From: Comamonas sp. NLF-1-9
GTDB taxonomy: Bacteria; Pseudomonadota; Gammaproteobacteria; Burkholderiales; Burkholderiaceae_C
Reading direction: 5' to 3'
DNA length: 64,000 nt
Assembly (NCBI RefSeq): GCF_019195435.1
Contig: NZ_CP078069.1
Coordinates: 310,001-374,000, forward strand
A program made the translations under genes and the position numbers. How positions within the stretch are numbered: the first letter of the stretch is position 1; each line of letters opens with the position of its first letter. The notes below the pieces were generated by a model. The model worked only from the letters and a program-made list of their open reading frames with translations. It ran no database searches and was not told the DNA's origin. Below, in pieces: positions 1 through 64,000 of the stretch.

Positions 1-1
1 G

Positions 2-730
2 AGCGGCGGTGACAGCTGGTTCTTCCTGACCGCCGATTACGCCTTCGGCCACGCGCTCGAGAAGGACACCTCCGAGGTCGTGAAGAACAACGGCGGCAAG
101 GTGCTGGGCAGTGTCAAGGTGCCGCTGGGCACGACGGACTTCTCGTCCTTCCTGCTGCAGGCCCAGGGCTCCAAGGCCAAGATCGTCGGCCTGGCCAACG
201 CCGGCAACGACACCATCAACTCGATCAAGCAGGCGGCCGAGTTCGGCATCGTCAAGGGCGGCCAGAAGATGGCCGGTCTGCTGGTGTTCATCAGCGACGT
301 GCACGGCCTGGGCCTGCAGACCGCGCAAGGCCTGCAGTTGACCGAGACCTTCTACTGGAACCAGGACGACGGCGCGCGCGCATGGTCCAAGCGCTTTGGC
401 GAGCGCCATGGCGGCAAGATGCCGACCTCGGCCCAGGCAGGCGTGTACGCCGGCATGCTGCACTACCTGAAGGCGGTGGACGCACTGCAGGAGGATGCCG
501 ACGGCGCCAAGGTGGTGGCCGAGATGAAGAAGCTGCCCACGGACGATCCGCTGTTCGGCAAGGGCGTGGTGCGCGAAGACGGTCGCAAGATCCATCCCGC
601 CTACCTGTTCGAGGTGAAGACGCCGGCCGAGTCCAAGGGCCCCTGGGACTACTACAAGCTGGTGCAGACCATCCCGGCAGACCAGGCCTTCCGTCCGCTC
701 AAGGACGGCAATTGCCCGCTGGTGAAGTAA
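2..730 (+). CDS. ABC transporter substrate-binding protein, branched-chain amino acid/amide type (5' end outside window)
   Basis: The reading frame is already open at the window edge, so the N-terminus and signal peptide lie upstream. The 242 visible residues look like the C-terminal part of a periplasmic-binding-fold type I receptor (LivJ/urea/amide-binding group): SWFFLTADYAFGHALEKD near the edge, then GNDTINSIKQAAEFG, and a conserved end with a WDYYKL segment. It would deliver a small amide or amino-acid ligand to the membrane permeases encoded by the next two genes, which follow after 37 bp in the same direction. The matching ATPase genes are not downstream and are probably upstream of the window. 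The exact ligand cannot be read from the sequence. Confidence 0.9.
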   Translation, partial: SGGDSWFFLTADYAFGHALEKDTSEVVKNNGGKVLGSVKVPLGTTDFSSFLLQAQGSKAKIVGLANAGNDTINSIKQAAEFGIVKGGQKMAGLLVFISDVHGLGLQTAQGLQLTETFYWNQDDGARAWSKRFGERHGGKMPTSAQAGVYAGMLHYLKAVDALQEDADGAKVVAEMKKLPTDDPLFGKGVVREDGRKIHPAYLFEVKTPAESKGPWDYYKLVQTIPADQAFRPLKDGNCPLVK

Positions 731-767
731 GAGCGGCGGATATCGAAGAGAAGCGGGGCGTTACCCA

Positions 768-1652
768 ATGGACATATTCGGCATTCCCGTGCAGGCCTTG
801 ATGGGGCAGCTGCTCATCGGGCTGATCAATGGCTCCTTCTACGCCCTGCTCTCGCTCGGGCTGGCCGTGATATTCGGCCTGCTCAACATCATCAACTTTG
901 CCCACGGCGCGTTCTACATGATGGGCGCGTTCGGGGCCTATCTGCTGCTCAACAAGCTGGGCCTCAATTACTGGTGGGCCCTGCTGCTGTCCCCGATCAT
1001 CGTCGGGGCGGTGGGCGTGGTGCTCGAGCGCACCATGCTCAAGCGCCTCTACCAGCTCGATCACCTCTACGGCCTCTTGCTCACTTTCGGGCTGGCGCTG
1101 ATCATCCAGGGGCTGTTTCGCAATGAATTCGGCTCCAGCGGCCTGCCCTACGCGATACCGGCGCAGCTCTCGGGCGGGCAGAACCTGGGCTTCATGTTCC
1201 TGCCCAACTACCGCGCCTGGGTCATCGTCGCGTCCCTGGTCGTGTGCCTGCTGACCTGGTACGTGATCGAACACACGCGCCTGGGCGGCTATCTGCGCGC
1301 CGCGACCGAAAACCCGCAACTGGTGCAGGCCTTCGGCATCAACGTGCCGCGCATGATCACGCTCACCTTCGGTTTCGGCGTGGGTCTGGCGGCGCTGGCC
1401 GGAGTCATGGCCGCGCCCATCTACCAGGTCGGGCCGCTCATGGGGGCCGACCTCATCATCGTCGTGTTTGCCGTGGTGGTCATAGGCGGCATGGGCTCGA
1501 TCATGGGCGCCATCGTCACCGGCTTCGGCCTGGGGCTGGTCGAAGGCCTGACCAAGGTCTTCTACCCCGAGGCTTCCACTACCGTGATCTTCGTCATCAT
1601 GACCATCGTGCTGCTGCTGCGACCGGCAGGGCTGTTTGGCGCAGAAAAGTAA
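768..1652 (+). CDS. Branched-chain amino acid ABC transporter permease, LivH type
   Basis: Inner-membrane permease of the LivH family, 294 aa, the usual length. The N-terminal FYALLSLGLAVIFGLLNIIN and NFAHGAFYMMGAF segments are the family hallmark, and the central IGGMGSIMGAIVTGFGLG stretch is the conserved cytoplasmic loop that contacts the ATPase. Hydrophobic segments run throughout. It starts at an ATG 37 bp after the binding-protein gene and ends 4 bp before the LivM-type partner, so the three are one operon. Substrate is undetermined; the binding protein is of a class that includes short-chain amides and urea as well as amino acids. Confidence 0.93.
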   Translation: MDIFGIPVQALMGQLLIGLINGSFYALLSLGLAVIFGLLNIINFAHGAFYMMGAFGAYLLLNKLGLNYWWALLLSPIIVGAVGVVLERTMLKRLYQLDHLYGLLLTFGLALIIQGLFRNEFGSSGLPYAIPAQLSGGQNLGFMFLPNYRAWVIVASLVVCLLTWYVIEHTRLGGYLRAATENPQLVQAFGINVPRMITLTFGFGVGLAALAGVMAAPIYQVGPLMGADLIIVVFAVVVIGGMGSIMGAIVTGFGLGLVEGLTKVFYPEASTTVIFVIMTIVLLLRPAGLFGAEK

Positions 1653-1656
1653 ATCC

Positions 1657-2640
1657 ATGAACACAGCAGTGAGTACCCCGGTACACGCTTCCGCGGCCGA
1701 GCTGGAAAAGGCCGCGCGGCGCACCCATTTGACGGTGTTCGTCCTCATGATGGTGGTGCTGATCGCCGCGCCCTTCCTCGGCGTCTATCCGGTCTTCATG
1801 ATGAAGGTGATGTGCTTTGCGCTGTTCGCCTGCGCCTTCAACCTTTTGCTCGGCTTTGGCGGCCTGTTGTCCTTCGGTCATGCGATGTTTCTCGGTGGCG
1901 CCGGCTATGCGGCCGCGCATTCGGCCAAGGTCTGGGGCTTCACGCCGGAGCTGGCCGTTCTCTTTGCCACTGCCTGCACTGCCGCGCTCGGCTGGGTGAC
2001 GGGCCTGCTGGCGATCCGCCGCCAGGGCATCTACTTTGCGATGATCACGCTGGCGCTGGCGCAAATGGTGTTCTTCTTCAGCCTGCAGGCGCCCTTTACC
2101 CACGGCGAGGACGGCATCCAGGCGGTGCCGCGCGGCAAGCTCTTCGGCCTGATCGACTTGTCGCAGCCGACCGCGATGTACATCTTCGTGCTGCTGATCT
2201 TCGTGATCGGGTTCGCGCTCATCTACCGCATCGTGCATTCGCCCTTTGGCCAGGTGCTTCAGGCGATACGCGAGAACGAGGCACGGGCGATCTCGCTGGG
2301 CTACGACGCCGACAAGTTCAAGCACCGTGCCTACGTGCTGTCGGCCACGCTCTCGGGCCTGGCGGGCGCGACCAAGGCCATCTTGTTTCAACTGGCTTCA
2401 CTCACCGACGTGCACTGGGGCATGTCGGGCGAGGTGGTGTTGATGACGCTGGTGGGCGGCATGGGCACGATCTTCGGGCCGGTCGTCGGCGCGGCGGTGA
2501 TCGTCACCATGCAGAACTACCTGGCCGAGCTGGGCGCCTGGGTGACCGTGGTGCAGGGCGTGATCTTCGTCATCTGCGTGCTGCTGTTTCGCCGCGGCAT
2601 CGTCGGCGAGATCGGCAACTGGCTCAAGAAGTCGCTCTGA
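1657..2640 (+). CDS. Branched-chain amino acid ABC transporter permease, LivM type
   Basis: Second permease subunit of the import complex, 327 aa. The family pattern is visible: FNLLLGFGGLLSFGHAMFLG near residues 65-85, a central EGDGIQ-like loop (HGEDGIQAVPRG), and the C-terminal LVGGMGTIFGPVVGA coupling loop. I place the start at the ATG at 1657, 4 bp after the LivH-type stop; an in-frame TTG at 1636 would overlap the upstream gene. The gene ends 30 bp from the convergent lipocalin-like gene. No ATP-binding gene follows, unlike the complete livHMGF set at 28721-32274. Confidence 0.92.
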   Translation: MNTAVSTPVHASAAELEKAARRTHLTVFVLMMVVLIAAPFLGVYPVFMMKVMCFALFACAFNLLLGFGGLLSFGHAMFLGGAGYAAAHSAKVWGFTPELAVLFATACTAALGWVTGLLAIRRQGIYFAMITLALAQMVFFFSLQAPFTHGEDGIQAVPRGKLFGLIDLSQPTAMYIFVLLIFVIGFALIYRIVHSPFGQVLQAIRENEARAISLGYDADKFKHRAYVLSATLSGLAGATKAILFQLASLTDVHWGMSGEVVLMTLVGGMGTIFGPVVGAAVIVTMQNYLAELGAWVTVVQGVIFVICVLLFRRGIVGEIGNWLKKSL

Positions 2641-2670
2641 GCGTCACTTGGGCCGCCGGCAGTCCGCGTT

Positions 2671-3771
2671 TCAGCGCAACTGCAGCGGCTGGGCGTAGCC
2701 CGTCATCTCCAGGTAGCCGCGGCCGATTTCCCTGTCGGCTTCGTCGCGCAGCGTGCTCAGGCCTTCCCAGTAGATTGCGCCGGTGGAGGCGCGGCTGTCG
2801 AGCTCCTGGTCGTCGAGCAGTGCGGTGATGCCATAGTTGCCGGCAGGCGTTTGCAGCCGCCAGCGCACGGGGTAGCGCGCCCCGCTCAGGGCGCTGCGCC
2901 AATGGCCTTGCGCCGTGAAGCGCACCTCGTCGCTGCCGAAGACCTGCACCGGCGCGTCGCCCGAGGGGCGCAACGAGCCGCCGGCCCACAGCGCGCTGCC
3001 GTCGGCGCGGCGCAGCTGAAAGGCGGTGAGCGCGCCGCCGCCGCGCAGATTCATGCCGATCCAGTCCCAGCCCACGGCATCGGGGGCAAGCAGGGTTTCG
3101 CTCCACTCGTGATCCATCCAGGCACGGTTGTCCCAAGCCTCGCCGCTGGTGAGTGGCATGCGCTGCCCGGCTACGCTCAATGCACCTGCAAGCTGCAGCT
3201 GCGGCTGGCTCACGTAGTAGCTGGCTTCATCAGGATGCGGGCCTTTGCGCGAAAGGCCGGCGTCGCCCTGCAGCAGCGGCGCCTGGGTGCTGCTGGCGTC
3301 GATCTCCAGCGCAAAGTCGGCGGCGCCTGCCCGGATGGCGTAGCGGCTGTCGCCCGGCCCGCCGTGGGGCGTGCGCGTGAGCGACCAGTCTTGCAGCCGA
3401 ATCGCGCAGTCGGTGCTGGAGGCCTCGGCCACGCCCCAGCCTGCGCGCGCCACGCGCTGGTCGTGCAGCAGGCGGCCGCGGCGCAGGTCGGTGACCGCGG
3501 CATGGGCAAACAGCAACTGGCGCGCGGCAAAGCGCGATTGCAGGGATTGCGCCGCGTCCACGCGCGAGCGAAAGAAGGTGATCTGAAAGCCCCACAAGCC
3601 CTCGGCCGTGCGCGCCTGGCCGGTGATGTACCACCATTCGGTGCGCAGTTCGGGGTGGCTGCCGTGGTCGCGCGGAAACCGCAGCGTGCGCACCGGCAGG
3701 GCCCAGGCCGCAGCATTGAAGCCAGGCAGGCCGAGCGCGCCCAGGCCGCGCAGCATCTGGCGGCGCCGCAT
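2671..3771 (-). CDS. Secreted lipocalin-like protein, AttH/carotenoid 1,2-hydratase (CrtC-like) family
   Basis: 366 aa. The N-terminus ([17 protein letters not shown]) is arginine-rich followed by a hydrophobic stretch, compatible with a Tat or Sec signal peptide. The mature part has the AttH/CrtC lipocalin-like landmarks: FPRDHGSHPELRTEWWYITG, FQITFFRSR, and a second-half WMDHEWSE motif followed by WDWIGMNL. Related proteins are commonly encoded with an ABC ATPase and an FtsX-type permease (the att genes), and both occur in this minus-strand cluster. Its start codon overlaps the stop of the upstream PLP-enzyme gene (ATGA), implying translational coupling. Biochemical role is unknown; hydratase activity should not be assumed from the family name. 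Confidence 0.85.
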   Translation of the reverse strand: MRRRQMLRGLGALGLPGFNAAAWALPVRTLRFPRDHGSHPELRTEWWYITGQARTAEGLWGFQITFFRSRVDAAQSLQSRFAARQLLFAHAAVTDLRRGRLLHDQRVARAGWGVAEASSTDCAIRLQDWSLTRTPHGGPGDSRYAIRAGAADFALEIDASSTQAPLLQGDAGLSRKGPHPDEASYYVSQPQLQLAGALSVAGQRMPLTSGEAWDNRAWMDHEWSETLLAPDAVGWDWIGMNLRGGGALTAFQLRRADGSALWAGGSLRPSGDAPVQVFGSDEVRFTAQGHWRSALSGARYPVRWRLQTPAGNYGITALLDDQELDSRASTGAIYWEGLSTLRDEADREIGRGYLEMTGYAQPLQLR

Positions 3772-4838
3772 CAGGTGAGCAGGCCCTGCAAGCGGGCCTC
3801 GGCGCCCGCGCAGTCGCCCAGGGTGTTCTTCACCCACGCGTCGTCGTGGTAGGTGTTCAGATAGCGCTCGCCCGCGTCGCACAGCAGCGAGAGGATGGAG
3901 CCTTGCTCGCCCCGGCGGCGCATCTCGTTTGCCAGGGCCATCATCACCGAGAAGTTGGTGCCGGTCGATGGCCCGACGCGCCGCCCGAGAATGCGCGAGA
4001 GCGCGCGCATCGCGGCGATGGAGTCCACGTCTTGCACGACTTCCATGCGATCGACCAGCGAGCGGATGAAGCTCGGCTCGACGCGCGGGCGCCCTATGCC
4101 TTCGATGCGTGACCCACACGCGGTGAGCGCGGCGTCGCCACTGGCCCAGTAGTCGGCGAAGACCGAGCCGGCCGGGTCGGCCACGCACAGGCGCGTGGCG
4201 TGGCGCTGGTAGCGCGTGTAGCGGCCTATGGTGGCGCTGGTGCCGCCGGTGCCTGCGGCCACGACGATCCAGCTCGGGACGGGATGGCGCTCGCGCTGCA
4301 TCTGCTCGAACATGCTCTCTGCGATGTTGTTGTTGCCGCGCCAGTCGGTGGCGCGCTCGGCGTAGGTGAACTGGTCCATGTAGTGCCCGCCGCTCTCCTG
4401 CGCGATGGCGCGCGCCGCGTCGTAGACCTGGGCAGCGGTGTCCACGAAGTGGCAGCGCCCGCCGTGGAATTCGATCAGCGCGACCTTCTCGGCCGAGGTG
4501 TTGCGCGTCATCACCGCGACGAAGGGCAAGCCGAGCAGGCGGGCGAAGTAGGCCTCGCTCACGGCGGTGGAGCCGCTCGATGCCTCGACGATGGTCGAGC
4601 CCTCGTGCACCCAGCCGTTGCACAGCGCATACAGGAAGAGCGAGCGCGCCAGGCGGTGCTTGAGGCTGCCCGTGGGGTGGGTCGATTCGTCTTTGAGGTA
4701 CAGGTCTATCCCCGCGCTGGCGTAGCCGGGCAGCGGAATCGGGATCAGGTGGGTGTCGGCGCTGCGCTGGTAGTCGGCCTCGATGCGGGCCACGGCCTGG
4801 TGCAGCCAGGTGCAGGTGGAGCAGGTCTGGGGTTTCAT
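3771..4838 (-). CDS. PLP-dependent cysteine synthase / cystathionine beta-synthase family enzyme
   Basis: 355 aa, fold-type II PLP enzyme. [13 protein letters not shown] holds the predicted Schiff-base lysine, [12 protein letters not shown] corresponds to the substrate-binding loop, and [12 protein letters not shown] is the glycine-rich phosphate-binding loop. The N-terminus has a Cys pair (CSTCTW) not typical of CysK. Family members include cysteine synthases and the L-cysteine desulfhydrase Cds1; the sequence alone does not tell synthesis from desulfuration. It lies 26 bp downstream of the FtsX permease and overlaps the lipocalin-like gene by ATGA, which makes it part of that operon. An amino-acid or thiol substrate link to the transporter is possible but is inference. 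Confidence 0.85.
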
Positions 4839-4864
4839 GGCCGGATTGTGACGCGCGTGGCGGA

Positions 4865-7438
4865 CTACCAGTCTTCCTTCACGGCCAGCACCGCGTCGCG
4901 GCCTGCGGCCGCCAGGCCGGTGAGCCAGGCAGTGAGGGCGCCGGCCACGACCACGGCCGCCGCCAGCAGCGCCAGGCGAGTCCAGGGCACGACCGTGTCC
5001 ATGCTCCAGTGAAAGCTCTGCGGGTTGACCACCCGCACCAGCACCAGCGCCGCCAGCAGCCCGAGCGCAGTGCCCGCGGCCGCGCCCACTGCCATCCAGG
5101 CCGTGCCTTCGCCGCTCACGACCGCGAGGATTTGCCGGCGCGTCAGGCCCAGGTGGGTGAGCAAGCCGAACTCCTTGCGCCGCGCCAGCACCTGGGCCGA
5201 CAGGCTCGCGGCCACGCCAAACAAGCCTATGCCCACGGCCACCGCCTGCAGCCAGTAGGTGACCGCAAAACTGCGGTCAAAGAGCTGCAGGGTGTGGGCG
5301 CGGATGGCGTCGGTGCGGCTGAATTCCAGCGCCTGCGCCGCGCCGCCGCGGGCGCGCAGCGCGGCCAAGACCGCATCCTGCAGCGCGCCTAGGCTGCTGC
5401 CCGGCGCGGGCCAGAGCGCCAGTTCGCTCGCACGCTCGTCGCCGCTCAGGCGGATGAAGTCCGCGCGCGCCATCACCGCCGCGCCCGTCTGGCGCACGTA
5501 ATCGCGCCACACGCCAGATATGAAAAAGAGAGCTTCTTGCGCTTGCGGGGATTGGGTTTGCGGCCGAAATGCCTTGGAAAATTCGGGCCAGTCCCGACCC
5601 GGGCGCACGCCGTAGAGGTCCAGCACCGCCTCGCTCACGTACAGCGGGATGCGCCCGGGCGGCGCGGGCACCGCGGCCTGGGTCAGGGGCAGGCTGCGTT
5701 CGGCTTGCGCGTCCAGCGGGCGCGCCAGGATCGCCAGCGGCGGCAGGCTGGCCGACAGGCGCAGGCTGCTGGTGCGCAGCGCCTGCACCCGCTGCACCTG
5801 GGGCAGGCGCTCCAGCGCCTGAACCAGCGCGGCAGAGAACACCGCGCCGTCGTCGCCCTGGGCGGCGCCGCTTGCACGCAGATAGGCGGGCGCGGGCAGC
5901 ATCGCGTCCAGCCATTGCTGAACCGACTGGCGAAAGCTCGTGACCATCACCGTGAGTGCCACCGCCAGGCTGAGCGCGGCGACCACGCCGCCCACGGTCG
6001 CCGCCGTTGCGCCACGCGTGCGCCGGGCGCGCTCGAGCGCCAGCAGCGCGAGCGCATGGCGGCCGGCCCAGGGCGCGAGCACGCCGAGCAGCCACTGCGT
6101 GAGCCAAGGCAGCAGCGCAATGCCGCCCACCAGCAGCAGCGCGACCGAGGCATAGGCCCCGAGCGCCATGCCCGCCACCGGCGGTGCCTGCGCCAGCAGC
6201 GCGCTGGCCGCCAGCATGGCCAGGCCGGGCAGCGCCAGGCGGTGCACGCTGGCGCCAGGCAGCGCCATGCCCAGACCCTTGAGCGTCTGCGCCGGCGGCA
6301 GGCGCTGGGCGCTGCGCGCCGGCCACCATGCGCCGGCCCAGGCGGCGCCCAGGCCGAGCAGCGCATAGGCGAGGGCGGCGCCGTTGCTCCAGTGCAGTCG
6401 GCTGGTGCCGGAAAAATAGCCGCCGCCCAGGTCGCCTCCGGCCAGGCGCAGCGCCAGCGCGGCCAGCAGCGCCCCCAGCAGCACGCCCAGCAGGCTGCCC
6501 AGCAGGCCCAGCGCGCTCGCTTCGCGCAAGACCAGCCACAGCCGCTGGCGCGGCGTCGCGCCGAGCACCGCCAGCAGCGCAAACTGCGGCTGGCGCCGCG
6601 CCACCGCCAGCGCCTGCACCGAAAACACCAGATAGGCGCCGGTGAACAGCGCAATCAGCGCCAGCACCGTGAGGTTGACCCGGTAGGCGCGCGAGAGCTG
6701 GTCCATCTGGCTGCTCTCCGCCTGGGGCGTGCTCAGCAGCAGGGCGTCGGCCTGCGCCGGCGTGAGCGCAAGCGAGCGCAGCAGCGCCTGCTGCGTCGCG
6801 CCCGGCACAAGCTGCAGGTCCACGCGGCTGAGCCAGCCGCCCTGGCCGAGCAAGTCCTGCGCCGCGCCGATGTCCATCACCGCCAGCGGGCCACCGCCGG
6901 CGGCCACGCTGCCGGCCACCGCCACCGGCAGGCGCTGCAGCCCCACCTGCAGCTCTACAGTGGCGGGGCCCCGGGGCAAGTCCAGCGCCTGCAGCGCGCT
7001 GGCGTTCAGGAACACAGTGGCGGCGGCAAAGAGGCTGGTGCGTGCGCTCTCGGGCCAGGGGCGGGGCATGAGCGCCGGCGCCATGCCGGGCAACACCAGG
7101 CTGTCGACCGCGAGCAGGCGCAGCGGGCTCTGCTGCGCGCCGGCGCTCGCCTGCACGCGCGCTTCCAGCACCGGGTTGGCGCGCAGCACCAGCGGGCTTT
7201 GCACCAGAGCGCCAAAAAGCGCCTCGGGCAGCCGGCCCTGGCGCGCGCGCACCTGCAGGTCGCTCTGGCCGCTGGCGGCGCGCGTGGCCTGGGCAAATTC
7301 GGTAAACGCGCTGGCGTTGATCAACTGCACCGCCAGCGCCAGCGCCACCCCGAGCATGATGGCCAGCACCGCCGCGAGGGCGCGCCAGGGGTGGCGGCGC
7401 AAGTCCTGCCAGGAGAAGCTGAGGAAGAGGCCGCGCAT
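4865..7438 (-). CDS. ABC transporter permease, FtsX/MacB family (long YbbP/AttFG-like form)
   Basis: About 857 aa. One N-terminal membrane segment ([20 protein letters not shown]) is followed by a large extracytoplasmic domain, then several hydrophobic segments and a second FtsX domain ending in clustered membrane helices. This is the duplicated-FtsX architecture of exporters that work with LolD/MacB-like ATPases, extracting or exporting lipids, lipoproteins or peptides. The ATPase encoded at 8059-8733 is the likely partner. I chose the ATG at 7438 ([18 protein letters not shown]); an upstream in-frame extension would run through the promoter of the divergent hsp20 gene. Positions 5523-5571 inside the gene match a repeat family seen elsewhere in the window and encode a Gln/Ala-rich insert just before [10 protein letters not shown]. 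Confidence 0.9.
5523..5571 (+). repeat. Interspersed 49-bp repeat, copy inside the FtsX permease gene
   Basis: Aligned without gaps to the intergenic copy at 36181-36229, about 31 of 49 positions agree by eye, including the AGCTnC, GCGCTTG and GGCC blocks. It lies antisense to the permease gene and is read in frame, giving roughly the peptide [13 protein letters not shown]. The lower-complexity peptide suggests an insertion rather than ancestral coding sequence. Confidence 0.5.
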
Positions 7439-7466
7439 GGGCGCCGATTGTCCGCCGCCGCTCGCG

Positions 7467-7497
7467 CCCCTTGAAACGCGGCCAGGGGCGCGCATCT
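7467..7497 (+). promoter_or_regulatory. Sigma-32 (heat-shock) promoter of hsp20
   Basis: CCCCTTGAAA at 7467-7476 matches the sigma-32 -35 consensus (CTTGAAA), and GCGCATCT at 7490-7497 resembles the -10 consensus (CCCCATnT). About 14 bp separate the conserved cores, inside the expected range. Transcription would start near 7504 and give a leader of about 45 nt. The promoter lies in the 110-bp gap between the divergent hsp20 and permease genes. The cognate sigma factor gene rpoH is in the same window (62036-62971). Confidence 0.72.
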
Positions 7498-7548
7498 TGG
7501 GTGCATGCCGCCATACGCGCGGCCAGTTCACCCTCAAGGAGTTACGAC

Positions 7549-7977
7549 ATGAATGCATTGATGACCCGCGGCAGCCTGTTCGACGACTTTTTCCGTGACA
7601 TCGCGCCCGGTTTTTACGTGCGCCCGCTGCACGGTGATGCGCTGCCCCAGCCCTCGCAAATCCGCGTCGACGTCAAGGAAGACGACGCCAGCTACTGCGT
7701 GCAGGCCGAGCTGCCCGGCGTGCCCAAGGAGGACATCCAGGTGTCCATCGACGGCGCCGTGGTCACGCTGCGCGCCGAGGTGCAGCAGCACGACGAGAAG
7801 AAGGACGGCGAGAAGGTGCTGCGCAGCGAGCGCTATTTCGGCTCGGTCGCGCGCAGCTTTCAGCTGCCCATGGAAGTCGACGCTGCCAAGGCCAAGGCCA
7901 AGTACGACAACGGCGTGCTGACCCTGAACCTGCCCAAGAAGACCGAAGGCAAGGTGCAGCGCCTGGCAGTGGAATAA
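7549..7977 (+). CDS. Small heat-shock protein, Hsp20/alpha-crystallin family
   Basis: 142 aa, the usual size. The alpha-crystallin domain runs from about residue 40 to the end: IRVDVKEDDASYCVQAELPG, then GVPKEDIQVSIDGAVVTLRA and a final YDNGVLTLNLPKK, which are its hallmark strands. It is an ATP-independent holdase in the cytoplasm. The start is set by AAGGAG 7 nt before the ATG at 7549. The C-terminus (VQRLAVE) lacks a clear IxI/V oligomerisation motif. The gene is oriented against its neighbours, has its own sigma-32-like promoter, and ends before a long hairpin; it looks like an independent unit placed between two parts of an ABC exporter operon. Confidence 0.95.
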   Translation: MNALMTRGSLFDDFFRDIAPGFYVRPLHGDALPQPSQIRVDVKEDDASYCVQAELPGVPKEDIQVSIDGAVVTLRAEVQQHDEKKDGEKVLRSERYFGSVARSFQLPMEVDAAKAKAKYDNGVLTLNLPKKTEGKVQRLAVE

Positions 7978-8020
7978 GCTGCAGCCGCGCCGGCTTGCGG
8001 CGCGTGCACTGCGCCTGACA

Positions 8021-8051
8021 CAGGCCTTGCTGCCCCCGGCAGCAAGGCCTG
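8021..8051. terminator. Perfect 13-bp hairpin between convergent genes (probable bidirectional terminator)
   Basis: CAGGCCTTGCTGC (8021-8033) is followed by a 5-nt loop and its exact reverse complement (8039-8051). It lies between the ends of hsp20 and the ABC ATPase gene, which converge here. Neither strand has a strong U tract directly after the stem, so termination efficiency is uncertain. Confidence 0.55.
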
Positions 8052-8058
8052 TTGCGTT

Positions 8059-8733
8059 TCAGGTTGGCGCCAGCGGCTGAATGCCTGCGGCGGTCAGGCG
8101 CAGTGCGCGGTCGGCGCGCGCGGCCGCGGCGCTCGCATGCGTGACGAGCACCAGCGCCGCCTGGTGCTCGCGCGTCTGGGCGATCAGCAAGTCCATGGTG
8201 CGCGCGGCCGTGCCCGGGTCGAGGTTGCCCGTGGGTTCGTCTGCCAGCAGCAGGGGCGGGCGGTGCACCAGCGCGCGTGCAATCGCCACGCGCTGCAACT
8301 GGCCGCCGCTGAGCTGCTGCGGCAGGCGCTCGCCCAAGCCTTCGAGGCCGACGGCGGCCAGCATCTGCTGCACCCGCGCCGCGTCGGGGCGCTTGAGCAA
8401 GAGCAGCGGCAGCGCCACGTTCTGCGCCACGCTCAGGTGCGGCAGCACGTGGAAGGCCTGAAACACGAAGCCCACATGGGCGCGGCGCCAGAGCGCGCGG
8501 GCGGCGTCGTCCAGCGGCCCGAGGTCTATGCCATCAAACACCACACGCCCTTCGTCCCAGGTGTCGAGCGCGGCCAGGCAGTTGAGCAGCGTGGACTTGC
8601 CCACGCCCGAATCGCCGACGATGGCGACAAACTCGCCGCGCTGCACCTGCAGGTTCACCCGCTCGAACACGGTCTGGCCGGCGTAGCGGCGGGCCAGGTT
8701 CTCGGCCGCGATCAGGGGCAGGGCGGCGTTCAT
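8059..8733 (-). CDS. ABC transporter ATP-binding protein, LolD/MacB type
   Basis: 224 aa, a single nucleotide-binding domain. Walker A GDSGVGKS (about residues 39-46), signature [15 protein letters not shown] and Walker [13 protein letters not shown] are all intact; the [10 protein letters not shown] form is typical of the LolD/FtsE/MacB group that works with FtsX-like permeases. The obvious partner is the permease at 4865-7438, next on the same strand apart from the hsp20 gene. The ATG at 8733 overlaps the stop of miaA (ATGA), so this ATPase is translationally coupled to tRNA modification rather than to its own permease, a gene order worth noting. Confidence 0.93.
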
Positions 8734-9689
8734 GCGGGCAGCCACCTGAGCACGGCCTGCACCAGCCGCGCGCTGGCGTCGGGCGCATCGGCGGCGATCA
8801 CCTGGCGCGCCGGCATGGCGCGCAGCCAGGTGAGCTGGCGGCGCGCAAGCTGGCGCGTGGCGGCCGCGCCGCGCTCGGGCAACTCGGCCAGGGGTAAGGC
8901 GCCGTCCAGCGCCTGCCAGCACTGGCGGTAGCCGACGCAGCGCATGCTCGGCAGCTCGGCATGCAGATCGGCGCGCGCGCGCAGGCCGCGCACCTCGTCC
9001 AGCAGGCCTTGCTGCAGCATGGCGTCAAAGCGCAGGCCTATGCGCCGGTGCAGCCAGCTGCGGTCTGCGGGTTCAAGAGAAAAAATGGCGTTTTCGCTGA
9101 TGGGACAAGCGCCATCAGCTATCGTTTGACTAGCAATGAGTGCGGACAGCGGGCGCCCGCTCAGCCGCCAGACCTCGAGCGCACGCTGGATGCGCTGGCT
9201 GTCCGCAGGCGCCAGGCGCGCGGCGGTGTCGGGGTCTACCCGCGCCAGCTCGGCATGCATCGCGGGCCAGCCGATGCGGGCGGCACGCGCATCGAGCTCG
9301 GCGCGCACCGCGGCATTGGCCGGGGGCAGGGCGGCCAAACCCTGCATCAAGGCCTTGAAGTACAGCAGCGTGCCGCCCACCAGCAGGGGCAGCGCGCCGC
9401 GCACCTGGATGGCGCCGATCAACGCAACCGCGTCGCGCACGAAGTCGGCGGCGCTGTAGCTCTGCGCCGGGTCGCGGATGTCCAGCAGATGGTGCGGCGC
9501 CTGGGCGCGCTCAGCGGCCGTGGGCTTGGCCGTACCTATGTCCATGCCGCGATAGACCAGGGCCGAATCGACGCTGATGATCTCCACCGCCAGGCCGCGC
9601 TCGGCGAGCGCGCGCACCAGCGCCAGCGCGGCGGCCGTCTTGCCGCTTGCGGTGGGGCCGCTCAGGGCCAGGGCGGGCAGTGCGGACAT
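8730..9689 (-). CDS. miaA: tRNA dimethylallyltransferase
   Basis: 319 aa. MiaA transfers a dimethylallyl group to A37 of tRNAs that read UNN codons. The P-loop GPTASGKT is at about residues 11-18, followed by [20 protein letters not shown] and HHLLDIRDP, the standard substrate-binding motifs; the C-terminal part has [13 protein letters not shown] start at the ATG at 9689 because it gives the canonical [12 protein letters not shown]-terminus. An unusual stretch ([17 protein letters not shown]), just before the conserved [13 protein letters not shown], coincides exactly with a 49-bp interspersed repeat at 9080-9128. The gene overlaps the downstream ATPase gene by ATGA. Confidence 0.95.
9080..9128 (-). 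repeat. Interspersed 49-bp repeat, in-frame copy within miaA
   Basis: On the minus strand it contains GATAGCTG, GGCGCTTGT, AGCG and GCCATTTTT in the order and spacing of the intergenic copy at 36181. About 18 of the first 24 positions agree, and the second half agrees less well. It is read through in frame and adds a peptide to MiaA between the central domain and the LEPADR motif. Confidence 0.6.
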
Positions 9690-9729
9690 GGGGCGCTCCA
9701 GGCTCGCAGGCACGCAGCGGGGGCTGCGG

Positions 9730-10167
9730 CTAGAGCGCGGCCCTGAGCTGCCCGGCGTAATCCGCAAGGACGTCGGCCGGCGGGTCCTTGCGCGGCCAGG
9801 TGTAGGCAATGCCGTCGTCCGCATGGCGCGGCACCACGTGCATGTGAAAGTGCCCCACGGTCTGGCCGGCCACCGCGCCATTGGCCTGCAGCAGCATCAA
9901 CCCCTCGGGCGCGAAGGCGGCGCGCACCGCTGCGGCGATGCGGTGCACGGTGTGCATCACGGCGGCGGCCTGCTCGGGCGTGGTGTCCCAGAGCGTGGCG
10001 GCGTGCTGGCGCGTGGCCACCAGCACGTGCCCGGGGTTGATTTGCCCCAGGTCCATGAAGGCGATGCTGTGCTCGTCCTCATACACCTTGGCGCTGGGGA
10101 TTTCGCCCGCGATCAGACGGCAGAAGATGCAGCTGCCGGGGGCAGAGGTATCGACGAAATGGGGCAT
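9730..10167 (-). CDS. HIT (histidine triad) family protein
   Basis: 145 aa. The active-site triad is intact as [10 protein letters not shown] near residue 105, and the N-terminal [20 protein letters not shown] is characteristic of the Hint/HIT branch, which hydrolyses nucleoside phosphoramidates or aminoacyl-adenylates. Physiological substrate is unknown. The ATG at 10167 gives the normal family length. It is 40 bp upstream of miaA on the same strand and may be co-transcribed. It differs from compact E. coli HinT in a longer C-terminal tail ([19 protein letters not shown]). Confidence 0.92.
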
Positions 10168-10523
10168 GGCGGTTTCGGTGCGACAAAAACGCGGCCATTG
10201 TCTCCCGAGTGCGCCGACCGCGCGGGGCTACCGATGGCAGCCCGCGAACATCAGGGTTTTCCTTGGCGGGTTTCAGGGTTGCACCCGAGCCGATGGGCCG
10301 GCGCCCATGCCTATAGTTCAGGCGCAAGCTTTGAATGGTTCTTTGCGCGCCCGCCGCCGCAAGCGCTGTGCAGACCCTGCCGGCTGCGGCAGCAAGCGCG
10401 TGCGCAAACAGCCATTTCGGGCGTCGCCCTGGCCGTCGGCGTGGTGCCGGCGGCAACCGCTTTCTTCATGTTCGTGCTTCTTGTCCTCATGCCTGCAGCA
10501 GCCCCTCGCGCATCGGAGTCGCG
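10168..10523. other. Intergenic region between HIT gene and diguanylate cyclase
   Basis: 356 bp between divergent starts, expected to hold both promoters. I found no convincing -35/-10 pair. A GCCGATGG at 10289 resembles a FliA -10 element but has no properly spaced -35. Reading frames that extend across the region are upstream extensions or antisense shadows of the neighbouring genes. Confidence 0.4.
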
Positions 10524-12611
10524 ATGACGCCTCCCGCGTCCGAGCCGGCGGCGCCCGACGAGTCCGCGCCCCTGCACGTCTGGGGCCCGGGCCCCCTGGT
10601 GCGCTCGCTCGCGGTGCTGCTGGTGGCCGTGGCGGTGGTTGCGGGCGGGCTTTCCGCCTGGCTGGTCTCGCGCAGCAGCGAGCCGCAGGCGCTGCAGCGC
10701 ATCCTCGACCAGGATGGCGGCGAGGTGGAAATGCTCGCGCGCATGCTCTCGAGCAAGATGGAGCTCAATTTCAAGATGCTCGCGGCGCTCGCCGACGGTC
10801 TCACGCCGCAGGTGCTGGGCTCCACGGCGCGGCTGCGCGCCTGGTTGCTGCAGGCACGCCCGGGCGGGCGCCTGTTTGAATCGGTGGCGGTGCTGCGCGC
10901 GCCCGAGGCCGATGGTCTGCAGATGCAAGGCGCCAACGTGAGCGCGATCGAGCAGCTCGAAGACGCCGAGCAGGCGCTGGCGCGGCGCGCCTGGCAAGAG
11001 GGCAAGCCGCTGGTCTCTGGCGTGCTCGGCGGGCGTACCGCACAGGCTCGCCTGGTGCTGGCCTTGCCGGTGCTGGGCGAAGATGGCCACACCCAGGCGC
11101 TGGTCACCGGCAGCCTGCGCCTGCAGTCGCAAAACCTCTTGCCGCCCTCGCTTGCGCTGCCCGAGCGCGAGAACACGCGCTACCTGGTGTTCACGCACGA
11201 GGGGGTGATCGTCTCGCACCCCGATCCGGCGCGCGTGCTCGGCCTGGTGCGCGACGAGCCCGAACTGGCCACGCTGTTTTCCGGCAAGGACAGCGCGGCG
11301 GCGCTGGCGCAGCCCGGCCGCGTGGTGCTGGGCGACGGCACCGTGGTGGGCTGGGCGGTGGTGGGCCTGCCGGGCTGGACGGTGACGCGCGTGAACCATG
11401 CGCCCTCGCTGCTCAAGCCGCTGATGGCCGCCGAGCAGCGCCTGTGGTGGCTGGTGGCAGCCGGCGTTGCGCTGGTGGCCGTGGCGGCGCTGCTGGTGCT
11501 GTGGTGGCTGATGCGCCCGCTCACGCTCTTGCGCCAGCGCGCCCGCGCGGTGCTCGCGGGCGAGCATCCGGCCAGCGTCCCCTGGGAGCGGCAGAACGCT
11601 GCGCGCGCGCGCGGCGAGGTGCAGGACGTGGTGCGGGTGTTCGCCCGCCTGGTGCAGCTGCGCCGCCAGCAGCAACGCAGCGCGCTGGCGCTGGCGCGCC
11701 AGCTCGAGGCGGTGCTCGAGCACGTGCCCCTGGGCATCGTGCTCACCCACGCCCAGCGCATCGAATTGGCAAGCGGCCAGGCCTGCCGCCTGCTGGGCAG
11801 CACGCCCGGGCAACTGGTGGGGCGCGATCTGTTGCAGCTCGTCGCCGATGCCCCGGCCGGGCAAAGCGTGGCCGAGCGGGTGCGCGCCGACTTCGCCGCG
11901 CACGGGCGCTTTCACGGCGAACTGGCCCTCACGCGGCGCGATGGCAGCACCTTCTGGGCCCAGGTGCAGGGCGAGCCGGTGCACCTGGGCGACCTGAGCG
12001 CCGGGGTGATCTGGCTGCTGGAAGACGGCTCGGCCGAGCGCGAAGCGCGCCTGCAGCACGACTGGGCGCGCTGGCACGACCCGCTGACCTTCCTGCCCAA
12101 CCAGGCGGCGCTGGTGCGCAAGCTGCCGCTGCTGCTGTCCGACCAGGTGGCCCACGGCGCGGCGCCGGCGGGCGCGCCCGCGCCCGAGGTGGTGGGCGCG
12201 CTGCTGCACGCCGACCTGGACCACTTCACGCTGATCAACGAACTGGCCGGGCACGACGCCGGCGACGACGTGCTGCGCTACCTGGCGCGCATGCTGCAGT
12301 CGCTGGTGCGCCAGATGGGCTGGGTGGCGCGCCTGGGGGGCGACGAGTTCGCGGTGGTGCTGCCCGGCGCCGACCTGGAGCGCGCCAGCGCGCTCGCCGA
12401 GAAGCTGCGCGCCGCGGTCGCGCAGTGGGAGCCCACTTACCACGGGCGCAGCTTTTCGCTCAGCCTGAGCATGGGTCTGGTGCTGTTGCGCCCGGGCGAC
12501 GCGGTGACCGACGTTCTGGCCAGCGCCGACATGGCTTGCTACGGCGCCAAACGCCAGGGACGCAACCGCGTGCAACTGGCGCAGTCGGGAGCAGCGGCCA
12601 ACGCCGCGTGA
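10524..12611 (+). CDS. Membrane-bound diguanylate cyclase (Cache-like sensor, HAMP, PAS, GGDEF)
   Basis: 695 aa. A transmembrane helix at about 28-48 (SLAVLLVAVAVVAGGLSAWL) and another near 310-335 bracket a periplasmic sensor region of roughly 260 residues with a Cache-like pattern. A HAMP linker (WWLMRPLTLLRQRARAVLAG), a PAS-like domain (LEAVLEHVPLGIVLTHAQRI) and a C-terminal GGDEF domain follow. The catalytic motif is exactly GGDEF (residues 605-609), so it should make c-di-GMP. The inhibitory site is altered: the RxxD position reads RQMG. Start at ATG 10524; the ligand is unknown. It stands alone, 185 bp before the nucleoside ABC operon. Confidence 0.9.
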   Translation: MTPPASEPAAPDESAPLHVWGPGPLVRSLAVLLVAVAVVAGGLSAWLVSRSSEPQALQRILDQDGGEVEMLARMLSSKMELNFKMLAALADGLTPQVLGSTARLRAWLLQARPGGRLFESVAVLRAPEADGLQMQGANVSAIEQLEDAEQALARRAWQEGKPLVSGVLGGRTAQARLVLALPVLGEDGHTQALVTGSLRLQSQNLLPPSLALPERENTRYLVFTHEGVIVSHPDPARVLGLVRDEPELATLFSGKDSAAALAQPGRVVLGDGTVVGWAVVGLPGWTVTRVNHAPSLLKPLMAAEQRLWWLVAAGVALVAVAALLVLWWLMRPLTLLRQRARAVLAGEHPASVPWERQNAARARGEVQDVVRVFARLVQLRRQQQRSALALARQLEAVLEHVPLGIVLTHAQRIELASGQACRLLGSTPGQLVGRDLLQLVADAPAGQSVAERVRADFAAHGRFHGELALTRRDGSTFWAQVQGEPVHLGDLSAGVIWLLEDGSAEREARLQHDWARWHDPLTFLPNQAALVRKLPLLLSDQVAHGAAPAGAPAPEVVGALLHADLDHFTLINELAGHDAGDDVLRYLARMLQSLVRQMGWVARLGGDEFAVVLPGADLERASALAEKLRAAVAQWEPTYHGRSFSLSLSMGLVLLRPGDAVTDVLASADMACYGAKRQGRNRVQLAQSGAAANAA

Positions 12612-12649
12612 GCACGCCAGCCCATGGAAACCCGGATACCCGGCCATCG

Positions 12650-12670
12650 TGTATGCAATTATGGTGTACA
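12650..12670. promoter_or_regulatory. Imperfect inverted repeat upstream of nucleoside ABC operon (candidate operator)
   Basis: TGTATGC (12650-12656) and GTGTACA (12664-12670) form an imperfect inverted repeat with TGTA/TACA ends, 127 bp before the ATPase gene. TGTA...TACA half-sites are common in GntR-family operators, and purine-uptake genes are often controlled by such regulators. This is only a pattern match. Confidence 0.3.
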
Positions 12671-12796
12671 TCTATCGCATGCACTTTGCTGGCATGATGG
12701 CGCCAGCGCCCCTGCAGTGACCGAAAATGACACGCTCCGGCCCCGGCCCCGCAGCTGCGGACAGGCGGCCCATTCCTAGAAGAGAGGCTTTATCGC

Positions 12797-14374
12797 ATGG
12801 CGCCCTTGCATGTCCCTGTCGTTCCCGAAGCCGCCGTGGCGCGGCTGGAGCTCAGCGGGATCACCAAGCGCTACCCTGGCGTGGTCGCCAACGACGGCGT
12901 GTCGCTGAAGGTGCAGCCCGGAGAGATCCACGCGGTGCTCGGTGAAAACGGTGCCGGCAAGAGCACCTTGATGAAGATCATCTACGGCGCCGTCAAGCCC
13001 GACGCGGGCGACATGCACGTCGATGGGCGTCTGGCGCTGGTGCGCAACCCCCAGGCCGCGCGCCAACTCGGCATCGCGATGGTGTTTCAGCACTTCAGCC
13101 TGTTCGAGACGCTTTCCGTGGCCGAGAACGTCTGGCTCGGGCTGGACAAGACGCTCTCGCTGGCCGAAGTCTCGCGGCGCATCGCCGCCACTGCCGCAAC
13201 CTACGGCCTGGAGGTGGACCCCGAGCGCCCGGTGCACACCCTGGCCGTGGGCGAGATGCAGCGCGTGGAGATCATCCGCGCGCTGCTCGCGGGCCCGCGC
13301 CTCTTGATCCTGGACGAGCCTACTTCGGTGCTCACGCCGCAGGCGGTGGAAAAGCTGTTTGTCACGCTCAGGCGCCTGTCCGACGAAGGCTGCTCCATCC
13401 TCTACATCAGCCACAAGCTGCACGAGATCCGCGCGCTGTGCAGCGCCTGCACGGTGATGCGCGCGGGCAAGGTCACGGGCGTGTGCGATCCGCGTGAGGA
13501 AACCAACGCCTCGCTCTCGCGCCTGATGATCGGCGCCGAGCCGCCGCCGCTCACCCACGTGCCGCGCGAGCCGGGCGCGCCGGTGCTGGCGGTGAGCGCG
13601 CTCAGCCTTACGCGCGAATCGCCCTTCGGTGTCGATCTGGAAAACATCTCGCTCACGGTGCGCGCGGGTGAGGTACTGGGCATTGCCGGGGTCTCGGGCA
13701 ATGGCCAGCGTGAACTGCTGTTTTCGCTCTCCGGCGAAGACAGGCGTGCGCCTGCAGCTTCCATTTCAATAGCGGGCAAGGCGGCGGGGCGGATGAGCCC
13801 CTCGGCGCGGCGCGCGCTGGGCCTGCACTTCGTGCCCGAAGAGCGCCTGGGCCGGGGCGCGGTGCCCGAGATGAGCCTGGCGCACAACCTGCTGCTCACG
13901 CGCAAGGAGGCCGTCGGCCGCCTGGGCTGGCTGCGCATGCGCGCGCTGCGCCGCCAGGCGGCGGACATCATCGGGCGCTTTCGGGTCAAGGCCGCGGGCA
14001 CGCACGCGGCGGCCCGGTCGCTGTCGGGCGGCAACCTGCAAAAGTACATCATGGGGCGCGAGATCGACGCGCGCCCCAGACTGCTCATCGTCTCGCAACC
14101 GACCTGGGGCGTGGACGTGGGCGCCTCGGCGCAGATTCGCGGAGAAATCCTGGCGCTGCGCGACGCCGGCTGCGCGGTGCTGGTGGTGAGCGAGGAGCTC
14201 GATGAGCTGTTTGAAATCTGCGACCGCCTGCACGTCATCGCCAAGGGCCAGCTCTCGCCGAGCCTGGCGCGCAAGGACGCCAGCGTCGAGCAGATCGGGC
14301 TGTGGATGAGCGGGCTGTGGCCGGGGTCCGAAGGCGCGCTGGCGCAGCAGGAGGTGGCCCATGCTGCGGCTTGA
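12797..14374 (+). CDS. Nucleoside-type ABC transporter ATP-binding protein (two fused ATPase domains, NupO-like)
   Basis: 525 aa with two nucleotide-binding domains in tandem, as in RbsA/NupO proteins. The first has Walker A GENGAGKS, signature AVGEMQRVEIIRAL and Walker B LLILDEPTSVL. The second has the usual degenerate P-loop GVSGNGQRE and signature LSGGNLQKYIMGREI. With the two permeases and the BMP lipoprotein downstream it forms a complete importer for purine nucleosides or similar compounds. Its last 14 bp overlap the first permease gene. Positions 13741-13773 resemble half of the window's interspersed repeat and encode PAASISIAGK. Confidence 0.93.
   Translation: MAPLHVPVVPEAAVARLELSGITKRYPGVVANDGVSLKVQPGEIHAVLGENGAGKSTLMKIIYGAVKPDAGDMHVDGRLALVRNPQAARQLGIAMVFQHFSLFETLSVAENVWLGLDKTLSLAEVSRRIAATAATYGLEVDPERPVHTLAVGEMQRVEIIRALLAGPRLLILDEPTSVLTPQAVEKLFVTLRRLSDEGCSILYISHKLHEIRALCSACTVMRAGKVTGVCDPREETNASLSRLMIGAEPPPLTHVPREPGAPVLAVSALSLTRESPFGVDLENISLTVRAGEVLGIAGVSGNGQRELLFSLSGEDRRAPAASISIAGKAAGRMSPSARRALGLHFVPEERLGRGAVPEMSLAHNLLLTRKEAVGRLGWLRMRALRRQAADIIGRFRVKAAGTHAAARSLSGGNLQKYIMGREIDARPRLLIVSQPTWGVDVGASAQIRGEILALRDAGCAVLVVSEELDELFEICDRLHVIAKGQLSPSLARKDASVEQIGLWMSGLWPGSEGALAQQEVAHAAA
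13741..13773 (-). repeat. Partial interspersed-repeat copy inside the nucleoside ABC ATPase gene
   Basis: On the minus strand it reads CTATTGAAATGGAAGCTGC then AGGCGC, matching the first half of the repeat family (AAATTGATAGCTGC, GCGC) with one missing base. It begins with a small perfect hairpin, CAGGCG-TG-CGCCTG. The second half is absent or too diverged, so this is the weakest listed copy. Confidence 0.3.
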
Positions 14375-15434
14375 ACTGCGCCCCACGCCGTCGCGCACCT
14401 GGGCCTGGGCCTCGCCGCTGCTGGCGCTGGCCATCACGGTGCTGCTCGGCGTGCTGCTGTTTACCCTGCTGGGCAAGGACCCGGTCAAGGGCTTGATGGT
14501 GTTCTTCTGGGAGCCGATCAAGTCGCGCTACGCGCTCGGCGAGCTGGGCGTGAAGGCTACGCCGCTCCTGCTGATCGCGCTGGGCCTGGCGGTGTGTTTT
14601 CGCTCCAACATCTGGAACATCGGCGCCGAGGGGCAGTACGTGATCGGCGCCATCTTCGCCGGGGGCGTGGCGTTGCTTGCCGGCAAGGAGACGGGGCGCT
14701 GGATCGTCGTGGCGGTGCTCCTGGCCGGCGTGGTGGGCGGCATGCTCTGGGCGGGCATCGTGGCGCTGCTGCGTGACCGCTTCAATGCGGGCGAGATCCT
14801 GGTCAGTCTGATGCTGGTCTATGTGGCCATCCAGGTGCTCAACTACATGGTGTTCGGCCCTTGGAAGGACCCCATGGGCTACAACTTTCCGCAGACGCGC
14901 ACCTTCGAGGCGGTGGCGCGCATCCCCAAGCTCATGACGGGCTCGCGCGTGAACATCGGCGCATTGATCGCGCTGGCGGGCGCGGCGCTGCTGTGGCTGT
15001 ATCTGTTTCGCACCCGGGCAGGCTACGCGCTGCAGGTTGGCGGCGTGGCGCCGGCGGCGGCCCGCTATGCCGGGTTTTCCTCGCGCGCGGCGCTGTGGAC
15101 GGCGCTGCTGCTTTCGGGCGCCACGGCAGGCCTGGCGGGCGCGCTGGAGGTGGCCGGCCCGGTCGGCCAGCTCACGCCCTATATCCCGGTGGGCTACGGC
15201 TTTGCCGCCATCATCGTCGCCTTTGTCGGACGGCTGCATCCGCTGGGCATGGTGCTGGCGGCGATATTGATGAGCATGTTCTACATCGGCGGCGAACTCG
15301 CGCAGTCGCGCCTGGGCCTGCCCAAGTCGCTCACCGACGTGTTTCAGGGGCTGCTGCTGTTTTCGCTCATGGCTTGCGATACCCTGGTCAACTACCGCGT
15401 GCGCCGCGCCAGCGGCCTGAAGGGGGTGCGGTGA
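14361..15434 (+). CDS. Nucleoside-type ABC transporter permease (NupP-like)
   Basis: 357 aa multi-pass inner-membrane protein of the BPD_transp_2 family. The conserved segment FRSNIWNIGAEGQYVIGAI lies near residue 76, and GDGEIL-like FNAGEILVSLMLVYVAIQVL follows; the LHPLGMVLAAILMSMFYIGG region is also typical. It overlaps the ATPase gene by 14 bp and its stop overlaps the start of the next permease (TGATG). It is one half of the hetero-dimeric channel of a BMP-type nucleoside importer. Confidence 0.92.
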   Translation: MLRLELRPTPSRTWAWASPLLALAITVLLGVLLFTLLGKDPVKGLMVFFWEPIKSRYALGELGVKATPLLLIALGLAVCFRSNIWNIGAEGQYVIGAIFAGGVALLAGKETGRWIVVAVLLAGVVGGMLWAGIVALLRDRFNAGEILVSLMLVYVAIQVLNYMVFGPWKDPMGYNFPQTRTFEAVARIPKLMTGSRVNIGALIALAGAALLWLYLFRTRAGYALQVGGVAPAAARYAGFSSRAALWTALLLSGATAGLAGALEVAGPVGQLTPYIPVGYGFAAIIVAFVGRLHPLGMVLAAILMSMFYIGGELAQSRLGLPKSLTDVFQGLLLFSLMACDTLVNYRVRRASGLKGVR

Positions 15435-16354
15435 TGGACGCCTATCCTCTGCTCTTTGCCTCTACCCTCGCCGCGGGCACGGTGCTGGCGCTGGCGGCGC
15501 TGGGCCTGCTCATCAACGAAAAATCCGGCGTGGTGAACCTGGGCGCCGAAGGCATGATGCTGTGCGCCGCCATTGCCGGCTTCGCTACCGTGGTGCATAC
15601 CGGCAGCGACACGCTGGGCTTTGTGGCCGGCATGGCGGCAGGCGCGCTGCTGGCCGCGGCCTTCGGCTGGCTGGTGATCTGGCTCAACGCCAACCAGTAC
15701 GCCACGGGCCTGGCGCTGACACTGTTCGGCGCGGGCTTCTCCGCCTTTGTCGGCATCAACTACGTGCAGGCGCAGATGCCGCCGCGCCCGCGCTTCAACT
15801 GGCTGGGCCTGGGCGATCTGCCCATCATCGGGCCGGCGCTGCTGCGCCAGCACCCGCTGGTGTACTTCGGCATTGCGCTCACCGTCTTTCTGATCTGGAT
15901 GCTCTACCGCACCCGCGTCGGCCTGGTGCTGCGCGCGGTGGGCGAATCGCCCGAATCGGCGCATGCGCTGGGCTATCCGGTGCGCCGCATCCGCATGACG
16001 GCGGTGATCGCGGGTGGCGCGCTGTGCGGCCTGGCGGGGGCGTTTTTGTCCATCATCTACACCCCGTTGTGGGTCGAGGGCATGGTCGCGGGCAAGGGCT
16101 GGATTGCGCTGGCGCTGACTACCTTCGGCACCTGGCGTCCGGCCCGGGTACTGCTGGGCGCCTACCTGTTCGGCGGCGTGACCATGCTGCAGTTCTACCT
16201 GCAGAGCCAGGGCTCGCCCATCCCCAGCCAGCTGCTCACGGCGCTGCCTTATCTGGCCACGGTGGTCGTGCTCGCGCTGATTTCACGCAATCCGACCTGG
16301 ATTCGTGTCAACATGCCGGCCTCGCTGGGCAAGCCGTTTCATCCCGGGTCTTGA
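15434..16354 (+). CDS. Nucleoside-type ABC transporter permease (NupQ-like)
   Basis: 306 aa, second channel subunit. LINEKSGVVNLGAEGMMLCA near residue 25 is the shorter-permease version of the conserved NLGxEG motif. Later segments (KGWIALALTTFGTWRPARVL) match the family's C-terminal region. Translation is coupled to the upstream permease through TGATG. It ends 41 bp before the binding-protein gene. Confidence 0.92.
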   Translation: MDAYPLLFASTLAAGTVLALAALGLLINEKSGVVNLGAEGMMLCAAIAGFATVVHTGSDTLGFVAGMAAGALLAAAFGWLVIWLNANQYATGLALTLFGAGFSAFVGINYVQAQMPPRPRFNWLGLGDLPIIGPALLRQHPLVYFGIALTVFLIWMLYRTRVGLVLRAVGESPESAHALGYPVRRIRMTAVIAGGALCGLAGAFLSIIYTPLWVEGMVAGKGWIALALTTFGTWRPARVLLGAYLFGGVTMLQFYLQSQGSPIPSQLLTALPYLATVVVLALISRNPTWIRVNMPASLGKPFHPGS

Positions 16355-16395
16355 GTTTTCCAGTGGTTGCTTTTCATTTTCAGGAGGACAGTCTG

Positions 16396-17571
16396 ATGAT
16401 CGACATGAACAAACGCACGGCCCTGCGCCTGGCCATGGTGTCTGCCGCTGCGCTCACCATGGTCGCCTGCGGGCAGAAGGACGAGCCCGCGCCGGCACCT
16501 GCCGCCGCGCCCGCCGAAGCCCCAGCGGCGGCCGCGCCTGCGCCAGCCCCCGCCGAGCCGCTCAAGGCCGCGTGGATCTACGTCGGGCCGGTGGGCGACG
16601 GCGGCTGGAGCTTTGCGCACGACAACGCGCGCAAGGCGGTCGAGAAGGACTTCCCCGGCAAGCTCGTTACCAGCTTCGTCGAGAACGTGCCCGAGGGCGC
16701 CGACACCGAACGCGTGGCGCGCGACCTCGTGGCCCAGGGCAATAAGCTGATCTTCGGCACCAGCTTCGGCTTCATGGAGCCCATGGCCAAGGTCGCCGAA
16801 GACAACCCGGACGTGAAGTTCGAGCACGCCACCGGCTACAAGAGCTCGGCCAACATGCGCACCTACGACAGCCGTACCTACGAGGGCGCTTTCCTCGCCG
16901 GCGTGGTGGCGGGCGCCATGACCAAGGCCAATGTGCTGGGCGTGGTCGGCACCGTGCCGATTCCTGAAGTGGTGCGCAACATCAACAGCTTCACGCTGGG
17001 CGCGCAGGTGAGCAACCCCAACATCAAGACCATGGTGGTCTGGATCAACGAGTGGCACAACCCGCCCAAGGAAACCGAAGCCGCCACCTCGCTGATCAAC
17101 GGCGGCGCCGACGTGCTGTTCCAGAACACCGACTCGCCCGCCGTGCTCAAGACGGCCGAGTCCATGGGCAAGCGCGCCTTCGGCTGGGATTCGGACATGA
17201 CCGCCTACGGCCCCAAGGCGCACCTGGCTTCGGCCATCATCAACTGGGAGCCCTACTACAAGAAGGCCGTGGGCGAGGCCCTGGACGGTACCTGGAAGAC
17301 CGGCCCCAACCAGTGGTGGGGCGTGAAGGAGGGCGCGATCGACCTGGTCTCGATCGCCGACGACGTGCCCGCCGAAGCCAAGGCCAAGGTGGATGAGCTC
17401 AAGGCCGGCCTGAAGGACGGCAGCTACCACATCTGGAAGGGCCCGCTGGCCGACAACACCGGCAAGGAAGTGCTGGCCGAAGGCAAGGTCGCCGACGACG
17501 ACTTCCTGCGCGCCATCAACTACTTCGTCAAGGGCGTGGAAGGCAAGGTGCCGGGCACCGACGGCAAGTAA
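16396..17571 (+). CDS. BMP-family ABC transporter substrate-binding lipoprotein
   Basis: 391 aa. The N-terminus has a hydrophobic signal ending in MVACG, a lipobox-like site with Cys at about residue 25, then a long Ala/Pro linker (residues 30-55). The mature domain begins KAAWIYVGPVGDGGWSFAH and has the BMP/PnrA pattern GTSFGFMEPMAKVAEDNPDV and AGAMTKANVLGVVG. Family members bind purine nucleosides; a conserved WDSDM (GWDSDMTAYG) is present. CAGGAGGA 7 nt before the ATG is the strongest ribosome-binding site of the operon, fitting high production of the receptor. A terminator follows. Confidence 0.95.
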   Translation: MIDMNKRTALRLAMVSAAALTMVACGQKDEPAPAPAAAPAEAPAAAAPAPAPAEPLKAAWIYVGPVGDGGWSFAHDNARKAVEKDFPGKLVTSFVENVPEGADTERVARDLVAQGNKLIFGTSFGFMEPMAKVAEDNPDVKFEHATGYKSSANMRTYDSRTYEGAFLAGVVAGAMTKANVLGVVGTVPIPEVVRNINSFTLGAQVSNPNIKTMVVWINEWHNPPKETEAATSLINGGADVLFQNTDSPAVLKTAESMGKRAFGWDSDMTAYGPKAHLASAIINWEPYYKKAVGEALDGTWKTGPNQWWGVKEGAIDLVSIADDVPAEAKAKVDELKAGLKDGSYHIWKGPLADNTGKEVLAEGKVADDDFLRAINYFVKGVEGKVPGTDGK

Positions 17572-17591
17572 GCCGCGCCTGCGCCGCAATC

Positions 17592-17618
17592 GGGGCCGCC
17601 GCGTGCGGCCCTTTTTTG
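17592..17618 (+). terminator. Rho-independent terminator of nucleoside ABC operon
   Basis: GGGCCGC (17593-17599) and GCGGCCC (17605-17611) form a 7-bp GC stem with a CGCGT loop, followed by six T residues. It lies 21 bp after the BMP gene and before the convergent MFS gene. Confidence 0.85.
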
Positions 17619-17634
17619 TCCGCGCCCGGGGCCC

Positions 17635-19020
17635 TCAGGTCTTCACGCGCAGCGAGCTGCACACACCGGCGCACAGCGCGCAGCCCGCGGCCACCAGCAG
17701 CGCCAGGCTCTCGGCGCTGCCGTCGTGGCCCGGGTGCAGCGTGAAGATGGCCGCCAGGATCACGGCGCCCAGGGTCTGTCCGGTGAGGCGCGCCGTGCCC
17801 AGCATGCCGCTGGCGCCGCCGCTGCGGTGCAGCGGGGCCGCGCTCACGATGGTGTGGTTGTTGGGCGACTGAAACAGCGCAAAACCTGCGCCGGCCAGGG
17901 CCAGGCGCCAAGCCACGTCGGCATTGGCCGGATGCGCGGGCATGAAGGACAGCGCCGCCAGACCGCAGGCGAACACCGCCATGCCCAGGCCGCCGAGCAT
18001 GCCGTCGTGGTAGCGCCCGATCAGGCGCCCCGCGATCGGCGCGACGATAGCCGTCGCCAGCGGCCAGGCGGTAATCAGCAAACCGGCCTGCAAGTGGCTG
18101 TGGCCGTACGCCTGCAGCAACAAAAACGGGAGCGCGAGAAAGCTCAGCATCTGCGCGCAGAAGGCGGCCACGGAGGACGCCATGGAGAGCGCGAACACCG
18201 GTATGCGCAGCAAGTCCACGGGAAACAACGGCACGCTGCGCCGCCACTGGCGCCCCAGGTGCAGCGCACCCACCGCGATGCCGCCGCCCAGCAGCCACCA
18301 GCCGACGGGCGCGGCGGCGGGCATGGCCTCGCCGCGCTGGGTGAGCTCGGAGCCGCCGAGAAACAGCAGGCCGAACATGGTCGCATTGAGCAACACGTCG
18401 AAGGCCGAAAACCGCGCCGGCGGCGCGGGTGACGCCGGGTTGCGCGGCAGCACCCGCCCGGCACGCTGCCAGGCCAGCACGCCCAGGGGCAGGTTGAGCG
18501 CAAACAGCCAGGGCCAGCTGGCCACCGAAAGGATCACCGCCGAGACCGTCGGCCCGGCCATGGCCGAGACCGCCACCACCAGCGAATTGAGCGCCATGCC
18601 GCGCCCCAGGCGGCCCGCGGGATAGATCAGGCGCACCAGCGCCGAATTGACCGCCATCACGCCCGAGGCGCCCAGCCCCTGCAGCGCGCGCGCCGCGATC
18701 AGCGTGCCCATGCTCGAGGCCGCCATCGCCGCGATTGACGCCAGTGCGAACAGCAGCATGCCCGCGCGGTACACCCGCCGGTATCCGATGCGCTCGCCCA
18801 CGGCGGCCAGCGGCAGCAGCGACACCAGCACCGCGAGCTGGTAGGCATTGACCACCCAGACGCTTTGCGCCGCGTTCATCTGCAGTTCACGGGCGATGTC
18901 CGGCAGTGCCAGGTTGACGATGCTGGTGTCGAGCACCGCCAGCGTCAGGCCCAGCAAGATGACGCGCATCGCGCCCGAGCGCAGCGGCTCGGGCAGGCCG
19001 TCGCTCACGGGCGCGTTCAT
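17635..19020 (-). CDS. MFS drug:H+ antiporter, EmrB/QacA (DHA2) family
   Basis: 461 aa. Twelve or more hydrophobic segments are visible. The first helix contains LAVLDTSIVNLALPDIA, which holds the DHA2 motif D1 (LDxTIVNVALP-like). ARALQGLGASGVMAVNSALV matches the motif-C region and GERIGYRRVYRAGM the loop 2-3 motif A. It would export hydrophobic or cationic compounds with proton uptake. It starts within the stop codon of the upstream Bcr/CflA-type gene (ATGA), so two efflux pumps are made from one transcript. No TetR or MarR regulator lies next to them. Confidence 0.9.
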   Translation of the reverse strand: MNAPVSDGLPEPLRSGAMRVILLGLTLAVLDTSIVNLALPDIARELQMNAAQSVWVVNAYQLAVLVSLLPLAAVGERIGYRRVYRAGMLLFALASIAAMAASSMGTLIAARALQGLGASGVMAVNSALVRLIYPAGRLGRGMALNSLVVAVSAMAGPTVSAVILSVASWPWLFALNLPLGVLAWQRAGRVLPRNPASPAPPARFSAFDVLLNATMFGLLFLGGSELTQRGEAMPAAAPVGWWLLGGGIAVGALHLGRQWRRSVPLFPVDLLRIPVFALSMASSVAAFCAQMLSFLALPFLLLQAYGHSHLQAGLLITAWPLATAIVAPIAGRLIGRYHDGMLGGLGMAVFACGLAALSFMPAHPANADVAWRLALAGAGFALFQSPNNHTIVSAAPLHRSGGASGMLGTARLTGQTLGAVILAAIFTLHPGHDGSAESLALLVAAGCALCAGVCSSLRVKT

Positions 19021-20219
19021 GGCGCGTGTGCCGGCCCGCGCCGCCGGCCGAAGGTGACCCAGGTGAGCGCCACGCCAATCAGCGCGCCCATTGCCATGCC
19101 AGTCACCATGGGCAGCGGGCTGCCGCTGGCAAACAGGCCCGCCAGCGCCATGGCCACCGTGCCGACCAGCATCTGCAGCGTGCCCATCAGTGCGGAAGCC
19201 GTGCCCGCGATCGGGCCGTGGTCGTCCAGCGCCAGCACCGCGGTCGTGGGTATCACCAGCCCCATGCAGCCGCTGGCAATGAAGTACAGGACGATCAGCA
19301 CCCACATGCCGTCGGCGCCCAGCATGAAGCAGGCGAGCAGCAGCACCAGGGCCAGGCCTGCGCCGCTGGCGGCCCAGACGGTGACGCGCTCCAGACCAAA
19401 GCGCCGCCCCAGCCGCGCGGTGAACTGGGCGGTGACGAAGAAGGCGGCCGCGTTGGTCGAAAACGCCAGGCTGTACTGCACCGGCGTGAGGCCGTAGTGG
19501 TTGATGAAGACAAAGGGCGAGCCCGCCAGGAAGACGAAGAAGCCCGCCATGGTGAAGCTGCCTATGCCTACCAGACCCAGGTAGCGCGCATCGCGCAGCA
19601 GCGTCCAGTAGGCCTGGGCGGCGCCCGCGAGCGTGCCGCGGCGCCGCTGCGCGGGCGAGAGCGTCTCGGGCAGGGCGCGCTGCACCACCAGCACGCCGGC
19701 CGCACCCAGCAGCGCGACCACCCAGAACACCCCGCGCCAGCCGACCAGCGCAATCACGCCGCTGCCGGCCAGCGGCGCAAGCAGGGGCGAGACGCTGAAC
19801 ACCAGCATCAGCAGCGCCATCAGCCGTGCGGCCTCGTTGCCGGTGTGCAGGTCGCGCACGATGGCGCGCGGAATCACCGTGCCGGCCGCCGCGCCCAGTC
19901 CCTGCAGAAAGCGCAGCAGCACCAGCGCGCGGATGTCGCTGGCCAGCGCGCAGGCCACGCTGGTGGCAACGAAGAGCGCCAGGCCAAAGTACAGCGGCGG
20001 CTTGCGCCCGAACATGTCCGACAGCGGCCCGTAGGCCACCTGGCCTATGCCCAGTGCAAGAAAGAAAGAGGTCAGGCTCCATTGCACCGGGCCGACCCCG
20101 GCGTGCAGGCTCTGGCCTATGTCCGGCAGCGCCGGCAGGTACATGTCGATGGCGAACGGCCCTATGGCCGAGAGCAGGCCCAGCACCAGGGCCATGCGAA
20201 AGAAGGCTGAAAAGGGCAT
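19017..20219 (-). CDS. Multidrug effflux MFS transporter, Bcr/CflA family
   Basis: 400 aa, twelve hydrophobic segments. The N-terminus GLLSAIGPFAIDMYLPALPD is the Bcr/CflA hallmark, followed by QVAYGPLSDMFGRKPPL (motif A) and RFLQGLGAAAGTVIPRAIVR. Bcr members export bicyclomycin, sulfonamides or dipeptides. I use the ATG at 20219 (MPFSAFFRMAL); an ATG at 20240 is possible, and neither has a clear ribosome-binding site. It is coupled by ATGA to the downstream DHA2 gene. Confidence 0.9.
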   Translation of the reverse strand: MPFSAFFRMALVLGLLSAIGPFAIDMYLPALPDIGQSLHAGVGPVQWSLTSFFLALGIGQVAYGPLSDMFGRKPPLYFGLALFVATSVACALASDIRALVLLRFLQGLGAAAGTVIPRAIVRDLHTGNEAARLMALLMLVFSVSPLLAPLAGSGVIALVGWRGVFWVVALLGAAGVLVVQRALPETLSPAQRRRGTLAGAAQAYWTLLRDARYLGLVGIGSFTMAGFFVFLAGSPFVFINHYGLTPVQYSLAFSTNAAAFFVTAQFTARLGRRFGLERVTVWAASGAGLALVLLLACFMLGADGMWVLIVLYFIASGCMGLVIPTTAVLALDDHGPIAGTASALMGTLQMLVGTVAMALAGLFASGSPLPMVTGMAMGALIGVALTWVTFGRRRGPAHAP

Positions 20220-20323
20220 CACGGCGATTGTCCACGCCATGGCTGCGGCGTGCTGTCGCGCCCGGAGCGGCGGCGCGCTTGCCCTGGGCGGCATGCGGGC
20301 GACAATCGGCCTGGAGCCCTCCC

Positions 20324-20920
20324 ATGCAGATGCACACCCTCTCGCGCCGGCTGGCGGCGGCCGGCGCAGTCTTGCAGATGTCCCTCGCCCTGGCGCAGGG
20401 CGGCTCGCCCGCGCCCGCACCGCCAGCATCGCCCTGGGTGGTGTCGGCCGATGGCGCGCTGGTTGTGGACACGCGCTCGCACCTGGCCTGGGAGCGCTGC
20501 GTCGTCGGCATGCAGTGGGACGGACGCGGCTGCCGCGGGCGCGCGCGCTTGCTGACTTTTTCCGAGGCCAAGGCGCTGGCGAGCGAGCGCTGGAAGGCCG
20601 AGGGCGTGCGCTGGCGCCTGCCGCGCGTGCCCGAGCTGCGCCGGCTGGTGCAGCGCGGCGGAGCGCAGCAGGGCGTGGATCCGCAGCTTTTCCCCGATGC
20701 GCCCGGTGGCCTGCACTGGAGCGGCACGAGCAGCGTGAACGCCGGCGCCGTCAACCCCTACGCCTACGACAACGTGATGCGTGGCGGCCGGGGCGGCGAC
20801 ACCCTGAGGGTGCGCAGCGCCTGGGCGGTGGACATGGACAGCGCCCAGGGCCATGGCGACGTGCCGCACGCCAGCGCCCTGGTTGTGCGGCTGGTGCGCC
20901 CTGCGCCCCGGGGGCGCTGA
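20324..20920 (+). CDS. Secreted DUF1566 (Lcl C-terminal) domain protein
   Basis: 198 aa. The N-terminus MQMHTLSRRLAAAGAVLQMS is a probable Sec signal peptide. The rest fits DUF1566: a DTRSHLAWERC opening, a middle WRLPRVPELRRLV, then LHWSGTSS and AWAVDM. These conserved Trp/Gly motifs occur in C-type-lectin-like folds of secreted or surface proteins; no molecular function is established. The start at 20324 gives a normal signal peptide. It ends 4 bp before the glycosylase gene. Confidence 0.8.
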   Translation: MQMHTLSRRLAAAGAVLQMSLALAQGGSPAPAPPASPWVVSADGALVVDTRSHLAWERCVVGMQWDGRGCRGRARLLTFSEAKALASERWKAEGVRWRLPRVPELRRLVQRGGAQQGVDPQLFPDAPGGLHWSGTSSVNAGAVNPYAYDNVMRGGRGGDTLRVRSAWAVDMDSAQGHGDVPHASALVVRLVRPAPRGR

Positions 20921-20924
20921 GCCC

Positions 20925-21476
20925 GTGGCCCGCGCCGCGCGTCCGCCGGCCCCCGAGCCCCTGCTGCAAGGCCTGGCGCCGCTGGTTGGCGTGCACACCC
21001 GCGTGCTGGTGCTGGGCAGCTTTCCGGGCGTGGCTTCGCTGCGGGCGCAGCAGTACTACGGCCACCCGCAAAACCAGTTCTGGCGGCTGCTGGCCGCGCT
21101 CTGGCCGCAGCAGCCCATGCCTGGGCCGCAAGACTATGCGGGGCGCTGCGCCTGGGTGCTGGCGCGCGGCCTGGGTATCTGGGACGTGTACGCCGCCTGC
21201 CTGCGCGAAGGCAGCCTGGACACGAACATACGCAACGCCCGGCTCAACGATTTCGCCGGTCTGCGCGCGCGCCTGCCGCAGCTTGCGGCCATCGCGCACA
21301 ACGGCGGCGAGAGCTTTTCGCGCGCGCGGCGCGTGCGTGAGGGCATGGGGCTGGCGCCCGATTCGCCCATCGCCTCGCTGCGCCTGCCTTCCACCAGCCC
21401 GGCCAATGCCTCCTGGAGCTTCGCGCGCAAGTGCGCGGCCTGGGAGCAGGCCTTCACGCAATACGGACTGCTCTGA
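20925..21476 (+). CDS. DNA-deoxyinosine glycosylase (uracil-DNA glycosylase superfamily)
   Basis: 183 aa. The glycosylase motif 1 is LVLGSFPGVASL, followed by YYGHPQNQFWRLLAALW, the standard signature of the hypoxanthine/deoxyinosine family; the C-terminal motif with LPSTSPANASW is present. It should remove deaminated bases from DNA. The in-frame GTG at 20925 directly follows the DUF1566 stop and gives the usual length; no ATG fits. The stop overlaps the next start (TGATG), giving translational coupling to the spermidine-synthase-like gene. Confidence 0.88.
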   Translation: MARAARPPAPEPLLQGLAPLVGVHTRVLVLGSFPGVASLRAQQYYGHPQNQFWRLLAALWPQQPMPGPQDYAGRCAWVLARGLGIWDVYAACLREGSLDTNIRNARLNDFAGLRARLPQLAAIAHNGGESFSRARRVREGMGLAPDSPIASLRLPSTSPANASWSFARKCAAWEQAFTQYGLL

Positions 21477-22234
21477 TGCCACGCAAACCCCCGATCGAAC
21501 TGCCCGAGGTCAGCATCTCCGACGACGGCGAGCTGCGCCATCTGCATCTGGGCACGCCCTGGATACAGGGCTCCATGCGCGTGGACGCGCCGTTTGACAT
21601 CGCGCTCGAATACGTGCAGCGCATGATGGCCTGGCTGCTGTTCGTCGAGCCCGACAGCGTGCCCCGTCGCCGCGCGATGCAGCTCGGGCTCGGGGCCGGG
21701 GCCATCACCAAGTTCTGCTGCAAGCGCCTGCGCATGCACGCCAGCGCGGTGGAGCTCAACCCGCAGGTGGTGCAGGTGTGCCGCAGCTGGTTCAAGCTGC
21801 CGCCCGACGGCGCGCGCCTGACGGTGGTGCTGGCCGACGCGGGCGCGGAGATTCGCAAGCCGCAGTACCTCGGGCGCATCGACGCGCTGGCGGTGGACAT
21901 GTACGACGACGACGCGGCCGCGCCCGTCCTCGACAGCGCGGACTTCTACCGCGACTGCCGCGCGCTGCTGACCGACGACGGCTGCATGACGGTGAACCTG
22001 TTTGGTCGCAGCAGCCACTACGAAGACAGCCTGGCGCGCATCTGCGAAGCCTTTGGCGCGCAGGCCGTCTGGGCTTTTCGGCCCACGCGCGAAGGCAACA
22101 CCGTGGTGCTGGCCCAGCGCCACGCAAGCCGGCCCAAGCGGGCATTGCTGCTGCAGCGCGCCCAGGCGGTGGAAGAGCGCTGGGGCCTGGTGGCGCGCAA
22201 ATGGCTGCGCACCCTCAAACCCGTGGCGCCGTGA
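21476..22234 (+). CDS. Spermidine synthase-like methyltransferase-fold protein
   Basis: 252 aa. A Rossmann-type core has QLGLGAGAITKFCCK as motif I, AVELNPQVVQVCRSWF as the acidic loop after strand 2, and DALAVDMYDDDAAAP where polyamine synthases carry their catalytic Asp region. The N-terminal segment LHLGTPWIQGSMRVDAPFDI matches SpeE-like proteins. Real polyamine synthesis is uncertain, since many such short homologues act on other substrates. It is coupled to the glycosylase gene and ends 21 bp before the GspE-like gene. Confidence 0.8.
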   Translation: MPRKPPIELPEVSISDDGELRHLHLGTPWIQGSMRVDAPFDIALEYVQRMMAWLLFVEPDSVPRRRAMQLGLGAGAITKFCCKRLRMHASAVELNPQVVQVCRSWFKLPPDGARLTVVLADAGAEIRKPQYLGRIDALAVDMYDDDAAAPVLDSADFYRDCRALLTDDGCMTVNLFGRSSHYEDSLARICEAFGAQAVWAFRPTREGNTVVLAQRHASRPKRALLLQRAQAVEERWGLVARKWLRTLKPVAP

Positions 22235-22255
22235 TTTTTGCGGCACCATAGCGCC

Positions 22256-24049
22256 ATGAGCTCTGCTACCACCACGCACCCGAATCGCCCCCGCCATCAT
22301 CCGCAGGGCCCGCTGCACTGGCGCCAGGTGGTGGACTGGCTGTGCGAAGACGGCGTGATCTCGGAAGACCAGGCCGAGCGCACCGTGGAGCGCTGCGCCA
22401 GCGCCGAGAGCAGTCAGCACCCGCTGGTGCGCCTGGCCAGCGTTTCGATGGCGCGTGCCAGCGACGGCAAGGTGCTGGACCTGGATGCGCTGACCGAGTT
22501 CGTGGCCGGGCGCGCCGGCCTGCCGTTCTTGCGCATAGACCCGCTCAAGGTCAACGTCGGGCGCGTGGCCGAGGCCATGAGCGCGAGCTACGCCGAACGC
22601 CACAAGATCCTGCCGGTGCAGATCTCCAACACCGAGATCGTCGTGGCCACGGCCGAGCCCTTCATCACCGATTGGGTGGTAGAAATCGAGCGCCAGGCCA
22701 AGCGCAGCGTGCGCAGGGTGCTATCAAATCCGAAGGATATCAGCCGCTTCACGGCGGAGTTCTATGCGCTGGCCAAGTCGGTGCGTTCGGTGCAAAAGAG
22801 CGGCTCCAGCGCCGCCGGCAGCAGCTTTGAGCAACTGGTGGAGCTGGGGCGCGCCAATCGCCAGCTCGACGCCAACGACCAGGGCGTGGTGCGCGTGGTC
22901 GATTGGCTGTGGCAGTACGCGTTCGACCAGCGCGCGAGCGACATCCACATGGAGCCGCGGCGCGAGCAGGGCGTGATCCGCTTTCGCATCGACGGGGTGC
23001 TGCACACCGTCTACCAGATTCCGATCGGCGTGCTCAACGCCATGGTCGCGCGCATCAAGCTGCTCGGGCGCATGGACGTGGTGGAAAAGCGCCGCCCCCA
23101 GGACGGGCGCATCAAGACGCGCAACCCCGGCGGGCAGGAGGTGGAAATGCGCCTGTCCACCCTGCCCACGGCCTTTGGCGAGAAGATGGTGATGCGCATC
23201 TTCGACCCCGACAACACCGTCAAGGACTTGAGCGCGCTGGGTTTCACCGCGCACGACGCGACGCGCTGGGAGCAGCTCATCGCCCGCCCGCACGGCGTGA
23301 TTCTGGTCACCGGCCCCACGGGTTCGGGCAAGACCACCACGCTGTATTCCACGCTCAAGCGCGTGGCCACGGAAGAGGTGAACGTCAGCACCGTGGAAGA
23401 CCCGATCGAGATGATCGAGCCGAGCTTCAACCAGACCCAGGTGCAGCCGCAGATCGATTTCACCTTTGCCGAGGGCTTGCGCTCGCTCATGCGCCAGGAC
23501 CCGGACATCATCATGGTCGGCGAGATCCGCGACCTGGAAACCGCCGAGATGGCGATCCAGGCCGCGCTCACCGGCCACCTGGTTTTCAGCACCCTGCACA
23601 CCAACGACGCGCCCAGCGCCATCACGCGCCTGATGGAGCTGGGCGTGCCCTACTACCTGATCAACGCCACGCTGCTCGGGGTGCTGGCGCAGCGCCTGGT
23701 GCGCACGCTGTGCACGCACTGCCGCCGGCGCGAGCGCGACGCCGACCCGGCCGAGATCGCCGAGATCATCAGGCCCTGGAAGCTCAGCGGCGGCTACCGC
23801 GCCTACCGCCCGGTAGGCTGCATCGAATGCCGCATGACCGGCTTTCGCGGACGCATGGGCATCTACGAGCTGCTCACCGTGACCGAGGCGCTGCGCGGCA
23901 AGATCTCGCAAAGCCCCTCGATCGACGAGCTGCGCCGCCAGGCGGTGAGCGACGGCATGCGTCAGCTGCGCCTGGCCGGGGCGCTGCGCGCGGCCGAGGG
24001 CGCGACCACGATAGGCGAGGTGGTGGCCGCCACGCCGCCGCTGCAATGA
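22256..24049 (+). CDS. GspE/PulE-family secretion or pilus ATPase
   Basis: 597 aa. An N-terminal MshEN/GspE-N domain (residues 20-170) is followed by the ATPase: Walker A GPTGSGKT near residue 353, the Asp and His boxes (STVEDPIEMIEP and GHLVFSTLHTND), and Walker B-like RQDPDIIMVGEIRD. The zinc-binding tetracysteine is CTHC (486-489) and CIEC (522-525). Such ATPases drive type II secretion or type IV pili from the inner-membrane base. No gspF, gspG or pil gene is nearby, so this is an orphan copy. ATG at 22256 is preferred over an upstream TTG. Confidence 0.93.
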   Translation: MSSATTTHPNRPRHHPQGPLHWRQVVDWLCEDGVISEDQAERTVERCASAESSQHPLVRLASVSMARASDGKVLDLDALTEFVAGRAGLPFLRIDPLKVNVGRVAEAMSASYAERHKILPVQISNTEIVVATAEPFITDWVVEIERQAKRSVRRVLSNPKDISRFTAEFYALAKSVRSVQKSGSSAAGSSFEQLVELGRANRQLDANDQGVVRVVDWLWQYAFDQRASDIHMEPRREQGVIRFRIDGVLHTVYQIPIGVLNAMVARIKLLGRMDVVEKRRPQDGRIKTRNPGGQEVEMRLSTLPTAFGEKMVMRIFDPDNTVKDLSALGFTAHDATRWEQLIARPHGVILVTGPTGSGKTTTLYSTLKRVATEEVNVSTVEDPIEMIEPSFNQTQVQPQIDFTFAEGLRSLMRQDPDIIMVGEIRDLETAEMAIQAALTGHLVFSTLHTNDAPSAITRLMELGVPYYLINATLLGVLAQRLVRTLCTHCRRRERDADPAEIAEIIRPWKLSGGYRAYRPVGCIECRMTGFRGRMGIYELLTVTEALRGKISQSPSIDELRRQAVSDGMRQLRLAGALRAAEGATTIGEVVAATPPLQ

Positions 24050-24128
24050 GGCGCACCGCGCCGGCGAGCGCCGCTGCAGGGCCTGCGCAGATAATTCGCG
24101 CCTTGTCGCGTGAGAGCGGGTAGGGCTC

Positions 24129-24617
24129 GTGAAGATCAAGAACGAGAAGGACTTCTTCGCCGGATTGCTGTTTCTGGTGCTGGGCACGGGCTATGCCTGG
24201 GGCGCTACCGGCTACACCCTGGGCAGCGCGGCGCGCATGGGCCCGGGCTATTTCCCCTTGCTGGTGGGCGTGCTGCTGGCGCTGCTGGGCGTGCTCATCA
24301 TGTTCAAGGCGCTGGTGATCGAGACCGAAGGCGGCGGGCGCGTCGGCGCCTGGGCCTGGCGCCCGCTGTTCTTCATTCTCGGCGGCAACCTGCTGTTCGG
24401 CCTGCTGCTCGTGGGCCTGCCCGCCTGGCACATCCCGGGCATGGGGCTGATGGTGGCGATCTACGCGCTGGTGCTGGTCGCCGGCATGGCCAGCCGCGAA
24501 TACCGGCTGCGCGATGCCCTGGTGCTGGCCACGGTGCTGGCCGCCGGCTGCTACCTGGTCTTCGTGCAGGCGCTGAACATGCACCTGCCGGTCTGGCCGC
24601 AATTCCTCACGGGCTGA
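24129..24617 (+). CDS. tctB: Tripartite tricarboxylate transporter small membrane protein TctB
   Basis: 162 aa with four hydrophobic segments. The N-terminal FFAGLLFLVLGTGYAWGA and the GSAARMGPGYFP motif are characteristic of TctB, the four-helix subunit of TTT importers. It starts at a GTG (24129); no in-frame ATG or good ribosome-binding site is present. tctA follows after 23 bp. The periplasmic receptor TctC is not encoded next to them. Confidence 0.9.
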   Translation: MKIKNEKDFFAGLLFLVLGTGYAWGATGYTLGSAARMGPGYFPLLVGVLLALLGVLIMFKALVIETEGGGRVGAWAWRPLFFILGGNLLFGLLLVGLPAWHIPGMGLMVAIYALVLVAGMASREYRLRDALVLATVLAAGCYLVFVQALNMHLPVWPQFLTG

Positions 24618-24640
24618 ATGCCGCCGCCGAGACCGCTCGC

Positions 24641-26152
24641 ATGGAACTGCTCGACCACTTGATCCTGGGCTTTGGCGTCGCCTTCACCTGGCAGAACCTG
24701 GTGTATTGCTTCGTCGGCTGCTTTCTGGGCACCTTGATCGGCGTGCTGCCGGGCATTGGGCCGCTGGCGACGATTGCCATGCTGCTGCCGGTGACCTACG
24801 CGCTGCCGCCGGTGGCCGCGCTGATCATGCTCGCCGGCATCTACTACGGTGCGCAGTACGGGGGTTCGACCACGGCCATCCTGGTTAACCTGCCGGGCGA
24901 GGTGTCCTCGGTGGTCACGACCATAGACGGCTACCAGATGGCGCGCCGGGGCCGGGCCGGGCCGGCGCTGGCCTCGGCGGCCATCGGCTCGTTCTTTGCG
25001 GGCTGCGTGGGCACGGTGGTGCTGGCGGCGTTTGCGCCGCCGCTCACTGAGCTGGCCTTCAAGTTCGGCCCGGCGGAGTATTTCTCGCTCATGGTGCTGG
25101 GTCTGATCGGCGCGGTGGTGCTGGCCTCGGGCTCGCTGCTCAAGGCCATAGGCATGATCGTGCTCGGGCTGATGCTCGGCCTCGTGGGCACCGACGTGAA
25201 TTCGGGCACGGTACGCTTTGCACTGGACATTCCCGACCTGATCGACGGCATCGACTTCGTGCCTATCGCCATGGGCATCTTCGGCTATGGCGAGATCATC
25301 GCCAACCTCTCGCGCCCGGCAGAGCATCGCGAGGTGTTTGCCGCCAAGGTCGCTGGCCTCATGCCCACGGCCGAGGATTTCCGGCGCATGCTGCCCGCGA
25401 TGCTGCGCGGCACGGCGCTCGGTTCGGTGCTGGGCATCCTGCCGGGGGGCGGGGCGGTGCTGTCTTCTTTTGCTTCCTACACGCTGGAGAAGAAGACGCG
25501 CCTGGGCGAGGGCGAGCTGCCTTTTGGCGAGGGCAACATCCGCGGCGTGGCGGGGCCCGAATCGGCCAACAACGCCGGGGCGCAGACCTCCTTCATTCCG
25601 ATGCTGACCTTGGGCATTCCGCCCAATCCGGTGATGGCGCTGATGATTGGCGCGATGACCATCCACAACATCCAGCCCGGGCCGCAGGTGATGAGCAGCA
25701 ACCCCGAGCTGTTCTGGGGGCTGGTGGCCTCGATGTGGATAGGCAATCTGATGCTCGTCGTGCTCAACCTGCCGCTCGTGGGCATCTGGATCAAGCTGCT
25801 CACCGTGCCCTACCGCTGGCTGTTTCCATCCATCGTGCTGTTTTGCGCGCTCGGGGTCTACACCAACAACAACAACCAGTTCGACATCTGGATGGTGGCG
25901 CTCTTCGGCCTGGTCGGCTACGTGTTTCACAAGCTCGAGCTCGAAGCCGCGCCGCTGCTGCTCGGCCTGATCCTCGGGCCGATGATGGAGGAGTACCTGC
26001 GCCGCGCGCTGCTGCTCTCGCGCGGGGACTGGAGCGTGCTCTTCACCCGGCCGCTGTCCGCGGGGCTGTTGATCGCCTCGGCGCTGATGGTCGCCGTGGT
26101 GCTGCTGCCGGCCGTCAGCAGGAAGCGCCAGGAGGCCTTCGTCGAAGACTAG
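24641..26152 (+). CDS. tctA: Tripartite tricarboxylate transporter large permease TctA
   Basis: 503 aa. Very hydrophobic with the TctA signatures CFLGTLIGVLPGIGPLATIA near the N-terminus and ILPGGGAVLSSFASYTLEK in the second half, plus GIYYGAQYGGSTTAILVNLP. It is the main channel of a secondary, receptor-dependent importer of carboxylates; the substrate depends on the TctC receptor, which is missing here. Beta-proteobacteria often have many dispersed TctC (Bug) receptors that can serve such a pair. Confidence 0.94.
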   Translation: MELLDHLILGFGVAFTWQNLVYCFVGCFLGTLIGVLPGIGPLATIAMLLPVTYALPPVAALIMLAGIYYGAQYGGSTTAILVNLPGEVSSVVTTIDGYQMARRGRAGPALASAAIGSFFAGCVGTVVLAAFAPPLTELAFKFGPAEYFSLMVLGLIGAVVLASGSLLKAIGMIVLGLMLGLVGTDVNSGTVRFALDIPDLIDGIDFVPIAMGIFGYGEIIANLSRPAEHREVFAAKVAGLMPTAEDFRRMLPAMLRGTALGSVLGILPGGGAVLSSFASYTLEKKTRLGEGELPFGEGNIRGVAGPESANNAGAQTSFIPMLTLGIPPNPVMALMIGAMTIHNIQPGPQVMSSNPELFWGLVASMWIGNLMLVVLNLPLVGIWIKLLTVPYRWLFPSIVLFCALGVYTNNNNQFDIWMVALFGLVGYVFHKLELEAAPLLLGLILGPMMEEYLRRALLLSRGDWSVLFTRPLSAGLLIASALMVAVVLLPAVSRKRQEAFVED

Positions 26153-26189
26153 GCTGGCGCCGCGCAGGCGGCGCTTTCGGAGACCTTGC

Positions 26190-27491
26190 ATGACCGCACC
26201 TACCGCGCCGCCTTCGCATCCCCAGCGTGCGCTGCTGCACGCGGAGATCCATGCGCGCCCGCCCCAGCCCATCACCGCCCCGCAGGCGATCAGCCATGTG
26301 GTGATGTGGGCCGACGCGCCCGAGCGCGACGCGAGCCATGCCCATCTGGCAGTGCTGCTGCAAGAGCGCGGTCTGGCGCCGCCGCAGGCCGGCTCGACGC
26401 ATTGGCGCGTCGAGCTGGGGCCCTTGCGCGTGGTCTGCGAGATGCACACCGAGTTCGTCTCTTGGACCTTCGCGACCGCGCTGGCGGCGCCCGACGGTCT
26501 TGGCCAAGAGCCGCCCGCCGCCGCCTTGAGCGCGCTGCCTGGTGAATGGCTTGCCGGCCTGCCGGGGCAGTGCCTGTGCCGGCTCAACCTCTGGGTGCTG
26601 GAGCGGCGCAGCCACGCCGACGGGCCGCTGGTGGCGCAGGTGCTGCAAGAGGGCACGCTGGTGGCGTCCTGCGTGGCGGGCGGGCAGGCCGAGGTCTACA
26701 CCGACTTCGCGCTGCGCGCCGACGGCAGCTCGCGCATGGTGCTGCTGGCGGGCAACCTGTCGCCACGGCGCCTGGGGCGCACGGTGCAGCGCCTGCTGGA
26801 GATGGAAACCTACCGCATGACCGCGCTGCTGGGCCTGCCGCTGGCGCGCGATGCGGCGGGGGCCCTGGCGCGGGCCGAGCGCGAGCTGGCGCAGCTCGCG
26901 GAAGCCATCCGCCTGGCCGACCGCGACGCCGAGCCCCGGCTGCTCGACGAGCTCACCCGTCTGGCCGGCCAGGTCGAGAGCCTGTACGCCGCCACGCATG
27001 CGCGGTTCTCCGCCAGCAGCGCGTATTTCGACCTGGTGGCGCAGCGCATCCGCGAGCTCGGCGAGACGCCGCTGGCCGGCCTGCAAACCCTGGGCGAGTT
27101 CATGGACCGGCGCCTGAGCCCGGCGCGCAACACCTGCGAATGGGCGGTGCGCCGCCAGAATGCGCTGTCCGAGCGCGTCTCGCGTACCAGCAATCTGCTG
27201 CGCACGCGCGTGGAGATCGCCCAGCAGCAAAGCAGCCAGCAATTGCTCGCGGCGATGAACCGGCGCCAGGACATGCAGCTGCGCCTGCAGTCCACGGTGG
27301 AAGGCCTGTCGGTGGCCGCGATCACCTACTACGTCGTCGGCCTGATCAGCTATCTGGCCCAGGGCGCGCAGGCGCTGGGCTGGCCCTGGAGCGCGCCGGC
27401 TACCGCCGCCACGGCCATTCCTGCCGTTGCGCTGGCGGTCTGGTGGTCGCTCAGGCGCATGCATCGGCGCCTTTTCAGGAATATGCATTGA
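26190..27491 (+). CDS. DUF3422 family membrane-anchored protein
   Basis: 433 aa. HAEIHARPPQPITAPQAISH at the N-terminus and the FVSWTF motif are typical of DUF3422. The middle is alpha-helical with coiled-coil character (residues 215-360), and the C-terminus has two membrane helices (VAAITYYVVGLISYLAQ and a following Ala-rich helix), with a basic tail SLRRMHRRLFR. The layout resembles CorA-like or other two-helix inner-membrane proteins, but no function is known. Its stop overlaps the TTG start of the EamA gene. Confidence 0.85.
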   Translation: MTAPTAPPSHPQRALLHAEIHARPPQPITAPQAISHVVMWADAPERDASHAHLAVLLQERGLAPPQAGSTHWRVELGPLRVVCEMHTEFVSWTFATALAAPDGLGQEPPAAALSALPGEWLAGLPGQCLCRLNLWVLERRSHADGPLVAQVLQEGTLVASCVAGGQAEVYTDFALRADGSSRMVLLAGNLSPRRLGRTVQRLLEMETYRMTALLGLPLARDAAGALARAERELAQLAEAIRLADRDAEPRLLDELTRLAGQVESLYAATHARFSASSAYFDLVAQRIRELGETPLAGLQTLGEFMDRRLSPARNTCEWAVRRQNALSERVSRTSNLLRTRVEIAQQQSSQQLLAAMNRRQDMQLRLQSTVEGLSVAAITYYVVGLISYLAQGAQALGWPWSAPATAATAIPAVALAVWWSLRRMHRRLFRNMH

Positions 27492-28426
27492 AACCGGCTC
27501 AAACGCAGACGGGCAAAGCGCCAGCAGCTCCTGAAAACGCAGCACACGGGCTTTTGCTCGCGGCGCTCGGCGCGGTCGCGTTCAGCGGCAAGGCGATCAT
27601 CGTCAAGCTCGCCTATCGCTACGGCGTCGATGCGGTCACGCTGCTGATGTACCGCATGCTGTTTGCGCTGCCCATCTTCCTCGTCATGGCCTGGTGGGCC
27701 GGGCGCGGTCAGCCGCGCCTGTCGGCGCGCGACTGGCGCGGCATCGTCGGGCTCGGGGTGTGCGGCTATTACCTTGCGAGCTTTCTGGACTTTGCCGGGC
27801 TGGCCTACATCTCGGCGGGGCTGGAGCGGCTCATCCTCTACCTGAACCCGACCATCGTGATGTTGCTCGGCTGGCTGCTCTATGGCGAGCGCATGGGCCG
27901 CGGCCAGATGCTTGCCATGCTGCTGAGCTACTGCGGCGTGGTGCTGGTCTTTGGCGTGGAGGCCATGTCGGGCAGCAAAGCCGGCGGGCATATCGCCTGG
28001 GGCGTGCTGCTGGTGTTTGGCAGCGCCCTGAGCTATGCCTTCTACCTCGTCTACAGCGGCGCCATGGTGCGGCGCGTGGGCGCGCTGCGCCTGGTGGGCC
28101 TGGCCACCAGCGTGGCCAGCGTCTGCTGCGTGCTGCAGTTCCTGCTGGTGAGGCCGCTGTCGGCGGCGCTGGTCGCGCCCGAGGTGATCTGGCTGTCGCT
28201 GCTCAATGCCACCGCCTGCACCGCCGCGCCGGTGCTCATGGTGATGCTGGCGATTGAGCGCATCGGCGCGGCGCTGACCGCGCAGACCGGCATGCTCGGA
28301 CCCTTGTCCACCATCGTGCTCGCGGCTTGGCTGCTGAGCGAGGCGATCACGCCCTCGATGATCGCCGGCACCGCCCTGGTGCTGGCCGGCATCTATCTTT
28401 TTACGCGCGCCGGCAGGGCGCGCTAG
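27488..28426 (+). CDS. EamA/DMT-superfamily transporter
   Basis: 312 aa, ten hydrophobic segments in two EamA repeats. The first repeat contains AFSGKAIIVKLAYRYGVDAVTLLMYRM and PTIVMLLGWLLYGERM, the second SALSYAFYLVYSGAMV. Members export metabolites or amino acids; the substrate is unknown. No ATG precedes the first helix, and the TTG at 27488, overlapping the upstream stop (TTGA), is the most reasonable start. About 290 bp without a gene follow. Confidence 0.85.
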   Translation: MKPAQTQTGKAPAAPENAAHGLLLAALGAVAFSGKAIIVKLAYRYGVDAVTLLMYRMLFALPIFLVMAWWAGRGQPRLSARDWRGIVGLGVCGYYLASFLDFAGLAYISAGLERLILYLNPTIVMLLGWLLYGERMGRGQMLAMLLSYCGVVLVFGVEAMSGSKAGGHIAWGVLLVFGSALSYAFYLVYSGAMVRRVGALRLVGLATSVASVCCVLQFLLVRPLSAALVAPEVIWLSLLNATACTAAPVLMVMLAIERIGAALTAQTGMLGPLSTIVLAAWLLSEAITPSMIAGTALVLAGIYLFTRAGRAR

Positions 28427-28720
28427 TGTGGTCTTCCAAGGGAAAACCCGTGTCTCTGCCCTGCGGGCGCCGGGTCATACCGTGCCAAAATCGCGCCCGC
28501 CGACCTTCCGGATCGTTTTTGCCGGGGGTCGTTTGTCAAACGCGTGTGAAGGCGTGATTCCGGTCCGGGCCCAAAAGGCCGTGGTGCCGGCTTCACGGCA
28601 CGGTCTGCAAGTGCCGTCCAGTCCTGCTCGGGGGCTGGCGGTGGCGCCCCAGGCTGCGGCAAGCAGGCGGCACCTCGTGCCGTGTGTGCGCTGACGCACC
28701 ACCCTAGAAGGACTGTCTTT

Positions 28721-29650
28721 ATGGAAATCCTGCTGCAGCAGATCATCAATGGTCTGGTTCTGGGCAGCATGTACGCCCTCATCGCGCTGGGCTACACCAT
28801 GGTCTACGGCATCATCCAGCTCATCAACTTCGCCCATGGCGAGGTGCTGATGTTCGGGGCGTTGATCAGCTGGACCTGCGTGGGCTACATGCAGGAGCAC
28901 ATGACTTACCTGCCCGGCTGGGCCATGTTGCTGATTTCGATGCTGATTGCCTGCGTGCTGGCGGCGGTGCTCAACTTCTGCGTGGAAAAGGTCGCCTACA
29001 AGCGCCTGCGCAACAGTCCGCGTCTGGCGCCCCTGATCACCGCCATCGGCATGTCGCTGTTCCTGCAGACGGTGGCGATGATGATCTGGAAGCCGACCTA
29101 CAAGCCCTATCCGGCGCTGCTGCCGGTGGAGCCCTACTTCATCGGCGGCGCGGTGATCACGCCGACGCAGATCCTCATCCTCTCGATCACCGTCGTGTCG
29201 CTGGCGCTGATGGTCTACGTCGTCGGCTATACCAAGCTCGGGCGTGCGATGCGCGCCACCGCGGAGAGCCCGAGCGTGGCATCGCTCATGGGCGTCAAGC
29301 CGGACATGGTGATCTCGGCCACCTTCGTGATCGGCGCCATCCTGGCCGCCATCGCGGGTGTGATGTGGGCGGCCAACTACGGCACCGCCTTTCACACCAT
29401 GGGCTTCCTGCCCGGCCTCAAGGCCTTCACGGCGGCGGTGTTCGGCGGCATCGGCAACCTGGCCGGGGCCGTCATCGGCGGCGTGCTGCTGGGGCTGATC
29501 GAGGCCATAGGCTCGGGCTACATCGGCGACCTGACGGGCGGCGTGCTGGGCAGCCAGTACACCGACATCTTTGCCTTCATCGTGCTCATCATCATCCTGA
29601 CGCTGCGCCCCTCGGGCCTGCTGGGTGAGCGTGTCGCGGACCGCGCCTGA
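28721..29650 (+). CDS. livH: Branched-chain amino acid ABC transporter permease LivH
   Basis: 309 aa. QIINGLVLGSMYALIALGYT at the N-terminus and INFAHGEVLMFGALI are the LivH signatures; AVFGGIGNLAGAVIGGVLLG is the coupling loop. TAGAAGGA lies about 10 nt before the ATG at 28721. It opens a four-gene livHMGF operon for import of leucine, isoleucine and valine. The 294 bp upstream contain no gene and should hold the promoter. Confidence 0.95.
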   Translation: MEILLQQIINGLVLGSMYALIALGYTMVYGIIQLINFAHGEVLMFGALISWTCVGYMQEHMTYLPGWAMLLISMLIACVLAAVLNFCVEKVAYKRLRNSPRLAPLITAIGMSLFLQTVAMMIWKPTYKPYPALLPVEPYFIGGAVITPTQILILSITVVSLALMVYVVGYTKLGRAMRATAESPSVASLMGVKPDMVISATFVIGAILAAIAGVMWAANYGTAFHTMGFLPGLKAFTAAVFGGIGNLAGAVIGGVLLGLIEAIGSGYIGDLTGGVLGSQYTDIFAFIVLIIILTLRPSGLLGERVADRA

Positions 29651-29663
29651 GAGGAGACGACAC

Positions 29664-30740
<1,077 letters not shown>

Positions 30741-30752
30741 ATCGGCAAAGTC

Positions 30753-31535
30753 ATGACACAAGCATCCAACGAGATAGTGCTCAAGGTCTCGGGCATCTCC
30801 AAGCGCTTTGGCGGCTTGCAGGCGCTCTCGGACGTGGGCATCACGATACGCAAGGGCCAGATCTACGGCCTGATAGGCCCCAACGGCGCCGGCAAGACCA
30901 CTTTCTTCAACGTGATCACCGGTTTGTATACGCCCGACAGCGGCAGCTTCGAGCTCGGCGGCAAACCGTATGCGCCACACGCGGTGCACCTGGTGGCCAA
31001 GGCCGGCATTGCGCGCACTTTCCAGAACATCCGCCTGTTTGCCGAGATGACGGCGCTGGAGAACGTCATGGTCGGGCGCCATGTGCGCACGCACTCGGGT
31101 CTGTTCGGCGCGGTGTTTCGCAGCAGCGGCTTTCGGCGCGAGGAAAAGGCCATCCTGCACCGCGCGCGCGAGCTGCTGGAGTACGTGGGGTTGTCGGAGT
31201 ACGCCGACTACAAGGCGCGCACGCTGTCCTACGGCGACCAGCGGCGCCTGGAGATTGCCCGCGCACTGGCTACAGACCCGCTCCTGGTGGCGCTGGACGA
31301 GCCGGCCGCCGGCATGAACGCGACCGAGAAGGTGGCGCTGCGCGAGCTGATCGACCGCATCCGCGGCGACGGCAGCACCATCTTGCTGATCGAGCACGAC
31401 GTCAAGCTCGTCATGGGCTTGTGCAACCGCGTCACGGTGCTGGACTACGGCAAGCAGATTGCCGAAGGCACGCCGGCCGAGGTGCAGAAGGACCCCAAGG
31501 TGATCGAAGCCTATCTGGGCACGGGAGGGCATTGA
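30753..31535 (+). CDS. livG: Branched-chain amino acid ABC transporter ATP-binding protein LivG
   Basis: 260 aa. Walker A GPNGAGKT, ARTFQNIRLF (Q-loop region), signature LSYGDQRRLEIARAL and Walker B LLVALDEPAAGM are intact; the YGDQRRLE form of the signature and the AGMN after Walker B are typical of LivG. It powers LivH/LivM together with LivF, which begins 1 bp after its stop. Confidence 0.95.
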   Translation: MTQASNEIVLKVSGISKRFGGLQALSDVGITIRKGQIYGLIGPNGAGKTTFFNVITGLYTPDSGSFELGGKPYAPHAVHLVAKAGIARTFQNIRLFAEMTALENVMVGRHVRTHSGLFGAVFRSSGFRREEKAILHRARELLEYVGLSEYADYKARTLSYGDQRRLEIARALATDPLLVALDEPAAGMNATEKVALRELIDRIRGDGSTILLIEHDVKLVMGLCNRVTVLDYGKQIAEGTPAEVQKDPKVIEAYLGTGGH

Positions 31536-31536
31536 A

Positions 31537-32274
31537 ATGGCAGACAAGGACAAGCCCGTGCTGCTGAGCGTCAAGGGCCTGAAGGTGGCCTATGGCGGCA
31601 TTCAGGCGGTCAAGGGCATAGACATGCAGGTGCGCGAGGGCGAGCTGGTGTCGCTCATCGGCTCCAACGGCGCGGGCAAGACCACGACGATGAAGGCCAT
31701 CACCGGCATGCTGGGCGCAAGCGACGGCGACATCGAATACCTGGGCCGCCCCATCAAGGGCCGCGGCCCCTGGGACATGGTCAAGGAAGGCCTGGTGATG
31801 GTGCCCGAGGGCCGCGGCGTGTTCGCGCGCATGAGCATCACCGAGAACCTGCTCATGGGCGCCTACACGCGCGACGACCAGGCCGGCATCGCCGAGGACG
31901 TGGAAAAGGTCTTCGGCATCTTTCCGCGCCTGCGCGAGCGCAAGAACCAACTGGCCGGCACCATGAGCGGCGGCGAGCAGCAGATGCTGGCCATGGGCCG
32001 CGCGCTGATGGCGCGGCCCAAGGTGCTGCTGCTCGACGAGCCTTCCATGGGCCTGTCGCCCATCCTGGTGGACACCATCTTCGAGGTGGTGCGCGACGTC
32101 TACGCGCTTGGGGTGACCATCGTGCTGGTCGAGCAGAACGCCAGCCGCGCGCTGGCGATTGCCGACCGCGGCTACGTGATGGAGTCGGGCCTGCTTACCA
32201 TGGAAGGCACGGGCGAGGAACTGCTGGCCGACCCGCGCGTGCGCGCCGCCTACCTGGGCGACGAATCGAGCTGA
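31537..32274 (+). CDS. livF: Branched-chain amino acid ABC transporter ATP-binding protein LivF
   Basis: 245 aa. GSNGAGKT (Walker A), PEGRGVFARMSITENLLMGA, MSGGEQQMLAMGRALM (signature) and LLLDEPSMGLSP (Walker B) define LivF. It completes the ATPase pair. The operon ends here, 24 bp from the convergent thioesterase gene, and no LivJ/LivK receptor gene is attached, so the receptor must come from elsewhere in the genome. Confidence 0.95.
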   Translation: MADKDKPVLLSVKGLKVAYGGIQAVKGIDMQVREGELVSLIGSNGAGKTTTMKAITGMLGASDGDIEYLGRPIKGRGPWDMVKEGLVMVPEGRGVFARMSITENLLMGAYTRDDQAGIAEDVEKVFGIFPRLRERKNQLAGTMSGGEQQMLAMGRALMARPKVLLLDEPSMGLSPILVDTIFEVVRDVYALGVTIVLVEQNASRALAIADRGYVMESGLLTMEGTGEELLADPRVRAAYLGDESS

Positions 32275-32298
32275 GGCTGCGGGGCGCGCCGGGCGCCT

Positions 32299-32718
32299 TC
32301 AGCTCACCAGCCGGCGCAGCTCGTCGGGCAGCGGCATGGACTTTTGCCGCGGAAAATCCACCCAGACCACGGTGGCGCCGCCGGTGGCGTGCACCACACC
32401 CGGCTGGTCGCTGCGCTCCATCACCGCCCAGGTGTCGAAGGACGAGCGCCCGGGCTTGCTCACGTAGGTGCGCACCAGCACCTCGGCGGGAAATTCAAGC
32501 TGGCGGATGAAGTTGCAGAAGGCGTTGGCAATCACCACGCCCTCGCCCTGCGGGTTGATCGGGCAGCCGGCCGCCATCAGCCAGTCCAGCCGCGCAATTT
32601 CCATGTAGCGGAAATAGACGGTGTTGTTCAGGTGGCCCATCGCATCCATGTCGCCCCAGCGCATGACGATGGTGCTCTGGTGCACCAGTTTTTTCTCTTC
32701 GGGCAGTTCGATTCTCAT
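32299..32718 (-). CDS. Acyl-CoA thioesterase, hot-dog fold (4-hydroxybenzoyl-CoA thioesterase family)
   Basis: 139 aa. The catalytic segment RWGDMDAMGHLNNTVYFRYM holds the conserved Asp and the HxNN helix start of the YbgC/4HBT group. A single hot-dog domain fills the protein. It should hydrolyse short acyl-CoA thioesters; substrate unknown. ATG at 32718 gives a normal N-terminus; a longer in-frame extension runs into the divergent gene's start. Promoters must lie in the 58 bp between the two divergent starts. Confidence 0.9.
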   Translation of the reverse strand: MRIELPEEKKLVHQSTIVMRWGDMDAMGHLNNTVYFRYMEIARLDWLMAAGCPINPQGEGVVIANAFCNFIRQLEFPAEVLVRTYVSKPGRSSFDTWAVMERSDQPGVVHATGGATVVWVDFPRQKSMPLPDELRRLVS

Positions 32719-32776
32719 GGCGCGATTCTGGCGTGTAATCACGCCTTCGGCCGTCACCCCCCGGACAGCGCACGCC

Positions 32777-33139
32777 ATGAGCTGGCTTCACACCCTTCCC
32801 GTTTCCCTGCAGACCATCTTGCTGCTGGCAGCCAGCAACGTCTTCATGACCTTTGCCTGGTATGCCCACCTGAAGAACATGAGCAGCTTCCCCTGGTGGG
32901 CCGCAGCGCTGGCCAGCTGGGGCATTGCGCTGTTTGAATACCTGCTGCAGGTACCGGCCAACCGCATCGGCCATACCGAATTCAGCGTGGCCCAGCTCAA
33001 GATCATGCAGGAGGTGATCACGCTGTCGGTGTTCGTGCCGTTTGCGCTGCTCTATCTGCACGAGCCGCTCAAGTGGGACTACCTCTGGGCCGGTCTGTGC
33101 CTGATGGGCGCGGTGTACTTCATGTTTCGCGGCGCCTGA
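32777..33139 (+). CDS. DUF486 (DMT-like) small membrane protein
   Basis: 120 aa with four hydrophobic segments. The sequence FMTFAWYAHLK, LFEYLLQVPANRIGH and FSVAQLKIMQEVITL is the DUF486 signature, a family related to small multidrug-resistance-like DMT proteins. Transport function is presumed but not established. It is a divergent neighbour of the thioesterase gene. Confidence 0.9.
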   Translation: MSWLHTLPVSLQTILLLAASNVFMTFAWYAHLKNMSSFPWWAAALASWGIALFEYLLQVPANRIGHTEFSVAQLKIMQEVITLSVFVPFALLYLHEPLKWDYLWAGLCLMGAVYFMFRGA

Positions 33140-33168
33140 GCCCGGCCAGCTCAGATCGCTGACAGGGC

Positions 33169-33180
33169 GCAAGCGCTTGC
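33169..33180. other. Perfect 12-bp palindrome GCAAGCGCTTGC
   Basis: A CG-centred palindrome of the kind bound by LacI/GalR-family repressors (AAGCGCTT core). It lies between the ends of two convergent genes, where an operator is not expected, so it may be chance or part of a transcript end. Confidence 0.25.
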
Positions 33181-33236
33181 CGTGGGGAGCCACCTGCGCT
33201 CAAGGCGCCGGACGCCGCGCCGTTCGCGCGCCTCGT

Positions 33237-34379
33237 TCAAAAGCGGAACACCGCCGCTGCGCCGGTGTCGGTGGGCATGCGGCCGGCCGGCACCATCACC
33301 ACCTCGCCGCCGGTGCGCAGCACCTGCTCGGCCAGGTCGTCCAGCAAGTCGTCGGTTTGCGGGTCGTCGAGCTGGCCTGCGGTGAGCTTGCCGCTGTGCG
33401 CGTCGAAGCGCCCCGGCACCAGCCGGTCGGCTTCGACCAGCAGCGTGGCCACGCGGCCTTGGGCGGCCGCCTGGGCGATGTCGTCGAGCAGGTTGGAACC
33501 CTGCCCCTGGGCCGACGCGGCGCCGTAGCGATCGACCAGGTCGGACAGGCGCTCCAGGTAATACGGCTGCAGCAGCGCCCAGGCGCGCTCGCGCAGCGCA
33601 TCGACGTCCAGCGCCTCGGGGTTGATGTCGATCGCCTGCGGCAACAACTGGGCGTTCTTGCTCACGGTGCGAAACAGATGGTGGTGCTCGGGCAGCGCCG
33701 CGAGGATCAGCGGCATGCCGTTCGCCTTGCCATTGCGCCGAATCAGCGCCTGGTCCACGGCGCGGAAGAATTGCTCGATGTCCCGGTCGGCCGCGTCCTG
33801 CTTGACGTCGGTGCCTTGCCAGGCAGCGTCGCCCTGCGGCCCGTAGGTGCGGTGCGCGCCTTCGCGGCTGTCGGCCTCCAGGCCCAGCATGTCGGCGGCC
33901 GTTTGCGCCGCCCCGTCCAGCGCCTGCACCTGCACCAGACCGTCGCGGTTGCCTTCGTACAGCGTGAAGCGGTCGCGGCTCAGACCCAGCACCTGGAATC
34001 GGTCGGCCGACTGGGTAATGCGCACCAGCGGCTTGGTGTGAAAGCTGTCGGCCACCACGGCCAGCTCAGCGACCGGGCGCGGCAGGCGATAGACGCGAAA
34101 CAGCCCGGGCGCGCTCAGCACCGCCAAGCCATCACTGGTGTGGTTCCAGAAAGCGTCCTCGCCCGCCAACACCTCGAACGGCGCGAGCAGCGGCGCTACC
34201 TCCCGCTGCGGGTACTTCTGGCGCAGCGACTCTTCGAGCTGCTTGACCAGGTTGCGAAACCGGATCGGGTCTTGCACCTTGTCGGGGTGCTGGCGGTGGG
34301 TCGGCTGGTACAGCGACAGGCAGGGCGTTTGCGCGGGCTTCAACAGCAATTCGGGGTAATCATGGTTCAGGGAATGCAT
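33237..34379 (-). CDS. Bacterial archaeo-eukaryotic release factor-like (baeRF-type) protein
   Basis: 380 aa, soluble. The order of motifs fits the bacterial aeRF1-like families: PCLSLYQPTHRQHPDK at the N-terminus, FEVLAGEDAFWNHTSDGLAV, LPRPVAELAVVADSFHTKPL, then a central LILAALPEHHHLFRTVSKN and a C-terminal GRVATLLVEADRLVPG ending GAAAVFRF. Such proteins are predicted to act on ribosomes or tRNA, without experimental proof that I know of. The start at 34379 has AAAGG 9 nt upstream. It stands alone, convergent with the DUF486 gene. Confidence 0.75.
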   Translation of the reverse strand: MHSLNHDYPELLLKPAQTPCLSLYQPTHRQHPDKVQDPIRFRNLVKQLEESLRQKYPQREVAPLLAPFEVLAGEDAFWNHTSDGLAVLSAPGLFRVYRLPRPVAELAVVADSFHTKPLVRITQSADRFQVLGLSRDRFTLYEGNRDGLVQVQALDGAAQTAADMLGLEADSREGAHRTYGPQGDAAWQGTDVKQDAADRDIEQFFRAVDQALIRRNGKANGMPLILAALPEHHHLFRTVSKNAQLLPQAIDINPEALDVDALRERAWALLQPYYLERLSDLVDRYGAASAQGQGSNLLDDIAQAAAQGRVATLLVEADRLVPGRFDAHSGKLTAGQLDDPQTDDLLDDLAEQVLRTGGEVVMVPAGRMPTDTGAAAVFRF

Positions 34380-34716
34380 GGCGGAGCCTTTCAAAATTAG
34401 ACAAGGAAAATCTGCACGGCGGTGCGCAGACTTGAGCCGCAGAAAATTCCAGGAACAGATTCCGGGCTTTTTCGAGTTTTCGGGCCCGCAAAATGCGGTC
34501 CGGAAGACGCCCATGAAACTTCCTGATCGGGGAATTCATATACCTTGCGGCAATCCGCGTTTTTGCAAGCCGATCCGCTGCCGGCCCGGCAAGGCCCGTA
34601 CCTGCAATATTTCCCGGCCGCTGACAGGCCGAACAGGCGACTGCTCCAGCTTGCCGCGTGTCACGATACAAAAAGCGCACGGCGTCGCTCCTGCGCTGCT
34701 TCAAGGCAGAAGACCC
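34380..34716. other. Gene-poor, lower-GC intergenic region
   Basis: 337 bp between the baeRF-like start and the small Cys-repeat ORF. It is richer in A/T than its surroundings. I see no convincing gene, repeat or hairpin; open frames crossing it have no recognisable protein features. It should hold the promoter of the baeRF-like gene. Confidence 0.4.
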
Positions 34717-35031
34717 ATGTTCATGCCGGCCATGCCAATGGCAGAAAACGGGGCCTGCCCCCCCGAATATTCCGCGCAGGGAAATAGCTTCCTTTCAGGT
34801 GCAAATGCCAAACCGGCGATTTCTGAAAATGCCTCTTGCCCCATCGGTTGGGCTGCCCAAAGCAACTATTGCGTGGCCAATTCGCCAGACCCGAAAATCG
34901 TCATTCCCAAGAACAGCCCTTGCCCTGCAGGCTACGGCGCACAGGGCAACCAATGCGTTTGCATCAAGCAGGGCGCGCGCCACGCAATTGCAGCCCGAGC
35001 TGCGTTTCGTTGTGGTTGCCCTACGCGCTGA
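34717..35031 (+). CDS. Small hypothetical protein with three Cys/Gly/Asn repeats
   Basis: 104 aa, not recognised. Three tandem units of about 27 residues are visible: NGACPPEYSAQGNSF, NASCPIGWAAQSNYC and NSPCPAGYGAQGNQC, i.e. N-x-x-C-P-x-G-Y/W-x-A-Q-x-N-x-C. The first unit has lost its second Cys (Phe) and its Gly (Glu). No signal peptide is evident from the ATG at 34717, although paired Cys suggest a secreted or periplasmic disulfide protein. Base composition is lower in GC than neighbours. The ribosome-binding site is weak, and the C-terminus (ARHAIAARAAFRCGC) may be out of the original frame, so it could be a decaying gene. Confidence 0.45.
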   Translation: MFMPAMPMAENGACPPEYSAQGNSFLSGANAKPAISENASCPIGWAAQSNYCVANSPDPKIVIPKNSPCPAGYGAQGNQCVCIKQGARHAIAARAAFRCGCPTR

Positions 35032-35131
35032 CGGGTGCAGGCTGGCGGGACGTTTGCGCCGTTTTTCTCATTGTTCGACCTGCCCAGGATCAAAGTGAGA
35101 AACACTGCATCTGCAGCTCACCGAGCGCCAC

Positions 35132-36037
35132 TCATGCACGTTCTGCGGCGGGCTTTCGATGCCTGGAGGCCAGCAGCGCCAGCGCCACGCCGCCGGTGAT
35201 GCCCAGGGTGGCGAGCACCAGCCGCGTGGTGATGGCTTCGCCGATGAAGACCACGCCGCCCGCAGCCGCGATCGCCGGCACCGTGAGCTGCACCAGCGCG
35301 GCGCGCGAGCGCGAAAGCCGGGGCAGGGCGCGGTACCAGATGATGTAGCCCAGCCCCGAGGTGATCGCGCCCGACACCAAGCCCAGGGCCACGCCCTGCC
35401 AGCTTGGGCGCAGGCGCAGCAGCCCGATGGCGATCAGCACCAGACCGGCCGGCGCGCTGCGTGCGAAGTTGCCGGCGGAATCGGCTACCGGCGCCTGCGA
35501 GCCGCGCCCCACCAGGCAGTACGCGCCCCAGGCCACGCCGGCGACCGCCATCAGCGCCGCGCCCAGCAGCGGCGGCGCCACGAGTCCGGGCGAGACCAGA
35601 TAGACCAGCGCGGCAAAGGCGATGGCCATGCCCAGCCATTCCAGCGGCGCGGGCCGCTCGCCCCGGTACACCGCCCAGGCGAGCATGCCTATCTGCACGA
35701 AGGCAAACAGGATCAGCGCGCCCGGCCCCGTAGGCACCATGACGTAGGCCACGGAGAAGGTGGCCGCATACAGCGTGAGCGAGAAGGCCCCTTGCCAGTT
35801 GCCGCCCAGCCAGCCAGCAGGCAGCCTGGCAGGCGCACCGACGCCCCGGGCAGTGCCTGCCTGCTTGCGCCGCGCATGCCAGAGCGCGGCGCACACCAGC
35901 ACGGCGGCGCCGGCGCTCAGGCGTATGCCGGTGTAGGCCAGGGGGTCGATGGCGCCGTCCGACAGCGCCATGCGCGCCAGCACCGAATTGGCGGCGAAAG
36001 CCAGCATGGCGATGGCGGTGAGGAGGGCGGTCTGCAC
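35132..36037 (-). CDS. EamA/DMT-superfamily transporter
   Basis: About 301 aa with ten hydrophobic segments. MLAFAANSVLARMALSDGAI and LTGIRL-like YTGIRLSAGAAVLV begin the first EamA repeat, and SGLGYIIWYRALPRLSRSRA with LVQLTVPAIAAAGGVVFIGE ends the second. Substrate unknown. The first helix needs a start before the ATG at 36007; GTG at 36037 or TTG at 36049 are the options. Either is only 13 bp or 1 bp after the 3' end of tRNA-Arg on the same strand, so the mRNA is probably released from, or made together with, the tRNA transcript. Confidence 0.85.
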   Translation of the reverse strand: MQTALLTAIAMLAFAANSVLARMALSDGAIDPLAYTGIRLSAGAAVLVCAALWHARRKQAGTARGVGAPARLPAGWLGGNWQGAFSLTLYAATFSVAYVMVPTGPGALILFAFVQIGMLAWAVYRGERPAPLEWLGMAIAFAALVYLVSPGLVAPPLLGAALMAVAGVAWGAYCLVGRGSQAPVADSAGNFARSAPAGLVLIAIGLLRLRPSWQGVALGLVSGAITSGLGYIIWYRALPRLSRSRAALVQLTVPAIAAAGGVVFIGEAITTRLVLATLGITGGVALALLASRHRKPAAERA

Positions 36038-36050
36038 GCTGCGCAGCAAA

Positions 36051-36125
36051 TGGCGCCTCCGGCAGGAATCGAACCTGCATCTGGCGCTTAGGAGGCGCCC
36101 GTTCTATCCATTGAACTACGGCGGC
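36051..36125 (-). tRNA. tRNA-Arg (anticodon CCT)
   Basis: 75 nt including an encoded CCA (TGG on the plus strand at 36051-36053). Anticodon stem GGCGC/GCGCC closes the loop CTCCTAA, giving anticodon CCT; the D-stem is GTTC/GAAC and the T-arm is GCAGG-TTCGATT-CCTGC. The acceptor stem GCCGCCG/CGGAGGC pairs except for a G opposite A at position 4:69. Confidence 0.93.
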
Positions 36126-36180
36126 GGAAAACGGCCGATTGTACGGGCATGCCCGTGGCGGGGAAAATCGGGGCTATATA

Positions 36181-36229
36181 AAATTGATAGCTGCCAGCGC
36201 TTGTGGGTCAAGCGTTGCAGGCCAATTTG
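36181..36229 (+). repeat. Interspersed 49-bp repeat, intergenic copy next to tamB stop
   Basis: Reference copy of the family. It has AAATTGATAGCTGCC, then a hairpin AGCGCTTG (36196-36203), loop TGGGT, CAAGCGTT (36209-36216), and a second small palindrome GGCC-AATTT-GGCC (36220-36232) that runs up to the tamB stop codon. On the minus strand the hairpins directly follow tamB and could act as its transcription terminator. Confidence 0.65.
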
Positions 36230-36232
36230 GCC

Positions 36233-39200
36233 TCAATCATAGCGCAGGGTGTAGATCAGGTCGAGCGCGCTTTGCGCCCCGGTCTGCCCGCGCAGCGTCA
36301 GGCTGCGCGACAGGTCCAGGAAGATGTAGAGCGTGCCCATGGCGCCGGCCAGGCTGTGTTCGTAGGCGACGTAAAGCCTGCGCGAGAGGCGCTTGCCCAG
36401 CGTGAGCGCGGCGCCGTTCAGGCCGCTCGCGCCGTCGGGGCCGCGAAAGCCGATCTCGTCGAGCCCCAGGCGCTGCGCCACGCCGCCGGCCGGATCGCCC
36501 CCGCCGCTGAGCAAGGCCAGCGCCGCCTGCTGCATCAGCGCGGCTTCGGCCCCGCCGGCGGCGGCGCTGCGCCCCAGCACCAGCCAGGAGAGCTTTTCCG
36601 CGTCCGGCATCTCGGGGTCGGAGTACAGCCGCGCGCGCGGCGCCAGCGCGCTGCCGCTGACCTGCACGCCCACGCGCTCGCTGATCTGCGGGCGCAGCGC
36701 CAGGATGTCCAGCTGCGGGTTGTCCGCCGCGCCGGAAAAGCGCAGCAGCCCGGTTTCCACGTCCAGCACCTGGCCCCAGGCGCGGTAGCGTCCCTGCTCG
36801 GTGCGGATCTCGCCCAGCACGCGCGGCATGGGGCCGCTCTTGCCGTCGCTGGTGATCCTGAGCTGGCCCTTGAGCCGCGTGGTCAGGCCGTGGCCTTGCA
36901 CCGCGAAGTCGTCGCCCAGATCGAGCTCGATGTCCATGGCCGGCGCGCTGGCCGCGTGGACCCGGGTGTCCTCTTCGGTCTGCTCCGTGGGCGCGTCGCC
37001 GCCGTGCACCACCACGTCATCGCTCAGCTTGGGCGCGCTGTCGTCGGGCAGCAGAATGCTTGCGCGGTCCGCCTTGAGCTGACCGCTGAGCATCAGCTGT
37101 CCATCCTGCAGTTGCGCGTGCAGCTTGCCCGACAAGCTCAACTGGCGGTCGGCGCGCACTAGCAGTTGCAGTGCCTCGGCCTCGGCGTTCATGTCCATGC
37201 GCACCTGCGCGCCCTGCCAGGTGATCAGGCCGCTGCCGCGCAGGCTGCCGCCGTCGCTGGGCGCGCGCGTCAGATTGCCGCTGGGCCCGAGGATGCGTGC
37301 GCCGCTGCCGCTGCCGCCGCGCACGAAGAGTTCGGTGACCTGCAACTGCTCGCCCTGCAGGCGGGCGCGCACCCGCCCGTCGCGCAGGTCGATGCCGTCG
37401 ATCACCGAGCGCACCGCAAAGTCGTCGGCGCTGAGCGTGCCGCTCAGTTGTGGCGAGCCCAGGCTGCCCGCCAGCTGCACCTGCGCGCCCAGGCTGCCGT
37501 GCACGCGCCAGCCCGGCGGCGCGAACATGGACCACACGCCCACGTCGGGCAGCGCCGCGTGCGCGCTCCCGGACAGCGGCGCGTCCTGTGCAAGCCGCCA
37601 GGCGCCGCCCACGCGCTCCAGGGGCAGGCGGGCTTCTGCGCTGGCCTGGCCGGCGCGCTCGCTGTCCCAGGCGGCGTCCAGTTTGAGCTCGCGCTCGTCT
37701 GCAAGCATTTGCAGCTGCAACTGGCGCAGGCCGGCGGCGCTGCTCTGGCCTTCGATCGGCAGTTGCAGGTCGCCGCCGCTGCGCCGCAGCGTGACGCTGG
37801 CCTGCAGCGCCTCGCCCATCTGCACGTCCCAGTCGGCGGCCAGCACCAGGTCGCCACCCAGGCCCAGGCGCTGCAGCAGCGGCGTGGGCTCGGCGTCCAG
37901 CGCGTTGGCCCAGGCCAGCGGCAAGTCGCGCAGGCTGCCGTGGCTGCTCAGGCGCAGCGCCGAGGGCTGGTCACCCCCCGAGGGCAGGCTCAACTGCACC
38001 GGGTCGGCCTGCAGCGTCGCGCTGCCCGCTTGCGGCCCCTGGAGGCGAGCGGCAAGCGGGCCGGTCTCGATCTTGAGCCCGCCCGCACTTTGCACCGCGA
38101 GCGTGAGCGGCGCCTGCAGTTGCAGCCGCCAAGGTCCCGGGCGCCGGCCCTGGCGTGCCTGCAGCGAGAGCTCGGAGAGTTGCGCCTGCCAGCGCCCCTG
38201 GCCCAGCACGCCGGCGCTGCCCCGCAGTTGCACGCTGGCGCTGAGCATGGCCTCGTCCTGACCCTGGCTGGCGCTGGCGCCCAGGCTCAGCGCCATGTTC
38301 GCGGGCGTGCCCTCCAGGCGGGCTTGCAGTTGGCGCAGCGCCAGCGGGGCGCCAGCGGCGGGGCGGTAGTCCAGTTGTGGCAGCTCCAGTGTGGCCTGGA
38401 GCGTGGGCGCGTCGGCGGCGCTCTTTCCCTGGGCGGCGTCCAGCAGCGTCTGCCAGCCGCCCTGCCACTGGGCCTGCAGCTGCCCCTGTCCCTTGAACTG
38501 GGCTTGCGTCAGTTCGCTCGGCAGCGGCAAGGGCAGGGGCAGCGCGCCCAGCCACTCTTGCAGCGCCTGCGCGCTCTTGAGCGCGAGCTCGATTTCGCCC
38601 TTGCCACGGCGCGGCGCCAGCTCGCCCTGCAATTGCAGGCTGGCGCCGGGCACACTGGCGCTGAGTTGTCCGCTGCCGGCGCGCGCCGCCAGGTCGAGCC
38701 TGAGCTCGCTCGCCTGCAGCCTGGCCTGCAGCGCGGCCAGCGTCAGCGTGGAGACGTTCAGCGCTTCTTCCTGCCAGCGGGCCTTGAGCTGCAAGCGCTC
38801 AAACTGCCAGCGGTCGCGCTGGTGCGCGGCGGCGGCGCTCAGGCTGGCCTGCAGATCCAGGCCGTCCTTCAGCGAACCAGAAGCGCTGATCTCGCCATTC
38901 ACCGGCGCGGCTTGCAGTTGCCGGTGCAGCAGAGCGGGGTTCAGTGCGTGCACGCCGAGCCTGGCTTGCAGCTTGCCGCTTTCAAGCTCGTAGCGCGCCT
39001 GCTGCAGCTCGATGTGGCCGCTGCCCACTTCGAGGCGGGCGCTGTGCAGCGCGAGCAGCGAGCCGTCAAACCGGGCGCTCGCCTGCAGCGCGCTCAAGGG
39101 CAGGCGGCCCGCGTCCCAGGGGCCGGCTAAATCATTGGTCAAATCGGCCTGTAACGCCCACCCTGCCTGCGCTAACTGCTCCTGTGGTTGTAGCGAAAGC

Positions 39201-40135
39201 TGCCCGGCGAGTGCGGTCTGCGGCGCGCCCGGCCAGAGCAGCGCGAGGTTGAGCGCCTGCAATTGCGCGCTGGCTTCGTGCAGCGGCTGCGCGGCCCAGG
39301 GCAGCACGGTCGCGCTGGCCTGCGCCTGCAGCGGATTGCCGTCTTCACCCTTGAGCTGGGCGCTCAAGGCCAGGCGCGCAGCGCGCCCGGACAGCGGGCC
39401 AGCGGCCCGTAGCTGTGCGCTGGCTGCCACGGGAGCGCCGTCGGGCGCCAGCCGGGCTTGCAGACTGGCCTGCAGTGCCGCCTCGAGCTGCATGGGTGCG
39501 GCGCCCTGCAGGCTGGCCTGCAGTTGGTAATTGCCCTCGGCAAAGTGCAGCTCGTCGATGCGCAGCCGATGCTCGCGCCCGTCCCAGTCGTAGTGGCCGC
39601 GCAGTGCGGTGATCGTAGGCGGCGCGCCTTCGCCCGGTGCGCTCCAGACGATTTCGTCGGCCGACAGCGGCGTGCTGATGCGCAGCGGCAGCACCACCTG
39701 CTGCAGCGGCGTGCTCTCTTCAGGCTCCGGGTCGGGGCGCGGTTGCGGGGCAAGAGCGATGCGCTGCGCGTGCAGCTCGGTCACGAGCAGCTCGCCGTGC
39801 AGCAACGCCAGCGGCTGCCAGGCGATGCGCAGCCCCTGCAGTTGCAGCGCCAGGCCGGGTTGGCTGAAATGCACTTGTCCGATCTGCCCGCCATGCAGCA
39901 GCGTGCCGCGCACCTCCCTGGCGTCGAGCTGCATCGGCGCGGGCAGCTCGCGCGTGGCCAGGCGCAGTACGGTGGCGAGCGAGCCCTCGCTGCCCGCCCA
40001 GCCCCAGAGCGCGGCCAGCGCGGTGAGCAGCAGAAGCACCAACGCCACCAGCGCGCGGCCCAGCATGCGCCAGGCGCGCCGCCGCGGCCGCACTGCGGGA
40101 GCGGGTGGGGATGGGTTGGGCTTGGGTGCAGTCAA
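36233..40135 (-). CDS. tamB: Translocation and assembly module subunit TamB (DUF490/AsmA-like)
   Basis: About 1300 aa. One N-terminal membrane helix (ALVALVLLLLTALAALWGWA) is followed by a very long beta-rich, Gln/Leu-repeat region and the conserved C-terminal DUF490 domain, with EIRTEQGRYRAWGQVLDVE, LRFSGAADNPQLDILALRP and PDAEKLSWLVLGRS. TamB spans the periplasm and works with TamA in outer-membrane protein insertion and phospholipid transport. The start is uncertain: TTG 40135, GTG 40093 or ATG 40066. tamA lies 245 bp upstream on the same strand. A repeat copy at 39140-39188 is read in frame. Confidence 0.93.
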   Translation of the reverse strand: MTAPKPNPSPPAPAVRPRRRAWRMLGRALVALVLLLLTALAALWGWAGSEGSLATVLRLATRELPAPMQLDAREVRGTLLHGGQIGQVHFSQPGLALQLQGLRIAWQPLALLHGELLVTELHAQRIALAPQPRPDPEPEESTPLQQVVLPLRISTPLSADEIVWSAPGEGAPPTITALRGHYDWDGREHRLRIDELHFAEGNYQLQASLQGAAPMQLEAALQASLQARLAPDGAPVAASAQLRAAGPLSGRAARLALSAQLKGEDGNPLQAQASATVLPWAAQPLHEASAQLQALNLALLWPGAPQTALAGQLSLQPQEQLAQAGWALQADLTNDLAGPWDAGRLPLSALQASARFDGSLLALHSARLEVGSGHIELQQARYELESGKLQARLGVHALNPALLHRQLQAAPVNGEISASGSLKDGLDLQASLSAAAAHQRDRWQFERLQLKARWQEEALNVSTLTLAALQARLQASELRLDLAARAGSGQLSASVPGASLQLQGELAPRRGKGEIELALKSAQALQEWLGALPLPLPLPSELTQAQFKGQGQLQAQWQGGWQTLLDAAQGKSAADAPTLQATLELPQLDYRPAAGAPLALRQLQARLEGTPANMALSLGASASQGQDEAMLSASVQLRGSAGVLGQGRWQAQLSELSLQARQGRRPGPWRLQLQAPLTLAVQSAGGLKIETGPLAARLQGPQAGSATLQADPVQLSLPSGGDQPSALRLSSHGSLRDLPLAWANALDAEPTPLLQRLGLGGDLVLAADWDVQMGEALQASVTLRRSGGDLQLPIEGQSSAAGLRQLQLQMLADERELKLDAAWDSERAGQASAEARLPLERVGGAWRLAQDAPLSGSAHAALPDVGVWSMFAPPGWRVHGSLGAQVQLAGSLGSPQLSGTLSADDFAVRSVIDGIDLRDGRVRARLQGEQLQVTELFVRGGSGSGARILGPSGNLTRAPSDGGSLRGSGLITWQGAQVRMDMNAEAEALQLLVRADRQLSLSGKLHAQLQDGQLMLSGQLKADRASILLPDDSAPKLSDDVVVHGGDAPTEQTEEDTRVHAASAPAMDIELDLGDDFAVQGHGLTTRLKGQLRITSDGKSGPMPRVLGEIRTEQGRYRAWGQVLDVETGLLRFSGAADNPQLDILALRPQISERVGVQVSGSALAPRARLYSDPEMPDAEKLSWLVLGRSAAAGGAEAALMQQAALALLSGGGDPAGGVAQRLGLDEIGFRGPDGASGLNGAALTLGKRLSRRLYVAYEHSLAGAMGTLYIFLDLSRSLTLRGQTGAQSALDLIYTLRYD
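39140..39188 (-). repeat. Interspersed 49-bp repeat, in-frame copy within tamB
   Basis: Minus-strand alignment to the copy at 36181-36229 gives about 29 of 49 matches without gaps. They concentrate in TAGCGC, GCGTT, and CAGGCCGATTTG. It encodes part of QLAQAGWALQADLTND in the TamB repeat region, where an insertion would be easily tolerated. Confidence 0.45.
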
Positions 40136-40380
40136 GGCAAGAGAGCGCAGCCCCTGGGGCCACGAGAAATTTCAGCGCCTGGCCTCAGGCCGCCGGCCAC
40201 ACGCAGGGCGGGCGCTGCGCCGGCCGCGTGCGGGCGGATTGGCCTTGCGCCCCGCCAGCGCCGCTGCGCCGGTTACGGAGGCGAGCGCGCAAGCAAAAAG
40301 CGCGCTGGCGGCCAGGTGCATGGCCTGGATTCTTGCAGATTCCCCGGCATCCGGTGTGCCCGGCGGCCGCGCCTGTGGCC

Positions 40381-42255
40381 TCAGAAGCTGAAGCCCAGGC
40401 GCAGGTGCAGCCTGAGCTTGCGCGATTGCACGCCCCAGGCAAGGTCGGCCTGCAGCGGCCCCACCGGGCTGGTCCAGCGCAGGCCTGCGCCTACGCCTAC
40501 GCGCGGGCGCATCTGCGCCGGCGTATCGCCGACTGCGCCCATGTCGACGAAGGCGGCGGTCTCGAAATCGGTGAGGTTGCCCGCCAGCGCAATCGGCCGC
40601 TGCCATTCGACGCTGGCCACCGTCATGTAGCGCCCGCCATAAATCTGGTCGCCCTGCACACGCGCGCCTATGCTTTGCCAGGCGTAGCCGCGCACGCTGG
40701 TGTCGCCGCCGGTCAGGAACAGCAGTGTCGCCGGCAGCGCCGCCTGCTTGCGCGCGAGCAGCGCGCCGCCCTCCAGACGCAGGGCAATGCGGCTGCTGCG
40801 GCTGATGTGTTCGTTCATCTGCACCCGCCCCAGCCCGATGAAAGTCAGGCCGCGCAGGCGTGCGCGCACGAAGGGGTCGTGCGAGCTGCGCAGCGTGGTG
40901 CCCGCGCCGAGCTCGGCCGCCACTGCCCAGCCGCGCGTGGGGGCCGTGGGCCGGTTCAGGTGTTGCAGCGTCCAGCCCCAGTTGGCGCTGAATGTGGCGG
41001 CCATGGGCGGGGCGTCCTCGCCGTGGCTGCGGCTCAGGTCGTACTGCAGCCACTGACTGCGTTCGATGTGTTCACTGCTCTGGTTGCGGCCAAAGCGCCA
41101 CTGGGTGCTGTCGGTGACGAAGCTGCCGGTGGTTTCGCGCTTGAGCAGCGCGCCGCCGCTCCAGCGCCAGCCTTCGGCGTTGGGCAGGCCCATCCAGTCG
41201 CTGGACAGGCTCTTGAGCTTGTTGCTCAGCTGCACCTTGCTGAGCGCGCGCCAGCCCAGCCAGGGCAGGCGGTTGTGCGTGTGGTCCAGCGACAGCCGCG
41301 CGCCGCTGTCGGTGGAAAAGCCCACGCCGAACACCGCCTTCTGCAGCTTAGCCTCGCGCACATGGGCGATCACCGGCGCGCTCACTTCGCCGGGCGCATC
41401 GCCGGGCTCGGCCTTGGCCTCGTCGGTTTCGAGCGTGAGGAAGACGCTGTCGTAATAGCCGCTCGAAGCCAGGCGCTGCTGGGCGTCGAGCAGCGCGCTT
41501 TCGCTGTAGATCTCGCCCGTGGGCAGGCGGGCGATGCGCGCGGTGCCGGTGCTGTCGTAGCGCTCGCCGCCTTCGATGGTCAGCGTGCCGAAGCGGTAGG
41601 CCGGGCCGCTCGCGTAATCGACGCTGAGCTCGGCCTCGGCCGCATCGGCGTCGATGTCGGCGCGGCTGTCGGCAATGCGCGCTACCGGGTAACGCCGCTG
41701 CTGCAGGCTGCGCAGCCCCTCGGTCTTGGCCTGGCTCCAGTCGTGCTGGGTGAAGGCGGCGCCCGGTTGCAGCGCAAAACTGTTTTGCAGGCGCTGCTCG
41801 CGGCGTGCGCGCGCCGCTTCGTCGCCGTCGGGACTGCTGAGGCTGATCTTCGTGCTGCGGATGTGCGTCTGCGCGCCGGTTCGCACGCTGACGGTGATCT
41901 GTGGCGGCTCGCTGTCGGAGGTGTTGAGCGTGATCTCGGGCTCGAAGTAGCCCAGCGTGGCCAGCAGTTCACGAGCGTTGTCGGGCACCGTCAGGCTCAG
42001 GCGCTGCAGCTCGCTTGCGGTCAGGTCGGGTAGCAGCAGGTAGCGCTGCAGCTCCAGGTGCTTTTGCAACAGGGTCTGCGCCGCCGGGTCATCGGCCTCG
42101 ACCCGCAGGGTGAAGGTGGGCGGCGGCGCGGCGGCCTCATCGTCCTGCGGCGCAGCCGCTCCCGGCATCAGGCTGCAGGCGCCCAGCAGCAGCGCCAACG
42201 CCAGCATGAGCAGCCCTTGCAGGCGGCGTGCGGGCGTGGAAAAGGGCAGGGTCAT
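40381..42255 (-). CDS. tamA: Outer-membrane translocation and assembly protein TamA (BamA/Omp85 superfamily)
   Basis: 624 aa. POTRA-like domains occupy about residues 60-270 (LLATLGYFEPEITLNTS, YRFGTLTIEGGERYDSTG), followed by a 16-strand-type barrel ending in a C-terminal aromatic residue (LRLHLRLGFSF). The VRGYAWQSIG segment is the conserved loop-6 VRGY/F motif of Omp85 proteins. The signal peptide ends LLLGACS, a textbook lipobox, which is unusual for a beta-barrel. Together with TamB it forms the TAM complex. The ATG at 42255 is chosen because it gives a compact signal peptide. Confidence 0.92.
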   Translation of the reverse strand: MTLPFSTPARRLQGLLMLALALLLGACSLMPGAAAPQDDEAAAPPPTFTLRVEADDPAAQTLLQKHLELQRYLLLPDLTASELQRLSLTVPDNARELLATLGYFEPEITLNTSDSEPPQITVSVRTGAQTHIRSTKISLSSPDGDEAARARREQRLQNSFALQPGAAFTQHDWSQAKTEGLRSLQQRRYPVARIADSRADIDADAAEAELSVDYASGPAYRFGTLTIEGGERYDSTGTARIARLPTGEIYSESALLDAQQRLASSGYYDSVFLTLETDEAKAEPGDAPGEVSAPVIAHVREAKLQKAVFGVGFSTDSGARLSLDHTHNRLPWLGWRALSKVQLSNKLKSLSSDWMGLPNAEGWRWSGGALLKRETTGSFVTDSTQWRFGRNQSSEHIERSQWLQYDLSRSHGEDAPPMAATFSANWGWTLQHLNRPTAPTRGWAVAAELGAGTTLRSSHDPFVRARLRGLTFIGLGRVQMNEHISRSSRIALRLEGGALLARKQAALPATLLFLTGGDTSVRGYAWQSIGARVQGDQIYGGRYMTVASVEWQRPIALAGNLTDFETAAFVDMGAVGDTPAQMRPRVGVGAGLRWTSPVGPLQADLAWGVQSRKLRLHLRLGFSF

Positions 42256-42413
42256 GGTCGAGATTGTGGCAAACGCCGCCCGAGGCAAGCGGCGTGCCCG
42301 GCGCGCCGGGCGTGCGGCGCGCGGGGGAGGTCAAGCGTAGCAGCACGGGGGCCGCGCGGCGCCGGCTGCCGCGTTGAACGGGTGCGGGCGGCGCGAAGGC
42401 GATGCCAGCCAGC

Positions 42414-43601
42414 CTACTTGGAGAGCATGCGCATCGCGTCTTCCAGGCCCTTGAGCGTGAGCGCAAACATGCGCTGGCCCATGAGCTGCTGGACGATGGC
42501 AATGCTCTGGCGGTACTGCCACACCCCTTGCGGCTCGGGATTGATCCAGACGAATTTCGGAAACGCGTTCGTCAGGCGCTGCAGCCATTCGGCGCCGGCT
42601 TCCTCGTTGTTGTATTCCACGCTGCCGCCGGGCTGCAGGATCTCGTAGGGGCTCATGGTCGCGTCGCCCACGAAGATCAGCTTGTAGTCCTTGTTGTACT
42701 TGCGGATGATGTCCCAGGTGGGGAATTTTTCGGCGAAGCGCCGACGGTTGTTCTTCCACAGGTAGTCGTAGACGCAGTTGTGGAAGTAATAGAACTCCAG
42801 GTGCTTGAACTCGGCCTTGACGGCGGAAAACAGCTCCTCGACGCGCTGGATGTGCTCGTCCATGGTGCCGCCCACGTCCATGAGCAGCAGCACTTTCACG
42901 TTGTTGTGGCGCTCGGGCACCATCTTGATGTCCAGCCAGCCGGCATTGGCCGCCGTGCTGCGGATGGTGTCCGGCAGATCCAGCTCGAGCTCATTGCCCT
43001 CGCGCGCGAACTTGCGCAGGCGCCGCAGCGCAACCTTGATGTTGCGCGTACCGAGCTCTTGCGTGTCGTCGTAGTCGCGGTAGGCCCGCTGCTCCCACAC
43101 CTTCACCGCGCTCTTGTTCTTGCCGCTGCCTCCGATGCGCACGCCCTGCGGGTTGTAGCCGCCGTGGCCAAACGGGCTGGTGCCGCCCGTGCCTATCCAC
43201 TTGCTGCCGCCCTCGTGGCGCTCCTTCTGCTCTTCCAGGCGCTTTTTCAGCGTCTGCATCAGTTCGTCCCAGCCCATCTTTTCGATCGCTGCCTTCTGCT
43301 CGGGCGTGAGTTCGCGCTCGAGCATCTGGCGCAGCCAGTCGGCCGGAATCTTCTTGCTGAAGTCGGCCAGCAGTTCGACGCCGTGAAAGTAGGCGGCAAA
43401 GGCGCGGTCGAACTTGTCGTAGTGCTTTTCGTCCTTGACCAGCACGGTGCGCGCGAGGTGATAGAAATCGTCCATGCTCCACGCATCGCTCGACAGCGGC
43501 CCGACCACGCCGGCCTTGAGCGCCTGAAGCAGCGCGAGGAACTCCTTGACCGATACCGGCAGCTTGGCGGCGCGCAGGGTGTAGAAGAAGTCGATCAGCA
43601 T
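42414..43601 (-). CDS. VWA domain protein, CoxE-like, MoxR-associated
   Basis: 395 aa. The C-terminal VWA domain carries a metal-ion (MIDAS)-like motif DVGGTMD at residues 242-248, where classical VWA domains read DxSxS. The N-terminal half is helical and charged (EEQKERHEGGSKW then GTGGTSPFGHGG). Such proteins work with MoxR AAA+ ATPases as metal-insertion or assembly chaperones; here the MoxR gene is three genes upstream in the same minus-strand group. No oxidase or CO dehydrogenase gene is attached, so the client is unknown. Confidence 0.88.
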   Translation of the reverse strand: MLIDFFYTLRAAKLPVSVKEFLALLQALKAGVVGPLSSDAWSMDDFYHLARTVLVKDEKHYDKFDRAFAAYFHGVELLADFSKKIPADWLRQMLERELTPEQKAAIEKMGWDELMQTLKKRLEEQKERHEGGSKWIGTGGTSPFGHGGYNPQGVRIGGSGKNKSAVKVWEQRAYRDYDDTQELGTRNIKVALRRLRKFAREGNELELDLPDTIRSTAANAGWLDIKMVPERHNNVKVLLLMDVGGTMDEHIQRVEELFSAVKAEFKHLEFYYFHNCVYDYLWKNNRRRFAEKFPTWDIIRKYNKDYKLIFVGDATMSPYEILQPGGSVEYNNEEAGAEWLQRLTNAFPKFVWINPEPQGVWQYRQSIAIVQQLMGQRMFALTLKGLEDAMRMLSK

Positions 43602-43622
43602 GGAATGTCGTTCAAACGCCCG

Positions 43623-44222
43623 TCAAGTGTGCGTGTGGCGCTCCAGTAAATAGAGCAACTGCGCCCGCGCCTCGGGCCATTCACCGGCGCGCATGCTGTA
43701 CATCACGGTGTCGCGGATGCTGCCGTCGCGGCGCAGCGCGTGGCCGCGGATCACGCCGTCCTTGCGCGCGCCCAGGCGCTCGATCGCGCGCTGGCTGGCA
43801 AAGTTGTAGTTGTCGGTGCGCCAGCCCACCACGTGGCAGCCCAGGGTGTCAAAGGCGTGGCCCATCATCAGCAGTTTGCAGCTGGTGTTCACGTGCGTGC
43901 GCTGCACGCTCTGGGCATACCAAGTGTAGCCAATCTCCACGCGGCGCACCGCGGGGAGGATGTCGTGGTAACTCGTGCTGCCCAGCACGCGCTCGCTGGC
44001 CTCGTCGATCACGGCAAAGGCAAAGCGCTTGCCCGCCGCGCGCGCCGCCAGCGCGGTTTCGATGTAGGCGCGGGTGTCGGCGGGCTCGGGCACGGAGGTC
44101 ACGCGAATGCGCCAGAGCGCGCCATCGGCAGCGGCGGCCGCAAGGCCTGCTTCGTGCGCGAGCGCCAGCGGCTCCAGGCGCAGGCCGCGATCGCGCAAGG
44201 TGACGGGTTGGACAAAGCTCAT
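43623..44222 (-). CDS. GNAT-family N-acetyltransferase, RimJ/RimL type
   Basis: 199 aa. The fold is recognised from EIGYTWYAQSVQRTHVNTSC, NYNFASQRAIERLGARKDGV and the RDTVMYSM ending, matching Acetyltransf_3 proteins that acetylate protein N-termini or small molecules. The acetyl-CoA pyrophosphate loop is less obvious than in classical GNATs. It ends 21 bp before the VWA gene and starts 3 bp after the small membrane-protein gene, so it appears co-transcribed with the MoxR-VWA pair. Confidence 0.85.
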   Translation of the reverse strand: MSFVQPVTLRDRGLRLEPLALAHEAGLAAAAADGALWRIRVTSVPEPADTRAYIETALAARAAGKRFAFAVIDEASERVLGSTSYHDILPAVRRVEIGYTWYAQSVQRTHVNTSCKLLMMGHAFDTLGCHVVGWRTDNYNFASQRAIERLGARKDGVIRGHALRRDGSIRDTVMYSMRAGEWPEARAQLLYLLERHTHT

Positions 44223-44225
44223 GGG

Positions 44226-44465
44226 TCAGTCCTCGGTGCGGGGGTCGGGTCGCTCGGCATGACCGTGTCCGTCACACCAGTGGCGTGCGGCGCCGATGCC
44301 GATGCCGCCGCCCAGGCCTACGGCGGCGATCGCCACGATGGCGCGCGTGCCGTAGGGGTCCAGCAGCAGGTCGATGCCGAGCTCGCGCGCCAGCGCATAG
44401 CCGAGCAGCGCCCCGGCGATGAAGCCTGTGGCCTGCGCCAGGGGGCGAACGAAGCGCTCAGGCAT
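44226..44465 (-). CDS. Small hypothetical membrane protein
   Basis: 79 aa, not recognised. Two hydrophobic segments (ATGFIAGALLGYALA and AIVAIAAVGLGGGIGIGAA) with Gly-rich faces, and a charged His-rich tail (HWCDGHGHAERPDPRTED). The ATG at 44465 is used; TTG at 44477 would overlap the MoxR stop. Tight spacing on both sides suggests it belongs to the MoxR operon. Confidence 0.65.
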   Translation of the reverse strand: MPERFVRPLAQATGFIAGALLGYALARELGIDLLLDPYGTRAIVAIAAVGLGGGIGIGAARHWCDGHGHAERPDPRTED

Positions 44466-44478
44466 GCTTGTGTGCAAG

Positions 44479-45321
44479 TCAGCGGTTGCGCTGGTTCATG
44501 AAGACGAGCTTCTCGAACAGGCTCACGTCCTGCTCGTTCTTGAGCAGCGCGCCTACCAGCGGCGGCACCGAGACTTTGGCGTCGGGGCTTTGCAGCGCCT
44601 CGATCGGTATCTCCTCGGCCAGCAGCAGTTTCAGCCAGTCGAGAAACTCGCTGGTCGAAGGCTTTTTCTTCAGGCCGGGCAGGCCGCGCACCTCGTAGAA
44701 GGACTTCATCGCCGCATCGAGCAGCGCGCCCTTGAGCCCGGGAAAGTGCACCTCGACGATCTTCTTCATCGTCTCGGCCTCGGGGAACTTGATGTAGTGA
44801 AAGAAGCAGCGGCGCAGAAACGCGTCGGGCAGCTCTTTTTCATTGTTCGAGGTGATGAAGACCAGCGGGCGGTGTTTGGCCCGCACCATCTCGCGCGTCT
44901 CGTAGCAGTAGAACTCCATGCGGTCGAGCTCGCGCAGCAGGTCGTTCGGGAATTCGATGTCGGCCTTGTCGATCTCGTCGATCAAGAGCGCTACCGGCTG
45001 CTCGGCGGTGAAGGCCTGCCAGAGCACGCCTTTGACGATGTAGTTGTCTATGTCCTTCACGCGCTCGTCACCGAGTTGCGAGTCGCGCAGACGGCTCACC
45101 GCGTCGTACTCGTACAGGCCTTGCTGCGCCTTGGTGGTGCTCTTGATGTGCCACTGCAGCAGCGGCATGGACAGCGCCTGCGCGACCTCCTCGGCGAGCA
45201 TGGTCTTGCCGGTGCCCGGCTCGCCCTTGACGAGCAGCGGACGTGCGAGCGTGATCGCGGCGTTGACCGCCAGCATCAGGTCGGCGGTGGCGACGTAGTG
45301 GGAGCTGCCTTGGAATTTCAT
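44479..45321 (-). CDS. MoxR-family AAA+ ATPase
   Basis: 280 aa. Walker A GEPGTGKT at residues 33-40, Walker B ALLIDEIDKAD, and sensor region PLVFITSNNEKELPDAFLRR are intact. The N-terminus MKFQGSSHYVATADL is typical of this branch, which pairs with VWA proteins such as the one at 42414-43601. It should form a hexameric ATPase remodelling a target protein or cofactor site. It is divergent from cytochrome c4 with 101 bp between the starts. Confidence 0.92.
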   Translation of the reverse strand: MKFQGSSHYVATADLMLAVNAAITLARPLLVKGEPGTGKTMLAEEVAQALSMPLLQWHIKSTTKAQQGLYEYDAVSRLRDSQLGDERVKDIDNYIVKGVLWQAFTAEQPVALLIDEIDKADIEFPNDLLRELDRMEFYCYETREMVRAKHRPLVFITSNNEKELPDAFLRRCFFHYIKFPEAETMKKIVEVHFPGLKGALLDAAMKSFYEVRGLPGLKKKPSTSEFLDWLKLLLAEEIPIEALQSPDAKVSVPPLVGALLKNEQDVSLFEKLVFMNQRNR

Positions 45322-45366
45322 GCGGGAAACTGCGTAGGGTTCGGACGTGCAGCGAACGGCGAGTGC

Positions 45367-45375
45367 TGCCATAAT
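45367..45375 (+). promoter_or_regulatory. Extended -10 promoter candidate for cytochrome c4
   Basis: TGCCATAAT fits the extended -10 pattern TGn-TATAAT with one mismatch, 48 bp before the cytochrome c4 start. The -35 region is weak, as expected for extended -10 promoters. Confidence 0.4.
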
Positions 45376-45422
45376 CTTTGGCACGCCAACAAAAGAGACA
45401 ACCCACAGATTGTGTCCGCAAA

Positions 45423-46085
45423 ATGAATAAAGCATTGACTTTCGGTTGGGCCGTGGTGGTCGCTTTGGCGACCACTACCGTTTTTGCACAAGAGGCCAAG
45501 GGGGACGCCACTGCGGGGGCGCAGAAGAACGCGATGTGCATCGGCTGCCACAACATCGTCGGCTACAAGGCGAGCTTTCCCGAGGTCTACAAGGTTCCGA
45601 TGATCTCCGGCCAGAACGCGGCCTACATCAGCGCCGCGCTCGAGGAATACAAGAAGGGCGAGCGCAAGTTCCCCACCATGCGCGGCATCGCCATCACGCT
45701 GACCGAGCAGGACATGGCCGACCTGGGTGCGTTCTACGCCGCCGACGGCAAGCAGATCGAAGTGCCCGAGAAGCCCGCGACGGCGCCCGGCGAGCAAGTG
45801 GCCCAGTTGCTGGAAAAGGGCGCTTGCGTCTCATGCCATGGCGAGAACTTCTCCAAGCCGATCAGCGACGCCTACCCCAAGATTGCCGGCCAGCACCCCG
45901 ACTACCTCTACGTTTCGCTGCGCGGCTACAAGAACCCCAAGGAAGGGCCGTACTCCGGGCGCAACAACGGCGTGATGAGCGGCATCGCCGCCCAGTTCAG
46001 CAACAACGAGCTGCGCGCGCTGGCCAATTACATAGGCTCGCTCGACGGCCAGTTGCAGATCGTGCCCGAGCCGCGCTTTCGCTAA
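45423..46085 (+). CDS. Diheme cytochrome c4
   Basis: 220 aa. Signal peptide at about residues 1-22 (AVVVALATTTVFAQ), then two class-I cytochrome c domains with heme motifs CIGCH (C39) and CVSCH (C135). Methionine ligands are available in PTMRGI and GVMSGI. Such periplasmic cytochromes carry electrons between the bc1 complex and terminal oxidases; the caa3-like oxidase cluster 7 kb downstream is a plausible acceptor. The start at 45423 leaves a normal signal peptide. A terminator follows. Confidence 0.94.
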   Translation: MNKALTFGWAVVVALATTTVFAQEAKGDATAGAQKNAMCIGCHNIVGYKASFPEVYKVPMISGQNAAYISAALEEYKKGERKFPTMRGIAITLTEQDMADLGAFYAADGKQIEVPEKPATAPGEQVAQLLEKGACVSCHGENFSKPISDAYPKIAGQHPDYLYVSLRGYKNPKEGPYSGRNNGVMSGIAAQFSNNELRALANYIGSLDGQLQIVPEPRFR

Positions 46086-46106
46086 AACCAGCGCGCGCCA
46101 GTCACC

Positions 46107-46132
46107 AGCCCGCCGCCGTGCGGGCTTTTTTT
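46107..46132 (+). terminator. Rho-independent terminator after cytochrome c4
   Basis: AGCCCGC (46107-46113), loop CGCCGT, GCGGGCT (46120-46126), then a run of seven T ending at 46132. It separates the gene from the convergent DUF1841 gene. Confidence 0.85.
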
Positions 46133-46150
46133 CGGCCCGCGCGGACTGGT

Positions 46151-46585
46151 TCAGTCGCGCGTGGCGCGCCGCTGCACGCAGGCAAGGTAGGCGTCGCCGT
46201 CGGGCGCTCGCCCGCTCTGCTGGGCCTCCCAGAGCATGCTGCCCAGGCACTCCATCGCCGCATGGTGGGCTTCGTGCAGCGAACCCAGGCGGGCACTGAG
46301 CAGCTCCACTGCCTGGCGTATGCCGCGTGGCTGGTCGATGCTGCATTGCTCGCTGATCGACAAGTGCATGGACAGATGCAGGAAGGGGTTGGTGTGGCCC
46401 GGGCGCGCGTCGTAATTGGTGGCGATGGCGGCGGCCTCGTCGCTCAAGTCTGCCTGGTACTCGGGGTGTTCCTGCAGCCACAGCCCGGCCAGGGTCTCGA
46501 TCGCCTCCAGCGGCGCGCCCTCGCGCTGTTTGCGCTGGACGGTGCAAAAGAAACGGCGCACGTCGGCCTGGGTGGGATTGAACAT
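46151..46585 (-). CDS. DUF1841 family protein
   Basis: 144 aa, soluble. MFNPTQADVRRFFC at the N-terminus and HPFLHLSMHLSISEQ-like NPFLHLSMHLSISEQCSID define DUF1841. The conserved His residues suggest metal binding, but no function is known. ATG at 46585 gives the canonical family N-terminus. It is divergent from the FAH-family gene with 67 bp between starts. Confidence 0.88.
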   Translation of the reverse strand: MFNPTQADVRRFFCTVQRKQREGAPLEAIETLAGLWLQEHPEYQADLSDEAAAIATNYDARPGHTNPFLHLSMHLSISEQCSIDQPRGIRQAVELLSARLGSLHEAHHAAMECLGSMLWEAQQSGRAPDGDAYLACVQRRATRD

Positions 46586-46616
46586 CGAAGAAGCGCTGCG
46601 GGTGCGGGGGTGCATC

Positions 46617-46622
46617 TATTAT
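46617..46622 (+). promoter_or_regulatory. Possible -10 element for the FAH-family gene
   Basis: TATTAT 31 bp before the ATG in the short divergent gap. The -35 region is poorly conserved, so this is a weak call. Confidence 0.25.
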
Positions 46623-46652
46623 TGGCCGATTCGACTATCCGGAGCGATCGAC

Positions 46653-47495
46653 ATGAAACTGGCCAGTGTGCAGATCCAGGGGCAGGTCCGCACCGCCGTG
46701 GTGCAGGACGCGCAGGCGGCCTTGATTGGCGCGCCCGGCGAAGACCTCGGTGCGCTGCTGCGCGCGGGGACCACGAGGGCAGGCTTTGCCGCGCTGGCGA
46801 CGCAGTCCAGTGAGCGGCATGCGCTGTCCGCGCTGCAGTTCCTCGCGCCGGTGCTGCGCCCGGGCAAGGCCGTCTGCGTGGGGCTCAACTATGCCGACCA
46901 CACCCGGGAAAGCCGCATGGAGCAGCCCGCGCACCCCACGCTCTTCATGCGCTGCGCGAGCAGCCTGGCGGCGCACGAGAGCGCGGTGCACCGCCCGCCC
47001 GGTGACGACAGCCTGGACTTTGAAGGCGAGATGGTGGTGGTGATAGGCACCGGCGGGCGGCGCATCCCGCGCGAGGCGGCGCTCGGCCACGTGTTCGGCT
47101 ATGCGGTGGGCAACGACATTTCGGTGCGCGAGTTCCAGTTCCGCTCGCCGCAATGGACGCTGGGAAAGAACGTGGACGGCACCGGCCCCTGGGGGCCGTG
47201 GGTGGTCACGGCCGATGCGCTGCCGCCTGGCGGCGCCGGCCTCAAGATAGAGACCTGGCTCAACGGGCAGGCCATGCAGTCGGCCAACACCCGCGACATG
47301 ATCTTTGACGTGGCCACCCTCATTGCCAGCGTGAGCGAGGCGATGACGCTGGAGCCGGGTGACATCGTCTTTTCCGGCACGCCGGCCGGGGTCGGCATGG
47401 GCCGCACGCCGACGCGCTACATGCAGCCGGGCGACGTGGTCGAGGTGGCCATAGAGCGTCTGGGGCTGCTGCGCAATCGCATCGTTGCTGCTTGA
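46653..47495 (+). CDS. Fumarylacetoacetate hydrolase (FAH) family protein
   Basis: 280 aa. The C-terminal FAH domain begins VCVGLNYADHTRES and contains the metal-binding acidic triad within DFEGEMVVVIG, and GYAVGNDISVREFQF with WTLGKNVDGTGPWGPW. Members cleave or decarboxylate C-C bonds in 3-oxo or 2,4-dioxo acids (ureidoglycolate lyase-like, fumarylpyruvate hydrolase-like). Which substrate is unknown and no catabolic genes surround it. CCGGAG before the ATG at 46653 supports the start. Confidence 0.92.
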   Translation: MKLASVQIQGQVRTAVVQDAQAALIGAPGEDLGALLRAGTTRAGFAALATQSSERHALSALQFLAPVLRPGKAVCVGLNYADHTRESRMEQPAHPTLFMRCASSLAAHESAVHRPPGDDSLDFEGEMVVVIGTGGRRIPREAALGHVFGYAVGNDISVREFQFRSPQWTLGKNVDGTGPWGPWVVTADALPPGGAGLKIETWLNGQAMQSANTRDMIFDVATLIASVSEAMTLEPGDIVFSGTPAGVGMGRTPTRYMQPGDVVEVAIERLGLLRNRIVAA

Positions 47496-47509
47496 GGCGG
47501 GCGCTCTGC

Positions 47510-49378
47510 TCATGCGGCGTCCGGCGTGTCCTCCTCGGCCGGCGGCGGCGCAGCGTCGTTGGCCGGGCGCTCGCGCAGGCGCTCCTCGCGCTCGCGCGCC
47601 ATCTGCTCGACCAGCTGCTCGCGCCCCTGCTTGGCCGCGGCGACGAAGCGCTCGCGGTCCTTGTGGTGCGGGTACAGCCGCTCGGCCAGCTCCAGGTTGT
47701 AGGCGCGAAAGCGCTCCACCGTGTGGCGCGATTCCATCTCGCCCAGACCCATGCATTGCAGCACCGCCTTGGCGCTGTGCAGGCTGGATTCGAACAGCTC
47801 GCGCTCGACCAGCGTCACGCCCAGATCGCGCAGCGCATGCCAGTGCGAGATGTCGCGTGCGCGCGCCACGATCTGCAACTGGGGAAAGTGCTTGCGCGCC
47901 ACCTGCACGATCTTGATCGACTGCTGCGGCGTATCGACCGCCACCATCAGCACGCGCGCATGTTCGGCGCCGGCCTTGCGCAGCAGGCGCGCGCGCGTCG
48001 CATCGCCGAAGAACACCCGGTAGCCGAAGGTGCGCGCGACCTCGAGCATTTCCACGCTGTGGTCCAGCACCGTGGTCGGTACACCCTGGGCCAGCATCAC
48101 GCGCGCCACGATCTGGCCGTAGCGCCCGAAGCCCGCGATGATGACGGGCGCGCGCTGCGGCTCGACCAGGGCCGCGTCCGGCGCGCCCTGGTGCGGGTTG
48201 ATCTGCGCGTAGTGGCGTTGCAGCGCACGGTCCATGGGCACCAGCAGCAGCGGCCCCAGCAGCATGGACAAGGTGACCGCCGCGATCAGCATGGAGCCGA
48301 TGTCCGAGGGCAGGGCCTGGAAGTTCATCGCCGTCTGGAACACGACGAAGGCGAACTCTCCGCCCTGGGTGAGCAGCAGCGTGAACACCGGGCGCTCCTG
48401 CTCGGGCATGCCGGTGGCGCGCGCCAGGAAGTAAATCGCCAGCGCCTTCAGGCTCAGGAAGCCCGCGACGAGCGCCAGCATCTTCAGCGGGGAAGCCAGC
48501 AGCACGCCAACGTCGATGCTCATGCCCACCGCGATGAAGAACAGGCCCAGCAGCAGCCCCTTGAAGGGCTCGATGTCGGTTTCCAGTTCGCTGCGGTATT
48601 CGCTGTCGGCCAGCAGCACGCCGGCCAGAAAGGCGCCCAGCGCCATGGACAAATCCATCACCACCATCAGCATGGCGATGCCGACCACGAGAAACAGCGA
48701 GGTCGCGGTGAAGATCTCCGGCGTCTTGCTCTGCGCCACCCAGCGCAGCACCGGGCGCAGCATCAGCCGCCCGCCCAGGATGATGGCGCAGACCACGCCC
48801 AGGGTCTTGAGCACCTCGGCCAGCAGCGCCTCGCCGGTGCCGGGCAGCGCGTTGCCGGTTGCGCCCAGCAGCGGCAGCAGCGCCAGGATGGGAATGGCCG
48901 CGATGTCCTGAAACAGCAGGATGGAAAACGCGTGCTGCCCGCCCTCGCTGCGGATCAGGTTGCGCTCGGCCAAGATCTGCAGGGCGATTGCGGTAGACGA
49001 CAGCGCCAGCCCCAGCGCCGCCACCAGCCCGGTGCGCCAGGGCAAGCCCCAGAGCCAGGCCGCCGCGCCCAGCAGCAGCGTGCAGGAGAGCATCTGCGCG
49101 CCGCCCAGGCCGAAGATGGGCCGGCGCATGCTCCACAGTCGGCTGGGCTGCAGCTCAAGGCCGATCAGGAACAACATCAGCACCACGCCGAATTCGGCAA
49201 AGTGCAGGATGTCTTGCACGTTGCTCACCAGCGCCATGCCCCATGGGCCTATGGCAATGCCCGCGACCAGATAGCCAACGATGGCGCCCAGACCCAGCGC
49301 GCGCGTGAGCGGCACGGCAATCACCGCGGCCGCCAGATAGGTGAAGCCGTAGGTGAGCCAGACGGGCGCTTGTGCCAT
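47510..49378 (-). CDS. Monovalent cation:proton antiporter-2 (KefB/KefC-like) with RCK domain
   Basis: 622 aa. About twelve hydrophobic segments fill residues 1-385, including AEFGVVLMLFLIGLELQPSR and ALSSTAIALQIL, which contain the CPA2 exchange motifs. A TrkA-N/RCK domain (PVIIAGFGRYGQIVARVMLA) starts near 405, and the tail is coiled and charged (MAREREERLRERP). This is the architecture of glutathione-gated K+ efflux systems. No KefF/KefG ancillary gene is adjacent. Start ATG 49378. Confidence 0.92.
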   Translation of the reverse strand: MAQAPVWLTYGFTYLAAAVIAVPLTRALGLGAIVGYLVAGIAIGPWGMALVSNVQDILHFAEFGVVLMLFLIGLELQPSRLWSMRRPIFGLGGAQMLSCTLLLGAAAWLWGLPWRTGLVAALGLALSSTAIALQILAERNLIRSEGGQHAFSILLFQDIAAIPILALLPLLGATGNALPGTGEALLAEVLKTLGVVCAIILGGRLMLRPVLRWVAQSKTPEIFTATSLFLVVGIAMLMVVMDLSMALGAFLAGVLLADSEYRSELETDIEPFKGLLLGLFFIAVGMSIDVGVLLASPLKMLALVAGFLSLKALAIYFLARATGMPEQERPVFTLLLTQGGEFAFVVFQTAMNFQALPSDIGSMLIAAVTLSMLLGPLLLVPMDRALQRHYAQINPHQGAPDAALVEPQRAPVIIAGFGRYGQIVARVMLAQGVPTTVLDHSVEMLEVARTFGYRVFFGDATRARLLRKAGAEHARVLMVAVDTPQQSIKIVQVARKHFPQLQIVARARDISHWHALRDLGVTLVERELFESSLHSAKAVLQCMGLGEMESRHTVERFRAYNLELAERLYPHHKDRERFVAAAKQGREQLVEQMAREREERLRERPANDAAPPPAEEDTPDAA

Positions 49379-49539
49379 GGTGAGGGTAGGAGCGTGGGTG
49401 CTGGGCAGGACGGGCGGCGCGCGGGCGCCATGCAGACAGAAGCGATTTTGCGGCAAGCGCGTTGACCGGCGGGTGCGCCGGCGCTGCTGCGTTAGAGTAG
49501 CCGCAGCCGATGGGCGCCGCCATGCCGCCGTGCAATGCA

Positions 49540-49588
49540 AGATTCATAGCACGCAGCGCTTGTCCGGCAAGCGTTTGAGGCTGATTTG
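49540..49588 (+). repeat. Interspersed 49-bp repeat, intergenic copy upstream of parA-like gene
   Basis: Ungapped match to the copy at 36181-36229 at about 37 of 49 positions. The hairpin is preserved: AGCGCTTG (49555-49562), loop TCCGG, CAAGCGTT (49568-49575). Between the two copies the loop differs while both stem arms are identical. It ends 24 bp before the parA-like start. Confidence 0.65.
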
Positions 49589-49611
49589 TTGCAGAAGTTG
49601 AGAGGTGGACC

Positions 49612-50232
49612 ATGGCGTTGATTGCGGTAGCGAACCCCAAGGGCGGGGTAGGCAAGTCCACGCTGGCCACGAACATCGCCGGCTACTACGCAAGCCGCGG
49701 TCTGGACGTGGCCCTGGGCGACATCGACGGCCAGCAGTCGGCACGCTGGTGGCTGCAGCAGCGCCCCGCGGCCGCGCGCCCGATCACGCTGTGGGAAGCG
49801 AGCCCCGACTGGCTCGGCCGCCCGCCACGCGAAGCACAGAGCGCAGTGCTCGACACCCCGGCCGGTCTGCAAGGCTGGCGCCTCAATGACGTGCTGCGCA
49901 AGGCCGACCGCGTCGTCGTGCCGCTGCAAGCGAGCGTCTTCGACATTTTTGCCACGCGCCAATTTCTTGACGAGCTGCACGAGATGCACGCAGGCCAGCC
50001 CGAGCGCATAGGCATAGTCTGCATGCGGGTGGACCCGCGCACCCACGCGGCCGATCAGCTGCAGGAGTTCGTGGCCACGCTGGGCCTGCCGGTGCTCGGC
50101 CAGTTGCGCAATACCCAGAACTACGTGCACCTGGCGGCCCATGGGCTGACGCTGTTTGACGTTGCGCCCGGGCGCGTGGCGCGCGATCTGGAGCAGTGGC
50201 GGCCGCTGTGCCGCTGGCTGGACGCGGTCTGA
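49612..50232 (+). CDS. ParA-family ATPase
   Basis: 206 aa. The deviant Walker A KGGVGKST is at residues 10-17, with the signature lysine, and the D-DGQQSARWW sequence (GDIDGQQSARWWL) is the A' motif. Walker B is VLDTPAG. Short orphan ParA/MinD proteins of this length position chemotaxis clusters, plasmids, or other cargo; without a ParB partner or cargo gene next to it the role is unknown. Start ATG 49612 has GAGAGGTGG upstream. Confidence 0.9.
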   Translation: MALIAVANPKGGVGKSTLATNIAGYYASRGLDVALGDIDGQQSARWWLQQRPAAARPITLWEASPDWLGRPPREAQSAVLDTPAGLQGWRLNDVLRKADRVVVPLQASVFDIFATRQFLDELHEMHAGQPERIGIVCMRVDPRTHAADQLQEFVATLGLPVLGQLRNTQNYVHLAAHGLTLFDVAPGRVARDLEQWRPLCRWLDAV

Positions 50233-50240
50233 GTCCGCTT

Positions 50241-50723
50241 TCAGCGCGGGCCGTCGGCGGCGCCGGCAAAGCCGTTTTGCCGCCAGGCTTCGAACACCGT
50301 GACGGCTACCGCGTTGGACAGGTTCAGGCTGCGCTGATCGGGCCGCATCGGCAGGCGCAGTTGCTGCTCGGGCGCAAAGCGCTCACGCAGCCAAGGCGCG
50401 AGGCCGCGCGTTTCCGAGCCGAACACCAGCCAGTCGCCTGGCTGAAAGGCAACTTCGTGGGCCGCGCGCCGCCCCTGTGTGGTCAGCGCGAACATGCGCT
50501 GCGCCGGCGGCTGTTCCTCGGCGAGCAGCGCCTGCCAACTGGCGTGGCGCCGCACCTCGGCCCACTCGTGGTAGTCCAGCCCGGCGCGGCGCAGCAGCCT
50601 GTCTTGCATGGAGAAACCCAGGGGCTCGACCAGATGCAGGCGGCAGCCCGTGTTGGCCACCAGGCGAATCACGTTGCCCGTGTTGGGCGGTATCTCCGGC
50701 TCGACCAGGACGACGTGGAACAT
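50241..50723 (-). CDS. trmL: tRNA (cytidine(34)-2'-O)-methyltransferase
   Basis: 160 aa, SPOUT fold. VVLVEPEIPPNTGNVIRLVA at the N-terminus, LVFGSETRGLAP in the middle (the G-x-E-x-x-G knot motif), and LPMRPDQRSLNLSNAVAVTV at the C-terminus are diagnostic of TrmL. It 2'-O-methylates the wobble base of tRNA-Leu. The ATG at 50723 gives the standard length. Downstream on the same strand as comF, 31 bp away. Confidence 0.95.
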   Translation of the reverse strand: MFHVVLVEPEIPPNTGNVIRLVANTGCRLHLVEPLGFSMQDRLLRRAGLDYHEWAEVRRHASWQALLAEEQPPAQRMFALTTQGRRAAHEVAFQPGDWLVFGSETRGLAPWLRERFAPEQQLRLPMRPDQRSLNLSNAVAVTVFEAWRQNGFAGAADGPR

Positions 50724-50754
50724 GGGCGCGATTGTCGCGCGCTCGTGCGCAGCC

Positions 50755-51462
50755 TCAGGGCGTGCGCGCAAACACCAGCGCGCCCACGCTGAGGGCGCCG
50801 CCAGCGCGCAGCACATCGGCGGCCGCATGCAGACTCGCGCCGGTCGTCATCACGTCGTCGACCAGCAGCACGCGCTGCCCCGGCAGTCGTGCCAGCGCCG
50901 CCGGTGTCAGCCTGAATGCGCCCTGGAGGTTGCGCAGGCGCGCGCGCCGGTCCAGCTCCGTCTGGGCCGTGGTGTCGCGCGAGCGCGCGAGCCAGTGCAC
51001 CTGCAGCTTGCCGCGCGCGAGCGCGCGTGCCAGCAACTGCGCCTGGTTGTAGCCGCGTTCGCGCAGCCGCTGCGGCGCCAGGGGCAGCGGCACGAGGGCG
51101 TCGCAGGCGCCAAGCATCTCGCGCGCATCGGGGCGGCTGCGCATCAGCTCGGCCAGCGCCAGCGCCACGCCGGGTGCGCCGTGGAACTTGAGTTGAGTGA
51201 CCAGGCCAGACCAGGGCCAGCCGTAGTCCACTACCGCAACGCAGGCATCAAGCCCCGAAGGCTCGCGCAGGCAGTGCCCGCATACCTGGACGCCATCGGG
51301 CAGCGGCAGGGCGCAGCGAGGGCAGCGCCGGCGCGGCTGCGCGAGGGCGCTCGCGCAGCCGCTGCAGATGCGCTGCGCCGGCCAGGCGTGGCAGACGACG
51401 CAGCGGCTGGGCAGCCGCCCGGCCCAGGCCAGCGATGTCCCCAACAGCCGCGTGAAGAGCAT
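50755..51462 (-). CDS. comF: ComF family protein (phosphoribosyltransferase fold)
   Basis: 235 aa. Four Cys pairs near the N-terminus (CVVC, CSGC, CPRC, CGHC) form the zinc-ribbon part, and VLLVDDVMTTGAS is the PRPP-binding loop. LPLAPQRLRERGYNQAQLLA is the ComF signature. In competent bacteria ComF is needed for DNA uptake; here it has no other com gene next to it. Start ATG 51462. Confidence 0.93.
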   Translation of the reverse strand: MLFTRLLGTSLAWAGRLPSRCVVCHAWPAQRICSGCASALAQPRRRCPRCALPLPDGVQVCGHCLREPSGLDACVAVVDYGWPWSGLVTQLKFHGAPGVALALAELMRSRPDAREMLGACDALVPLPLAPQRLRERGYNQAQLLARALARGKLQVHWLARSRDTTAQTELDRRARLRNLQGAFRLTPAALARLPGQRVLLVDDVMTTGASLHAAADVLRAGGALSVGALVFARTP

Positions 51463-51497
51463 GGGCTCAATATACTCGCGCGGGTTTGCAGGACGCC

Positions 51498-52421
51498 ATG
51501 CCGGAAAAAGCCCCACCCTCGATAGACCCCGCCGCTGCGGCCCGCTGGCATGCCCTGGCGTCCGAGCCTTCGCCTTGGCTGCACGAGGAAGTCGCGCGCC
51601 GCATGCAAGAGCGGCTCAGCTGGATCGTGCGCCCGCCGGACAACTGGTGCCATTGGGACCCGGTGCGCGGCGGCCTGCAGGCGCATGCGACGGTTGCCGC
51701 CGGTCTGCCGCGCGCGCCGCAATGGATCCACGAGACTTCCAGCGCAGCCGCGCGGGCGGTGGCGCGCCGCGCCCTGGAGCCCGCGTGGTGGAGCGCCGCA
51801 CGCTGGCTCGGCCCGCGCCAGCACTTTGCCGAGCCCGCGCCGGCGAGCATGCAGATGGTCTGGGCGAACATGGCGCTGCACATGAGCGCGCAGCCCCAGG
51901 CGCTCGTCGCCCAATGGCATCAGGCGCTCGCGCCCGATGGCTTCCTGATGTTCTCCTGTCTTGGGCCGGACACCGTGCAAGAGCTCAGGGCGCTGTATGC
52001 GCGCCTGGGTTGGCCGCAGCCCGGCCACAGCTTCACCGACATGCACGACTGGGGTGACATGCTCGCCGCCGCCGGCTTTGCCGAACCGGTGATGGACATG
52101 GAGCGCATCATCCTGACCTTTGCCAGCCCCGAACGCCTGCTGCAGGAGCTGCGCGGGCTGGGGCGCAATCTGCATCCCGAGCGCTTTGCCGCATTGCGCG
52201 GGCGTCGATGGAAGCGCGAGCTCGAGCGCGCCATTGCCGAGCACCTGCCGGACGCGAAGAACGAGGGGCGCCTGGCTCTGACTTTCGAAATCATCTACGG
52301 GCACGCGTTCAAGCCGGCAGCGCGCGCTCCGCGCGAGCAGCGCTCCTGGACCAAGACCAAGGCAGAGTACCTCGCGCAGATGGGTGCCAATCCGCTTGTC
52401 AAGCAACACCCTGACGCATAA
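51498..52421 (+). CDS. BioC-like methyltransferase-fold protein lacking a canonical SAM motif I
   Basis: 307 aa. The C-terminal two thirds match the BioC/methyltransferase group of beta-proteobacteria: MVWANMALHMSAQPQALVAQ, DGFLMFSCLGPDTVQELRAL and FTDMHDWGDMLAAAGFAEPV. BioC methylates malonyl-ACP to start pimelate synthesis. However, where SAM-dependent enzymes have a DxGxGxG motif this protein reads WDPVRGGLQAHATVAAGL. It may be inactive or bind something else. It begins at ATG 51498, divergent from comF by 35 bp, and ends 324 bp before coxB. Confidence 0.7.
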   Translation: MPEKAPPSIDPAAAARWHALASEPSPWLHEEVARRMQERLSWIVRPPDNWCHWDPVRGGLQAHATVAAGLPRAPQWIHETSSAAARAVARRALEPAWWSAARWLGPRQHFAEPAPASMQMVWANMALHMSAQPQALVAQWHQALAPDGFLMFSCLGPDTVQELRALYARLGWPQPGHSFTDMHDWGDMLAAAGFAEPVMDMERIILTFASPERLLQELRGLGRNLHPERFAALRGRRWKRELERAIAEHLPDAKNEGRLALTFEIIYGHAFKPAARAPREQRSWTKTKAEYLAQMGANPLVKQHPDA

Positions 52422-52745
52422 GTGGTTAGAATTTTCGACTGACAAGAAACGTTGGCCCTGCCTGTCGGTGTGAGCCCGCCCAGCGCCGACTGCAGCGTCC
52501 GCCTGGCGTGTGAAACCCGCGCTCGGGAGCCGCCGCAAACGGAGACAAGGTGCCACACAGCGTGGCCCGGATGGACATTGAACGTGTCAAGAATCATGCA
52601 TGTGCGCCGCCGCGCTGCGGCGCAAACCTTTCGTCGTACACAGCATTCGGGGCGGTCCGCATCTTCCGTGATGCGGGCGCTTGCCGCCCGTGGTGCATGG
52701 GCTGTGGCCCATGCTGAACGTGCTTTGCAGAGAAGTGGGAGAACT
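52422..52745. other. Leader/promoter region of the cytochrome oxidase cluster
   Basis: 324 bp without a gene. A TAGAAT at 52427-52432 could be a -10 element but its -35 is poor. An open frame continues upstream of coxB in the same phase, but its sequence has no protein-like features and GGGAG precedes the coxB ATG at 52746. Confidence 0.4.
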
Positions 52746-53909
52746 ATGAGAAGCATTTCCAACCGGCTGGCTGCGCCCTTGCTCGTGTGTGGCGCCTGGC
52801 TGGCAAGTACCGCCCAAGCGGTCCAGGACCTTCCCGGCGGACCGGCGGTCAACCAGCTCAATCTGCACCCGCCGGTCACCAAGATCGCCGAGGCGCAAAG
52901 CGATCTGCACTGGATGCTTCTGATCATCTGCACGCTGATCTTCATCGGCGTATTCGGCGTGATGTTCTATTCGGTGATCAACCACCGCAAGTCGCGCGGC
53001 GCCCAGTCGGCCAATTTCCATGAATCCACCCTGGTCGAAGTGACCTGGACGGTCGTGCCCTTCCTGATCGTGATCGGCATGGCGGCACCGGCCACCAAGG
53101 TCATCGTGGCCCAGAAGGACACTACCAACCCCGACATCACGATCAAGGCCACCGGCTACCAGTGGAAGTGGGGCTACGACTACCTTGCGGGCGAAGGCGA
53201 GGGCATAGGCTTTCTCTCCACCATCGACCCCGAGCAGCGCGCCCTGTCCAGCGCCGGAACGCCCAAGGGGGACGACTACCTGCTCAAGGTGGACAACCCC
53301 GTGGTGGTGCCGGTCAACAAGAAGGTGCGCGTGATCACTACCGCCAACGACGTGATCCACTCCTGGTTCGTGCCCTCCTTCGGGGTCAAGCAGGATGCGA
53401 TTCCCGGCTTCGTGCGTGACACCTGGTTTCGCGCGGAAAAGATCGGTGACTACTACGGTCAGTGCGCCGAGCTCTGCGGCAAGGAGCACGCCTACATGCC
53501 GATCCACGTGAAGGTGGTCTCGGGCGAGGACTACACCAAGTGGGTGGATGAGCAGCACAAGAAGGCCGCGGCCTTGCTGGACGATCCGAACAAGGTCTGG
53601 GAACTGGCGCCGCTGGCAGAGCGCGGCGCCAAGGTGTATGCGGCCAATTGCGCCGCCTGCCATCAGCCCAATGGCCAGGGTGGCGGGGCGATCAAGGCGC
53701 TCGATGGTTCGGCCATCGTCAAGAGCGACGACCACGCCAAGCAGATCCAGATCGTGCTGCACGGCGCGGCCAACGGCGCCATGCCGCCCTGGAATGCGCT
53801 GAGCGACACCGACCTGGCGGCAGTCGTCACCTATACCAAGAACGCTTGGTCCAACAAGACCGGCCAGGTGGTTCAGCCTTCCGAAATCGTGGCCCAGCGA
53901 GCCAAATGA
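52746..53909 (+). CDS. coxB: Cytochrome c oxidase subunit II with C-terminal cytochrome c domain
   Basis: 387 aa. Signal peptide (LAAPLLVCGAWLASTAQA), two membrane helices at about 60-85 and 100-125, then the CuA domain whose ligands lie in CAELCGKEHAYM (from residue 240), and a fused class-I cytochrome c with CAACH at 302-306. Met ligand likely in GAMPPW. This is the caa3-type arrangement, letting the oxidase take electrons through its own heme c. It opens the operon, 34 bp before coxA. Confidence 0.96.
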   Translation: MRSISNRLAAPLLVCGAWLASTAQAVQDLPGGPAVNQLNLHPPVTKIAEAQSDLHWMLLIICTLIFIGVFGVMFYSVINHRKSRGAQSANFHESTLVEVTWTVVPFLIVIGMAAPATKVIVAQKDTTNPDITIKATGYQWKWGYDYLAGEGEGIGFLSTIDPEQRALSSAGTPKGDDYLLKVDNPVVVPVNKKVRVITTANDVIHSWFVPSFGVKQDAIPGFVRDTWFRAEKIGDYYGQCAELCGKEHAYMPIHVKVVSGEDYTKWVDEQHKKAAALLDDPNKVWELAPLAERGAKVYAANCAACHQPNGQGGGAIKALDGSAIVKSDDHAKQIQIVLHGAANGAMPPWNALSDTDLAAVVTYTKNAWSNKTGQVVQPSEIVAQRAK

Positions 53910-53943
53910 GTGCTGATGCACAACGCGTAACGAGGAGTCGAGC

Positions 53944-55581
53944 ATGAGTGCAGTTTTGGACAATCACGGCCAGGTGGGCGGCCTCGCGCAGGGGCACGAC
54001 GACCACCACCACATGCCTACGGGCTGGCGTCGCTGGGTGTTTGCCACCAACCACAAGGACATCGGCACGATGTACCTGCTGTTCTCCTTCACCATGCTGA
54101 TGGTGGGAGGCACGCTGGCCATGCTGATTCGCGCCGAGCTGTTCCAGCCGGGCCTGCAGATCGTGAATCCGGAGATGTTCAACTCCTTCACCACGATGCA
54201 CGGCCTCATCATGGTGTTCGGCGCCATCATGCCGGCCTTCGTCGGCTTCGCCAACTGGATGATTCCGCTGCAGATCGGCGCCTCGGACATGGCGTTTGCG
54301 CGCATGAACAACTTCAGCTTCTGGCTGCTGGTGCCCGCCGGTCTGATTCTGTCGGCCACCTTCTTCATGCCGGGCGGCGCGCCCGCCGGCGGCTGGACGC
54401 TGTATGCGCCGCTGTCGCTGCAGATGCCGATGTCGCTGGATTACGCCATCTTCTCGCTGCACATCATGGGCGCTTCGTCCATCATGGGGGCGATCAACAT
54501 CATCGTGACCATCCTGAACATGCGCGCGCCGGGCATGAAGCTCATGCAGATGCCGATGTTCTGCTGGGGCTGGCTGATCACCGCCTACCTGCTGCTGGCG
54601 GTGATGCCCGTGTTCGCCGGCGTGCTCACCATGACGCTGACCGACCGCCACTTCGGCACCAACTTCTTCGTCGCCGCCGGCGGCGGTGATCCGGTCATGA
54701 TGCAGCACATCTTCTGGTTCTTCGGCCACCCCGAGGTCTACATCATGATCCTGCCGGCCTTCGGCATGATCAGCGAAATCATCCCGGCCTTCGCGCGCAA
54801 GCGCCTGTTCGGCTACACCTCCATGGTGTATGCGATCGCGGCCATCGCCACGCTGTCGATGATCGTCTGGGCGCACCACATGTTCACCGTGGGCATGCCG
54901 GTCACGGGTCAGCTGTTCTTCATGTACGGCACCATGCTGATCGCGATTCCGACGGGCGTGAAGGTGTTCAACTGGACCGCCACGATGTGGCGCGGCTCGA
55001 TGACCTTCGAGACCCCCATGCTCTGGGCGGTGGGCTTCATCTTCGTGTTCACCATCGGCGGCTTCACCGGCGTGATTCCCGCGGTGGTGCCGGTGGACAC
55101 CCAGATCCAGGACACCTACTACATCATTGCCCACTTCCACTATGTGCTGGTGGCGGGTTCGCTGTTCGCGATCTACGGCGCCTTCTACTACTGGTCGCCC
55201 AAGTGGACCGGCTACATGTACAACGAGACGCGCGGCAAGATCCACTTCTGGTGGTCCATGATCTCCTTCAACGTCGCCTTCTTCCCCATGCACTTCCTGG
55301 GGCTTGCCGGCATGCCGCGCCGCTATGCCGACTACCCGATGCAGTTCGCTGACTTCAACATGATCGCTTCCATCGGCGCCTTCTTCTTTGGCCTGGCCCA
55401 GGTGTACTTCTTCCTTGCCGTCGTGGTGCCGCTGATGCGCGGCAAGGGCGAGAAGGCGCCCCAGCGTCCCTGGGAAGGTGCGGTCTATGGCCTGGAGTGG
55501 GAACTGCCTTCGCCGGCGCCCTTCCATTCCTTCACCACGCCACCCAAGCTCGACGCGAGCGCCACGCGCATCGTCGGCTGA
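53944..55581 (+). CDS. coxA: Cytochrome c oxidase subunit I
   Basis: 545 aa, twelve hydrophobic helices. Heme and copper ligands are visible: [10 protein letters not shown] (low-spin heme His), [11 protein letters not shown] with the His-Tyr crosslink pair at 262 and 266, [10 protein letters not shown] (CuB His pair at 311-312) and [12 protein letters not shown] (both heme His). TGVKVFNW holds the K-channel Lys. Active aa3-type oxidase: it reduces O2 and pumps protons. The 38 bp to the next small gene keep it in one operon. Confidence 0.97.
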
Positions 55582-55618
55582 GGGTGCAAGGGCACAGCGC
55601 CGACAGGAGAGAGTGACG

Positions 55619-55732
55619 ATGTCTGGTCAGGACCAGCGTAAACGCAATCTGCGCCTGGGCTTGATCCTGGCGTCGATCGTGCTCGCGCTGTTTTTCGGCA
55701 TCATGGTGCGCTGGGCGCTGCTGGGAGGCTGA
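55619..55732 (+). CDS. Cytochrome oxidase small assembly protein (37 aa)
   Basis: 37 aa, one membrane helix (LGLILASIVLALFFGIMV) with a basic N-terminus (GQDQRKRNLRL). Similar tiny single-helix proteins sit between coxA and ctaG in beta-proteobacterial cox clusters. A strong CAGGAGAG precedes the ATG. The position and topology suggest a factor for subunit I maturation or Cu insertion, but no function is proven. Confidence 0.75.
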   Translation: MSGQDQRKRNLRLGLILASIVLALFFGIMVRWALLGG

Positions 55733-55735
55733 GCG

Positions 55736-56362
55736 GTGAACCTCGGTGTTGAAAACGCCAAGATGGTGGGCAAGCTGCTGGTGGTAGCTTGCGGCATGTT
55801 TGCCTTCGGCTACAGCCTGATTCCCTTGTACAAGGCAATCTGCGAGGTCACGGGCATCAACATCCTCTCGCGCCAGGAGGGCCAGGTGCCGGGCAATGCC
55901 TACACCGGCGAATCGGCCAAGACACTGGCCAACAACACCCAGGTCGATCGCTCGCGCACCATCACGGTGCAGTTCGACGCCAACGCCCGCGGCCCCTGGC
56001 ATTTCAAGCCGGAAAAGACCAGCCTGCAGGTGCACCCGGGCGAGCTGGCCACGGTGATGTACGAATTCCAGAACGTGCAGGACAGGCGCATGGCGGCGCA
56101 GGCCATTCCAAGCTACGCCCCGCGCCAGGCCGGCCCGCATTTTCACAAGCTTGAATGCTTTTGCTTCAGCCAGTACACGCTCGATGCCGGCGAGAAGAAG
56201 CAGTGGCCGGTGACCTTCGTGATCGATCCCAAGCTGTCCAAGGACGTGCAGACCATCACGCTGTCCTACACCTTCTTCGAGGTCGGTGGTCGCACGCCGG
56301 CCGCGCCGCAATCGACCGCCGCCCTGGTGCCGGCTGCAGCCGCGCTGCAGGCGGGTTCATGA
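55736..56362 (+). CDS. ctaG: Cytochrome c oxidase copper chaperone CtaG/Cox11
   Basis: 208 aa. One N-terminal helix (VVACGMFAFGYSLIPLYKA) anchors a periplasmic domain with the CFCF copper-binding motif in HKLECFCFSQYTL. Cox11 delivers CuB to subunit I. The GTG at 55736 lies 3 bp after the small gene's stop; no ATG fits better. Its stop overlaps the start of the DUF2970 gene (ATGA). Confidence 0.95.
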   Translation: MNLGVENAKMVGKLLVVACGMFAFGYSLIPLYKAICEVTGINILSRQEGQVPGNAYTGESAKTLANNTQVDRSRTITVQFDANARGPWHFKPEKTSLQVHPGELATVMYEFQNVQDRRMAAQAIPSYAPRQAGPHFHKLECFCFSQYTLDAGEKKQWPVTFVIDPKLSKDVQTITLSYTFFEVGGRTPAAPQSTAALVPAAAALQAGS

Positions 56363-56556
56363 GTCGCAAGGCGGAGCGCAGTTCATGGTTGCAGACGCTG
56401 CGCATCGTCGCCTGGTCGCTGGTCGGCATACGCAATGGCAGTCGGCATCACGAGGACCAGCGCAAGGTCGGCGTGGTGGCGCTGATGTTTACTGCGCTGG
56501 GCGCGGTGCTGCTGTTCGTGCTGGCGCTGCTGGCGCTGGTGCACTGGGTGGCCTGA
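56359..56556 (+). CDS. DUF2970 small membrane protein
   Basis: 65 aa. One or two hydrophobic segments at the C-terminus (VVALMFTALGAVLLFVLALL) and a conserved N-terminal TLRIVAWSLVGIRNGSRHHED. DUF2970 proteins accompany cox genes. Coupled by ATGA to ctaG and 52 bp before coxC. Function unknown. Confidence 0.85.
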   Translation: MSRKAERSSWLQTLRIVAWSLVGIRNGSRHHEDQRKVGVVALMFTALGAVLLFVLALLALVHWVA

Positions 56557-56608
56557 GCGCCGCGCGTTAACGAATGTTGAATGAGAAATTGAAGATCGAG
56601 GAGCTGAA

Positions 56609-57490
56609 ATGAGCACATCTACCCCAGGGGTCACCCCGTATTACTTTGTGCCCGAGCCTTCGCGCCATCCGATCACGGCGGTCTTCGGGCTGTTCTGGAT
56701 GATCGTGGGCGCGGCCAGCTGGATGAACGGCTATGGCTGGGGCAAGTGGGCACTGCTGTTCGGCGTGCTCTGGTGGCTGGGCGTGCTGTTCCAGTGGTTT
56801 CGCGATGCCGCGCACGAGAGCGAGGCCGGGCTCAACAGCCGGCGCATCGACGTCTCCTACCGCTGGGGCATGAGCTGGTTCATTTTCTCGGAGGTGATGT
56901 TCTTCGGCGCCTTTTTCACCGCGCTGTGGTGGGGGCGGGCGCACTCGGTGCCTGAGCTGGGCAACCTGGAGCACGCCATACTCTGGCCCGACTTCAAGGC
57001 CATATGGCCGAGCGTCGCAGCCGGCGCTACCGGGTCGCCCGGGGACATCATCGAGCCCTTCAGCACCGTTGGGCCGTTCTGGCTGCCGACCATCAATACC
57101 GCGCTGCTCCTCACCTCGGGCGTGACGCTGACCATCGCGCACCATGCGCTGCTGGCCAACAACCGCAGCAAGACCATTGCCTTCATGTGGGTGACGGTGC
57201 TGCTGGGCCTGACCTTCCTGTGCATTCAGGGCTATGAGTACTACCACCTCTACACCGAGCTCAACCTCAAGCTCGATTCAGGCATCTACGGCTCCACCTT
57301 CTTCATGCTCACGGGCTTTCACGGCTTTCACGTCTTCGTCGGCATGGTGACGCTGTTCTTCATCACCATGCGGCTGCAAGCCGGGCACTTCACGCCGCAG
57401 CACCATTTCGGGCTGGAGGGTGCGGCCTGGTACTGGCACTTCGTGGACGTGGTCTGGCTCGGTCTGTACATCCTCGTCTACTGGATGTGA
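56609..57490 (+). CDS. coxC: Cytochrome c oxidase subunit III
   Basis: 293 aa, seven hydrophobic helices. FIFSEVMFFGAFFTALWW is the subunit III hallmark, with GSTFFMLTGFHGFHVFVGM and a C-terminal EGAAWYWHFVDVVWLGLYIL. It stabilises the proton-pumping core. GAGGAGCTG precedes the ATG. A terminator follows. Confidence 0.96.
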   Translation: MSTSTPGVTPYYFVPEPSRHPITAVFGLFWMIVGAASWMNGYGWGKWALLFGVLWWLGVLFQWFRDAAHESEAGLNSRRIDVSYRWGMSWFIFSEVMFFGAFFTALWWGRAHSVPELGNLEHAILWPDFKAIWPSVAAGATGSPGDIIEPFSTVGPFWLPTINTALLLTSGVTLTIAHHALLANNRSKTIAFMWVTVLLGLTFLCIQGYEYYHLYTELNLKLDSGIYGSTFFMLTGFHGFHVFVGMVTLFFITMRLQAGHFTPQHHFGLEGAAWYWHFVDVVWLGLYILVYWM

Positions 57491-57525
57491 GCAAGACGGC
57501 GGCGCGCGCCGCCAGCCAGGCACCA

Positions 57526-57548
57526 GGGCGCCGCGAGGCGCCTTTTTT
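57526..57548 (+). terminator. Rho-independent terminator after coxC
   Basis: GGCGCC (57527-57532), tetraloop GCGA, GGCGCC (57537-57542), six T. It stands between coxC and the convergent DUF2909 gene and probably splits the cox cluster into two transcripts. Confidence 0.8.
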
Positions 57549-57571
57549 CCGCCCCTGCGCGGCCGGCCCCT

Positions 57572-57799
57572 TCAGGCCTTGCCCGCAAGCAGGCCGGTCG
57601 GGTGGATGTAGCCCAGCTTGTAGGCCGCCAGCAGGCAGACGAAGAGCACGATGGAGAGGATGACGCGCACCGCAAGCGCATGGGCCATGCGCGTGCTCGA
57701 TGGCTGGTCGTCCTTGGGGTCTCCGCGCACCATGAAGACGTACGCGGCCCCGAGGCTGGCGATAATGGCAAGAAATGCCAGGGCAATGATGATTTTCAT
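57572..57799 (-). CDS. DUF2909 twin-transmembrane protein
   Basis: 75 aa with two helices (ALAFLAIIASLGAAYVFMV and VRVILSIVLFVCLLAAYKLG). The pattern and its place between coxC and surf1 fit DUF2909. It is antisense to the cluster; its start is only 14 bp from the SURF1 start, so its promoter must lie inside the SURF1 coding region. Function unknown, presumably oxidase-related. Confidence 0.85.
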   Translation of the reverse strand: MKIIIALAFLAIIASLGAAYVFMVRGDPKDDQPSSTRMAHALAVRVILSIVLFVCLLAAYKLGYIHPTGLLAGKA

Positions 57800-57813
57800 G
57801 GTGGGTGCTTCCG

Positions 57814-58578
57814 ATGATTGATGCGGGGCGCTCGGCGTCCGGTGTGCACTTTGCCTTGATTGCCGTGTTGGCGCTGGCGATCGCCGTGGCAACCGGCTGG
57901 CTTGGTAGCTGGCAATTGTCGCGCGCGCACGAGAAACTTGCCGCGCACCAAGCCATGCTCGAGCGTGAACAGCTTGCGCCCTGGTCCGGCCCGCAGTTGC
58001 TCGCCGCGCTGGCGCAAGACCCGGCGCTGGCGCAGACCCAGGCCTACCATCCGGTACGGCTGCGCGGGCGCTGGCTTGCGGACGCGACGGTGTATCTGGA
58101 AAACCGCCAGATGCACGGCAAGCCCGGCTTCTACGTCTATACGCCGCTGCAGCTGGCGGAAAGTGGCCAGGTGCTGGCGGTACAGCGCGGCTGGGCACCG
58201 CGCGACTTCAACGACCGCGCCCGGCTGCCGCAGCTGCCCGAGCCCGAAGGCGAGGTCGTGCTGCAGGGACGCATTGCCGGCGAGCCCGGACGGCTTTTCG
58301 AATTTGCCGAATCCGCCGATGCCCGGGGCGCGGGTGAGATACGGCAGAATCTGACGATCGCCGCCTACGCGGCCGATTTTTCGCTGGATCTGCTGCCCTT
58401 GAGCGTGGCGCAGACCGGCGCGGCAAACGATGGCTTGTTGCGTGACTGGCCCGCGCCGGACAGCGGCGTGGACATGCACTATGGCTACGCCTTCCAATGG
58501 TTTGGGCTCTGCGCCCTGGTGATTGTGCTTTATGTCTGGTTCCAACTCATCCGACGCCTTGGCGGCCGCCGCCGCTGA
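57814..58578 (+). CDS. SURF1-family cytochrome oxidase assembly protein
   Basis: 254 aa. Two membrane helices at the ends (GVHFALIAVLALAIAVATGW and YAFQWFGLCALVIVLYVWF) flank a periplasmic domain with GTWLADATVYLENRQMHGKP-like LRGRWLADATVYLENRQ and LAVQRGWAPRDF. SURF1 assists heme A insertion into subunit I. ATG at 57814 is used, with GTG 57805 as the alternative. It overlaps the next gene by 47 bp. Confidence 0.93.
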   Translation: MIDAGRSASGVHFALIAVLALAIAVATGWLGSWQLSRAHEKLAAHQAMLEREQLAPWSGPQLLAALAQDPALAQTQAYHPVRLRGRWLADATVYLENRQMHGKPGFYVYTPLQLAESGQVLAVQRGWAPRDFNDRARLPQLPEPEGEVVLQGRIAGEPGRLFEFAESADARGAGEIRQNLTIAAYAADFSLDLLPLSVAQTGAANDGLLRDWPAPDSGVDMHYGYAFQWFGLCALVIVLYVWFQLIRRLGGRRR

Positions 58579-59260
58579 ATCGACCGATCCGCTGCAGCTG
58601 ACGGTGCACAGCCTGCCGGGCGCCCACGAGGCCCGGCGGCTGCCCGACTCGCGCAAGGGTCGCTGGCAGCTGTGGCTGATGCTGGCCGTTTGCGTGGCGC
58701 CGGTGCTCGCCTCGTATCTGGCCTACTACGTGGTGCGCCCCAGTGGCGGCTTGCTCAACTTCGGCGAGCTGATCGAGCCGCAGCGGCCCATGCCGCAGGC
58801 CCAGCCCATCCAGGCGCCGGACGGCTCGGCCGGGGTGCTGGGTGATCTGCGCGGCCAGTGGTTGTTGCTCAGCGTGGCCGGCGGGGCCTGTGACGAAGTC
58901 TGCCGCAACAACCTCTACTTTCAGCGGCAGTTGCGCGAGAGCCTGGGAGAGGGGCGCGAGCGCATAGACTGGGTTTGGCTCGTCACCGACGACATCGCCC
59001 CACCCGAGGAGATCCGCGATGCCTTGCGCGACGCGACGGTGCGCCGCATCGACGCGCAGGCGCTGGGCCAGTGGCTTGCGCCTTCGCAAGGCCATGCGCT
59101 GCCTGAGCAGCTCTATCTGGTCGATCCCCAGGGCAACTGGATGATGCGCTTTCCGCCGCAGTTGACGATCGCCAGCGCCGAGCGGGTGCGCAAGGATTTG
59201 TCGCGCCTGCTCTATGCCTCCGCCGCCTGGGATCGGCCGGGCAGGGGAGAGGGCAAATGA
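58532..59260 (+). CDS. Membrane-anchored thioredoxin-like protein of the cox cluster
   Basis: 242 aa. One helix (WLMLAVCVAPVLASYLAYYV) follows a disordered N-terminus; the periplasmic part begins LRGQWLLLSVAGGACDEVCR, a thioredoxin-like strand-loop with CxxxC, the same Cys spacing as the copper chaperone Sco. The rest has LYLVDPQGNWMMRFPPQ, like the Sco/TlpA core. It may deliver copper or reduce CuA thiols. It starts inside the SURF1 gene, and its stop overlaps the ctaA start (ATGA). Confidence 0.8.
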   Translation: MSGSNSSDALAAAAAESTDPLQLTVHSLPGAHEARRLPDSRKGRWQLWLMLAVCVAPVLASYLAYYVVRPSGGLLNFGELIEPQRPMPQAQPIQAPDGSAGVLGDLRGQWLLLSVAGGACDEVCRNNLYFQRQLRESLGEGRERIDWVWLVTDDIAPPEEIRDALRDATVRRIDAQALGQWLAPSQGHALPEQLYLVDPQGNWMMRFPPQLTIASAERVRKDLSRLLYASAAWDRPGRGEGK

Positions 59261-60432
59261 ACGCTGCGCACACCGCGCTCTACGATTGGGCGCCGGTCTG
59301 GGAGTTGCTCGCCTTCGGCGCGCTGATCGCCCTGTTTCCGCTCGCCTGGACCGCCTGGCGCCACCGCCATGGCAGTGGCTCGCGGCGGCTGCAGGCGCTC
59401 ACCGTGCTCACGCTGTTTCTCACTTTCGATCTCGTGCTCTTTGGCGCCTTCACGCGCCTGACCGATTCCGGCCTGGGCTGCCCCGACTGGCCGGGCTGTT
59501 ATGGCCAGTCCAATCCGCTTGGGGCCAACGCCGAAATCAGCGCGGCACAGGCTGAGCTGCCCAGCGGGCCGGTGACGCACACCAAGGCATGGATAGAGAT
59601 GATTCACCGCTACCTCGCGACCAGCGTGGGCGCGCTGATCGTCGTGCTGACGATTGCGGCGTGGTGGCAATGGCGCCGTCACCGCCAGGGCATGGTACCG
59701 GCCCCGGTGCTGGGCCGCTGGTGGATGCTAGCTACCTTTGTCTGGGTTTGTCTGCAGGGCGCGTTTGGTGCTTTGACGGTGACGATGCGGCTGTTCCCGG
59801 CCATCGTCACGCTGCATCTGCTGGGCGGCGCGGTGTTGCTGATGCTGCTGTGCGTGCCGGCGGTGCGCCTGAGCCTGGCAGTGGAGGGTCGCTCGGCCGT
59901 GCCGGTTGCGCGCGGGCTGCGCCATTGCCTTGTCGCCTGCATGCTGCTGGTACTCGTGCAGCTGCTGCTGGGCGGCTGGGTCAGCACCAACTATGCGGTG
60001 CTTGCCTGCACCAGTTTCCCGACCTGCCAGGGCAGTTGGTGGCCGCCGATGGCCTTTGCCGAAGGCTTTCAGCTCTGGCGTGAGCTCGGCCTGCGCGCCG
60101 ACGGCAGCCACATCAGCTTCGAGGCCTTGACCGCGATCCACTACACACACCGGCTGGCGGCCTACCTGGTGCTGCTGGCGCTGGCGGTGGCGGCCGTGCA
60201 ACTGCGCCGCCGCGCGCCGGCGCTCGCCGCGCAATCGCGTTGGCTGTGGCTGCTGCTGGTGCTGCAGTTTCTCACCGGCCTGTCCAACGTGGTGCTGGAC
60301 TGGCCGCTGGTGGCCGCGGTCTTGCACACCGGGGGCGCGGCCGCGCTGCTCGTGGTCTTGACCTGGGCGCTGACAGCGAGCACCAGCGCGCCCGCCGCGC
60401 ACCCGTCCCGCACCGCAGGAGCTTCTGCATGA
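59257..60432 (+). CDS. ctaA: Heme A synthase (COX15/CtaA)
   Basis: 391 aa, eight hydrophobic helices in two four-helix halves. [21 protein letters not shown] is the signature, with [17 protein letters not shown] giving a His-containing helix and [17 protein letters not shown] a second. It oxidises the C8 methyl of heme O to heme A. Overlaps neighbours by ATGA on both sides, so assembly proteins are translationally linked. Confidence 0.95.
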
Positions 60433-61370
60433 CAGCAGCACATACCTCCGACACCCCCGCGCCCCGCGCCGACGCCGCGATGAAGACCGCGCGCCCCTTG
60501 CCCACGCGCGCGCGCCAGTTTTATGCGCTCACCAAACCCGGGGTGGTGCAGCTCATCGTCTTTTGCGCCTTCATCGGCATGGTGATGGCGGTGCCGGGCT
60601 GGCCTACGGCGCGCGAATGGTTGAGGATGGCGATCGCCAGCTTTGGCATCTGGTGCGTCGCTGGCGCAGCGGCGGCGTTGAACTGCATCATCGAGCAGTC
60701 CATGGATGCGCGCATGAAGCGCACCGCCTGGCGCCCCACCGCGCGCGGCGAACTGAGCAACCGGCAAACCCTGGGGTTCGCAGCCGTGCTGGGCCTGGTC
60801 GGCTGCGTCGTGCTGCAGGTGGCGATCAACGCGCTCACCATGTGGCTGACCTTCGCCACTTTCGTCGGTTACGCCATCATCTACACCGTGGTGCTCAAGC
60901 CGATGACGCCGCAGAACATCGTGATCGGCGGCGCATCCGGGGCCATGCCGCCGGTGCTGGGCTGGGCCGCGATGACGGGGCAGGTGGGGCCAGAGGCGTG
61001 GATCATGTGCCTGATCATCTTCCTGTGGACGCCGCCGCATTTTTGGGCGCTGGCGCTGTACCGGGTGGAGGACTACCGCAAGTCCGGCCTGCCCATGCTG
61101 CCGGTCACCCACGGGAACCAATTCACCCGGCTGCACGTCTTCCTGTACACATGGGTTTTGTTCGCGGGTTGCCTGATGCCCTTCGTCTACGGCATGAGTT
61201 CCTGGATCTACCTCGCGGCGGCCGTGGTGCTGAGTCTGATCTTCTGCTGGTACGGCTTTCGGCTGTGGCGCGATTATTCCGATGCACTCGCACGCAAGAC
61301 ATTCCGCTTTTCCATCATGCATTTAAGCCTGCTGTTTCTGGCGCTGCTGGTGGACCACTACGTGTTCTGA
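60429..61370 (+). CDS. ctaB: Protoheme IX farnesyltransferase (heme O synthase)
   Basis: 313 aa, about nine helices. The two Asp-rich motifs of UbiA prenyltransferases are [15 protein letters not shown] and the [12 protein letters not shown] region; [14 protein letters not shown] begins the first helix. It farnesylates heme B to heme O, the substrate of CtaA encoded just upstream. Alternative start ATG 60480 would shorten the disordered N-terminus. Confidence 0.95.
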
Positions 61371-61378
61371 GCCTTGCA

Positions 61379-61999
61379 ATGCACAAACGCAGATTCTTCA
61401 AATTCATAGCTGCTGGCGCAGCATCAGCAAGCCTTGCAGGCCTTTTTGCTGCATGTACCGAGGCGCCCAAGCCGGAATTCAAGGGGGTGGACATCACCGG
61501 CGTCGACTACGCGCGCGACCTGCCGCTGACCGATCAGTTCGGCGAGCGGCGCCACATCAAGGACTTTGCCGGCAAGGTGGTGGCGGTCTTCTTCGGCTAT
61601 ACCCATTGCCCCGACGTCTGCCCGACCACGATGAGCGAGCTCGCGCAGGTCAAGGCCGAACTCGGCATCGATGGCGACAAGTTCGTGGCGGTCTTCGTCA
61701 CGGTGGACCCCGAGCGCGACACGCCGGAGATCCTCAAGGCCTACATGGCCAACTTCGATCCGGCCTTCATTGCGCTGCGGGGCAGCCCCGAAGAACTTGC
61801 CGCAGTGGCCAAGGACTTCAAGATCTTCTACAAGCAGGTCGAGGGACCGACTCCGACCAGCTACACCATGGACCATTCGGCGGGCATGTACATGTTCGAC
61901 CCGAGCGGCCATCTGCGGCTGTTTCACCGCTACGGCAGCCCGGTGCAGGCGCTGGTGGACGACACGCGCACCCTGCTCGCGGAAAAGCGCAGCAGCTGA
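61379..61999 (+). CDS. SCO1/SenC copper chaperone lipoprotein
   Basis: 206 aa. The lipoprotein signal ends SLAGLFAAC with lipobox Cys near residue 24. The Sco fold has copper ligands C77 and C81 in THCPDVCPTTM, and His166 in MDHSAGMY. It metallates the CuA site of CoxB. The signal-peptide core is encoded by a copy of the interspersed repeat (61400-61448). It closes the cox assembly cluster, 37 bp from the convergent rpoH. Confidence 0.95.
   Translation: MHKRRFFKFIAAGAASASLAGLFAACTEAPKPEFKGVDITGVDYARDLPLTDQFGERRHIKDFAGKVVAVFFGYTHCPDVCPTTMSELAQVKAELGIDGDKFVAVFVTVDPERDTPEILKAYMANFDPAFIALRGSPEELAAVAKDFKIFYKQVEGPTPTSYTMDHSAGMYMFDPSGHLRLFHRYGSPVQALVDDTRTLLAEKRSS
61400..61448 (+). repeat. Interspersed 49-bp repeat forming the signal-peptide core of sco
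   Basis: Ungapped match to the copy at 36181-36229 at about 35 of 49 positions; 8 of the 14 differences are consecutive, in and beside the loop. AAATTCATAGCTGC, CAAGC and TTGCAGGCC are shared. In frame it reads FIAAGAASASLAGLF, the hydrophobic part of the lipoprotein signal. Confidence 0.6.
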
Positions 62000-62035
62000 G
62001 GCGCGCGCGGCTACGCCAGCGGCCTGGCCAGCGCC

Positions 62036-62971
62036 TCAGGCGTACTGCACCAAGGCCTTCTTCATCTTCTTCATCGCTGCCACCTCGATCTGGCGGATGC
62101 GCTCGGCGCTCACGCCGTACTCGGCCGCCAGGTCGTGCAGCGTCATGCCGCCAGAGCCGTCGTCGTTGACGTTGAGCCAGCGCTCTTCGACGATGCGCCG
62201 GCTGCGCTCGTCGAGCTCCTGCAGCGCGGTGGCGATGCCTTGCGTGGCCAGGGTGTCGCGCTGGCGCGATTCGATCACCCGCGTCGGCTCGTAAGCGGCG
62301 TCGCTGAGGTAGGAGATCGGGCCGAAGCTCTGCTCGCCGTCGTCGCTCGGGGCCGGGTCGAGCAGCACGTCGCCGCCCGACATGCGCGTTTCCATCTCCA
62401 TGACTTCTTCGCGCTTGACCTTGAGCTGCTCGGCCATGGCGTCGATCTCGTGCTCGGAGAGGGTTTCGCGGTAGGTTTCGGCGTTCTCGGCCTCGGCCTT
62501 GAATTCCTGCTTCATCGAGCGCAGATTGAAGAACAGCTTGCGCTGCGCCTTGGTGGTTGCCACCTTGACCATGCGCCAGTTCTTCAGGATGTATTCGTGA
62601 ATCTCGGCCTTGATCCAGTGCATGGCGTAGCTGACCAGGCGCACGCCCTGGTCGGGGTCGAAGCGGCGCACGGCCTTCATCAGGCCGATATTGCCTTCCT
62701 GGATCAGGTCGCCATGGGGCAGGCCATAGCCCAGATATTGCCGCGAGATGGAAACCACCAGCCGCAGGTGCGACAGCACCAGCCGGCCCGCAGCCTCCAG
62801 GTTGTTGTCTTCGCGCAGTTGGCGTGCAAAACGCTGCTCTTCGTCGAGCGTGAGCATGGGCAAACGATTGACCGCGGTGATGTATGCGTCCAGGTTGCCC
62901 AGCGGTGGCACCATGGCCCAGGGGTTGGCAGGCGTCAGGGCGGTGCTGGTACGGGCTTCGGACAGTGTCAT
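62036..62971 (-). CDS. rpoH: RNA polymerase sigma-32 factor
   Basis: 311 aa. Region 2 contains GDLIQEGNIGLMKAVRRFDP and LVSYAMHWIKAEIHEYIL; the RpoH-specific box QRKLFFNLR is at about 142-150; region 4.2 is LHDLAAEYGVSAERIRQIEV. It directs transcription of heat-shock genes, possibly including hsp20 in this window. A CIRCE operator lies 34 bp upstream of the start, which indicates HrcA control in addition to the usual post-transcriptional regulation. Confidence 0.97.
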   Translation of the reverse strand: MTLSEARTSTALTPANPWAMVPPLGNLDAYITAVNRLPMLTLDEEQRFARQLREDNNLEAAGRLVLSHLRLVVSISRQYLGYGLPHGDLIQEGNIGLMKAVRRFDPDQGVRLVSYAMHWIKAEIHEYILKNWRMVKVATTKAQRKLFFNLRSMKQEFKAEAENAETYRETLSEHEIDAMAEQLKVKREEVMEMETRMSGGDVLLDPAPSDDGEQSFGPISYLSDAAYEPTRVIESRQRDTLATQGIATALQELDERSRRIVEERWLNVNDDGSGGMTLHDLAAEYGVSAERIRQIEVAAMKKMKKALVQYA

Positions 62972-63005
62972 GGGGGGCGGTCCTTTCTGTGTCTTGGTCT
63001 AAATG

Positions 63006-63032
63006 TTAGCACTCGCTTAGGTAGAGTGCCAA
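63006..63032. promoter_or_regulatory. CIRCE operator (HrcA-binding site) overlapping the rpoH promoter
   Basis: TTAGCACTC (63006-63014), a 9-nt spacer, and GAGTGCCAA (63024-63032) match the CIRCE consensus TTAGCACTC-N9-GAGTGCTAA with one base changed. On the minus strand TTGGCA within it can serve as a -35 and TAACAT, 18 nt further, as a -10 for rpoH, so HrcA binding would block transcription directly. Confidence 0.9.
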
Positions 63033-63270
63033 AACCGAAGTTCCCCCGAATGTCAGGTTCCGAAGGGTGCCTAGTGCGGGCAAATGGCGTGCGCGCCCGG
63101 TGGTGCGCCGGGCGTCGCGTGCCTTTCAAGCGGCGGGTTGGCCTGCGTCGGGCGCGGCTGGCGGTCAGCGCGGCGCTGGGGTAGTCTGGCAGCGGCCACA
63201 CGCTGGCCAAACCATGAACGAAACCAAGCCTGCTGCGCGGCAGTGGGCCGTGAATGAGGAGCCAGGAGCG

Positions 63271-63612
63271 ATGCTGGGACTTGAGACTATCGCGATCGTG
63301 AGCACCACGGTCGCACAGGCGCACGATGCCGAGCGGCTTGCGGCCCTGGCGCTGCAGCAGCGCCTGGCGGCCTGCGTGCAGGTGGCGCAGGTGCAATCGC
63401 ATTACCGCTGGAAGGGCGCGCTGCAGCGCGAAGCCGAGTGGCGGCTCGACGGCAAGACGACGCAGGCGCAGGCGCCGGCGCTGCTGGCCTTGCTGCGCGC
63501 CCACCATCCCTACGAACTGCCCGAGCTGGCGGTGCACACCTGCGAGGTAAGCAACGCCTACGCCGACTGGGTGCGCGCCGAAACCGGCCAAGCCCTGCCC
63601 GGTGCCGGCTAG
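63271..63612 (+). CDS. cutA: Divalent-cation tolerance protein CutA
   Basis: 113 aa. The trimeric ferredoxin-like fold is recognised from RLAACVQVAQVQSHYRWKG and HPYELPELAVHTCEVSNAYADW. Its physiological role is unsettled despite the copper-tolerance name. I use the ATG at 63271, with AGGAG 9 nt upstream, rather than the ATG at 63214, because the usual family length is about 110 residues. The promoter shares the gap with rpoH. Confidence 0.93.
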   Translation: MLGLETIAIVSTTVAQAHDAERLAALALQQRLAACVQVAQVQSHYRWKGALQREAEWRLDGKTTQAQAPALLALLRAHHPYELPELAVHTCEVSNAYADWVRAETGQALPGAG

Positions 63613-63660
63613 GCTTGAGCAGCGCGCGGCCGCGGCCCCGAAGGCAATGCCGGCGCCGCT

Positions 63661-63999
63661 TCAGAGCTGGGCGCGCACGGCCACCTCGAAATCGGCCAGC
63701 GGCACCGGGCGGCCGAACAGATAGCCCTGAAACTTGCGGCAACCCTGGTCGAGCAGCAGCGCGTGGTGCGCCTGGGTTTCCACGCCTTCGGCCACGACGG
63801 TGAGTTGCAGCGAGTCGGCCAGCGTGATGATGCTGCGCGCAATCGCCGCATCGGTGGGGTTGTCCAGCATGCCGCGCACGAAGCCCTGGTCGATCTTCAG
63901 TTCGGACAGCGGCAGGCGTTTGAGGTAGCCCAGGCTGGAGTAGCCGGTGCCGAAGTCGTCGAGCGAGAGCCACAGCCCCAGCGTGCGCAGCTGCTGCAT
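63661..63999 (-). CDS. EAL-domain c-di-GMP phosphodiesterase (5' end outside window)
   Basis: 112 C-terminal residues are visible. LDDFGTGYSSLGYLKRLPLS, ELKIDQGFVRGM, VAEGVETQAHHALL and FQGYLFGRPVP are the conserved second half of the EAL domain, including the catalytic Asp-Asp, Lys and Glu residues, so it should hydrolyse c-di-GMP. The EAL motif itself and any sensor domains lie beyond the edge. It converges on cutA. Confidence 0.93.
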   Translation of the reverse strand: MQQLRTLGLWLSLDDFGTGYSSLGYLKRLPLSELKIDQGFVRGMLDNPTDAAIARSIITLADSLQLTVVAEGVETQAHHALLLDQGCRKFQGYLFGRPVPLADFEVAVRAQL

Positions 64000-64000
64000 G

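Follow-up and report, generated by a model that had tools for sequence, protein, structure and literature searches.

The window analysed here, a 64-kb stretch of DNA (G000:C1:310001-374000) from a complete genome of 3.03 Mb with a GC content of 68%, carries partly palindromic sequences of similar design, some of them between genes and others read in frame within genes. A preliminary description listed seven such places, held the family to lie mostly inside genes, and took the hairpin arms kept in two intergenic copies as a sign of structural selection or of a mobile palindrome, with insertion into genes as a source of new peptide segments. The locus raises the question of what these sequences are, and whether those inside genes arrived there by insertion or took shape by substitution.

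Copies in the window and along the genome

The exact core ATAGCTGCNNGCGCTTN{2,12}AAGCG has 35 matches in the genome (G000) and none in the reversed control, and the spacing is identical in every match. Thirty of the 35 exact-core copies were aligned to give a 60-column covariance model with an 8-bp stem, and a weight matrix of 60 columns was built from the same 30 copies, the window copy at 36177 included. The genome contains at least 150 profile matches, all of the listed ones with E<1e-3, and the genome-wide search proposed in the preliminary description thus finds an excess.

The weight matrix places six copies above 15 bits in the window (36177+, 49536+, 9073-, 61396+, 5519+, and 27482-). 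Random sequence from an order-3 Markov model (47 windows, 3.0 Mb) scored 1.7 bits at best, the reversed window gave nothing above 8 bits, and 18 loci picked as motif-free from other genera or families (75 kb) reached at most -8.6 bits. Under the covariance model the weaker window copies fare less well than under the weight matrix, with E values per window of 0.014 (9073), 0.045 (61396), 0.26 (5519), and 0.008 (27482). By the weight matrix, five of the seven places first listed are members of the family. The place at 39140, which like that at 9080 is on the minus strand, is borderline: this match inside the TamB-like gene (39133..39192, minus strand) scores 7.7 bits, above the random maximum, and the covariance model gives E 0.82 for the window at 39138. 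The place at 13741 was rejected as a copy, with a best score of -27.8 bits.

The two strongest window copies are intergenic. The copy at 36177..36236 (plus strand, 74.9 bits) has as its neighbors a tRNA gene (36054-36125, minus strand) and the 3′ end of the TamB-like gene (36233-40066, minus strand), and the same site scores 63.7 bits in the relative G008, 65.3 in G007, where the flanks are 104 nt apart and not 84, and 27.7 in G005. The copy at 49536..49595 (plus strand, 56.0 bits) closely precedes a gene for a ParA/CbiA-type ATPase (predicted start at 49612); the site of this copy scores 67.7 bits in G008, 48.6 in G005 (flanks 71 nt apart), and 15.1 in G007 (flanks 93 nt apart). As had been described, the two copies have the hairpin arms AGCGCTTG and CAAGCGTT in common and differ in their loops.

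The weaker copies lie in or at the edge of genes. The copy at 9073..9132 (minus strand, 33.7 bits) is read in frame, on the sense strand, within miaA (8730-9713, minus strand), and contributes 17 residues to a variable loop. The copy at 61396..61455 (plus strand, 33.2 bits) encodes the peptide KFIAAGAASASLAGLFA in a SCO1/SenC-family gene (61379-61999, plus strand), within an N-terminal segment that by eye resembles a lipoprotein signal; at constant spacing this site scores 30.4 bits in G008, 20.4 in G007, and -7.1 in G005. Another copy in the same genome (L004) likewise occupies the N-terminus of its predicted gene. The copy at 5519..5578 (plus strand, 31.9 bits) is antisense to a gene for a MacB/FtsX-type permease (4865-7438, minus strand), and its site scores 30.6 bits at the same place in G008 and, again at constant spacing, 4.1 in G007 and 9.9 in G005. 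A further copy missed by the preliminary description, at 27482..27541 (minus strand, 19.8 bits), sits where a DUF3422 gene (ending at 27491) meets an EamA gene, and is probably N-terminal coding sequence if the EamA gene starts, as inferred, at the TTG at 27488; this site scores 28.0 bits in G008 and, with the 84-nt spacing kept, -3.2 in G007 and 9.3 in G005. In-frame copies within genes do therefore exist, as was first described, with three or four of the weaker window copies lying in genes.

The view that copies lie mostly inside genes does not extend to the genome. Among 116 copies placed, 79 are intergenic, 15 lie across a gene end, and only 22 fall wholly within genes, which were predicted with our own codon-usage caller and no annotation; by this caller 91% of the window is coding. 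The 116 are made up of 34 exact-core copies (of 35) and 82 more of the 150 matches listed; outside this set are 2991355 and 1298564, the copy at 359536 in the window (viewed by hand), and the 31 matches that rank lowest. The wholly internal share by thirds of the score is 6/39, 7/39, and 9/38. The 94 non-internal copies are oriented without regard to the direction of transcription (33 same-same and 29 opposite-opposite, with 18 and 14 in the two mixed contexts), and several copies directly follow stop codons. Among the 150 matches listed, 73 are on the plus and 77 on the minus strand with no strand trend visible in 200-kb bins, the spacing is indistinguishable from random (CV 0.95, P 0.34), and the smallest gap is 297 bp, with 6 gaps under 1 kb vs. 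7.2 expected at random. Copies occur singly and have a GC content of 49%. Their density is six in 64 kb here; among five relatives, the highest is 24 in 80 kb.

Motif architecture and constraint at the DNA level

The motif extends over about 50-60 bp and consists of an A/T-rich tract, a YR-rich step, ATAGCTGC, two free bases, the dyad GCGCTTG-5-CAAGCG, and then TTnGAGCC, after which follow a T tract and a loose, A-ending tail. The consensus at the foot of the hairpin is ATAG, not a REP tag of the GTAG or CGTC type (names as in PMC3733652). These features were drawn from a set of 168 rows, made up of 121 from the genome itself (one of them a duplicate, the window copy at 36177 being the same as L007) and 47 from other genomes scoring above 28 bits. 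Mutual dependencies between columns are short-range in this set, the 25 strongest all joining columns at most two apart. Several positions accept alternatives: columns 6-8 read AAA in 24%, TTT in 26%, and mixed A/T in 35% of rows, columns 57-58 read TG in 26% and CA in 27%, and the center carries CC in 70 rows, GG in 73, and both in 11. Stem pairs are formed about as often as in shuffled rows, the exception being the weak pair 20-40, which 13 of 1000 shuffles reach; several stem pairs barely vary and are uninformative in this respect. The interchangeable A/T tracts, TG/CA, and CC/GG together with the short-range dependencies suggest that DNA shape, and not a hairpin, is what is preserved. With the duplicate row set aside, nearest neighbors among the 121 rows from the genome are identical at no more than 51 of 60 positions. 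In another genome the core matches both strands at G011:C1:4607359-4607397, forming a full palindrome, and both-strand cores are similarly found at G011:C1:1999886-1999920 and G234:C12:9613-9647.

Inside genes, the motif stands out from the codon usage around it. GC at third positions is 90-92% outside the element and drops to 44% inside it in MiaA and 33% in a carboxylase. Plain codon identity differs little between inside and outside (0.75 vs. 0.73 for MiaA and 0.72 vs. 0.67 for the carboxylase, in a set that includes three carboxylase paralogues, L229-L231), because the GC bias at third positions already makes the outside codons alike. Constraint was therefore scored as the exact retention in another genus of a codon ending in A or T where the amino acid is unchanged, with genus, and not locus score, as the basis for choosing orthologues, and with the three paralogues excluded. 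Such codons are kept in 454 of 607 cases inside the element vs. 330 of 2417 outside for MiaA, in 130 of 165 vs. 410 of 1608 for the carboxylase, and in 534 of 726 vs. 496 of 2855 for PurK. Retention is thus 74-79% inside vs. 14-25% elsewhere in the three genes, figures that describe strong patterns and not exact probabilities, as the codon pairs share ancestry, are non-independent, and come from three genes. In element-bearing orthologues the inside value exceeds that of every other window of equal length (271, 469, and 335 windows). With copies selected on one half of the motif and scored on the other, the information content of the family correlates positively with cross-genus conservation in 6 of 6 comparisons, with coefficients of 0.46, 0.61, and 0.67 (p<=0.01) and of 0.23, 0.32, and 0.32 (p 0.08-0.22). 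Judged from these sequence comparisons, the motif looks to be held at the DNA level and to change mainly by substitution.

Host genes and orthologous sites

The genes that hold copies include, by their closest solved structures, miaA, proA, purK, and truB, and by Pfam a shikimate-dehydrogenase gene, a Kdo-transferase gene, mutL, uvrA, tex, an MmeI-type gene, a carboxylase gene, and dnaE. Two copies lie in the dnaE gene (L013, the same as L165), and two exact cores in the uvrA-type gene of L052. A second, GC-rich palindrome family (CTCCCCC...GGGGGAG, CCCTCTCCC...GGGAGAGGG) is packed in this UvrA-type gene at about 750-2000 of L052; it also adjoins the element in AtuA-type and carboxyltransferase-type genes (L131, L169), where it encodes PLPLGEGRGEG-like peptides beside the element. 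Of the 22 internal copies, 17 are antisense to the host gene, an excess that is not significant given the stop frequencies (p 0.13). A stop-free antisense strand was considered and found to be wrong, as 22-40 of the 94 non-coding copies have stops in each antisense frame and 35-91 of the 94 in the sense frames. Fourteen of the 17 antisense copies share one frame, with peptides like K.N.PQTLA.QA.AAI, and this use of a single frame exceeds what open-frame availability suggests (p 8e-5).

Orthologues of three host genes were sought in 45 (MiaA), 45 (carboxylase), and 40 (PurK) genomes, our own included, and about 30 loci were taken per gene. For MiaA, the element is at the same place in 14 of 30 loci from seven genera (score above 12); loci without it score -19 or less and are at most 6 amino acids shorter, some being longer. 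The PurK element is found in genera g1 (7 of 9), g3, g5, g11, g15, and g16 (12 loci), with a borderline 11.4 in g13, and is absent at identical length from G002, G005, and G011. The PurK peptide is QVFEGNLPAALAEQAVASARAIAE with GC-rich codons in L281 (G016, a fragmentary relative) and EVYEGNLPPALAEQAVAATKSIAN with motif letters in G022. The carboxylase element is present in same-gene orthologues of g1 (7 of 9), g16, and g3. Orthologues without the motif are mostly 4-11 amino acids shorter at this point, the congener G002 being 5 longer, so that an insertion may have occurred in this gene. A paralogous carboxylase (about 45% identical to the gene of L024) in G012, G018, and G011 has element-like sequence of 13-30 bits in the corresponding loop (L229:2224, L230:2251, L231:2200), which perhaps arose independently at the same permissive place.

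Each of the six window copies has a counterpart at the orthologous site in G008 (15.7-67.7 bits). Five comparisons with G007 or G005 fall below 10 bits (at 5519, 27482, and 61396) and keep the exact 84-nt spacing; two of these, at 9.3 and 9.9 bits, look like relics of the motif. Flank spacing varies around the intergenic copies, from 71 to 104 nt between relatives. The window comparison left out G012 and G023 except at the miaA locus, and miaA in G007 and G005, where the flanks are far apart. Comparison with the nearest solved homologues gives about 13 additional residues in ProA (vs. 4ghk), 4 in TruB, and none in PurK; for MiaA, one solved homologue is shorter by 4 residues and another is longer. 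No clean empty site with a duplicated target was seen in the three genes or the six window loci, which differ by substitution or by unequal length in variable or intergenic stretches. As a protein, the segment is less conserved than the rest of the gene product (0.46 vs. 0.74 and 0.70 in MiaA and the carboxylase). The general picture from these alignments is one of substitution, with insertion possible at some loci (carboxylase, ProA). On presence and absence in orthologues, the comparison proposed in the preliminary description gives differences without change of length for PurK and three window loci, and leaves an insertion possible for the carboxylase and ProA.

A candidate uptake signal and its rivals

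Of 100 genomes searched, 13 contain exact cores, our own among them; these cover eight of the nine of the genus and five other genera of the family, and there are no exact cores in 40 genomes from other families of the order. Profile matches number one or more in at least 59 of 250 family genomes when the best 21 or fewer candidates per genome are scored. A looser core is found 76 times in G000 and 0 to 452 times across 65 family genomes picked mainly for their profile matches, 49 of which have at least one; its reversed form has a single match in total. These counts differ strongly within genera (for g16: 452, 23, and 11). The exact core occurs in six IMG/VR contigs. With one copy as the query, phage records gave no match, and 2 of 72,556 plasmid records matched at 77-79% identity, both from Diaphorobacter sp. 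HDW4A and located in cobN and a TolC-family gene. A scan of genome records with one loop sequence returned a single record, an uncultured Acidovorax MAG. Text searches of papers did not find the motif in print, although a sequence of this kind may be known from Comamonadaceae.

It is probable that the motif is a DNA-level signal that a protein reads as double-stranded DNA, and that it is not mobile. We infer that the site has a dyad core. Of the functions that such a signal could have, that of a DNA-uptake sequence is tentatively favored because of a report of sequence-specific transformation in Comamonadaceae whose relevant passages name no motif (PMC4212676). Uptake by Verminephrobacter eiseniae is described as proceeding via type IV pili and, from competition data, as sequence-selective, again with no motif named in the account of it; Acidovorax temperans and A. 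facilis are competent, and Acidovorax species were not transformed with each other's DNA (PMC4212676), for which low homology could be the cause. Two families, Pasteurellaceae and Neisseriaceae, are known to have strong uptake motifs, and USS are described as evolving by point mutation, being rarer in coding sequence, and being able to accumulate by drive (PMC7811141). Dyad-symmetric DUS pairs are described for Simonsiella and Kingella (PMC3630211). The proposal is made, short of even confidence, because the features measured here resemble those descriptions (PMC4212676; PMC7811141; PMC3630211). A protein would read the double-stranded motif of about 50-60 bp, which would be maintained at the DNA level, and the most likely reader would be the DNA-uptake machinery. 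DNA bearing the motif would be preferentially taken up and recombined, and this biased uptake (molecular drive) would spread motif-like letters, as for the Pasteurellaceae USS and Neisseriaceae DUS. It is possible that the motif represents an independently evolved third family of genomic DNA-uptake sequences, belonging to Comamonadaceae, 50-60 bp long, dyad-symmetric, read by shape, and maintained by biased uptake even inside genes.

Among the traits shared with uptake sequences, one motif is strongly over-represented on both strands (35 vs. 0; 73 plus and 77 minus among the 150 matches listed), its copies are dispersed, the majority in intergenic DNA and the rest in protein segments that tolerate them, and PurK and five window comparisons point to origin by point mutation and not insertion, the carboxylase and ProA being ambiguous. 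USS and DUS are likewise dispersed and rarer in coding sequence, with intragenic copies in permissive places and an origin by point mutation (PMC3630211; PMC7811141), USS combine a core with AT-rich flanks, and the dyad-symmetric DUS pairs offer a further likeness (PMC3630211). In contrast to their 9-12 bp, the motif here has about 50-60 bp, and it belongs to another bacterial family; its length and its density of six per 64 kb are unlike those of known uptake sequences. The density, which is below the approximately one per kb implied by USS counts (PMC7811141) with a genome size for H. influenzae taken from general knowledge, and the two plasmids with similar stretches count against uptake.

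The uptake gene comEC/rec2 has an intact frame in G000 and is above the cut-off in 62 of 65 genomes. It is missing in G003 and broken in G011, both of which bear copies. Some losses go with low counts, as in G003, which alone in its genus has no full match and which has 6 cores vs. 46-138 in the other eight genomes, and in G136, which has an N-terminally short match and 15 cores vs. 177 in G237. The pattern is reversed for G289 (short match), with 10 cores vs. 1 in G047, and G011 has an intermediate 44. Cores are absent from G050 (ComEC fragment) and G214 (short); G193, G276, and G225 have an intact ComEC yet few cores, and many intact genomes have none. As possible proof of a role in uptake, ComEC loss thus gives a mixed pattern. 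ComEC/Rec2 looks split, N-terminally short, or missing in G003, G289, G214, and G136, and the first three have a separate open frame of about 307 amino acids that matches only the N-terminal part of the ComEC/Rec2 model.

The main rival is a site for a nucleoid-associated, chromosome-organizing, or other double-stranded DNA-binding protein under weak selection per site, which is a real possibility. The dyad core, with a symmetry that suits a dimeric reader, the shape-like alternatives, the conservation at the DNA level, and the random placement on both strands all agree with such a site, but 0-452 cores over 65 genomes and strong differences within genera are unusual for a housekeeping site. 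The highly iterated palindromic motif HIP1 of cyanobacteria, also of debated function, is similar in kind (PMC4390886), but it is an 8-mer tied to DNA methyltransferases, whereas the present motif is long with a variable center. An old REP- or MITE-like palindrome that was mobile and multiplied in an ancestor but has since lost its mobility would account for many copies of an imperfect palindrome lying mostly between genes, and also for the shorter motif-free carboxylase orthologues and the extra residues of ProA. Such an origin is unlikely, as neutral decay does not explain the retained AT-ending codons, PurK and three window loci differ without change of length, and motif-free MiaA is at most 6 amino acids shorter. 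The likeness to REP/REPIN with RAYT lies in a short imperfect palindrome with many, mostly extragenic copies, but here there are no close inverted pairs and no near-identical copies, and codons are constrained. The transposase that the preliminary description had suggested is also lacking, with no PF01797 (Y1/RAYT) match in the complete genome and none in G008. Some motif-bearing relatives, such as G011, G012, G018, and G031, have one such match each, as do many motif-free relatives. A RAYT/REP system was rejected for want of a Y1 match, with random gaps, no near-identical copies, and stem covariation at one pair at most; the selection offered in the preliminary description appears to stand, while the mobile palindrome offered beside it finds no support. 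The genome with the most exact cores among the 100, G023, has 20 Y1-transposase matches, several of equal score, which may reflect an IS200-type burst. The Beta-proteobacterial repeat element (BRE) shares with the motif an occurrence in Comamonadaceae, besides Bordetella, and some copies in coding sequence, but in Bordetella it is 75-91 bp at full length, 69% GC, and sometimes tandem (PMC3110155), in contrast to single copies of 49% GC here, a distinction drawn by description and not by sequence.

Rickettsial palindromic elements are palindromic DNA translated in frame inside proteins, and the idea that similar insertions add peptide segments was that of the preliminary description. In its favor are the 22 of 116 copies in frame inside genes, the 14 of 17 antisense copies in one frame, and the lower protein conservation of the segment in MiaA and the carboxylase. 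It is nevertheless very improbable, and was rejected for PurK, where motif-free orthologues of the same length give a similar peptide without the nucleotide pattern, a result that the preliminary description itself had named as a refutation; empty MiaA and carboxylase sites are not 15-20 amino acids shorter, and no clean insertion was seen, unlike in the rickettsial elements. Elements of that type are listed in PMC2635572. There is equally little to recommend an RNA hairpin or transcription terminator, which the stem arms and the copies right after stop codons would suit, but which was rejected on the lack of any orientation preference and on covariation that is weak and confined to one pair; copies also persist in genes.

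In-frame palindromes need a check of orthologous codons before they are read as inserted peptides. We know of no reader protein for such a long DNA signal, and if the motif were a site for a nucleoid protein, it would still be a case of a long signal in DNA prevailing over codon choice in the housekeeping genes of several genera. Strong uptake motifs have been described for two families only (PMC7811141). The motif offers a concrete, testable candidate signal for the sequence-specific transformation reported in Comamonadaceae (PMC4212676).
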